DNA of 34,721 nucleotides. Source: Rathayibacter rhapontici. Its GTDB lineage: Bacteria > Actinomycetota > Actinomycetes > Actinomycetales > Microbacteriaceae. Shown piece by piece: positions 1-34,721 of this stretch. The notes beneath the pieces are model-generated. The model did not search any database. It saw only the letters and a program-made list of their open reading frames with translations, and had not been told where the DNA came from. Where the stretch lies: contig NZ_MUKN01000041.1 in NCBI RefSeq assembly GCF_001995175.1, positions 1 through 34,721 on the forward strand, written 5' to 3'. The number at the start of each line of letters is the position of its first letter. Position 1 is the first letter of the stretch. The position numbers and the translations under genes are program-made.

Positions 1-480
1 CGAGTAGAGGGGGGTGGATCCGGCGGGTACTCCGGGAGCGGCGGTGACGGTGCCGTTGCTGTAGACGCCGAAGGTGCCGTCGCGGAACTTGACGGGGATG
101 GACCAGCCTCCGCCGTCGTTGAACGGCTGGCCGACGCTGTCGACGTTGGGAACGGTGACGGCGCCGTCCGGGGCGACGATGTCGCCGGAAGGGGTGAGGA
201 ACACTTCTGCGTAAAGGGGGGTCGACCCAGCGGGGACGCCCGCCGCAGGGGTCACGGCACCGTTCTTGTAGACGCCGAAGGTGCCGTCGCGGAACTTGAC
301 GGGGATGGACCAGCTGCCGCCGTCGTTGAACGCCTGGCCGACGCTGTCGACGTTGGCGACCGTGACGGCGCCGTTCGGCGCGACGATGTTGCCCGTGGGG
401 GTGAGGAATACCTGCGAGTACACGGGGGTGGATCCGGCGGGCACTCCAGGAGCGGCGGTGACGGTGCCGTTGCTGTAGAC
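1..480 (-). repeat. 207-bp in-frame tandem repeat
   Basis: The string gtagacgccgaag begins at 61, 268 and 475, giving two intervals of exactly 207 bp (69 codons). Two complete units and part of a third lie in the window. The units are close in DNA as well as protein, with mostly scattered substitutions, suggesting recent duplication or ongoing homogenisation. Confidence 0.93.
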
Positions 481-924
481 GCCGAAGCCTCCGGAGACGA
501 ACGGGGCGGTAACGGTCGCTGATCCACTGGCGGCGCCGGACGTCGCCACGAAGGTAGATGAACCGCCTGCCGCGGGAACGCGAACGGGCGGCAACGCCAG
601 GCTGCCATCGCCCACGGTCACCCCAGAGAAGCTCGTCGTCCCGTCCTCGAAGGTGTAACCGTCTGTCAGCACGACCGTGACAGGGGTGTTCGGACTCGCC
701 ACGCCGGCGGTGGTCGCGGTGACGGAGACTCCGTTCAAGCGAGTGCAGGCGGTGCCCTGGTATGCGGCCTGATTGAAGGTCAGAACCACGGTCGCCGATG
801 CTGCGGCAGCAGGCGTGGCGGTTGCCAGTGCGACAACCGGGATCGTCCAGGCGGCGCCGGCGACGATGGTGCGACGCAGGACGTTGCCGTCAGCATCTCG
901 TTCATAGGTGATGTAGTCACTCAT
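1..924 (-). CDS. Secreted repeat protein, N-terminal part (runs off window)
   Basis: The frame is open from an ATG at 924 to the window edge (308 codons, no stop). AAGGAG lies 6 bases before the ATG. Residues 17-42 look like an export signal: two arginines (RRTIVAG), a hydrophobic stretch with AAWTIPVVALATATPAAA, then Ala-Ser. This RR-GAAW-P style resembles Tat-type signals of actinobacterial surface proteins. Residues 43-147 are Thr/Val/Gly-rich, probably beta-structured. From residue 148 a 69-residue unit repeats in tandem (148-216, 217-285, 286 onward), each beginning GVYxNGxVT and containing NVDSVGQxFNDGG and SWSIPVKFRDGTF or close variants. In DNA the period is exactly 207 bp. I recognise no named family; adhesin, cell-surface or extracellular binding roles are all possible. 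The gene diverges from the AraC-type regulator at 1084, which may control it. Total length and any anchor are unknown because the C-terminus is outside the window. Confidence 0.85.
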   Translation of the reverse strand, partial: MSDYITYERDADGNVLRRTIVAGAAWTIPVVALATATPAAAASATVVLTFNQAAYQGTACTRLNGVSVTATTAGVASPNTPVTVVLTDGYTFEDGTTSFSGVTVGDGSLALPPVRVPAAGGSSTFVATSGAASGSATVTAPFVSGGFGVYSNGTVTAAPGVPAGSTPVYSQVFLTPTGNIVAPNGAVTVANVDSVGQAFNDGGSWSIPVKFRDGTFGVYKNGAVTPAAGVPAGSTPLYAEVFLTPSGDIVAPDGAVTVPNVDSVGQPFNDGGGWSIPVKFRDGTFGVYSNGTVTAAPGVPAGSTPLYS

Positions 925-1003
925 TGAGCACTCCTTGTTGAGGATTAGTCGATCGCTGCAATAGTGACGAACCTTCGGCATCAGTAACGCGAATCGGCGA
1001 AAA

Positions 1004-1043
1004 TTTCCGATACCGTACGTCCGTTTCCGAAAGCGTCCGTAAA
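1004..1043. promoter_or_regulatory. Direct repeat, candidate AraC-type operator
   Basis: TTTCCGA occurs at 1004-1010 and again at 1024-1030, a 20-bp step (about two helical turns), and CGTCCG follows each copy at 1018 and 1034. The site lies in the divergent gap between the repeat protein (start 924) and the AraC-family gene (start 1084). AraC-type proteins commonly bind direct half-sites on one DNA face, so this is a plausible operator. The link is inference. Confidence 0.4.
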
Positions 1044-1083
1044 GTCGTCCTGGGGTCAGCCGGTCCTGTGATTTGCTGACCCT

Positions 1084-1959
1084 ATGAACAGGGAGGGAGG
1101 CGAAGCGGCGGAGTGGCTTCTCGAACGCGGAATTGTCGTCGACAACGACGCTCGCGTTTCAGCGGACGAATTAAGGGTGGATAAGTGGAGGATTCTCCGG
1201 ATGTGGCACACGGCGGCGCGAGGAAGATTCAAACCGTCCGAGCAGTCGTTTCTACTCGTTCTTCAACTCGAGGGCGCAATAACGTGCTCAGTGCGAGTAG
1301 CGGCAACGCGCGAGAAAACACGCGCGCTCGAGCTAGGTGCCGGTGACAGTCTCCTAGTTCCTCCGGGCGCGGAGGTTGCGTTTTTTGCAGGGCGTCCGAC
1401 TGCTCGCGTCGAAGTGGAGCTGCGCCCTTCCGGCACGTTGACGTCGAACACGGTGGGCTGGAACTTGGCCTCGAAACGGGCCGATCGATCCTGGACTGCA
1501 CCAGCAGTGGTCTCGCTCGTCAACTCGGCACTGAATGCCTCGCTCGCGCCCACTGACGATCACTTCGATCTGTTCGCAGATGCCCTTTGGAGTTGCTTCT
1601 ACGCAGAATCACAACGCATGACACATCCCTCTTCTTCGCGACGCCTGACCGGCGATACCCTCATTCGCGAGATCGAGCGGAACATTGAACTACATGCGAG
1701 CGACCCGGATTTCTCTGTGGACCTGCTCGCCAAACATCTTGGGTTCACCCCTCGTCATATCGTCAATGTTCTCACTGCGAAGGGGTTGCCTTCGCCCGGC
1801 AAACTGATCCGGGCACAAAGACTACGAACGGCGCTCCAATTACTGGAAGAACAAGCGGTATCTGAAACGCGTATCACCATGGATGAACTAGCGCGATGGT
1901 CCGGTTTCGGTTCTCGAACGAGCCTAAGAAGGGCACTCGAGGCACAGGAAACTCCCTGA
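1084..1959 (+). CDS. AraC-family transcriptional regulator
   Basis: This 291-residue protein has the two-part build of AraC regulators. Residues 40-120 look like a cupin-type sensor barrel (motif LELGAGDSLLVPPGAEVAFF). Residues about 190-288 form a double helix-turn-helix: LLAKHLGFTPRHIVNVL in the first and MDELARWSGFGSRTSLRRAL in the second. It is probably a cytoplasmic DNA-binding regulator; its ligand is unknown. The ATG at 1084 has no clear ribosome site. An in-frame ATG at 1201 is preceded by GGAGG at about 9 bases, but starting there would remove part of the sensor domain. Base composition is clearly less GC-rich than the neighbours (stretches such as ttaagggtggataag), a sign of transfer or a different history. 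It diverges from the repeat protein, its most likely target. Confidence 0.8.
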   Translation: MNREGGEAAEWLLERGIVVDNDARVSADELRVDKWRILRMWHTAARGRFKPSEQSFLLVLQLEGAITCSVRVAATREKTRALELGAGDSLLVPPGAEVAFFAGRPTARVEVELRPSGTLTSNTVGWNLASKRADRSWTAPAVVSLVNSALNASLAPTDDHFDLFADALWSCFYAESQRMTHPSSSRRLTGDTLIREIERNIELHASDPDFSVDLLAKHLGFTPRHIVNVLTAKGLPSPGKLIRAQRLRTALQLLEEQAVSETRITMDELARWSGFGSRTSLRRALEAQETP

Positions 1960-2346
1960 GCGCGCGCAAGTCGGCTTGTGGCCAGGGCGGGGGTCGATCC
2001 GGTGCAGTGCTCGAGAACGATCGTTTCCGGGACATTGCAGGAGCACCCGGCCAGCGAGCTCGATGCGCCGCGAAGAGTCGTCCTGAAACTCTGTGCCGGG
2101 AATTGTTCGTGCCGGAACGGCCGTCGATCCCTTGTCGGGCCGGCGGTACGCAGCGGGAAGGAGCTAGCAGTAGCACCATCGGTTACGCGCGCGCCTGTCG
2201 CGCGACCAGAACTCTGCTGCTCAGAACGTGGAGTTGCGCATGGCTGAGCCGCCTCGACCTCCGTGAGCTGACTCGCTGCTCGTTCGCCGTTCCGATCGTC
2301 TCGGCGGCACCGCGCCAGTCGTGAGCGAGACAATCGGGGGCCTCGC
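1960..2346. other. Intergenic stretch, no supported gene
   Basis: These 387 bases lie between the AraC regulator and the end of the P450 gene. Several overlapping open frames cross it on both strands, but none has a family resemblance, a good ribosome site or consistent codon use. I see no gene here apart from the terminator hairpin that follows. Confidence 0.6.
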
Positions 2347-2376
2347 GCGTCCGGAGCCGCATCGAGCCCCGGACGC
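2347..2376 (-). terminator. Hairpin at the end of the P450 gene
   Basis: GCGTCCGG at 2347-2354 pairs perfectly with CCGGACGC at 2369-2376, with a 14-base loop. The proximal arm touches the stop codon of the minus-strand P450 gene. There is no T tract, which is usual for actinobacterial terminators. Confidence 0.5.
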
Positions 2377-3608
2377 TACGCCCGGAACGTCACCACGAAC
2401 CCATCGGTCGGCTCCGTCGGGAACGAGCGGAGGCTGATCGAGAAGTCCTGGCCCGGCGACACGTCGTACGGGTGCCCGGTCGTGAGCAGCTCGAGCGCCT
2501 CCGCCAGGAGGTCGACGGTCGCGGGTTCGCCCGGGCAGCGGTGGCCGTCGCCGTAGTGGCCGCCGCCCTGGGCGATGAAGCCGTTGCGGTCGACGGGGGC
2601 GAGGAAGCGCGACGGGTCGAAGGTCTCGGGGGCGTCCCAGTGGGCGACCGCGTGGTCCGTCGCGTACAGGTCCAGGAGGAACCACTGGCCCGCGGGCAGG
2701 GTCTCGCCCTTGAAGGGCAGTCCCGTGCGCGCGCGTCCGCCGACCATCGGGAAGAAGGGGTAGAAGCGGCGGACCTCGTTCGCGAAGGCGGCGCGCTCCT
2801 CGGGCTGCTCGAGCCGGTCGCGCCACTCCGGGTGCTCGTGCAGCGCCAGAGCGGCGAAGACGATGAAGCGGCCGACGGCGACCGTGGGGCGGAGCAGATT
2901 GAGCAGCTCCACCGCGGCGACCTCGGTCGGCAGTACGGCGCCGTCCTCTTCGGCGTGCGCGATCCGGTCGACGGTCGACGCGGCGCCCTCCTCGGGCGGC
3001 AGGCCGGCAGTGCGGCTCGCCTCGATCAGGCTCTGCGCCCAGTGCTCGGTGCGCCGACGGCGCAGGCGCGCGGCCCAGTTCGGCGGACCGAAGCGCCCGG
3101 CGTTGTCGACCATGCTGCGGAGCTCGTCGGAGCGCTGCTGCGCCTCCTCCTCGCTCAGCGCGATGCCGGCCCAGGCGAGGACCGACCGCCCGAGGACCTC
3201 GGCCGCCATGTCCTGCAGCGGCACCGGGGTTCCGGCGAAGCGAGCCGCCGAGCGCTGCCACTCGAGGGCGAACGCGCTGACGAGGCGCGAGCGCTCGTCG
3301 GCGGTCTCGACGAGGGAGAGGAACAGCCGCTTGCGGCGGTGGTGCTGCTCGTCCTCGAGGGTCTGCACGCTGCCCTCGTCCTGCAGGAGGTGCAGGACGG
3401 AACCGGGCAGGGCGCCCGCCCGGTCGAAGCGGCCCCCTTCGTAGAAGAAGCGGGCCGCCTCGATGCCCCGGGCCACCACGACGGGTCTGCCGAGGATCCG
3501 GGTGCGGAAGGCGTCGGCGTCGACCCGCGCGAAGTGCCTGGTGCCGAAGAGGTAGCCGTCGGCGAGGACGGCCGCCGTGCTGTCGAGACCGCCGAGCGCG
3601 GGGATCAC
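2376..3608 (-). CDS. Cytochrome P450 of the CYP152 (fatty-acid peroxygenase) family
   Basis: About 410 residues, close to CYP152 members such as P450-BSbeta. The heme-ligand motif GGGHYGDGHRCPGE places the cysteine at about residue 358. Arg240-Pro241 in LLRPTVAVGRF match the Arg-Pro pair that binds the fatty-acid carboxylate in this family; LALHEHPEW follows as expected. CYP152 enzymes use hydrogen peroxide instead of a redox partner to alpha/beta-hydroxylate or decarboxylate fatty acids, and no ferredoxin or reductase gene lies nearby. The start is a GTG at 3608, two bases after the stop of the small acidic gene; from there the N-terminus (LADGYLFGTRHFARVDADAF) aligns with known members. No strong ribosome site is visible, so translation may depend on the upstream gene. 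A much longer open frame continues upstream but is an artefact of high GC. Confidence 0.88.
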   Translation of the reverse strand: MIPALGGLDSTAAVLADGYLFGTRHFARVDADAFRTRILGRPVVVARGIEAARFFYEGGRFDRAGALPGSVLHLLQDEGSVQTLEDEQHHRRKRLFLSLVETADERSRLVSAFALEWQRSAARFAGTPVPLQDMAAEVLGRSVLAWAGIALSEEEAQQRSDELRSMVDNAGRFGPPNWAARLRRRRTEHWAQSLIEASRTAGLPPEEGAASTVDRIAHAEEDGAVLPTEVAAVELLNLLRPTVAVGRFIVFAALALHEHPEWRDRLEQPEERAAFANEVRRFYPFFPMVGGRARTGLPFKGETLPAGQWFLLDLYATDHAVAHWDAPETFDPSRFLAPVDRNGFIAQGGGHYGDGHRCPGEPATVDLLAEALELLTTGHPYDVSPGQDFSISLRSFPTEPTDGFVVTFRA

Positions 3609-3610
3609 GC

Positions 3611-3832
3611 TCAGTCCGTCGGCTCGCTGACGCCGGCGTCGAGGTCGTCGTCGTCGACGGCGGTCGTCACGTCCTCGGCGGTCGACTGCGCGTCGCCGGT
3701 CTGCGCGTCGCCGCCCTGACCGTTCCCGATCTGCGCGTCGTCGCCCTCGGCCTGCGAGGGCTTGTCCACTCCGGCGTCGTCCACCGTGTCGTGGTTCTGC
3801 GGGTTGTCCTGGGGTCCGTCGGTCGCGCTCAT
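3611..3832 (-). CDS. Small acidic hypothetical protein upstream of CYP152
   Basis: 73 residues, rich in Asp, Gln, Asn, Gly and Thr with almost no hydrophobic core (GDDAQIGNGQGGDAQTGDAQ, VDDDDLDAGV), so probably intrinsically disordered. ATG at 3832 is preceded by GAGGAG at 7 bases, a good ribosome site, and a TAGCGT -10-like box lies at 3871-3876 on the same strand. Its TGA is two bases before the GTG of the P450 gene, so the two are almost certainly one transcript. No family recognised. It may act as a leader that couples translation to the P450, or as a small hydrophilic stress-type protein; neither is shown. Confidence 0.65.
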   Translation of the reverse strand: MSATDGPQDNPQNHDTVDDAGVDKPSQAEGDDAQIGNGQGGDAQTGDAQSTAEDVTTAVDDDDLDAGVSEPTD

Positions 3833-3940
3833 GCTGGGTCTCCTCTCGGGCGGCCGGATGCCGCACCCTCACGCTAGGGAGCGGAGCCGCCCGTGCTGAA
3901 GCCGGTTGACGGCGACCGGGACCGGCTGGCATCCTCGCGC

Positions 3941-4021
3941 GGCAGCGGCAGCGGCAGCGGCAGCGTCGGTCAACGGCAGCGGCAGCGGCAGCGTCGGTCA
4001 ACGGCAGCGGCACCGTCGGCG
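3941..4021. repeat. GGCAGC hexamer tandem array with 10-bp spacers
   Basis: Runs of GGCAGC (four, three, then one and a variant) are separated by GTCGGTCAAC, giving a higher-order repeat of about 28-34 bp. The array lies between the small acidic gene and the DUF6328 stop codon at 4022, so it does not interrupt a supported gene. It is a likely length-variable locus. Confidence 0.8.
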
Positions 4022-4522
4022 TCAGCCGCGCGCTCGCCTCCGCAGGATCACCGGCGCACTCGTCCACGCCGCCGCGATGATCAGCAGCACCGCCCCGCCC
4101 GCGATCAGCCCCGCCGTCGGAGTCAGCACGAAGTCGAACACGAACGTCACGACGCCCACGAACAGGAGCGACCCCGCCGCGAGGCAGGTCAGCACGATCT
4201 GGTTGCCGAACTTCACCAGCTCGGCCTTCCGGCCGCGCGCGAACAGCAGCCGGTGCACGACCACCGGCGCCAGGGCCAGCACCGTCACCGTGGCCGCCAG
4301 GAACACCAGCACGAGGTACAGCGCCACATCCGGCGGCGCGAGCTCGGTGAAGCGCTGCTGGAAGCAGAGCGTCAGCAGGAAGCCGCCCAGGATCTGGGTG
4401 CCGGTCTGCACGACCCGCAGCTCCTGCAGGATCTCGTTCCAGTTGCGGTCCGAGCGCTCTTCGGGGGTCTCGTCGCGTCCGGTGCCCGGCCCGGTGCGCT
4501 CCTCGGCGTCCTGTCCTGTCAT
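4022..4522 (-). CDS. DUF6328 family four-helix membrane protein
   Basis: About 166 residues from the ATG at 4522. A polar N-terminus carries GRDETPEERSDRNWNE, then ILQELRVVQTGTQILGGFLL, the conserved entry to DUF6328 proteins. Four membrane segments are visible at about 41-56, 66-89, 107-132 and 137-160, ending in a basic RRRARG tail. Function in the family is unknown. The open frame extends 39 codons upstream, but those residues are unlike the family and overlap the promoter and start of the divergent arsenate reductase gene, so 4522 is preferred even though its ribosome site is weak. Confidence 0.75.
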   Translation of the reverse strand: MTGQDAEERTGPGTGRDETPEERSDRNWNEILQELRVVQTGTQILGGFLLTLCFQQRFTELAPPDVALYLVLVFLAATVTVLALAPVVVHRLLFARGRKAELVKFGNQIVLTCLAAGSLLFVGVVTFVFDFVLTPTAGLIAGGAVLLIIAAAWTSAPVILRRRARG

Positions 4523-4598
4523 GGACAGGAGGGTAGCGCCGTCGTTCACCGGGACGCGCCATACTCGTCGGGCCGATCCCCATCCCCGAGGAGACCCC

Positions 4599-5000
4599 GT
4601 GAACGACACCCCCAGCGTCCTGTTCGTCTGCATCCACAACGCCGGCCGCTCGCAGATGGCCGCCGGCTACCTGACGAGCTTCTCCGGGGGCCGCGTCCAG
4701 GTCCGCTCGGGCGGGTCCGAGCCGGGCGAGAGCATCAACGCCGTCGCGGTCGCCGCGATGGCGGAGGAGGGGATCGACATCTCGCACGAGGTCCCGCAGT
4801 TGATGACGACCGAGCAGGTCCGCGAGTCCGACGTCGTCATCACCATGGGCTGCGGCGACGTCTGCCCGATCTTCCCTGGCAAGCGCTACGAGGATTGGGA
4901 GCTCGCCGACCCGGCCGGACTCCCGCTCGAGCAGGTGCGGCCGATCCGCGACGACATCCGTGGCCGCGTGGAGCGCCTGGTCGCCGAGCTGCTCGGCTGA
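4599..5000 (+). CDS. arsC: Arsenate reductase, low-molecular-weight phosphatase fold
   Basis: 133 residues starting at GTG 4599, with GAGGAG 6 bases upstream. Residues 7-20 hold the phosphatase loop VLFVCIHNAGRSQM with the nucleophile Cys11 and Arg17. The HNAGRSQ form is typical of arsenate reductases, and the late block GKRYEDWELADPAG with the general-acid Asp is present. Actinobacterial members of this type (for example in Corynebacterium) reduce arsenate using mycothiol and mycoredoxin; that mechanism is inferred here. No arsR, acr3 or arsB gene adjoins it, so it stands alone. A CATACT -10-like element lies at 4560-4565. A protein tyrosine phosphatase role is the alternative, but the loop sequence favours arsenate. 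Confidence 0.85.
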   Translation: MNDTPSVLFVCIHNAGRSQMAAGYLTSFSGGRVQVRSGGSEPGESINAVAVAAMAEEGIDISHEVPQLMTTEQVRESDVVITMGCGDVCPIFPGKRYEDWELADPAGLPLEQVRPIRDDIRGRVERLVAELLG

Positions 5001-5035
5001 CGCCTCGGAGCGATGCTCGGCTGACGCCTCAGAGC
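4990..5035. repeat. 24-bp-period duplication at the arsC / ROK kinase junction
   Basis: TGCTCGGCTGACGCCTC is present at 4990-5006 and 5014-5030, and the following GGAGC/AGAGC extends the match to 22 bp with one difference. The first copy contains the arsC stop codon and the second reaches the stop of the convergent kinase gene. Confidence 0.85.
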
Positions 5036-5940
5036 AGCGACTGCGCGAGCGACACTGCTCCGCGCACGCCCGACTCGTCGCCGAGACCGGGTCGCACGAT
5101 CCGGATGCGCCCCGCCGCCGTCCCCGTCGCGCCCGGTGCGCCCATCAGACGCTCCACCTCCGACTCGACCGCCGCGAGGAGGCCCGGCGTCTTCGAGACG
5201 CCGCCCCCGAGGATCGCGAGGCGCACTCCCGCGACGTACGCGAGCGTCGCCACGAGCTGGGCGAGGTAGAAGGAGCTGAAGCGGAGGTTCGTCGCGGCGT
5301 CCTCCGGGCCCAGGCTCGAGCCGTCGACGCCCCAGCGGGCGCTGATGGCGGGCCCGGCGACGAGCCCCTCGAGGCAGTCGCCGTGGAACGGGCAGGTCCC
5401 GGCGAACGTGTCCTCCGGGTGGCGGCGGGGGAGGAGGTGCGCGACCTCGGGCCAGCCGCTGCCGGCGAGGAGGCGACCGCCGGCGAGCAGCCCGCCGCCG
5501 ACTCCGGTGCCGACCGTGAGGTAGACCACGTCGCTCTCGCCGACGGCCGCGCCCCACCGCGACTCGCCGAGGGCGGCGCCGTTCACGTCGGTGACGAGAG
5601 CGGTGCGCGCGCCCGGGGCCGCGGCTCCGATCGGGCCGAGCACGTCGACGCCCTCCCAGCCGATCTTGGGCGTCGAGGTCAGGTGCCCGTAGGTGGGCGA
5701 CTGCGGATCGACGTCGAGCGGCCCGAACGAGGCGACGCCGACCGCCGCGACGGTGCCGTCGACTCCGTGGCCGCGGACGAACGCGGCGATGTCGGCGAGC
5801 GTCTCGACCGGACCGCGGGTGGGCAGCGTGGTCGTCGCGAGGAGGCGCTCCGGCTCGTCGAGCGCGGCGACGGCGGCGACGACCTTGGTGCCCCCGGTCT
5901 CGATCCCGACGAGGAGAGGGCGTGCGCTGAGGGTGCTCAT
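5029..5940 (-). CDS. ROK family sugar kinase, probable fructokinase
   Basis: 303 residues from ATG 5940 with GGAG just upstream. The N-terminal phosphate loop GIETGGTKVVAAVA, the second phosphate motif VGTGVGGGLLAGG and the ROK zinc site CPFHGDCLEGLVAGPAI are all present, followed by ARWG. This exact zinc-site wording is typical of bacterial ROK fructokinases (ATP + fructose to fructose 6-phosphate), though some act on mannose or glucose. The expected EMGH before the zinc site reads EVAH, a small deviation. It converges on arsC with a 28-bp gap and is followed on its upstream side by the terminator of the surface-protein gene, so it has its own promoter. No sugar transporter is adjacent. Confidence 0.85.
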   Translation of the reverse strand: MSTLSARPLLVGIETGGTKVVAAVAALDEPERLLATTTLPTRGPVETLADIAAFVRGHGVDGTVAAVGVASFGPLDVDPQSPTYGHLTSTPKIGWEGVDVLGPIGAAAPGARTALVTDVNGAALGESRWGAAVGESDVVYLTVGTGVGGGLLAGGRLLAGSGWPEVAHLLPRRHPEDTFAGTCPFHGDCLEGLVAGPAISARWGVDGSSLGPEDAATNLRFSSFYLAQLVATLAYVAGVRLAILGGGVSKTPGLLAAVESEVERLMGAPGATGTAAGRIRIVRPGLGDESGVRGAVSLAQSLL

Positions 5941-6005
5941 GGAGTCTCCGGGAGTGTGTGTCCGACGTCGGCCCTCCGACAGTAGTGGGCCGACGCGGGA
6001 CGACG

Positions 6006-6049
6006 GAACGCCCCGCCCGACCGCGCGGAGGCGGTGGGACGGGGCGTTC
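6006..6049 (-). terminator. Long hairpin after the cell-wall-binding gene
   Basis: GAACGCCCCG (6006-6015) pairs with CGGGGCGTTC (6040-6049), and the inner parts CCC-ACCGC and GCGGTGGG pair with one bulged base. It lies 12 bases past the stop at 6062 of the minus-strand surface-protein gene. Confidence 0.75.
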
Positions 6050-6061
6050 GCGGGGGACGGC

Positions 6062-7861
6062 TCAGCAGACGGAGAGCGAGTCGATCGCCGGCTGCAGCGT
6101 GGTCGGTCCACCGAGCAGCAGCACGTAGTCGAGCTCGTTCGCCTGCAGGGCGACGCGGGTCGCGTACGGCACGCAGTTCGGCTCGCTGAGGTACAGCGGA
6201 GCGCCGTAGGCCGCGGCGACCGCGCCGATCGAGAGCGCATCGGCGAAGCCGGTGGCGGTCGCGAGGAACGCGGTGTCGTTGAGCTCGTTCGAGGGGTACC
6301 GGTCGTTGAGCTGGCGGCTCGTGTCGTGGCGGTCGACGCCCGCGACGCGGCCGACCTCGGTCACGAGACCCGAGGCGGCGAGGTCGCCCTCTACACCGGC
6401 CGAGATGGACGGGGTGCCGCCGAGCAGCTCGCCGAGGTCGGGCTGCAGGCGGTCGATCGCGGCGCGCGTCGGCACGTCGAGCGCGGACTTCGCGCCGTCC
6501 ACGAGCAGCACCGGCTGGCCGAGGCGGCCGGCGATCGGAGCCACCGACAGCGCGTCGGGGAAGTTCGACCCGGTCGCGAGGAACAGGACGCCGTAGGAGT
6601 CGTCGCCGAACGCGTCCGCGACGATCTTGCGGCTCGTGTCGTAGCGGTCGGTGCCGGCGATGCGCTCGACGTCGGCTCCGGAGGTGCGCTCGAGCGTCTG
6701 GAAGACCTGGTCGCTGACCGAGAGCGAGCTGCCGACGACGACGATCCGCTCGGGGTTCAGGCGGTCGATCTCGGCCGAGATCACTGCGGGAACGCGGTTC
6801 GGGTCGGTGAGCAGGAGCGCTCCGCCCTGAACGGAGGCCGCCGGTCCGGCGCTGAGCGCGTCCGGCCACTTCTCGCCGCTGGCGATGTAGAGCACCGGGA
6901 GGGTGCCGTCGTCGCCGAAGGCCAGCTGCGTCGTCGCCGCGGAGGTCGCGTAGCGGTCGGAGCCGAAGACGCGGTCGGTCTCGGTCGCGAAGCCGGTCGG
7001 GCGGAAGTCGACGCCGGTGAGCCCGGCAGTGGGCAGCGTCGTGATCGCCTTCGGCTGCACGTAGGGGAGGTTCGAGAAATACTGGTCGTCGAAGGCGGGG
7101 TAGCCCGGCTGGGTGACGCGGAACACGTACTCGCCGACGGGGAGCGCGTCCTCGCCCGAGAGGGACCAGTCGGCCCAGGTGTTCGGAGCGCTGCTCGTGT
7201 CCGTCTCGTCGAACGGGTACAGCGTTCCGGCGTCCTCCTCGAACCAGTAGGCCTGGACGACCCACGAGGTGGGGTCGGCGGCGCCGGCGGGAGTGAAGAC
7301 TCCACCGCTCGCCGCGGCCGTGCGGGGCAGGGTGATCACGAGGTCGTCGCGGTCCGTCGCGAGCGCGTCGGCCTCGACTCCGATCGGGGTGTCGCCGAAC
7401 CATGTCGCGTACCAGTCGGTGCTGCCGGGCACGGACGCCTGGAGGTAGTAGTTCGTGCCGGCCGGGAGCGAGACGCTGAAGTCGGCGGTGGTCACGACCT
7501 CGGCCACGATGCCGCCGAGGTCGTCCTCGATGCGCAGGAAGTAGGCGTCGCCGGTCGGCGCGGGGTTCGCGTCGTCGGCGCCGGACAGGACGATGCGGCC
7601 CGAGAGCACGACCTCGTCGGCGGTCGCGGTGGCGTCGACCGTCTGACGCTGCGTCTTCGCGGGAGCCAGCGGAACCGCGCCCTCGCGCTCGGCGGAGCCC
7701 GCGACGAGGGAGGCGAGGTCGCGGGAGCTGTCGGCCGGGGCCGCGGGCGACACGGGCGCGAGCGGATCCGCCGCCGCCGGTCCGGCGGCGAGCCCGGCGA
7801 GCAGCACGGCGGCGACGCCGACGCAGGAGAGGGGGAGCAGGCGACGACGAGGTGTGTGCAC
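6062..7861 (-). CDS. Secreted cell-wall-binding repeat 2 protein
   Basis: About 599 residues from GTG 7861. A basic N-terminus (HTPRRRLLP) and hydrophobic helix ending in GPAAADP form a Sec signal peptide with cleavage near residue 33. Residues about 70-290 are beta-rich and contain carboxypeptidase-regulatory-like stretches (FSVSLPAGTNYYLQASV; LPVGEYVFRVTQPGYPAFD). Three CW_binding_2 repeats fill the C-terminal half, starting near 297, 400 and 505 with RVFGSDRYATS, RIAGTDRYDTS and RVAGVDRHDTS; each contains a FPDALS/WPDALS-type motif and a VVLLGG-type strand. Such modules attach secreted proteins to the wall. The specific activity of the N-terminal part is unknown. A TAGCAT -10-like box lies at 7914-7919 on this strand. 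The ribosome site before the GTG is weak, but the signal peptide fixes the start. Confidence 0.87.
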   Translation of the reverse strand: MHTPRRRLLPLSCVGVAAVLLAGLAAGPAAADPLAPVSPAAPADSSRDLASLVAGSAEREGAVPLAPAKTQRQTVDATATADEVVLSGRIVLSGADDANPAPTGDAYFLRIEDDLGGIVAEVVTTADFSVSLPAGTNYYLQASVPGSTDWYATWFGDTPIGVEADALATDRDDLVITLPRTAAASGGVFTPAGAADPTSWVVQAYWFEEDAGTLYPFDETDTSSAPNTWADWSLSGEDALPVGEYVFRVTQPGYPAFDDQYFSNLPYVQPKAITTLPTAGLTGVDFRPTGFATETDRVFGSDRYATSAATTQLAFGDDGTLPVLYIASGEKWPDALSAGPAASVQGGALLLTDPNRVPAVISAEIDRLNPERIVVVGSSLSVSDQVFQTLERTSGADVERIAGTDRYDTSRKIVADAFGDDSYGVLFLATGSNFPDALSVAPIAGRLGQPVLLVDGAKSALDVPTRAAIDRLQPDLGELLGGTPSISAGVEGDLAASGLVTEVGRVAGVDRHDTSRQLNDRYPSNELNDTAFLATATGFADALSIGAVAAAYGAPLYLSEPNCVPYATRVALQANELDYVLLLGGPTTLQPAIDSLSVC

Positions 7862-8200
7862 GGCGAGTCTTTCGAGAGGATCCGCGGAGGACCGCGGCGG
7901 ATGCGATGACTGAATGCTAGTGATCGAGGGAGACCGGAGGGCGGGCCGCGACGTCGTCGCCTTCCCCCGAAAGGAGGGTCGACCCCTCCGTCGCGGTATC
8001 GCCTCGCTCGGGGCGTCGGCGCTCCGATACTGCGCTGAGCGGTGCTCGAACGCGCCTTCATTGCGCCGTGTGGCGGACATCGCAGGATCCGCGCGTGCGA
8101 GACTGGGGCCGAGCGTGCGCCACTCCGCGATGATCCTCCGCGGGACCCGGCGCCACTGGACCCGGTCCGCTCATCCGCAGCCTTTCGCAGGAGGACTCGA
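7862..8200. other. Divergent intergenic region, 339 bp
   Basis: This separates two divergent genes: the wall-binding protein (start 7861, minus) and the amidinotransferase-fold gene (start 8201, plus). It holds the -10-like TAGCAT for the minus gene and the ribosome site AGGAGG at about 8190 for the plus gene. I see no further gene. Confidence 0.6.
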
Positions 8201-9067
8201 ATGACCGACACCGCCGTGCTTCCCACCGACACGACCGACACCGCCGCCCGACCCGGCGCCGCGACCCGCACCCCCGTCGCCAAGACGGTCCTGATGTGCC
8301 GCCCCGAGCACTTCACCGTCGTGTACCGCATCAACCCGTGGATGGACCCGCAGGTCCCGACCGACACCGCGCTGGCCGTCCGCCAGTGGCAGACGCTCTA
8401 CGACACCTACGTCGGCCTGGGCTTCGACGTGCAGCTGATCGACTCCGAGCCGGGCCTGCCCGACATGGTTTACGCCGCGAACGGCGGCTTCGTGATCGAC
8501 GGCATCGCCTACGGCGCCTCCTTCACCTACCCCGAGCGCCAGCCCGAGGGCCCCGCCTACATGGACTGGTTCCGCGGCGCCGGCTTCGACGTGCGCGTCC
8601 CCGAGGAGGTCAACGAGGGCGAGGGCGACTTCCTCCTGGTCGGCGAGCGCATCCTCGCCGGCACCGGATTCCGCTCCGCGTCAGACTCGCACGCCGAGGT
8701 GGCGCGGATCTTCGGTCGCGAGGTGGTGACCCTCGAGCTCGTGAATCCGTCGTTCTACCACCTCGACACGGCGATCGCCGTGCTCGACGACGAGAACATC
8801 GCCTACCTGCCCAGCGCGTTCAGCGACGAGGGCAACCGCACGCTGCAGCGCCTCTACCCCGACGCGATCCTGGTGTCGGAGGAGGACGCCTCCGTCCTGG
8901 GCCTCAACTCGTTCTCGGACGGACTGCACGTGGTCATCGCCTCGCGCGCCACCGGCTTCGAGCGCCAGCTGCGCGAGCGCGGCTACGAGCCCATCGGCGT
9001 CGACCTGTCCGAGCTGCTGCTCGGCGGCGGCGGCGTGAAGTGCTGCACCCTCGAGCTGCGCCGCTGA
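8201..9067 (+). CDS. Dimethylargininase / amidinotransferase-fold enzyme (DDAH-like)
   Basis: 288 residues from ATG 8201 with AGGAGG 6 bases upstream. The conserved entry [19 protein letters not shown], then [29 protein letters not shown] and [12 protein letters not shown] follow the pentein (guanidine-modifying) fold. The C-terminal motif [14 protein letters not shown] supplies the nucleophile Cys (281 or 282). The family hydrolyses guanidino groups, typically dimethylarginine to citrulline, and some relatives convert arginine to ornithine. The next gene, 23 bp downstream, is an ornithine aminotransferase, so the pair probably degrades arginine or a methylated arginine to glutamate semialdehyde. 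The first 28 residues are a Thr/Ala-rich extension outside the fold. Confidence 0.87.
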
Positions 9068-9090
9068 CACCCGATCACGAGAGGACCGAC

Positions 9091-10316
9091 ATGAGCATCC
9101 TTGACACGACCACCGCCTCCGCCGCCCTGATCGCCGAGGAGGAGGCGCACGCCGCCCACAACTACCACCCGCTGCCCGTCGTCGCCGCGACCGGCGCGGG
9201 CGCGTGGATCACCGACGTCGAGGGGCGCCGCTACCTCGACTGCCTGGCCGCCTACTCCGCCGTGAACTTCGGCCACTCGCACCCGGTGCTGCTCGCCGCG
9301 GCCCGGGAGCAGCTCGACCGCGTCACCCTCACCAGCCGCGCGTTCCACAACGACCGGCTCGGCCCGTTCGTCACCGCGCTCGCGGCGCTCGCCGGCAAGG
9401 ACATGGTGCTGCCGATGAACACGGGCGCCGAGGCCGTGGAGTCGGGCATCAAGGTCGCCCGCGCCTGGGGCTACCGGGTGAAGGGAGTGACGCCGGGACG
9501 CGCGAACATCATCGTCGCCGCGGGCAACTTCCACGGGCGCACGACCACGATCATCTCGTTCAGCGACGACGCGGAGGCGCGCGACGGCTTCGCCCCGTTC
9601 ACGCCGGGGTTCCGCACGGTGCCGTTCGGCGACGCGGCGGCGCTCGAGGCCGCGATCGACGAGGACACCGTCGCCGTGCTGATCGAGCCCATCCAGGGCG
9701 AGGCCGGCATCGTCGTGCCGCCGGCCGACTACCTCCCCGCGGTGCGCGAGATCACCTCGCGCCGCAACGTCCTCTTCATCGCCGACGAGATCCAGTCGGG
9801 TCTCGGCCGCACCGGTGCGACCTTCGCCTGCGACCTCGTGGGAGTCGTGCCCGACGTGTACCTGCTGGGCAAGGCGCTCGGCGGCGGCATCGTGCCCGTC
9901 TCGGCCGTGGTCGCGAACGCGACGTGCTCGGCGTGCTGCAGCCGGGTCAGCACGGCTCGACCTTCGGAGGCAACCCGCTCGCCGCCGCCGTCGGCCTCGC
10001 GGTGGTCGGGATGCTCGCCACGGGCGAGTACCAGGCGCTCGCCGTCGCCCGCGGCGCGCAGCTCCACGCGCGGCTGACCGCGCTGATCGGCCGCGGCGTC
10101 GTCGCGGTGCGCGGCGCGGGACTCTGGGCCGGCATCGACATCGACCCGGCGCTCGCCTCGGGCCGTGCGGTCTGCGAGGCGCTGATGGCGCGGGGCGTGC
10201 TGGCGAAGGACACGCACGGATCCACGATCCGGCTCGCTCCTCCGCTGGTCGTCACCGAGGACGAGATCGACTTCGCGGTCGACGAGCTGGAGGCGGTGCT
10301 GGACGGGCTGCGCTGA
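9091..10316 (+). pseudogene. rocD: Ornithine aminotransferase with a frameshift near 9921
   Basis: Starts at ATG 9091 with GAGAGGACCGAC before it. The first frame encodes a class III aminotransferase: PLP-pocket motif [46 protein letters not shown] and the Schiff-base lysine (about residue 261) in LLGKALGGG. At about 9921 the reading jumps: the next expected residues [20 protein letters not shown] continue only in the +1-related frame, which stays open to the stop at 10316. Restoring one G (gcgacg to gcggacg) yields one 408-residue protein of normal length. As written, the first frame runs on with unrelated residues to 10077, losing the dimer-forming C-terminal third. Either a sequencing indel or a real lesion. 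The enzyme makes glutamate-5-semialdehyde from ornithine and a 2-oxoacid. Confidence 0.88.
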
Positions 10317-10381
10317 CCGAGGCCCGCTGGAGCGCTGTCAACCCACTCCCAGGAAGGAACGGTATACGGCAGCCTTGCACG

Positions 10382-10777
10382 ATGGATGACCGGGTGCCGA
10401 CGACGACCGTGTCGACTCCGCAGCCGGTGCGACGGCGGGGACGCGAGTCCCCGCTCGATCCGGCGCCGCGGCGTCGGCCCTCCCTCCACTCGCGGCGTGC
10501 CCTGGACCCCGGCGCGAGACCCACCTCCGGATCGGCAGTGGTCGACGTGAACGAACCCGAACAGCTCCCCGTCCCTCCTGAGCGCGTGCTCCGCGACCTC
10601 CTCGACGCGTTCGACCCGCCGGGCGCAGCCGATGCGGGGTTCACCGCGCACGTGCTCGCCCATGTGCGCGAGGCGCTCGCGCTCACCGAGCGGCAGCGGA
10701 TGCCCACCCTCATCTGGCCGCGGACCGCGGTCGACGAGGTGCCGGACGCGCCCCCGGTGCCGCCCGGGGCGCTCTGA
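10382..10777 (+). CDS. Small hypothetical protein (start uncertain)
   Basis: From ATG 10382 the frame gives 131 residues; its first 55 are Arg/Pro-rich and look random, while the region from GTG 10547 (76 residues) looks protein-like: PPERVLRDLLDAFD, AGFTAHVLAHVREALALTERQRMPTLIWP, then a Pro-rich acidic tail. The true start may be the GTG at 10547, although neither start has a clear ribosome site. A TATACG box at 10363-10368 could support a near-leaderless start at 10382. I do not recognise a family. A hairpin at 10798-10831 follows the stop, which supports a transcribed unit here. Confidence 0.45.
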   Translation: MDDRVPTTTVSTPQPVRRRGRESPLDPAPRRRPSLHSRRALDPGARPTSGSAVVDVNEPEQLPVPPERVLRDLLDAFDPPGAADAGFTAHVLAHVREALALTERQRMPTLIWPRTAVDEVPDAPPVPPGAL

Positions 10778-10797
10778 CCTGCATCGGGTGAGGAGGA

Positions 10798-10831
10798 GGT
10801 CCGGCGGCTGTCGTTCGCGACGGTTCGGACC
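10798..10831 (+). terminator. Hairpin after the small ORF
   Basis: GGTCCG (10798-10803) pairs with CGGACC (10826-10831), and an inner GTCG-TTCG-CGAC tetraloop stem sits between them. It lies 21 bases after the stop codon at 10777. Confidence 0.5.
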
Positions 10832-10861
10832 ACAGCGGCTCCCCGTTGGACACGATCTGCG

Positions 10862-10880
10862 GCTCTGAGCAGCTCAGAGC
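10862..10880. repeat. Perfect 19-bp palindrome
   Basis: GCTCTGAGC and GCTCAGAGC flank a single central A, in the gap between the convergent small ORF (ends 10777) and MFS gene (ends 11035). It can fold as an 8-bp stem with a CAG loop. It could be part of a terminator or a dimeric binding site. Confidence 0.5.
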
Positions 10881-11034
10881 AGCGGAAAGTGCCCAACGGT
10901 GGACACCAGGAGTGGTCCGCGTGCGCGCCTGAGCGCCGCTGCCTTTCGCCATGCGCGTGATTCGGAACGTCGGCCAGGAGTGCCCGTCGGCCGCGATCGC
11001 GGCTGAGCGGCACTCCCGCCCGATGTTCCGCCCG

Positions 11035-12478
11035 TCAGTCGCCGTCGCGGACGGTCGACAGGGGCTCGGTGATGCTCTCGAGGCTGCGGCGCTCGGCGTC
11101 GACGCCGAAGATCAGCGCCACGACTCCGCCCACGATCATCACCGCCGCGCCGACGAAGTAGCCGATCGTGAGCGGGCCGCGGTCGCTGCCGTCGCCGATC
11201 AGCACGCCGTACAGGGTCGGGGCGATGGCTCCGGCGATCTGGCCGAGGGTGAAGAAGTACGAGATCGCCTGGCTGCGCAGCTCGAGCGGGAAGATCTCGC
11301 TCACCGTCAGGTAGGCGCTCGAGGCGCCCGCGGAGGCGAAGAAGAAGGAGACGCACCAGAGGATCGTCTGCGTCGTCGCGGTCAGCACGTCCATGCTGAA
11401 CAGCACCGCCGACAGGGCGAGGACCGCTCCCGAGACGCCGTAGGTGAGGAAGATCATCTTCCGCCGGCCCCAGACGTCGAACAGGTGGCCGAGCACCAGC
11501 GGGCCGATGAGGTTGCCGATCGCGAACGGGAAGAAGAAGTACGAGACGGCGCTCTGCTCCACGTCGTAGAAGTTCTCGAGCACCAGCGCGTAGGTGAAGA
11601 AGATGGCGTTGTAGAGGAAGGACTGGGTGACCATCATCGTGGCGCCCACCAGCGTCCGCTTCGGGTACTGCCGGATGAGCACTCGCGCGATGGTGCGGAA
11701 CGGGATGCTCTCGGTGGCCTTCACCGTGATCGCCTTCGCGTCGTCGACGGGCTCGAGGACGCCGCCCTCGTTCTGCACGCGGCGCTCGATCTCGTCGACG
11801 GTGCGCTCCGCCTCCTCCTCGCGGCCGTGCGTCATCAGCCAGCGCGGGCTCTCGGGGATGTGCCGGCGGAGGTAGATGATCGCGAGTCCGAGGATCGGGC
11901 CGAGGAAGAAGCCGAGCCGCCAGCCGACGTTCTCGGCGAAGATCTCGTCGTTGAGGAAGAACAGGTTGGCCGCGGAGCCCAGTGCGGCGCCGCCCCAGTA
12001 GGTGCCGTTGATCGCGATGTCGACGCGCCCGCGGTACTTGGCGGGGATCAGCTCGTCGATCGCGGAGTTGATCGCCGCGTACTCGCCGCCGATGCCCATG
12101 CCCGCGAAGAAGCGGAACACCGCGAGGAACGCGTAGTTCGGCGAGAGGCCGGCGATGCCGCTCGCCAGCAGGTAGATGACGAGGGTGAGGATGAAGAGCT
12201 TGCGGCGGCCGAGCCTGTCGCTCAGCCGGCCGAAGATCAGCGCCCGCGATCTGGCCGACGAGGTAGACGGTGCCCAGCACGCCGACCTGGGCGGCCGAGA
12301 GGTCGAACTCCTTCGCGAAGCCGGCGCTCGCGACGATCTGGATCTCGAGTCCGTCGAGGACCCAGGAGAAGCCGAGGCCGACGACGATCGACCAGTGGAA
12401 CCGCGTCCACGGGAGCCGGTCGATCCGGGCGGGGACGAGGCTCCGGACGGGGCCCCGAGGGGTGTCGGTGGTCGACAT
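11035..12478 (-). pseudogene. MFS (sugar-porter-like) transporter with a frameshift near 12241
   Basis: The gene starts at ATG 12478 with AGGAAGG about 8 bases upstream. The first 79 residues give the first two membrane segments (FHWSIVVGLGFSWVLDGLEI; VGVLGTVYLVGQIAGA). The continuation LIFGRLSDRLGRRKLFILTL, the signature loop between helices 2 and 3, is in another frame that stays open to the stop at 11035. Joining them needs two bases restored (loss of one GC in GCGGGCGCGCTG fits) and yields about 481 residues with 12 membrane helices, matching the major facilitator family; GGEYAAINSAIDELIPAKYRGR and DVWGRRKMIFLTYG are further signatures. Substrate unknown; sugars or aromatic acids are both plausible. 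It is divergent from an SMP-30 lactonase-like gene, suggesting uptake of a sugar acid or lactone. The frameshift may be a sequencing error. Confidence 0.85.
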
Positions 12479-12541
12479 GGCGCACGCCTTCCTGTCGCCC
12501 CGGTTCGTTCTGCGGGAGGCCCCTCCGGTCGCGTCGAGACA

Positions 12542-12575
12542 CGACGATAGACCCGCGCGGGAATTCGTATCGTCG
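12542..12575. promoter_or_regulatory. Inverted repeat over the MFS promoter region
   Basis: CGACGATA (12542-12549) and TATCGTCG (12568-12575) are perfect inverted halves 18 bp apart. The first half contains TATCGT on the minus strand, a plausible -10 box for the transporter gene. A repressor binding here could control the transporter and perhaps the divergent lactonase-like gene. Inferred from position and symmetry only. Confidence 0.35.
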
Positions 12576-12716
12576 GGCTATCGGAGTGAGGTGCGGAGGG
12601 TGTAGAACGGTCGGCTCCCGGTCGTGGCCGTGCTCGTCCCGGCTCCTCCACAAGCGGGGCTCGACTCCGTCCTCCCCGGCCGCGTCCACCCCCGGGACGC
12701 GCCCGGGCGCCTTGGC

Positions 12717-12731
12717 TAGGTTGAGTCCATG
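12717..12731 (+). promoter_or_regulatory. Candidate leaderless promoter of the SMP-30 gene
   Basis: TAGGTT at 12717-12722 is followed by exactly six bases and then the ATG at 12729. A -10 box at this distance places the transcript start on or next to the A of the start codon, and no ribosome site is present. Confidence 0.5.
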
Positions 12732-13610
12732 ATCGACGCGACGCCCGCGGGCACCCCCTCCTACGTCCTCAGCGAAGGCCCCGTCTGGGACCCCTCGACC
12801 GGCCGCCTCACCTGGGTCGACATCGAGGCGGGGGCGGTGCTGTCGGCTCCGCTCGTCCCCGAGGGGCTCGGTGCGGTCTCGCGGTCGGACGTCGGCGAGC
12901 AGGTGGGCTGCGCGCTGCCGATCGGCGGCGGGAGGGTGCTCGTCGCCCTGACGCGGCGGCTCGCGGTCCTCGAGGTCGACGGCTCGCTGACCCGCGGCTC
13001 CGAGCTGCTGCCCGAGGGGCACCGCTTCAACGACGGCTCCATCGACCCGCAGGGGCGGCTCGTGGTCGGCTCGCTCACCCTCGGGGAGTCGGTGGGCGAC
13101 GACGTGCTGCTCCGCCTCGAGCACGACGGGTCGGTGACCGTCCTCGACCACGACCTGCGGCTCTCGAACGGGCTCGGGTGGTCGCCCGACGGCGCGGTGA
13201 TGTACTCGATCGACACCGAGTCGGGCGTGATCTACCGTCGGCCCTACTTCGACGGCTCGCACGGTGCGCGCGAGACGTTCGTCGAGCTCGAGGAGGGCGT
13301 CTTCGCCGACGGGATGACCGTCGACGAGGACGGTCGTCTGTGGGTGTCGATCTGGGGCGGCTCCGGCGTGCGGGTCTACGACGCCGAGGGGCGCCTCGTC
13401 GAGGGCGAGGGCGTCCGGATCGACGCGCCGCACTGCTCGAGCATCGCCTTCGCGGGCGAGGGGCTCGACGTGGCGGTGATCACGTCGGCGTCACGCGATC
13501 TGTCGGCCGACGAGCGGGCGGCGCATCCGTTCGCGGGCGGACTGTGGGTCGCGCGGCCCGGGGCGCGGGGGCTTCCGGCCACGCGGTGGGTCGAGACGCG
13601 GCTGCCCTGA
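12729..13610 (+). CDS. SMP-30 / gluconolactonase-like beta-propeller protein
   Basis: 293 residues. The SMP-30 fold is shown by LSEGPVWDPSTGRLTWVDIE at the N-terminus and RFNDGSIDPQGRLVVGSL, LSNGLGWSPDGAVMYSIDT and FADGMTVDEDGRLWVSIWGG further on. The metal ligands expected in the family are present: Glu16, Asn101 (substrate side), Asn147 and Asp194. Family members hydrolyse sugar lactones to aldonic acids in the cytoplasm, using calcium or zinc. The substrate is not fixed by sequence. It is transcribed divergently from the MFS transporter, which may import its substrate or a precursor. The start lies six bases after a TAnnnT box without a ribosome site, so it is probably leaderless. Confidence 0.87.
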   Translation: MIDATPAGTPSYVLSEGPVWDPSTGRLTWVDIEAGAVLSAPLVPEGLGAVSRSDVGEQVGCALPIGGGRVLVALTRRLAVLEVDGSLTRGSELLPEGHRFNDGSIDPQGRLVVGSLTLGESVGDDVLLRLEHDGSVTVLDHDLRLSNGLGWSPDGAVMYSIDTESGVIYRRPYFDGSHGARETFVELEEGVFADGMTVDEDGRLWVSIWGGSGVRVYDAEGRLVEGEGVRIDAPHCSSIAFAGEGLDVAVITSASRDLSADERAAHPFAGGLWVARPGARGLPATRWVETRLP

Positions 13611-13659
13611 GACGCGCGGGCCGACCGCCCGGGGCGCCGCCGTCGCCGGGGAGTCGGGG

Positions 13660-14994
13660 CTAGACGGACGGCTCTGTCGGCTCCGCGGACACGGACGAGG
13701 CCGGCTGCGGGGTGAGGGTCACGCGGGAGATGCGGTAGCGATCCGTCTCGGCGACGCGGAGGACGTGCTCGCCGACGACGATCGAGTCGCCGACCACGGC
13801 CACCCGGCCGATGCGCTCGAGGATGTAGCCGCCGACGGTCTCGTACGGGCCGTCGGGCAGCTCCACGCCGAGCAGCTCTTCGAGGTCCTCGAGGATCATG
13901 CCGCCGTCGACGTCCTGCAGCTGCTCGGCCGCCTTCGCGTCGACGTCCTGCCGGGCGCCGTCGTACTCGTCGTAGATCTCGCCGACCAGCTCCTCGAGCA
14001 GGTCCTCGAGCGTGATGATGCCGTCGGTCCCGCCGTACTCGTCGACGACGACGGCGATCTGGTGACCGTCCTGCCGCATCGTGCGGAGCGCGGCGAGCAC
14101 CTTCGTCGATCCGGGCACGGCGAGGATCGGGCGGGTGATGTCCGAGACGCTGCTCGCGGTGCCGGGCTCGCCCGCCTCCGGGAACGCCGCCATGAGGTCG
14201 CGCACGTGCACGAAGCCGAGCACGTCGTCGCGGTTCTCGCCGACCACGGGATAGCGCGAGTGCGGCTGGTCGAGGACGGCGCGGTAGCCCTCCTCGAGCG
14301 GCAGCTCGCCGCGGAGGAAGTCGACGTCCGGGCGCGGACGCATCACCTCGGCGACGCGGCGGTCGTCGGCGCGGAAGATGTCGGTCAGCAGGCGGCGGCT
14401 GTCCTCGTGGATCTCGGTGTTGCTCGAGATCATGTCGCGCACCTCGTCGGCCGAGACGCTCTCGCCCTTCTCGCGCGGGTCGGCGCCCAGCAGGCGCACG
14501 ACGCCGTCGGTCGAGACCGACAGCAGCCAGATGACGGGGCGCATCAGGCGAGCGAACCCGTTCAGCGGCGGAGCCAGGACCTTCGTGAACGCGACCGACT
14601 TCTGCATGGCGAGTCGCTTGGGCACCAGCTCGCCGAGCACGAGCGAGAGGTAGGCGATGACCAGCGTGAGGCCGATGAAGGCGACGGTCGAGGCGACTCC
14701 GGCGGACAGGCCCAGCGCCTCGAGCGGCGGGGCGAGGTCGGGCGCGATCGTCGAGGCTCCGTAGGCCGAGGAGAAGAAGCCGGCGAGCGTCACGCCGATC
14801 TGGACGGCCGAGAGGAAGGTGTTGGGGTTCCGCACGAGCGTCGCGATGCGGGCCCCGCGCTCGCCCTGCGCCTCGATCGCGCGGACCTGGCTCTCGCGGA
14901 GGCTGACGATCGCCATCTCGGTGCCGGCGAACACTCCTCCGACCAGCACGAACAGGACGACGAGGCCGATGTTGAGGAGGGTGTCGAGATCCAC
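13660..14994 (-). CDS. CNNM-CBS-CorC/HlyC membrane protein (hemolysin-C family)
   Basis: 444 residues from GTG 14994. Residues 1-165 form the CNNM transmembrane domain with membrane segments near 5-27, 60-80, 95-125 and 140-160, including FAGTEMAIVSLRESQVRAI and VLGELVPKRLAMQ. A CBS pair spans about 205-330 (IFRADDRRVAEVMRPRPDV; VVVDEYGGTDGIITLEDLLEELVGEI), and the C-terminal CorC/HlyC domain about 345-430 has DLEELLGVELPDGPYETVGGYIL. Family members act in magnesium or cobalt ion homeostasis; hemolysin is a historical name. Usually two copies lie side by side in actinobacteria; only one is seen here. The start is six bases after a TACAGT box with no ribosome site, so probably leaderless. Confidence 0.9.
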   Translation of the reverse strand: MDLDTLLNIGLVVLFVLVGGVFAGTEMAIVSLRESQVRAIEAQGERGARIATLVRNPNTFLSAVQIGVTLAGFFSSAYGASTIAPDLAPPLEALGLSAGVASTVAFIGLTLVIAYLSLVLGELVPKRLAMQKSVAFTKVLAPPLNGFARLMRPVIWLLSVSTDGVVRLLGADPREKGESVSADEVRDMISSNTEIHEDSRRLLTDIFRADDRRVAEVMRPRPDVDFLRGELPLEEGYRAVLDQPHSRYPVVGENRDDVLGFVHVRDLMAAFPEAGEPGTASSVSDITRPILAVPGSTKVLAALRTMRQDGHQIAVVVDEYGGTDGIITLEDLLEELVGEIYDEYDGARQDVDAKAAEQLQDVDGGMILEDLEELLGVELPDGPYETVGGYILERIGRVAVVGDSIVVGEHVLRVAETDRYRISRVTLTPQPASSVSAEPTEPSV

Positions 14995-15006
14995 GGAGCA
15001 ACTGTA
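14992..15006 (-). promoter_or_regulatory. Candidate leaderless promoter of the CNNM/CBS gene
   Basis: On the minus strand TACAGT (15006-15001) is followed by six bases and the GTG start at 14994, the same geometry as at 12717 and 18402. Confidence 0.45.
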
Positions 15007-15099
15007 GGGATGCCCGCCGTGAGAACGCCTCGCGGATTCTCAGGCGCGCGCGGGGCGGGTCGAGGGAGGTGCGGGCAGGCGCGGGCCCCTGCCAGGCGC

Positions 15100-15150
15100 T
15101 CCTCCAGAAGTCGCGGTGACGGTGCGAGCTTCACCGCGACTTCTGGCGGA
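15100..15150. repeat. Palindromic repeat family 1, copy A
   Basis: CCAGAAGTCGCGGTGA (15104-15119) pairs perfectly with its 16-bp complement at 15131-15146 around an 11-base loop, with TCC/GGA at the outer ends. It lies in the gap between the CNNM/CBS gene start and the end of the GH13 gene. Confidence 0.93.
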
Positions 15151-15205
15151 ACGTCGTGCGGTAGTCGATGCAGAGGCGGACCGAGCACGAGCAGACTCGC
15201 CGCAG

Positions 15206-15255
15206 TCCTCCAGAAGTTGCGGTGAGCGTGAGCACTCACCGCGACTTCTGAGGAG
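15206..15255. repeat. Palindromic repeat family 1, copy B
   Basis: CAGAAGTTGCGGTGAG (15211-15226) pairs with CTCACCGCGACTTCTG (15235-15250) with one G-T position and an 8-base loop; TCCT and AGGA extend the stem past an unpaired C. It lies 21 bases after the stop of the minus-strand GH13 gene and may also terminate it. Confidence 0.92.
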
Positions 15256-15276
15256 AGGAAGGGGGCGGAGGCCGCG

Positions 15277-16925
15277 TCAGACCAGGCGGCGGGAGCCGGA
15301 CGACAGCAGGCGGAACCAGCGGCCGCCGTAGCCGTCGATCGGGATCGACACCGCGCCGTCGTCGGCGACCACGTACTCCTCCGAGCTCAGCGAGTCGACG
15401 AGGCGCGCGCCCGGCTCCACGTCGGGCAGGGTCAGTGCCGCGGTCCGCGGACTCGAGGCGAAGTTGTGCACCGCGACGGTCGAGCCGGTCGAGGCCGACA
15501 TCCGGTGCGCGAAGACGCACGACTCGTCGGCGGGGAGGTGCGTGTACTCGCCCCAGCCGATCTCGGGGGAGCGGCGGTAGAGCCACGCGAGGCCCTTCAG
15601 GTGCGCGAGCAGCGACTCCGGGGCCTTCAGCTGGTCGGCGGCGTTGACGTGCTCGGGGCCGAAGCCGTCCTCGGTGAGCGGTGCGATCAGGTCGGCGGCG
15701 TCCGCGCGCGAGAAGCCGCCGTTCGCGGCCGAGCTCCACTGCATCGGCGTCCGCACGGCGCTGCGGCCCGGGATCGACGCGTTCTCGCCCATGCCGATCT
15801 CCTCGCCGTAGTAGAGCACCGGGGCGCCGGGCAGTGAGAACAGCAGGCTGTAGACCATGCGGAGGCGGCGGGGGTCGCCGCCCAGCATCGGCGGCAGGCG
15901 GCGGACGATGCCGCGTCCGTGGATCCGCTGCGACTCGTCCGGAGCGAAGGCCGCGAAGACCTCGTCGCGCTCGGAGTCCTCGAGCTGGTCGAGGGTCAGC
16001 TCGTCGTGGTTGCGGGCGAAGTTGGCCCACTGGCTGCCGACCGAGATCTCGGGGCGGCTCGCGAGAGCCTCGGCCAGCGGCGTGGAGTCGCCGCGGGCGA
16101 GCGCCAGGTAGAGGCGCTGGTTGCCGATGAAGTCGAACTGCATCGAGAGCTCGTCGGCGTCGGATCCGCCGAAGAAGGCGAGCTGCTGGTCGCGGCTCAC
16201 GTTGACCTCGCCGAGCATCATCGCCTCGCCCGAGCGGCGCGACACGAAGCGCCGCAGCAGCCGCAGCCACTCGTGCTCGTCGTGCGCCCCCGGCTCGATC
16301 AGGAACGGGACCGCGTCGACGCGGAAGCCGTCGACTCCGAGCTGCAGCCAGAATCCGACCAGCTTCGCGATCTCGTCGCGCACCGCCGGGTTGTCGGTGT
16401 TGAGGTCGGGCTGGTGCCGGTAGAAGTTGTGCAGGTAGTACTGGCCGGCCTCCTCGTCGAAGGACCAGACGCCGTCCTCCACGTCGGGGAAGACGTTGGC
16501 GGGCTGGTCGGCCGGCGGCTCGTCGCGCCAGAGGTAGTAGTCGCGGTACGGGCTGTCGCGGGAGGACCGCGCGGCCTGGAACCAGGGGTGCTGGTCGGAC
16601 GTGTGGTTCACGACCAGGTCGATGATCACGCGCATGCCGCGATCGTGCGCCGTGCGGATCACCTCCACGACGTCGCCGTGGTGGCCGTAGCGCTCGTCGA
16701 CTCCGAAGAAGTCGCTGATGTCGTAGCCGTTGTCCTTGCCGGGCGAGCGGTAGAACGGCGCGAGCCAGAGGCAGCTGACGCCGAGCTCGGCGAGGTAGTC
16801 GATCCGGTGCGCGAGGCCCTCGAGGTCGCCGACGCGTCGTCGTTCCAGTCCATGAAGGTCTTCACGTCGAGGTTGTAGTAGACGGCGGAGCGCCACCACA
16901 GGTCGCTGGTGTCGGTCAGTCTCAT
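15277..16925 (-). pseudogene. GH13 trehalose-synthase-like enzyme with a frameshift near 16835
   Basis: The gene starts at ATG 16925, overlapping the LLM oxidoreductase stop as ATGA. The first 30 residues (WWRSAVYYNLDVKTFMDWNDD) are in one frame; the continuation GVGDLEGLAHRIDYLAELGV is in another, open to the stop at 15277. Restoring one G (gacgacgcg to gacgacggcg) gives about 549 residues. GH13 signatures follow: DLVVNHTSDQHPWF, GFRVDAVPFL (nucleophile Asp), MLGEVNV (acid Glu), NHDEL and PVLYYGEEIGMGENASIPGR. The wording is closest to trehalose synthases (maltose to trehalose) and related alpha-glucosidases. The C-terminal beta domain ends the protein; no maltokinase is fused. Coupling to a flavin oxidoreductase gene is a recurrent arrangement in actinobacteria as I recall it. 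The frameshift may be a sequencing error. Confidence 0.87.
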
Positions 16926-17908
16926 GCGGCGCGCTCCTGGAAGTCGGGGAGGACGGTGGTGCCCATCGCGTCGAGGAACTCGTCCTGCTGCTTGCCGACG
17001 TGGTGGAGGTAGACGCGGTCGGCGCCGCAGTCGGCGTAGAGCGCGATCGCGTCCGAGAGCTCCTGGGCGGAGTCGGTGCAGAGCACGGACTCGGCGACCT
17101 GATCCTCGGTCGTGCGCTCGGCCGCGAGGTCGAAGTGCTCGGTCGTGTCGAGGTCCCAGCAGAGCGGCGGCTCGAAGATGTTGGTGCGCCACTGGTCGTG
17201 GGCGAGCGCGCGGGCGGCGGGCGCGCCTCCGCTCTGCGAGGGCACGTACGCGACCTGGGCCTGCACGATCACCTCGCCCCGGCCGCCCGCGTCGCGGTAG
17301 GCGGCGATGGTGCGGCGCAGCTTCTCCTCGGGCTGCGAGATGGTCGCGAAGCCGTCGGCCCACTCGGCGAGCCAGCCCGCGGTGGCGGCCGTCACTCCGG
17401 CTCCGACGAACGGCGGCGGAGTCGCGGGGCGCGACCAGACGCGGGCCCGGTCGACCGTGACCAGGCCGCGGTGGCTGACCTCCTCGCCGGCGAGCAGCGC
17501 GCGCATGACGTCGACGCACTCGCGCAGGCGGGCGTTGCGCTCGGGCTTGGCGGGCCAGCGCTCGCCGGTGACGTGCTCGTTCATGGCCTCGCCGCTGCCG
17601 AGCGCGACCCAGAAGCGGCCCGGATTCATGAGCTCCAGCGTCGCGGCGGCCTGCGCGATGACCACCGGGTGGTAGCGCTGACCGGGGGCGTTGACGACTC
17701 CGAATCCCAGCGGGGTGGATGCGAGCGCGGCGCCGAGCCACGACCAGGCGAATCCGGACTCGCCCTGCCGCTCGCTCCAGGGCGTGAGGTGGTCGGAGCA
17801 CATGCCCTCGGTGAAGCCGACCTCACCGGCGCGGCGGGCGACGTCGAGGGCGGTGCGGGGGTCGAGCTGCTCGTGCGAGACGTGCAGGCCGATGGTGGGT
17901 GCGGGCAT
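16922..17908 (-). CDS. LLM-class flavin-dependent oxidoreductase
   Basis: 328 residues from ATG 17908 with GGAG 7 bases upstream. The luciferase-like fold is shown by IGLHVSHEQLDPRTALDVARRAGEVGF, the CSDHLTPWSERQGESGF segment after strand 2, NAPGQRYHPVVIAQAAATLELM, GRFWVALGSGEAMNEHVTG and PPPFVGAGVTAATAGWLAEWADGF. The wording is like the actinobacterial FMN-dependent group sometimes labelled probable non-F420 flavinoid oxidoreductase. The substrate is unknown; FMN or F420 use cannot be settled from sequence. It is the first gene of a two-gene unit and its stop codon overlaps the start of the GH13 gene, so the two products are made together. Confidence 0.87.
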   Translation of the reverse strand: MPAPTIGLHVSHEQLDPRTALDVARRAGEVGFTEGMCSDHLTPWSERQGESGFAWSWLGAALASTPLGFGVVNAPGQRYHPVVIAQAAATLELMNPGRFWVALGSGEAMNEHVTGERWPAKPERNARLRECVDVMRALLAGEEVSHRGLVTVDRARVWSRPATPPPFVGAGVTAATAGWLAEWADGFATISQPEEKLRRTIAAYRDAGGRGEVIVQAQVAYVPSQSGGAPAARALAHDQWRTNIFEPPLCWDLDTTEHFDLAAERTTEDQVAESVLCTDSAQELSDAIALYADCGADRVYLHHVGKQQDEFLDAMGTTVLPDFQERAA

Positions 17909-18041
17909 GGGGCGGCTCCGGAGGTCGAGGGCAGGGGGGTCGTCCTGTCTCGACGGTAGGTGAGGGGTGGATTCATGTCTGCTCGTTGATTTCTCAGGGT
18001 CGTGGGGGTGGTCGGGGCGCGGAGGGTGGGGCCGCCGTGCT

Positions 18042-18090
18042 TCCTCAGAAGTTGCGGTGACGGCGCGCGCTTCCCGCAACTTCTGGAGGA
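18042..18090. repeat. Palindromic repeat family 1, copy C
   Basis: CAGAAGTTGCGG (18046-18057) pairs perfectly with CCGCAACTTCTG (18074-18085); TCCT and AGGA extend the stem past one bulged G. Confidence 0.93.
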
Positions 18091-18134
18091 CCGGGGAGAT
18101 CGGAGCCGGGGTGTGCGGGCGGAGGTGCCGTGGT

Positions 18135-18183
18135 TCCTCAGAAGTTGCGGTAAGGGGTGGCGTCTCCCGCAACTTTTGGAGGA
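18135..18183. repeat. Palindromic repeat family 1, copy D
   Basis: The same arms as copy C with one change in the right arm (CTTTTG for CTTCTG), beginning exactly 93 bp after copy C. The bases before it (gtgtgcgggcggaggtg) recur before copy E. Confidence 0.92.
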
Positions 18184-18227
18184 GCAGGGTGGGCGGGGAG
18201 GGGGTGTGCGGGCGGAGGTGTCGTGGT

Positions 18228-18275
18228 TCCTCAGAAGTTGCGGTGACGGCGCGCGCTTCCCGCAACTTTTGCGGA
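18228..18275. repeat. Palindromic repeat family 1, copy E
   Basis: Arms at 18232-18243 and 18260-18271, beginning exactly 93 bp after copy D. Its loop (tgacggcgcgcgcttc) is identical to that of copy C. The outer end reads GCGGA instead of GAGGA. Confidence 0.92.
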
Positions 18276-18307
18276 AGGGGGAAGCGCGCGAGGTCGAGTC
18301 CGCAGGA

Positions 18308-18337
18308 GTCGTCGTGCTCGGGCCCGAGTACGACGAC
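18308..18337. promoter_or_regulatory. 30-bp near-perfect palindrome upstream of kynureninase
   Basis: GTCGTCGTGCTCGGG is followed directly by CCCGAGTACGACGAC, an inverted copy with one mismatch and no spacer. Its 3' edge is 76 bp before the kynureninase start. It could be a dimer-binding operator or an RNA hairpin. It lies outside the 93-bp repeat units. Confidence 0.5.
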
Positions 18338-18401
18338 TTTCGAGGGGTGGAGTGCGAGGAGTGGGCGCCGTCCACCCCCGGAACGGGCGCCACCGCGACC
18401 G

Positions 18402-18416
18402 TAGGGTGAGGGCATG
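18402..18416 (+). promoter_or_regulatory. Candidate leaderless promoter of kynureninase
   Basis: TAGGGT (18402-18407), six bases, then ATG at 18414. No ribosome site is present; the spacing matches the SMP-30 and CNNM/CBS starts. Confidence 0.5.
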
Positions 18417-19610
18417 CATCCCCTCGACGCCCGGGACCCGCTCGCGCAGTACCCCGAGCTCTTCGTCCGCACCCCCGAGGTGCGCTCCTACCTCGACGGC
18501 AACTCGCTCGGGCGCCCGTTGCGCGCCAGCATCGAGCGGCTCCAGCGCTTCGCCGAGGAGGAGTGGGGCGGCCGCCTGATCCGCGGCTGGTCCGAGAGCT
18601 GGCTCGAGATGCCGCTCTCCGTCGGCGACGCGCTCGGCGCCGCGGCCCTCGGAGCGGCGGCCGGGCAGACCGTCGTCGCCGACTCCACCACCGTGCTGCT
18701 CTACAAGCTCGCCCGCGCGGCCCTCGCGCACCAGCTGCCCCTCGGCCGCGACGAGATCGTCGTCGACACCGACAACTTCCCGACCGACCGCTACGTGCTC
18801 GAGGGCATCGCGGCCGAGACCGGAGCGACGCTGCGCTGGGTCCGCTCCGCTCCGGAGGCGGGGGTGCGGCCCGTGGAGCTCGCGCCGGTCCTCGGCGACC
18901 GCACCGCGCTCGTGCTGCTCAGCCACGTCGCCTACCGCTCGGGCTTCCTCGCCGACGCGGCCGCGATCACCGCGCAGGCGCACGACGCCGGCGCGCTCGT
19001 GCTCTGGGACGCCTCCCACTCGGTCGGCTCCGTGCCGCTGCAGCTCGACGCCTGGGGCGCCGATCTCGCCGTGGGCTGCTCCTACAAGTACCTCAACGGC
19101 GGCCCCGGCGCGCCGGCCTGGGCGTACGTCGCCCAGCGGCACCAGGAGTCGCTGACGCAGCCGATCCAGGGCTGGATGGGCGTCGCGGACATGTTCGAGA
19201 TGGGACCCGGCTACCGCCCGGCCGAGGGGATGCGGCGCTTCCTCAGCGGCACGCCCCCGATCACCGGGATGCTCGCGATGCAGGACATGATCGCGCTGAT
19301 CGCCGAGGTGGGGATGCCGGCGATCCGCGCGAAGTCCGAGGCGATGACGGCGTACGCGCTGGAGCTCGTCGACGAGTGGCTGGTGCCGCTCGGGGCCCGC
19401 GTGGCGACTCCGCGCGACCCCGCCGCCCGGGGCTCGCACGTCACGATCGACCACGAGTCGTCCGCGGAGCTGGTGCCGCGGCTGCAGGCGAGCGGCGTGA
19501 TCCCGGACTTCCGGAACCCGGACGGCATCCGGATCGGACTGTCGCCGCTGTCGACGACGTTCGCCGAGCTGGAGCTCGGGCTCGCGGAGGTGCGCGACTC
19601 GCTGCGCTGA
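18414..19610 (+). CDS. kynU: Kynureninase
   Basis: 398 residues, the usual length. It is a fold-type I PLP enzyme: YLDGNSLGRP near the N-terminus, IVVDTDNFPTDRYVL, LLSHVAYRSG, WDASHSVGSVPLQL (PLP Asp), the Schiff-base Lys225 in GCSYKYLNGGPGAPAW, QPIQGWMG and FLSGTPPI. Kynureninase splits kynurenine or 3-hydroxykynurenine into (hydroxy)anthranilate and alanine. No tryptophan dioxygenase or kynurenine formamidase lies next to it, so the rest of the pathway must be elsewhere, or the enzyme salvages external kynurenine. Probably translated without a leader from the TAGGGT promoter. Confidence 0.93.
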   Translation: MHPLDARDPLAQYPELFVRTPEVRSYLDGNSLGRPLRASIERLQRFAEEEWGGRLIRGWSESWLEMPLSVGDALGAAALGAAAGQTVVADSTTVLLYKLARAALAHQLPLGRDEIVVDTDNFPTDRYVLEGIAAETGATLRWVRSAPEAGVRPVELAPVLGDRTALVLLSHVAYRSGFLADAAAITAQAHDAGALVLWDASHSVGSVPLQLDAWGADLAVGCSYKYLNGGPGAPAWAYVAQRHQESLTQPIQGWMGVADMFEMGPGYRPAEGMRRFLSGTPPITGMLAMQDMIALIAEVGMPAIRAKSEAMTAYALELVDEWLVPLGARVATPRDPAARGSHVTIDHESSAELVPRLQASGVIPDFRNPDGIRIGLSPLSTTFAELELGLAEVRDSLR

Positions 19611-19739
19611 GCGCACCACCGCGCACCGGCCCCTGCTCCGCGCCTCCGCGACCTGTCAAGCGGCCCCCGCTCCGCGCCCCGCGTGCCTACCGTCGAACAG
19701 AGGTCGCGAGCCGCGCGGCCGACGCGAGGAGGGCATCCG

Positions 19740-20864
19740 ATGGGTTTCTGGGGACAGCACGACGCCGGACGCGAGACCAGGCCGGTCGACGAGCCGGTCG
19801 GTGAGCTCGAGCTGGTGCACGCCTTCGAGAGCGGGCCGATGCCCACCGGGGTGAGCGTGTCCCACACCGGGCGGATCTTCGTGAACTTCCCGAAGTGGGG
19901 CGACGAGGTGCCCGCGACGGTCGTCGAGCTGCGCGACGGAGTGGCGGTGCCGTTCCCGAGCGAGGAGTGGAACAGCCCCGCGAGCGACCACGACGAGACC
20001 GCTCTCGTCTCGGTGCAGAGCATCGTCGTCGACCCGGCCGACCGGCTGTGGATCCTGGACACGGGCAGTCCGCTGTTCCAGCCCACGAAGCGGGGCGGAC
20101 CGAAGCTCGTCTGCGTCGATCTCGCGACCGACACCGTCGAGAAGGTCATCGTCTTCGAGCCCGATGTGGCGCTGCCGACGACCTACCTGAACGACGTGCG
20201 CTTCGATCTGCGCCGCGGAGTCGCGTACATCACCGACTCCGCCGACTCCGGCCCCAACGGGCTGATCGTCGTCGACCTCGAGTCGGGGGAGGCGTGGCGC
20301 CGGCTGCACGAGCACCCGTCGACGAAGGCGCTGACGCCGCCCGAGATGGTGGCCGTGGCGGAGGGGCGCGTGCTGATGAAGCGGCCGGAGGACGGCGATC
20401 CGCAGCCCGTCACCATGGGTGCAGACGGCATCGCGATCTCGGCCGACGGCGAGCGGCTCTGGTACTGCCCGCTGGTCTCGCGGCGCTGGTGGAGCGTGTC
20501 GACGGCGGCGCTGGTGGACCGCTCGCTGCCGGAGGAGGAGGTCGCGGCCACGGTCGTCGACGAGGGCGACAAGGGCGGCGGCTCCGACGGGCTCGAGACC
20601 GATGATCGCGGGCGCTTCTACGCGACCGACTACGAGCACAACGCGATCCTGCGCCGCCGCACCGACGGCGTGCTCGAGACGCTGGTCCACGACGAGCGGA
20701 TGCTGTGGCCCGACACGATGTCGGTCGCGACGGACGAGCACCTCTACTTCACGGCCAACCAGCTGCACCGCCAGGCCGACTACCAGGGCGGAGTGGACCT
20801 GCGCGCGTACCCGTACTCGCTGTTCCGCGTCGCGATCGGGGCGGGGCCGGTGCTGCTGCGGTGA
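19740..20864 (+). CDS. Major royal jelly / Yellow family protein
   Basis: 374 residues from ATG 19740; GAGGAGG lies about 7 bases upstream, which decides this start over an in-frame ATG at 19683. The Yellow/MRJP beta-propeller is seen in GVSVSHTGRIFVNFPKWGD, SVQSIVVDPADRLWILDTGSP, TYLNDVRFDLRRGVAYITDS, PNGLIVVDLESGEAWRRL, DGIAISADGERLWYCPL, SDGLETDDRGRFYATDYEHNAI and LWPDTMSVATDEHLYFTANQLHR. There is no signal peptide, so it is probably cytoplasmic, unlike insect members. Bacterial members have no settled function; some annotations call them dopachrome-tautomerase related. A TACCGT box at 19688-19693 may be its promoter. It follows kynureninase by 129 bp, but a shared role is unproven. Confidence 0.85.
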   Translation: MGFWGQHDAGRETRPVDEPVGELELVHAFESGPMPTGVSVSHTGRIFVNFPKWGDEVPATVVELRDGVAVPFPSEEWNSPASDHDETALVSVQSIVVDPADRLWILDTGSPLFQPTKRGGPKLVCVDLATDTVEKVIVFEPDVALPTTYLNDVRFDLRRGVAYITDSADSGPNGLIVVDLESGEAWRRLHEHPSTKALTPPEMVAVAEGRVLMKRPEDGDPQPVTMGADGIAISADGERLWYCPLVSRRWWSVSTAALVDRSLPEEEVAATVVDEGDKGGGSDGLETDDRGRFYATDYEHNAILRRRTDGVLETLVHDERMLWPDTMSVATDEHLYFTANQLHRQADYQGGVDLRAYPYSLFRVAIGAGPVLLR

Positions 20865-20871
20865 CGGGCGG

Positions 20872-20943
20872 GGCGTATCGAAATCCTGCCTTCTGGTGAC
20901 GTGGGTCTCGATACGCCGCCTGCGGCGGCTACTCGACCAGCAG
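20872..20943. repeat. TCTCGATACG-type palindromic element
   Basis: GGCGTATCGA (20872-20881) pairs perfectly with TCGATACGCC (20908-20917). A competing hairpin GCCGCC-TGC-GGCGGC follows at 20915-20929, and the block ends CTACTCGACCAGCAGG. From memory, strings like this recur between genes in Microbacteriaceae; I cannot check that here. It lies between two convergent genes and may act as a terminator for both. Confidence 0.65.
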
Positions 20944-20947
20944 GGGG

Positions 20948-21343
20948 TCAGCGGGCCTTGCGGGTCTGGCGGGCGTTCTCCTTCTGCAGGGCCTCGACGA
21001 GCTCGTCCTTCGTCATGCGCGAGCGGCCCGAGATCTCGAGGCGCTTCGCGAGGTCGAGCAGGTGCGCCTTGGAGGCGTTCGCGTCGACTCCGCCCGCCGT
21101 CTCGCCTCCGCCGTCGGTGCCGCGCTCGGCCGCGCGGGAGTCGGACGGACCCTTCTCGTTCTTGCGCTCCCAGTGGTCGCCGACCTTCTCGTACTCGTGC
21201 TTCAGCGCGGCGAAGGCGGTGCGGTGGGCGCGCTCGCCCTCTCCGTAGCTCTCGACGGCGGAGTCGTGCGCCGCCGACCAGAGGTCCTGCGCGTGCTTCT
21301 CGGAGCGCTCGATGGTCGACGGGATCTCGTCGCGTGCGGGCAT
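20948..21343 (-). CDS. ChaB-domain protein with C-terminal Rho-N-like helix pair
   Basis: 131 residues from ATG 21343 with GGGAGG 6 bases upstream. Residues about 5-60 match ChaB (LPSTI-type entry here PSTIERSEKHAQDLWSAAHD, then ERAHRTAFAALKHEYEKVGDHW). A charged linker is followed at about 95-125 by ASKAHLLDLAKRLEISGR and MTKDELVEALQKEN, a Rho-N/SAP-like nucleic-acid-binding helix pair. ChaB was named as a putative cation transport regulator in E. coli, but the function is not established. Located between the royal-jelly-type gene and the flavoprotein gene, on the same strand as the latter but separated from it by a strong hairpin. Confidence 0.85.
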   Translation of the reverse strand: MPARDEIPSTIERSEKHAQDLWSAAHDSAVESYGEGERAHRTAFAALKHEYEKVGDHWERKNEKGPSDSRAAERGTDGGGETAGGVDANASKAHLLDLAKRLEISGRSRMTKDELVEALQKENARQTRKAR

Positions 21344-21411
21344 GGGTGCCTCCCTCTCGTCCCTCCGACGCTACGACCCGACTCCCGCCGCCATCACCCC
21401 GTTGACGAGCC

Positions 21412-21472
21412 CGCGAGATGCCACTCCGGTACGCCTTCGGCGGCGTGCCGCGTACCGGAGTGGCATCTCGCG
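21412..21472. repeat. 23-bp perfect inverted repeat
   Basis: The left arm at 21412-21434 (CGCGAGATGCCACTCCGG...) and the right arm at 21450-21472 are perfect complements over 23 bp, around a 15-base loop. It lies 6 bases after the stop of the minus-strand flavoprotein gene, so it can terminate that gene, but arms this long and exact suggest a dispersed repeat as well. Confidence 0.9.
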
Positions 21473-21478
21473 CCGGCG

Positions 21479-22735
21479 TCAGCCCAGCAGGCGCTCGCGC
21501 ACGAAGTCGCTCGCGAAGCGGCCGGAGGGATCCCACTCGCCCACCAGCGCGCGCCACTCGGGCAGGTGCGGGTAGAGCGGGGCGATCTCGTCAGCTCCCG
21601 CCAGGAAGTGCTTGCCCCAGTGCGGGCGAGCGCCCAGCGGCAGCAGCGCGCCCTCGACGGCGGGCAGCACGGCGTCGACTCCTGCGCGGTCCTTCGCGAA
21701 GGTGAAGTGGATGCCGACGCTGTCGCGCTCGGAGGCCGGCGACAGCCACTGGTCGTCGCCCGCCATGGTGCGCAGCTCGGTGATCAGCAGGACCTCGTCG
21801 ATCCGGTCGCCGATCGCGCGCAGCGCCACGATCGCCTCGCGGATCCTCGAGCGCGGCACCATGTACTCGCTCTGGATCTCGTCGCCGGCGCTCGGCTCGC
21901 GGTCGAGACGGAAGTGCGGCAGCCGCTCGGACCACGGCCCGACCGACCCGCCGAACGGGTTCAGGTTCGAGTCCACTCCCTCCGACACGGCGAAGAGGCT
22001 CGCGGAGGCGGCGATCGCGCCCAGGTGCGTCGCGTCGACGTCGGCGACGCTCCCCTTCTCGACCTTGGTCTTCAGCCACAGCTGCTCGACGGTGGGGCTC
22101 GACCAGTGCGTCATGAGGCTGACGCTGTAGGCGGAGGAGGTGATCGCGTCGAAGTCGTCGAGCACGCGGTCCCAGGGCAGGTCGACGAACGCGTCCTGCC
22201 GCACGTCGAAGGTGGGCTGGATGTCGAGGGTGACGCGAGTCACGATGCCGAAGGCGCCGAGTCCGACGACCAGGCCCTCGAAGCCGGGCTCGCCGCGGCG
22301 GATCGTGCGGAGCGAGCCGTCGGCGGTGACGAGCTCGAGCGCCGAGACGGCGGAGGAGAGGTTCGCGTTGCGATCGCCGGAGCCGTGCGTGCCGGTCGAG
22401 ATCGCGCCGGCGACCGAGATGTGGGGGAGCGAGCCCATGTTGTGCAGGGCGTAGCCGGCCGCGTGCAGGTGCTGCGCGACGATGCCGTAGCGCGTCGCCC
22501 CTCCGACCGTGACGGTGCTCGCGTCGGCGTCGATCACCGGGTCGGGCGAGATCCGGCCGAGGTGCAGGAGGGTGCCGGGGGTGTCGGGGAGGGCGTTGAA
22601 GGAGTGGCGGGTCCCGAGGGCGCGGATCCGGTCGCTCGAGCGGACGAGGGACTGCACCTCCTCGATCGAGTCGGGTTCGAGGATGTCGGCGGCGCGGTAC
22701 TCGTACGTGCCCGCCCAGTTGCTCCGGTGCGTCAT
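21479..22735 (-). CDS. FAD-linked alditol / xylitol oxidase-like enzyme
   Basis: 418 residues from ATG 22735, the length of Streptomyces alditol oxidase as I recall it. It begins [18 protein letters not shown] and carries the covalent-flavin histidine (His44) in [10 protein letters not shown], then [21 protein letters not shown], the FAD-pocket motif [21 protein letters not shown] and [18 protein letters not shown]-terminal features [14 protein letters not shown] and RPHWGKHFL fit the same group. Such enzymes oxidise terminal hydroxyls of alditols (xylitol, sorbitol) with oxygen, giving hydrogen peroxide; L-gulono- or arabinono-lactone oxidase is the alternative. The upstream open frame extends to 22888 but that part is unlike the family. 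It diverges from the glutamine synthetase gene. Confidence 0.87.
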
Positions 22736-22767
22736 GGCCCCATTCTGCCCGGTGCCCGCCCCATTTG

Positions 22768-22780
22768 TTGTGCCGACCAA
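22768..22780. promoter_or_regulatory. Imperfect palindrome in the oxidase / glutamine synthetase gap
   Basis: TTGTGCCGACCAA, inside a GTTG...CAAC frame, is a loosely symmetric element of the kind bound by FadR-like GntR regulators. It lies about 35 bp upstream of the oxidase start, in the divergent gap. Weak evidence; no GntR gene is nearby. Confidence 0.2.
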
Positions 22781-22923
22781 CGAAATCCACCCGGTCGGTG
22801 CCGTGGCGCGGACGGGGCAGACCGTCACGCCGTCGAAACGACCCGGAGACACGGCCTCCCTACTGTGGGCGCAGCGGTGCCCGCGCACGGCGGGCCGCCC
22901 GCCGCGACGAAGGGACAGACCCG

Positions 22924-25101
22924 ATGAGTGGCAACACCGTCCGCCTCCAGGCCATCCGCGACGTGGAGGCCTACGTTCCTCCGGCGCACAGCTTCGACGA
23001 GTCGGAGGCGCCCGGCGAGGTCTTCGGCGCCAACGTCTTCAGCACCGCGGTGATGCGCAAGCGCCTCCCGAAGTCGGTCTACAAGTCGGTCGTCTCGACG
23101 ATCGAGCGCGGCACGACCCTGGATCCGCTGGTCGCCGACGCGGTCGCGAGCGCGATGAAGGACTGGGCGCTCGAGAAGGGCGCCACCCACTACGCCCACG
23201 TGTTCTACCCGCTCACCGGCCTGACCGCCGAGAAGCACGACAGCTTCTTCGAGCCCACGGGCGACGGAGCGGCGCTCGCCGAGTTCGCCGGCAAGACGCT
23301 CGTGCAGGGCGAGCCCGACGCGTCGAGCTTCCCGAACGGCGGTCTGCGCAACACGTTCGAGGCGCGCGGCTACACCGGCTGGGACGTGACGAGCCCGGCG
23401 TACGTGCTCGAGAACCCCAACGGCAACACCCTCTGCATCCCCACCGTCTTCGTCTCGATGACCGGCGAGGCGCTGGACCACAAGACGCCGCTGCTGCGCT
23501 CGCAGCAGGCGATGGGCGAGCACGCCGAGCGCGTGCTCGCGCTCTTCGGGCACACCGACGACGAGAAGATCGTCTCGTTCTGCGGCCCGGAGCAGGAGTA
23601 CTTCCTGGTGGACCGGCACTTCTTCCTCGCCCGACCCGACCTGATGAACGCGGGCCGCACCCTCTTCGGGAGCACTCCGCCCAAGGGCCAGGAGTTCGAC
23701 GACCACTACTTCGGAGCGATCCCGGAGCGCGTGCTCGGCTTCATGATGGACACCGAGCGCGAGCTGTTCAAGCTCGGCATCCCCGCGAAGACGCGGCACA
23801 ACGAGGTCGCGCCCGGCCAGTTCGAGATCGCGCCGATGTTCGAGCGCGGCAACGTGGCGGCCGACCACCAGCAGCTGCTGATGACGACGTTCAAGACCAT
23901 CGCGAAGAAGCACGGGATGGAGATCCTGTTCCACGAGAAGCCGTTCCAGGGGGTCAACGGCTCGGGCAAGCACGTGAACTTCTCGCTCGGCAACTCCTCG
24001 CTGGGCTCGCTGCTGGTGCCGGGAGACACTCCGCACGACAACGCGCAGTTCCTGGTGTTCTGCGCGGCCGTGATCCGCGCGGTGCACCGCTACTCCGGAC
24101 TCCTGCGCGCCTCCGTCGCCTCGGCGACCAACGACCACCGCCTCGGGGCCAACGAGGCGCCTCCCGCGATCATCTCGATCTTCCTCGGAGACCAGCTCGC
24201 CGACGTGTTCGAGCAGATCGCGTCGGGCCCGGCGACCTCGTCGAAGGGCCGCGGGCACATGACGGTGGGCGTCGACACCCTGCCGCTGCTGCCGACCGAT
24301 CCCGGCGACCGCAACCGCACGAGCCCGTTCGCGTTCACCGGCAACCGCTTCGAGTTCCGTGCTCCCGGATCGATGCAGTCGGTCGCGGGGCCCATGGTCA
24401 CGATCAACACGATCATGGCGGAGTCGCTCGACTGGATCGCCACGCGGCTCGAGCAGGACGTCGCCGACGGGGTCGACTTCGACGCGGCCGTGCAGGCGCT
24501 GCTGACGGAGATCATCACCGAGCACGGCGTGATCGTCTTCAACGGCGACGGCTACGCGGACGCCTGGCCGATCGAGGCCGAGAAGCGCGGGCTCGCGAAC
24601 CTGCGGACGACCCTCGACGCCCTGCCCGAGCTCCTCACCGAGCCTGCCCTGGCCCTGTTCGAGAAGTACCGCGTGTTCAACCACCGCGAGATGCACTCGC
24701 GCTACGAGATCGGGCTCGAGCAGTACGCGCTGACGATCGGCGTGGAGGCGCGTCTCACCCTCGAGATGGGAACCACGACCGTGCTGCCTGCTGCCGTGCG
24801 GCACCAGACCGAGCTCGCCTCGAACGTGGCCGCGATGAAGGCGGCCGGAGTGCCCACCTCGCTCGCCCCGCTGCAGGAGGTCTCGGAGCAGGTCGACGCG
24901 CTGCGGTCGGCGCTGGCGGAGCTCAAGGCGGCGCTCGCCGTCGATCCGGGGCACAGGGCGGAGGCCGAGGCGAAGCACGCCGCAGCGGCGCTGCTGCCGG
25001 CGATGGCGGGCGTGCGCACGGCGGCCGACGCGCTCGAGGACGTCGTGGCGGACGACCTGTGGCCCCTGCCGACCTACCAGGAGATGCTCTACGTGCTGTA
25101 G
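22924..25101 (+). CDS. glnN: Type III glutamine synthetase
   Basis: 725 residues, the large GSIII size (GSI is about 470). Start ATG 22924 with AAGGGA about 8 bases upstream. The GSIII N-terminal signature [20 protein letters not shown] is present, followed by [32 protein letters not shown] (metal Glu), [54 protein letters not shown] and [11 protein letters not shown]. The C-terminus is helical ([21 protein letters not shown]). It catalyses ATP-dependent glutamate plus ammonia to glutamine as a dodecamer. GSIII is less usual in actinobacteria than GSI and is normally an extra enzyme under nitrogen control. The gene appears intact. Confidence 0.95.
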
Positions 25102-25147
25102 GGCTGCTCGCGGAGGGTCCGACCCGGTCCGGTCGGTCCCCCTCCGG

Positions 25148-25222
25148 CTGCTGAACATCAGCGATCGAGGGGGTCTCTCCGCTGTCAGCCGGGAGACCCC
25201 CTCGACAGCTGATGTTCTGCAG
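25148..25222. repeat. Palindromic repeat family 2, copy 1 (also a terminator)
   Basis: GAACATCAGC (25153-25162) pairs with GCTGATGTTC (25208-25217), and CGAGGGGGTCTC (25166-25177) pairs with GAGACCCCCTCG (25193-25204). The two perfect stems are separated by a symmetric 3-base internal loop, with a 15-base apical loop. It lies between the convergent glutamine synthetase and NERD genes. A degenerate second copy is at 34395-34467. Confidence 0.9.
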
Positions 25223-25246
25223 GGGGCGGGGCTGTTCGCGTCCCGC

Positions 25247-26055
25247 TCAGGAGCCGATGGTCGTCACCGTCGCGACCACCAGACCGAACGCTGCGACGGG
25301 GACGCCGAGAGCGCCGCCGAGCGCCGTGAGCACCCAGGCGTTCCTGCGCCGAGCGGCGGCGCGGACGCGGTCGCGGAGGTCGAGGAACCACACGAGGTGA
25401 TCGGTCGAGAGCTCCGGTGCCGTGCTGCCGCGCGTCCAGGTCCGCGGCTGGACGACCGCGTGGCGCACGAGCTCGGTCGAGACCGCGCTGTGGGTCGGGG
25501 AGCGTTCCGGGCGAGGAACGCCGACAGCTCGCGGAGCGTGATCACCGCGACGCCCTCGGGCGTGCCCTTGCGGGTGAGCTTCGCGCCCACCACCACGATG
25601 ACGGCGAGCACGTCGACGCTCCCGCCGGTCGCCGTGCTCAGGAGCCGCGCGGCGCGAGAGGCCTCGTGGCCCGAGTTGCGGAGGTACGGCCGCCGCTGCC
25701 CGTTCACGAGGAAGGCCTTGGGGGAGACCCACACCCGCCCGCCCGGGCTGTGCTTGGTGTTCACCGTGAGCACCCGGCCGGCGGGGCTGACGAGGACGTG
25801 GTCGATGTCGCTCCCGCGGTCGCCCACCGGCACCGAGTGCAGCACCAGCCACCCCTCGGGCAGGGAGCGGAGCTCGTCGGCGACCGCGAGCTCGCCGAGG
25901 AGGCCGGTGTACCAGCTGCGCGCGGTGGTCGGGATCGGGCTGGCCCCGAAGAGCCGGGCGGCGGAGGTCTGCGGCTGCTCGGGTGACATGGCGTCCCGCA
26001 GCGCCTGCATCAGCGCTTCTCCGGGCACACGGGTGACGAGCGACGAGTCGGACAC
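25247..26055 (-). pseudogene. NERD-domain protein with a frameshift near 25500
   Basis: Starts at GTG 26055 with AGGAG 7 bases upstream. Residues about 45-150 are a NERD (nuclease-related) domain: SWYTGLLGELAVADELRSLP, SDIDHVLVSPAGRVLTVNTKH and KAFLVNGQRRPYLRNSGHEA, with the Asp and Lys of the nuclease-like core (xDxDH...NTKH). At about residue 185 the frame changes: after LSAFLARNAP the sensible continuation THSAVSTELVRHAVVQPRTW is in another frame, ending at 25247 after a membrane helix (ALGGALGVPVAAFGLVVATV). Restoring one C in the CCCC run at 25497-25500 gives about 269 residues. As written the first frame ends at 25264. The function is unproven; membrane-tethered DNA processing is inferred. 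Confidence 0.83.
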
Positions 26056-26099
26056 GGGCGGCTCCTGAGTGGCGGTGCCCGCGGCGGCGGACTCCCCTC

Positions 26100-26109
26100 A
26101 ACCTAGGGA
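26100..26109. promoter_or_regulatory. Back-to-back -10 candidates
   Basis: The sequence aacctaggga gives TAGGTT on the minus strand (26105-26100), a plausible -10 box for the NERD gene, and TAGGGA on the plus strand (26104-26109), a weaker candidate for the importer operon. If the latter is used, the importer transcript carries a leader of about 300 bases. Confidence 0.3.
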
Positions 26110-26111
26110 TG

Positions 26112-26421
26112 CAGCCCCGGGTGCCGCTGGCACCCGTCAGGGGTTCGGACTGTCCGGTCGGCGACGGATGCTCCGGTTCCTCGGATCGTGCAGTACACAG
26201 CAGAGACAAGGGGCAAGAACTCCACCGAGAGCGGAGTCGAAACCCGCAGTGGCAGGCTGGAAACCTGACCGCAACACGGTTTCCCCGTGCATCGAGGAGC
26301 GCGCGGAGACCGCCGATGGAAATCCTCCGTGCGACGAGGCGGCCGGCCACCCGACTGCGGTCGACTGGAACCCGCCTCCCCCGGCCCGCCCCACCTCACC
26401 CGTCGCCTCATTGGAGCCCGC
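26112..26421 (+). ncRNA. Long structured leader of the importer operon (unassigned)
   Basis: About 310 bases precede the substrate-binding protein gene. They hold a strong hairpin (CGGGTGCC-gct-GGCACCCG within CCCC/GGGG) near 26115-26147 and a multi-part helix at 26240-26282: AAACC pairs with GGTTT, GTGG with CCGC, CAGG with CCTG, closing a CTGGAAA loop, with one bulged A and one asymmetric internal loop. CACGG-tttcc-CCGTG follows. The sequence does not match the TPP, cobalamin or guanidine-I riboswitch cores I know. It may be a ligand-sensing leader, but this is a structural reading by eye only. Confidence 0.35.
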
Positions 26422-27492
26422 ATGCCCCTCACCGTCCTCACCCGGTCGCGTCGCCGCGCCGTGCTCGGCGCGCTCGCCGTCGCCCTGGCCACCACGACCG
26501 CCCTCACCGCCTGCTCCAGCGGGTCCGACGCGAGCGCCTCGGGCTCGGGCGAGGAGGGCTCGTTCGGCGAGGCCGCGATGCAGCTCTCGTGGGTCCCCCA
26601 CGTGGAGTTCGCCGGCGAGTACCTCGCCGACGCGAACGGCTACTTCACCGACGCCGGCTTCGACTCCGTCACCCTGACCCCCGGCGGCACCGGCGCGACT
26701 GGCGCCGAGACGGCCATCGCGAGCGGATCCGCGTTCGCGGGCGTCTCCTCCCCGCTGATCACCGGACCCGCGATCTCGGAGGGCGCCGAGATGAAGATCG
26801 TCGGAGCGACCTACCAGAAGAACCCGTTCGCGATCGTCTCGCTCACCGACGCCCCGATCGAGACCCCCGAGGACATGGTCGGCAAGACCATCGGAGTCAG
26901 CGACAGCAACGACCTCGTGTGGCGCGCGTTCCTCGCCGCCAACGACATCGACGAGTCCGACGTGAACCGCGTGCCCCTCACCGACTCGACGCTGCTCACC
27001 ACCGGCCAGGTCGACGGCTACATCGGCTACGCGACCGCCGGAGCGAACACGCTCAACCAGCGCGGCTTCTCGGCGCAGCAGTTCCTGCTCGCCGACACCG
27101 GCCTGCCGATGGTGGGCGAGACGATCGTGGTCGCGCAGGCGAGCATCGACGACGAGCGCGAGAAGGTGAAGGCGCTGCTGCTCGCCCTCGTGCAGGGCTG
27201 GCAGGACGCCGTCGCCGATCCCGAGGCCACCGCCGAGACCGTCGTCGCCGACTACGCGGCCGACCAGAACTACAAGGTCGAGGAGCAGGCGCAGGTCATG
27301 GTCACCCAGACCGAGCTGATCAGCACCCCCGAGACCGACGAGAGCGGCCTGCTCACCATCAGCGACGAGCTGCAGGAGCAGTCGGTCGCCTCCCTCGCGC
27401 TGACCGGCATCGAGCTCGACGCCGACGAGCTCTTCGACACCACGCTGATCGACGAGGTCTACGAGGAGCACCCGGAGCTGCTCGAGGGCTGA
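26422..27492 (+). CDS. NMT1/THI5-like ABC transporter substrate-binding lipoprotein
   Basis: 356 residues from ATG 26422 with GGAG 7 bases upstream. An RSRRR-type basic start, hydrophobic helix and lipobox LTAC place the lipid-modified cysteine at residue 31, so the mature protein is membrane-tethered on the outside. The NMT1-like fold is shown by MQLSWVPHVEFAGEYLADANGYFTDAGF at the mature N-terminus and by AIASGSAFAGVSSPLI, EDMVGKTIGVSDSND and VDGYIGYATAGANTL. Relatives bind pyrimidines, riboflavin precursors, sulfonates and similar small molecules; the ligand here is unknown. It is the first gene of a seven-gene run and is preceded by a long structured leader. The enzymes downstream suggest a nitrogen-rich or heterocyclic ligand. 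Confidence 0.9.
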   Translation: MPLTVLTRSRRRAVLGALAVALATTTALTACSSGSDASASGSGEEGSFGEAAMQLSWVPHVEFAGEYLADANGYFTDAGFDSVTLTPGGTGATGAETAIASGSAFAGVSSPLITGPAISEGAEMKIVGATYQKNPFAIVSLTDAPIETPEDMVGKTIGVSDSNDLVWRAFLAANDIDESDVNRVPLTDSTLLTTGQVDGYIGYATAGANTLNQRGFSAQQFLLADTGLPMVGETIVVAQASIDDEREKVKALLLALVQGWQDAVADPEATAETVVADYAADQNYKVEEQAQVMVTQTELISTPETDESGLLTISDELQEQSVASLALTGIELDADELFDTTLIDEVYEEHPELLEG

Positions 27493-27534
27493 GCCCCGAG
27501 CACTCCCTGACGACCCGCGCGAGAGGACGAGACG

Positions 27535-28338
27535 TTGACCACCATCGAGAACGGCACCGAGGGCATCCGCCTGTCGGGCCTGAGCAAGCGCTTCGACCTG
27601 GGATCCCGGTCGGTGCAGGCGCTCGCCGAGGTCGACCTCGTCACTCCGCGCGGGTCGTTCCTGTCGCTGCTGGGCCCCTCCGGCTGCGGCAAGTCGACGA
27701 TCCTGCGGATGCTGGCCGGGCTCGAGAAGCCGACGACCGGCTCCGTCTCGATCCACGGCACTCCCGTCGTCGGCACGAAGCGGAAGGCCGAGCTGGGCAT
27801 CGCGTTCCAGGACTCGGCGCTGCTGCCCTGGCGCTCGGTGCGCTCCAACGTGCGCCTGCCGCTCGAGCTGACACGTCAGGCGTCCAAGCGCGACAGCATC
27901 CCCGACCTGCTCGACCTGGTCGGGCTGACCGGCTTCGAGGACGCCTACCCGTCGCAGCTCTCGGGCGGCATGCGCCAGCGCGCCTCGATCGCCCGCGCCC
28001 TCGTGGTGCAGCCCGATCTGCTCCTGCTCGACGAGCCGTTCGGCGCGCTCGACGACATGACGCGCCAGCGGCTCAACCTCGAGCTGCAGCGCATCTGGAC
28101 CGCGCGGCCGGCGACCACCCTGATGGTGACGCACGGCATCGCCGAGGCGATCCTCCTCTCGGACACGGTGGCCGTGATGTCGCCCCGGCCCGGGCGCATC
28201 GTCGAGGTCATCGACATCGACCTCCCGCGCCCGCGCACCGTCGAGATGCTCCGCAGCCCCGAGTTCCACGCGATCGAGGACCGCATCACCGACCTGCTGT
28301 TCTCTCAGCACGGCGTGGCGATGGAGGACGAGGGGTGA
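27535..28338 (+). CDS. ABC transporter ATP-binding protein (NMT1-type importer)
   Basis: 267 residues starting at TTG 27535, supported by GAGAGG about 9 bases upstream. Walker A is GPSGCGKST, the Q-loop [15 protein letters not shown], the signature [15 protein letters not shown], Walker [14 protein letters not shown] and the switch histidine VTHGIAEA. Wording and size are those of the SsuB/TauB/ThiZ group. It energises import with the two permeases that follow. Its stop codon overlaps the GTG of the first permease by four bases (GTGA). Confidence 0.93.
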
Positions 28339-29138
28339 CCTGGCTGCGCACGAACTGGCGGGTCCTCGCCGGCCTCGCCGTCTTCGTCGCGGTCTGGTGG
28401 ATCCTCGCGGAGACCGTCTACCGCGAGAGCCGAGCCGTGCCGAGCCCGGGCGCGATCGTCGCCGCGTTCCTCCGCGACGGTCCCCTCTTCTACCTCCGCA
28501 ACGTCGGCGACACCGTGCTCGCCGCCGGCTGGGGCTACCTCTGGGGCACCCTCGCGGCCCTGGCGCTCGCCGTCGTCGCGCTGCTGCTGCCGTGGACCCA
28601 CCGGGTCATCGAGCAGATCGGCGTGATCAGCCACTGCCTCCCGCTGACGGCGGTCGGCCCCGTGATCCTCGTGATCTTCGGCGGCCGGACCACCTCGATC
28701 TTCCTCGCCGCGCTGCTGGTCTTCTTCACCACCCTGATCGGCGCGCTGCTGGGCGTCCGCTCGGCCCCGCGCACCGCGCTCGACCTCGTCTCGGCCTACC
28801 GCGGCGGACGCTGGGCGCAGATCGTGAAGGTGCAGGCCGTCGCAGCCGTGCCCGCGACGCTCACCGCGCTCCAGGTGGGCGTGCCCGCGGCGATCCTCGG
28901 CGCGGTGCTCGGCGAGTACCTCGGCGGAGTGACGACCGGCCTCGGAGTCGCGCTCGCGGTCGCGCAGCGCCAGATGGACGTCGAGCGCGCCTGGGCTTTC
29001 GCCGTGCTGAGCGGAGTCGTCACGATCCTCGGCTACGCGCTCATCGCGGCCGTCGGACGCTGGGTCATGCCCCGCGTGACCGGCACTCCGCGCGCCACCC
29101 GCCGCTCGATCCTGCGCCGCACCGGAGGAGTCGTATGA
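28335..29138 (+). CDS. ABC transporter permease 1
   Basis: 267 residues from GTG 28335. It has about six membrane helices and the BPD-type loop where [46 protein letters not shown] marks the coupling helix to the ATPase. An N-terminal [22 protein letters not shown] is typical of the SsuC/ThiX group. It shares four bases with both the preceding ATPase stop and the following permease start, so the three genes are tightly coupled. Confidence 0.92.
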
Positions 29139-29974
29139 CCGCCACCGCCACCCGCGTCCCCGCCCGCCGCGCCCGCGACCTCACGCCGCGCCTCGCGCTC
29201 CGCATCGTCCGCGCCGAGCTCGTGCCGCTCGCGATCGCCGCGGTGCTCGCGATCGCGTTCTGGTACGCGTTCCTCGCGATCGCCGACATCTCGCCCCTCC
29301 TGGGCAAGACGCCGACGGACGTCGCGACCTACCTCTTCGTCGAGGCCGACGCCGCCGAGAACCGCGCGGTCGTCTTCGGCAACCTCGGAGTCACCGCGCT
29401 CGACGCCCTGATCGGCTACGCGGCGGGCATGCTCGTCGCCCTCGCGATCGCGGTGCTCTTCGTGCTCGTCCGCTCGCTCGAGGCCACCGTGATGCCGATC
29501 GCGATGCTGCTCAAGTCGATGCCGCTGATCGTGGTCACTCCGCTGATCACGCTCGCGATCGGCAACGGGATCGCGGCGGTCGCCGTGGTCGGAGCGGTCG
29601 CGGTGTTCTTCCCGGCGCTCGTGACCGTGGTGTTCGGGCTGCGCTCGCTCTCGCGCGAGTCGTTCGAGCTGGTGACGGTCTACGGGGGCTCGCCGCTGGA
29701 CGTGCTGCTCAAGGTCGCCCTGCCGACCGCGGTGCCGGCGATCTTCGCGGCGGCCAAGGTGGCGGTCCCCTCCGCTCTGAGCGGAGCGATGCTGGCCGAG
29801 TGGCTGGCCACGGGGAAGGGCCTGGGCGGAGCGGTGCAGCGCGCCTCGGCGGGCTTCCGCTACGACGAGCTGTGGGCGTCGCTCGCGGTGATCACGGCGC
29901 TGGGAGTCGCGGCCTACGCCGTCGTGGCGATCGGCGAGAGACTGGCGGCCGTCCGCTTCGGCGGACAGGACTGA
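29135..29974 (+). CDS. ABC transporter permease 2
   Basis: 279 residues from ATG 29135 with GGAGGAG upstream inside the previous gene. The coupling region is RESFELVTVYGGSPLDVLLKVALPTAVPAIFAAAKVAVPSALSGAMLAEWLATGKGLGG, again of the SsuC type, with about six membrane segments and a basic N-terminal tail. Two different permeases imply a heterodimeric channel, common in NMT1-type importers. Confidence 0.92.
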   Translation: MTATATRVPARRARDLTPRLALRIVRAELVPLAIAAVLAIAFWYAFLAIADISPLLGKTPTDVATYLFVEADAAENRAVVFGNLGVTALDALIGYAAGMLVALAIAVLFVLVRSLEATVMPIAMLLKSMPLIVVTPLITLAIGNGIAAVAVVGAVAVFFPALVTVVFGLRSLSRESFELVTVYGGSPLDVLLKVALPTAVPAIFAAAKVAVPSALSGAMLAEWLATGKGLGGAVQRASAGFRYDELWASLAVITALGVAAYAVVAIGERLAAVRFGGQD

Positions 29975-29983
29975 AGGAGCGGC

Positions 29984-31195
29984 ATGAGCGGCAACGGAAC
30001 CATCACCGGCACGATCTGGGACGGCCGACGCGCCCTGGGCACGGCGGCGCTCGCGTGGAACGGCGACGAGATCGTCTCCGTCGAGCCCGTCGAGGCGCAC
30101 GGCGAGGAGGAGGGTCTCTCGATCATCCCCGGCCTCGTCGACACCCACGTCCACCTCGGCGCCTACTCGGGCGCGGGCACGGCCGACTTCGCCTCCTGGC
30201 CGCTGATCACCCCGCGCGAGGAGCGGGTGTTCCACATCGCGAACAACGCCCGCAAGGCCGCCCGCGCCGGAGTCACGACCCTGCGCGATCTCGGCGCCGA
30301 CGAGCTGCAGATGACGGTGGCGCGGATGTTCGAGCAGGGCATCGCCGACGGGCCGCGGCTCGTCACGCACGGCGCCGTCGGCATGACTGCCGGTCACGGC
30401 GACCTGTTCGTGCCTCCGCACTACCCGCACCGCGACCGCGTCGCCGACAGCCCCGACGAGTGCCGGCGGCTGGTCCGCACCTGGGCGCGGGCCGGCGCCG
30501 ACGGCATCAAGATCTACACGAGCGGCGGCGTGCTCTCGATGGGCGACCGGGTCGGCTGGCGCAACCAGACCGACGCCGAGATCGCCGCGACGATCGACGA
30601 GGCGCACGCGCTGGGCATGCCCGTCGCCGCACACACCCACTCCGTCGAGGGCCTCGACCGCGCGCTCGCGCTCGGCGTCGACTCGATCGAGCACGGCACC
30701 GCGATCGGGCCGCAGCACTGGGCGACGCTCGTCGAGCGGAACCTCCCGGTCGCTCCCACCCTCTTCATCAACGACGTGATCGCCGCCGGGCGTGCGCCGT
30801 CGTCGCCGGAGGCGTCGCTCAAGGCGCAGGACGTCGTCGCCACCCGCGACGCCGGGTTCCTCGCGGCGGGCGAGGCCGGGGTGCGCTTCGTGCTCGGCAC
30901 CGACGCGAACGGCGTCTACGTCGACTGGGGCGAGCAGCTCGACGAGGTGCGGCGGATGCGCACGGCGTTCGGCTGGAGCTCCGAGCGCGCCTTGATCGCG
31001 GCGACGTCCGACGCGGCCGCCGTCGTCGGACTCGGATCGCGCGTGGGGCGGCTCGCGGCCGGCTTCGGCGCCGACTTCGTCGTGCTGCGCGGGCGCCCGT
31101 GGGAGAGCATCGACGACCTGCGGGCCGAGAGCATCGTGGCCGTCGTGTCCCGCGGCCGGGTCGTGTCGGGTGCGCTGCCCGAGGCGCTCCGATGA
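29984..31195 (+). CDS. Metal-dependent amidohydrolase (imidazolonepropionase-like)
   Basis: 403 residues from ATG 29984, GGAG 7 bases upstream. The binuclear amidohydrolase site is visible: HxH in VDTHVHLG (His55, His57), a lysine in GIKIYTSGG (Lys176, likely the carboxylated metal bridge), AAHTHS (His217/219), IEHGTAI (His237) and GTDANG (Asp307). A small beta-sandwich is made from both ends (residues 1-50 and 350-403). Relatives cleave cyclic amides, dipeptides or organophosphates and deaminate rings, so the family alone does not name the substrate. No signal peptide: it acts in the cytoplasm on what the importer brings in. Its stop overlaps the RidA-like start as ATGA. Confidence 0.9.
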   Translation: MSGNGTITGTIWDGRRALGTAALAWNGDEIVSVEPVEAHGEEEGLSIIPGLVDTHVHLGAYSGAGTADFASWPLITPREERVFHIANNARKAARAGVTTLRDLGADELQMTVARMFEQGIADGPRLVTHGAVGMTAGHGDLFVPPHYPHRDRVADSPDECRRLVRTWARAGADGIKIYTSGGVLSMGDRVGWRNQTDAEIAATIDEAHALGMPVAAHTHSVEGLDRALALGVDSIEHGTAIGPQHWATLVERNLPVAPTLFINDVIAAGRAPSSPEASLKAQDVVATRDAGFLAAGEAGVRFVLGTDANGVYVDWGEQLDEVRRMRTAFGWSSERALIAATSDAAAVVGLGSRVGRLAAGFGADFVVLRGRPWESIDDLRAESIVAVVSRGRVVSGALPEALR

Positions 31196-31581
31196 CCGCC
31201 GCACCTCGCCGGTTCGTCTCGGCCGAGGCGCTCGGAGCGCCCCGCGGGGCCTACAGCCACGCGGTCGAGGCGCACGGAGTGGTCTACGGATCCGCCATCG
31301 GCCCCTTCGCGCCGGGCGACGGCTCGGTGCCCGAGGGCGTCGCGGCGCAGACCGCCGCCGCGCTCGACAACATCGAGCGGCTGCTCGGCACCGAGTTCGG
31401 CCTGGAGCTGGGCGACGTGGTGCGGATCACGATGATCCTCACCGACTTCGAGCGCGACTTCGCTGCCTCCTCCGCCGTCTACGCCGAGCGCTTCCCCGTC
31501 GATCCGCCCGCGCGCACCGTGCTCGGCGCGGCGCTGCCCGGCCCCCTCGTCGCGATGGACTTCATCGCGACGGCCCGCTGA
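31192..31581 (+). CDS. RidA/YjgF family protein
   Basis: 129 residues from ATG 31192. The fold is marked by PRGAYSHAVEAHGVVYGSAIGPFAP, VAAQTAAALDNIERLL, DVVRITMILTDFERDFAASSAVYAERF and PPARTVLGAALPGPLVAMDFIA. The substrate-carboxylate arginine of RidA is kept (PART), while the final-strand glutamate of true RidA proteins is aspartate here (MDFIA). RidA hydrolyses reactive enamines/imines to ketoacids; other subfamilies act in Rut-like or aminomuconate-like ring degradation. In this operon it probably processes an unstable amino intermediate made by the amidohydrolase or the deaminase. Confidence 0.88.
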   Translation: MTAAPRRFVSAEALGAPRGAYSHAVEAHGVVYGSAIGPFAPGDGSVPEGVAAQTAAALDNIERLLGTEFGLELGDVVRITMILTDFERDFAASSAVYAERFPVDPPARTVLGAALPGPLVAMDFIATAR

Positions 31582-31595
31582 ACCGGAAGGCCCCC

Positions 31596-32585
31596 GTGAC
31601 CCTCGACTCCTTCGTCCGCGGCCTGCCCAAGGCCGAGCTGCACGTGCACCTCGAGGGCACCCTCGAGCCGGATCTGCGCGTGCGCCTCGCCGAGCGCAAC
31701 GGCCTGCCGGTGCCCGCCGCGCTCTCGTACGACTTCGACTCGCTCGCCTCGTTCCTCGCTGTCTACTACCCGGCGATGGACGTGCTGCGCGAGGAGCAGG
31801 ACTTCTACGACCTGGCGACGGAGTACTTCCGCCGCGCGGCCGCCGACGGGGTGGTGCGCGCCGAGGTGTTCTTCGACCCGCAGGCGCACACCTCGCGGGG
31901 CGTGCCCTTCGAGTCGGTGATCGGCGGCTACCACCGCGCCGCCGTCGACGCGGCCGGGCTCGGGATCGACGCCGCGCTGATCCTCTGCTTCCTGCGCGAT
32001 CTGTCGGCCGAGAGCGCGCGTGAGACGCTCGAGCGCGCGCTGCCGTTCGCCGACCGCCTGATCGGCGTGGGGCTCGACTCCGACGAGCGCGGCAACCCGC
32101 CGGCCAAGTTCCGCGAGGTGTTCGCGCTCGCCCGCGAGGCGGGGCTCCGGCTGACGATGCACTGCGACGTCGACCAGCCCAACAGCGTCGAGCACCTGCG
32201 CCAGGTGCTGGAGGAGATCGGCGTCGACCGGATCGACCACGGCACGAACATCGTCGAGGCTCCCGAGCTCGTCGAGCGCGTCCTCGAGCGCGGGCTCGCG
32301 CTGACTTGCTGCCCGCTGTCGAACTCGTTCGTCTCGAGCGACATGAAGGCGGTGGAGCTGCGCGCGCTGCTCGAACGCGGCGTGCGGGTGACGGTCAACT
32401 CCGACGACCCGGCCTACTTCAGCGGGTACATCGCCGACAACTACCTCGCACTGGCCTCCCGCGCCGGCTTCACCCGGGACGAGCTGGTGCAGCTGGCGCG
32501 CAACTCGGTGCTCGGCTCGTGGGCGTCGCCCGAGGTCCAGGAGGAGCTGCTCGCCCGGATCGACGCGCACGCGGCGACGGCGTAG
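31596..32585 (+). CDS. Adenosine/adenine deaminase-family protein with altered active site
   Basis: 329 residues from GTG 31596 with GGAAGG 6 bases upstream. It aligns along its length with bacterial adenine deaminase of the fungal type: LPKAELHVHLEGTLEPDL, YDFDSLASFLAVYYPAMDVL, EQDFYDLATEYFRRAAADGV, VFFDPQAHTSRGVPFESVIGGY, VGLDSDERGNPPAKF and VNSDDPAYFSGYI. Zinc ligands His16, His18, His189 and Asp270 are present, as is His215 (IDHGTN). The normal HAGE motif after the third ligand is replaced by HCDVDQ, so the catalytic glutamate position is Val192, flanked by Asp191 and Asp193. The enzyme may use one of these aspartates, act on another substrate, or be inactive as a classical deaminase. It is the last gene of the run. 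Confidence 0.85.
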   Translation: MTLDSFVRGLPKAELHVHLEGTLEPDLRVRLAERNGLPVPAALSYDFDSLASFLAVYYPAMDVLREEQDFYDLATEYFRRAAADGVVRAEVFFDPQAHTSRGVPFESVIGGYHRAAVDAAGLGIDAALILCFLRDLSAESARETLERALPFADRLIGVGLDSDERGNPPAKFREVFALAREAGLRLTMHCDVDQPNSVEHLRQVLEEIGVDRIDHGTNIVEAPELVERVLERGLALTCCPLSNSFVSSDMKAVELRALLERGVRVTVNSDDPAYFSGYIADNYLALASRAGFTRDELVQLARNSVLGSWASPEVQEELLARIDAHAATA

Positions 32586-32692
32586 GGGCTCTGCCTGCTC
32601 CGAACCCGCAGCTCCCCGTGGCGGGTCCCGTCGTGCGGGTGGCGGGGCGTGTGAGAATCGCCGGGTCGGTCCATCGCGGTGGATCCGGAAGT

Positions 32693-32730
32693 GAACCCCG
32701 GGGGATCCCGTACGACGGGGCCCGGGGTTC
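32693..32730. terminator. Bidirectional terminator between deaminase and PucR genes
   Basis: GAACCCCGGG (32693-32702) pairs perfectly with CCCGGGGTTC (32721-32730), and CCCGT-acg-ACGGG pairs inside (32707-32719). It lies between two convergent genes ending at 32585 and 32770. Confidence 0.8.
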
Positions 32731-32769
32731 CGCGCTGCGTGGAGAGTCCTCGGGCGGTTCGCCTCCCGC

Positions 32770-34320
32770 TCAGAGGTACCGCAGCGCCAGGTGCAGGTCG
32801 ACGCGGTCGGACATCGAGCCGAGGTCGCGGCCGGTCAGCGCCTCGATGCGCTGCACCCGGTAGCGGAGGGTGCTGGCGTGCAGGTGCAGGAGGTCCGCGG
32901 CCCGGCGCCACGCGCCTCCGCTCTCGAGGAACACGCGCAGGGTCTCGACCATGTCGGAGCGGTGCTCGTCGTCGTAGCGGACCAGCTCGCCGAGCACCTC
33001 GCGGGCGAAGGCGGCGCGGGTGCGCGGCGAGATCAGCTCGAGCAGGGCGCCGCTCGAGACCGGCACCGTGTGCGCGAGCACCGTGACGGGGTCTGCGGAG
33101 GAGTCGGCGGCCGCGGTCGCCCGGGCGCGGGCGGCGAGCAGCGAGGCTCCGAGCTGCCCGACGGAGCGGGAGCCGTCTCCGACGCCGATCGCGACCCGGC
33201 GACCGCGCAGGAGCCACGGCTCGGCCTCGACGGCGGCGCGGAGGGCGGGCCCCGGCTGCCTCTCCTCGTCGTGCGGATCGCCCAGGAGCAGCACCGCGCT
33301 TCCGTCGAGCACACCGCCGAGGGTCAGAGCGTGCTCGCGCTCGCCCGCCTCGCGCAGCGGCCGCAGCAGCGCCTCGGGAGGGAGCGACGGGTCGTCCGAG
33401 CGGGCGAGCACCACCCGCAGGGGCGCTCCGAGCCGTGCTCCGAGCAGGCGCAGCCGCACCGAGACCTCGCCGTCCGGCAGCTCGTCGTTCTCGACGGCGC
33501 GCAGCAGGTCGAGCAGCGGTTCCGCCGCCTGCTGTTCGCGGCGACGGGCGAGCGCGAGGCGACCGGAGACGGTGCCGGCGAGCAGGTCGGCGGCGTCGGC
33601 CGACTCCTCCGACCAGCCCCTCTGATCGCCGGTCACCACGAGCACGCCGAGCCGTTCGCCGGAGGAGGAGAACAGGGCCTTCCGGGACAGGGTGCGGCTG
33701 CCGGGAGCGACGTCCCAGCGATCGTCGGAGGAGGCGAGCGACGCGTCCCACGCGGATCCGGACTCGGCGGGGGACGGCATGCCGCCCGCCGAGGCGACGA
33801 GGACGCCGGAGCGGTCGATCACCCAGCTGCCGTGCGCGAACTCCTCGAAGAAGGCGCGGAGGGCGGCGTGCACGCCCTCGCCCGCGGCGAGGTCCTGGAG
33901 CAGCCGCCGGGCGAAGCGGGCGTCGCGGCCGAGCGTGGGCAGGTCGGCCTGCGCGAGCACCCCCGCGACGGTCTGGCCGATCGTCTTGAACGACACCTCG
34001 GGCGAGACCGTCAGCAGCGCGACTCCGTGCCGACGGCAGACCTCGGCCATGCCGGCGGGCAGCGTGCCGACGGCGATGAGGCCGACGACGATCGCCACGA
34101 CTCCGCGATCGGCGACCTGGCCGACGAACCGCTCGACGCTCTCGCGCCCGGAGGTCCACAGCGCACTCGTGAGCACGACGTCGCCGGGGGAGAGGAAGCG
34201 GCCGGGGTCGGGGAGGTCGATCGTGTAGGTGCCCGAGATCGCGCGCGAGAGCTGCACCTCGTCGCCGGTCACCAGGGTCAGCTGGAGCTCGGGATGGGTG
34301 AGGAGCTCGCGGACGTTCAC
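32770..34320 (-). CDS. PucR-family transcriptional regulator
   Basis: 516 residues from GTG 34320. The N-terminal PucR domain (about 1-125) reads VRELLTHPELQLTLVTGDE, DLPDPGRFLSPGDVVLTSAL and VADRGVVAIVVGL; a GAF-like/GGDEF-derived middle follows, and the C-terminal helix-turn-helix (about 455-516) reads ETLRVFLESGGAWRRAADLLHLHASTLRYRVQRIEALTG. PucR of Bacillus controls purine degradation; related proteins control other nitrogen-compound pathways and sense a small ligand. It converges on the importer/deaminase run and is its probable regulator. A TAGTCT box on this strand at about 34370-34375 may be its promoter. Confidence 0.92.
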   Translation of the reverse strand: MNVRELLTHPELQLTLVTGDEVQLSRAISGTYTIDLPDPGRFLSPGDVVLTSALWTSGRESVERFVGQVADRGVVAIVVGLIAVGTLPAGMAEVCRRHGVALLTVSPEVSFKTIGQTVAGVLAQADLPTLGRDARFARRLLQDLAAGEGVHAALRAFFEEFAHGSWVIDRSGVLVASAGGMPSPAESGSAWDASLASSDDRWDVAPGSRTLSRKALFSSSGERLGVLVVTGDQRGWSEESADAADLLAGTVSGRLALARRREQQAAEPLLDLLRAVENDELPDGEVSVRLRLLGARLGAPLRVVLARSDDPSLPPEALLRPLREAGEREHALTLGGVLDGSAVLLLGDPHDEERQPGPALRAAVEAEPWLLRGRRVAIGVGDGSRSVGQLGASLLAARARATAAADSSADPVTVLAHTVPVSSGALLELISPRTRAAFAREVLGELVRYDDEHRSDMVETLRVFLESGGAWRRAADLLHLHASTLRYRVQRIEALTGRDLGSMSDRVDLHLALRYL

Positions 34321-34394
34321 GCTGGGGCGGCCTCTTCGATCGTCGGACCCGCGACCGGGCGGGGACTCCAGACTACGGGCGCGGCGGAGGCCCG

Positions 34395-34467
34395 CTGCGG
34401 AACCTCGTCTGCGAAGGAGGTCTGGCCGCTGTCGGGCGGCGGACCCCCTTCTCGGCTGATGTTCTGC
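34395..34467. repeat. Palindromic repeat family 2, copy 2 (degenerate)
   Basis: The right side GGCTGATGTTCTGC (34454-34467) and core GACCCCCTTC, and the central CCGCTGTC, match copy 1 at 25148-25222. The left arm has diverged (GAAGGAGGTC with one mismatch; GAACCTCGTC for GAACATCAGC). It sits upstream of the PucR gene. Confidence 0.75.
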
Positions 34468-34501
34468 TCGCGCCACGGTCGGGATCGGCGCCTCCACGAC
34501 G

Positions 34502-34553
34502 GAGGAGCCGACCCCCGGGGACGTGCAGGGCGTCTCGCGGGAGCCGGCTCCTC
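34502..34553 (-). terminator. Hairpin after the anchored surface protein gene
   Basis: GAGGAGCCG (34502-34510) pairs with CGGCTCCTC (34545-34553), 13 bases beyond the minus-strand stop at 34566-34568. Confidence 0.6.
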
Positions 34554-34565
34554 GCCTCAGTGCTG

Positions 34566-34721
34566 TCAGAGCGCGGTGCGGCGGCGTCCCAGTCCGAGCG
34601 CGACGGCGCCGGCGGCCAGCAGACCGAGGGCCGCGGCCGAGAGCCAGCCGCCCTCGATGCCGGTGCTGGCGAGTCCGCCGGTCGGCTTCGCGGGGGGTGC
34701 GCGGCGGCACGGCGGCGGCCG
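34566..34721 (-). CDS. C-terminus of an LPXTG-like sortase-anchored protein (partial)
   Basis: The last 52 codons of a minus-strand gene. PAKPTGGLASTGIEGG carries the sorting motif LASTG, followed by a membrane helix (WLSAAALGLLAAGAVALGLG) and the basic tail RRRTAL before TGA. This is the standard wall-anchor layout; the LAxTG form is common in actinobacteria and served by class E-type sortases. The upstream codons at the window edge (PPPCRRAPP) are an odd linker; in a neighbouring frame they read AAAVPP, so a further indel at the six-G run near 34694 is possible. The rest of the protein is outside the window. Confidence 0.8.
   Translation of the reverse strand, partial: RPPPCRRAPPAKPTGGLASTGIEGGWLSAAALGLLAAGAVALGLGRRRTAL

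What the first reader, a model, noticed from the sequence alone, without database searches (positions are those of the whole stretch)
26104..34320. Candidate undescribed import-and-degradation system with PucR control
Seven genes on one strand with overlaps or short gaps (substrate-binding lipoprotein, ATPase, two permeases, amidohydrolase, RidA-like protein, ADA-like deaminase) face a PucR-type regulator. Seen: gene order, four-base overlaps at 28335, 29135 and 31192, family motifs. Known: NMT1-type importers carry small heterocycles, amidohydrolases open or hydrolyse rings, RidA proteins clear reactive enamines, PucR regulators control purine and other nitrogen-compound degradation. Inference: the set takes up a modified purine, pyrimidine or other nitrogen heterocycle and strips its amino groups. 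No standard pathway I know (Rut, Puc, creatinine, guanidine) has this exact gene set.
Basis: partly seen in the sequence, partly recalled or inferred. Interest (0 to 1): 0.8.

Follow-up and report, generated by a model that had tools for sequence, protein, structure and literature searches.

The report
Purine-type import and deamination operon
A Rathayibacter bacterium carries a real, conserved gene set that most likely imports an adenine-like nitrogen compound and strips nitrogen from it, using one enzyme that resembles a standard adenosine deaminase but has an altered catalytic motif.

Summary
In detail: SBP, ATPase, two permeases, amidohydrolase (AHY), RidA and ADA-like genes run one way (26422-32585) with the three stated overlaps, tail-to-tail with PucR. 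The seven-gene set was seen only in Rathayibacter, in 10 of 15 genomes; the same 10, and none of the other 5, hold this PucR. Pieces recur in Actinobacteria: AHY has an NMT1 importer within 10 kb in 32 of 79 loci and a deaminase of the window's ADA family in 30 of 79. The ADA-like protein belongs to one clade (33 of 97 sequences gathered) in which the HAGE glutamate is replaced by D-x-D-Q; 14 of 27 other clade loci read have an importer next door: NMT1 ABC, NCS2, NCS1 or Opp. Best reading: uptake of a 6-aminopurine or N6-substituted adenine and hydrolytic removal of its exocyclic nitrogen, the product feeding the XDH/uricase cluster elsewhere in the genome. The substrate is inferred, not shown. 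New variant of a known kind; the altered-motif clade is the most interesting part.

The parts
26220..26236 (.). imperfect inverted repeat CTCC-N9-GGAG, possible regulator site (by eye)
   Evidence: sequence; related repeats seen by eye in relatives; not tested statistically
26249..26369 (+). leader/promoter element conserved in Rathayibacter
   Evidence: found in the same 10 of 15 genus genomes as the operon (E <= 5.4e-21; an 11th, G539, only a 35-nt match); model R1 gives strong hits in 4 Rathayibacter and only weak ones in 5 other genomes of 249; weak covariation, no Rfam family at gathering score
26422..27492 (+). NMT1/THI5-like substrate-binding lipoprotein
   Evidence: PF09084 132.5 bits; profile A6 closest to 4nmy and ThiY 3ix1
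27535..28338 (+). ABC ATPase (TTG start)
   Evidence: PF00005
28335..29138 (+). ABC permease 1
   Evidence: PF00528
29135..29974 (+). ABC permease 2
   Evidence: PF00528
29984..31195 (+). amidohydrolase AHY (kin of Cc2672 / Xaa-Pro and Xaa-Arg hydrolases)
   Evidence: PF01979; 3mtw 1.7e-45; presumed ligand residues kept in 79 or 80 of 80 family members, the one miss a gap
31192..31581 (+). RidA/YjgF-like protein
   Evidence: PF01042; PDB kin
31596..32585 (+). ADA-like metal hydrolase of the HCD(I/V)DQ clade
   Evidence: PF00962 240 bits; HAGE motif replaced; single clade
32770..34320 (-). PucR-type regulator
   Evidence: PF07905, PF13556; in 10 of 10 genus genomes with the operon, 0 of 5 without

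Best explanation
A nitrogen-scavenging operon for an adenine-like heterocycle. The binding protein catches a 6-aminopurine or N6-substituted adenine outside the cell and the ABC permeases and ATPase import it (inferred). The amidohydrolase cuts an amide or amine bond on the imported compound, and the ADA-like enzyme of the HCDxDQ clade attacks the C6 position hydrolytically, releasing ammonia or an amine and leaving a hypoxanthine-type base (inferred). RidA disposes of an enamine/imine by-product of the amidohydrolase branch (inferred; RidA is also found with AHY where no HCD-type ADA is near). The product can enter the genome's separate XDH/uricase cluster. PucR senses the compound or an intermediate and controls the operon (co-occurrence shown, control inferred).
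For: SBP profile: 4nmy 2.3e-24, ThiY 4.9e-14, THI5 1.2e-7, taurine binder only 0.0011. AHY loci: NMT1 SBP within 10 kb in 32 of 79, ADA-family deaminase in 30 of 79, any of three purine-deaminase types in 42 of 79, PucR in 27 of 79. HCD clade beside NMT1 ABC in 7 of 14 non-Rathayibacter Microbacteriaceae loci; beside an NCS2 permease and an Ade-family protein in 4 of 4 Lactobacillaceae plasmids read, the one permease compared having AZG1/AZG2 adenine/guanine permeases as its only solved kin and the one Ade-like protein compared an adenine deaminase as its best; beside NCS1 permease + Ade-family in Streptomyces; beside Opp ABC in Phaeobacter. XDH, uricase and another PucR on contig C65. PucR profile 10 of 10 and 0 of 5. 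Precedent: NMT1/THI5-like genes in purine-degradation operons with deaminases and amidohydrolases in Proteobacteria (PMC7373994, passages).
Against: No substrate shown. AHY's best-characterised kin cleave dipeptides or N-acyl amino acids (activities partly recalled), and six AHY operons carry D-aminoacylase-like and D-serine-dehydratase-like genes. A purine-deaminase neighbour is missing in 37 of 79 AHY loci (some stretches are cut) and changes at least 15 times on the AHY tree, more often than the importer type does, 10. 13 of 27 non-Rathayibacter HCD loci show no importer next to the gene (20 larger unlabelled neighbours scanned, none a transporter). The HAGE glutamate is missing in the ADA-like enzyme, so ordinary adenine deamination is not expected. 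ThiY-like SBPs also carry pyrimidines. The 79 loci are not independent (14 are Nonomuraea or A. parvosata).
Confidence: 0.5

Rival explanations
1. Thiamine-type pyrimidine salvage: the importer takes up a formylamino- or aminomethyl-pyrimidine and the hydrolases trim it to a thiamine precursor.
For: SBP profile matches ThiY and THI5.
Against: No TPP riboswitch or other Rfam family at gathering score in L001, which holds the operon; no thiamine gene among the eight; partner genes elsewhere are often purine deaminases, and in lactobacilli an AZG-type permease.
Confidence: 0.15
2. N-acyl amino acid or small peptide use: AHY is an amidase/dipeptidase, RidA clears aminoacrylate-type products, and the ADA-like gene is a passenger.
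For: AHY best matches Cc2672 and a Xaa-Pro dipeptidase model; 17 of 79 AHY loci have an Opp-type SBP; D-aminoacylase-like and D-Ser-dehydratase-like genes between importer and AHY in six Cellulomonas-type clusters; 37 of 79 AHY loci lack a purine-deaminase neighbour.
Against: NF051886 score 208.4 against a cut-off of 500; purine-type deaminases in 42 of 79 loci; NMT1 SBPs are not known peptide binders (recalled).
Confidence: 0.2
3. Two unrelated functions in one transcript: an NMT1-AHY-RidA unit and an HCD-ADA unit merged in Rathayibacter.
For: In Microbacteriaceae the HCD-ADA lies next to another kind of SBP, whose relative in this genome is on contig C73 (59-61% to three of them, 42% to the window's); full set seen only in one genus.
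Against: AHY and HCD-ADA are also neighbours in a second genus (L163); elsewhere AHY has a HAGE-type member of the same ADA family nearby.
Confidence: 0.25
4. The ADA-like protein is catalytically dead or regulatory.
For: HAGE glutamate absent in 33 of 33 clade members.
Against: HxH, the metal His, the HG His and both Asp of SDDP are kept in 33 of 33, and D, D and Q of D-x-D-Q are invariant.
Confidence: 0.1

Closest known systems
Adenosine deaminase family proteins 3ou8/3pan and 3rys (recalled as adenine deaminases, Pa0148 type)
   Same: Same family, metal site, HLEGTL and SDDP motifs; closest solved kin
   Different: HAGEE replaced by HCD(I/V)DQ with a two-residue insertion
Cytokinin deaminase Patl2390 (cog1816 group 3)
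   Same: Member of the adenosine-deaminase COG; shows that members can act on N6-methyl- and N6-dimethyladenine and not on adenine (PMC13296781, section 3.4 read)
   Different: Its sequence was not compared here; the Photobacterium, Vibrio and Sphingobium relatives read have HAGE
NMT1/THI5-like purine operons under the xanthine (NMT1-motif) riboswitch
   Same: NMT1-type proteins next to deaminases and amidohydrolases, tied to purine degradation (PMC7373994, passages)
   Different: That RNA is said to be found only in Proteobacteria; none here; here a PucR
ThiXYZ (formylaminopyrimidine importer)
   Same: SBP family
   Different: No thiamine gene among the eight and no TPP riboswitch
Xaa-Arg / Xaa-Pro hydrolases of the amidohydrolase superfamily (Cc2672, 3mtw)
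   Same: Closest solved kin of AHY, same ligand pattern
   Different: Far below the Xaa-Pro dipeptidase model's cut-off; company often of purine type
Rut pyrimidine pathway
   Same: A RidA-like protein, kin of RutC
   Different: RutC model 39.6 bits against 169.1; no Rut-type oxygenase or amidase among the eight genes

Membership tests
Canonical adenosine/adenine deaminase | Metal ligands HxH, His, Asp and the HG histidine | tested here: met
   33 of 33 clade members, window included
Canonical adenosine/adenine deaminase | HAGE motif with catalytic Glu | tested here: not met
   MHCDVDQ at 188-194; in the MAFFT alignment Gln stands where 64 of 64 others have Glu, in 33 of 33
Canonical adenosine/adenine deaminase | NCBIfam cut-offs | tested here: inconclusive
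   TIGR01430 331.6 bits against 216.55 (met); NF006850 382.9 against 419 (not met)
Aliphatic sulfonate importer (SsuA) | TIGR01728 cut-off | tested here: not met
   45.3 bits against 163.5
Thiamine-precursor importer (ThiY) | SBP similarity | tested here: met
   3ix1 4.9e-14 with profile A6
Thiamine-precursor importer (ThiY) | TPP riboswitch or thi genes | tested here: not met
   no Rfam family at gathering score in L001; no thi gene among the eight
Xaa-Pro dipeptidase (NF051886) | model cut-off | tested here: not met
   208.4 bits against 500
PucR regulator | PucR domain plus C-terminal HTH | tested here: met
   PF07905 65.8, PF13556 75.4 bits
NMT1-motif riboswitch operon | xanthine riboswitch upstream | tested here: not met
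Purine catabolic operon | acts on a purine | not testable with these tools
   needs binding and enzyme assays

The most novel reading that the evidence does not exclude
The HCD(I/V)DQ clade, which meets the adenosine deaminase model TIGR01430 and is named add in the annotated records read, is a separate enzyme family that replaced the HAGE proton donor by a D-x-D-Q element and works on a different purine (for example an N6-substituted adenine such as a cytokinin or a modified RNA base). It occurs in Actinobacteria, on plasmids of lactobacilli and in Alphaproteobacteria, often with a nucleobase-type importer, and in Rathayibacter it was joined to a second purine uptake unit (NMT1-AHY-RidA-PucR).
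Probability: 0.4. Interest if true: 0.65.

Novelty: new variant of a known kind. Interest (0 to 1): 0.5.

Why it matters
If right, a set of genes named 'adenosine deaminase' has another substrate and another catalytic acid, which can be tested with one purified protein. It would also give a function to an amidohydrolase group that recurs in Actinobacteria with three kinds of importer, and point to modified adenines as a nitrogen source for such bacteria.

Tried and rejected
Sulfonate import: set aside on model scores. Thiamine/TPP control: at gathering score the seven sources L001, L009, L010, L052, L111, L158, L162 gave one match, a tRNA in L009; 26050-26450 alone gave two matches at E 3.9 and 8.7, far below those families' thresholds.

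Leader as riboswitch: the 121-nt element is well conserved, but single-sequence folding is ordinary (z -1.08), 3 of 41 predicted pairs show a two-sided change and the covariation term is +0.45; in 249 family genomes the hits outside Rathayibacter are 5, at about 22 bits; 29 related loci gave nothing below E 0.15, 6 of them or their kin searched again 0.095 at best. Left open, not claimed.

Regulator site: the palindrome [CT]GGnnGATCnnCC[GA] occurs 12 times in 81 promoter regions before SBP/AHY/ADA genes against once in 455 other promoter regions of the same loci; the looser core GGnnGATCnnCC gives 12 against 14 (23.7 kb against 100.9 kb). The pattern was drawn by eye from some of these regions, so the test is partly circular. 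The core is not in the window's intergenic DNA (L001).

Structure prediction for the SBP and the ADA-like protein was not available, so no fold search was made. Papers: none holds 4 of the 6 terms PucR, amidohydrolase, adenosine deaminase, ABC transporter, RidA, NMT1; none holds HCDIDQ, HCDVDQ or MHCDID; the listings showed no account of this gene set. The library lacks most subscription papers. Opened: PMC12828455 (abstract, passages), PMC13054789 (abstract and outline), PMC13296781 (passages, one section), PMC7373994 and PMC8234997 (passages). The last, a review of bacterial cytokinin breakdown, does not contain the word deaminase.

Recalled, not from a call: role of the HAGE Glu as ring proton donor, Pa0148 as adenine deaminase, cytokinin transport by AZG1/AZG2, activities of Cc2672-type enzymes, BMP proteins as nucleoside binders.

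Full report
WHAT IS THERE. The window is Rathayibacter DNA (contig G000:C41; AHY 97% identical to Rathayibacter sp. SD072). Seven genes run on the + strand from 26422 to 32585: NMT1/THI5-like lipoprotein, ABC ATPase, two permeases, amidohydrolase (AHY), RidA and an ADA-like protein; a PucR gene lies tail-to-tail at 32770-34320. The stretch 26104-26421 is upstream region.

CONSERVATION OF THE WHOLE SET. In a DNA search of 15 Rathayibacter genomes at E <= 1e-100, the seven genes are colinear in 10; in two of these the match is in two pieces, and in one (G547) the contig ends just inside the SBP gene and the leader lies on another contig. The other 5 show only matches to the ABC genes, at paralogue level. 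The PucR gene is found in the same 10 and in none of the 5: contiguous or within 3 kb in 7, about 9, 20 and 22 kb away in 3. The 10 may share this by descent, so it supports regulation without proving it. Among 79 AHY loci from other records, SBP + ADA family + RidA + PucR within 10 kb was found in 3, all Rathayibacter; in the other two Rathayibacter loci PucR lies about 20 kb off.

THE AMIDOHYDROLASE. One scan of genome contigs (84,980 species) gave 101 AHY relatives, of which 80 loci were returned. I called genes with a script and clustered them. In 79 loci (L116 dropped, AHY not called), within 10 kb there is an NMT1 SBP in 32, an Opp-type SBP in 17, a BMP/nucleoside-type ABC in 20 (one locus has both of the last two), none of these in 11; a deaminase of the window's ADA family in 30, a second ADA type in 11, Ade-family in 9, any of the three in 42; PucR in 27; PCC-domain protein in 20; creatininase-family in 15; RidA in 8 (domain names from one member per cluster). 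Some stretches are cut by contig ends, and 14 loci are Nonomuraea or A. parvosata. With one or two such ADA genes per genome of 3-4 Mb, chance would put one within 10 kb in about 1% of loci (my arithmetic). On the quick AHY tree (80 rows, 69 labelled) importer type changes 10 times (shuffled labels 30.3; strongly supported branches alone force 3 to 6 per type); the presence of a purine deaminase changes 15 times. So AHY is linked to purine deaminases far above chance but not steadily. Nine weaker AHY relatives (L032-L040, 31-36% identity, 1.5 kb flanks or less) show none of the window's other genes nearby; the flanks are short.

THE ADA-LIKE PROTEIN IS NOT CANONICAL. The window protein keeps HxH, the metal His, the HG His and SDDP, but has MHCDVDQ in place of HAGEE. 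Of 97 relatives gathered by similarity, 33 have H(C/A)D-x-DQ and 64 HAGE; D, D and Q are invariant in 33 of 33, and Gln aligns with the Glu. The 33 form one clade (SH-aLRT 99) among 102 rows with outgroup, with the motif columns in or out (quick trees; L213 and L200 on long branches). Being drawn by similarity, 33 of 97 is no frequency. The best five of 27 solved sequences matched, whose alignments I read, have HAGE. The genome also keeps a HAGE-type paralogue (G000:C70, 44%), so the HCD protein is not its only protein of this family.

ITS NEIGHBOURS. Apart from Rathayibacter, 27 HCD loci were read. Microbacteriaceae, 14: NMT1 ABC adjacent in 7 (L151, L152, L158, L159, L161, L162, L210); AHY plus Opp ABC in 1 (L163, which also has HAGE-ADA, a second ADA type, Ade, PCC and PucR); none recognised in 6 (L153-L157, L160). 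Lactobacillaceae plasmids, 4 of those hit: NCS2 permease and Ade-family protein in 4 of 4, among insertion sequences; the one permease compared has AZG1/AZG2 adenine/guanine permeases as its only solved kin, the one Ade-like protein compared has adenine deaminase 3nqb as best, and two Ade-like proteins score below the TIGR01178 cut-off. Streptomyces L202: NCS1 permease plus Ade-like. Phaeobacter L213: Opp ABC directly downstream, XdhC nearby. No adjacent importer in Komagataeibacter L200 and six other actinobacterial loci, L203, L205-L209; in L203 an Opp-type ABC lies 1.5 kb off on the other strand. So 14 of 27 have an importer next to the gene, of four unrelated kinds. Twenty of the larger unlabelled neighbours in nine of the importer-less loci were scanned: none is a transporter, three have no Pfam family (one further small one none).

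THE IMPORTER. A profile of 20 SBPs matches 4nmy (ligand unknown), ThiY and THI5 well and a taurine binder only at 0.0011. By eye the alignment shows two SBP kinds, one with AHY and one with HCD-ADA; another NMT1 SBP of this genome, on C73, is 59-61% identical to three HCD-linked SBPs, 51-52% to two more, and 42% to the window's. It lies beside an enolase gene; in L154 the HCD-ADA itself lies near an enolase gene. This fits, but does not show, that the HCD-ADA was moved from that unit into the window's operon.

WHERE THE PRODUCT COULD GO. Contig C65 carries XDH, uricase, an amidohydrolase and another PucR. A type III glutamine synthetase lies just upstream in the window.

REGULATION. In non-Rathayibacter loci a palindrome marks 11 of 81 promoter regions of SBP/AHY/ADA (partly circular, see Tried and rejected). 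The window lacks it; its own upstream region has a genus-only conserved element. DNA or RNA role is open.

SHOWN AND INFERRED. Shown: gene order, families, motif change, single clade, recurrent neighbours, PucR co-occurrence. Inferred: purine-like ligand; hydrolysis at C6; AHY's cut; RidA clearing an imine; PucR control. Patl2390 of the same COG is reported to act on N6-methyl- and N6,N6-dimethyladenine and not on adenine or adenosine (PMC13296781, section 3.4), so a specialised substrate is plausible. In guanine and cytosine deaminases a glutamate does the proton transfers and a separate glutamine holds the substrate (PMC12828455, passages); what D-x-D-Q does is unknown.

VERDICT. The finding is real and its guess about purines is the best supported, at even odds. 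The exact set is a genus-level assembly of more widely spread modules. The most worthwhile part is the deaminase clade with the changed motif.

Noticed in passing
22924-25101: Glutamine synthetase type III gene upstream on the same strand, separated by one NERD-domain gene (25264-26055, minus strand): nitrogen theme.
   Followed up: no
26249-26369: Genus-only conserved leader with blocks such as GAAACCT, CCGCAACAC and TCCTCCGTGCGACGA, two of which could pair; RNA or DNA role unclear.
   Followed up: partly
L009 5065-8753 (G000:C73): Another NMT1 importer of this genome looks frame-broken: SBP match in two adjacent frames and a short second permease; decay or assembly error.
   Followed up: no
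L197, L198, L199, L201: Three-gene cassette (NCS2 permease, Ade-like, HCD-ADA) on Lactobacillaceae plasmids among insertion sequences.
   Followed up: partly
L047, L052, L054, L065, L067, L114: D-aminoacylase-like plus D-serine-dehydratase-like genes between the NMT1 importer and AHY (families from the L047 genes).
   Followed up: partly
L083, L089, L100, L103, L105, L107, L108, L119, L120: AHY directly after a BMP-type ABC set, with LacI, creatininase-family, amidohydrolase or GATase1-like genes near some of them.
   Followed up: no
18414-20864: Kynureninase-like gene followed by a major-royal-jelly-protein family gene, same strand.
   Followed up: no
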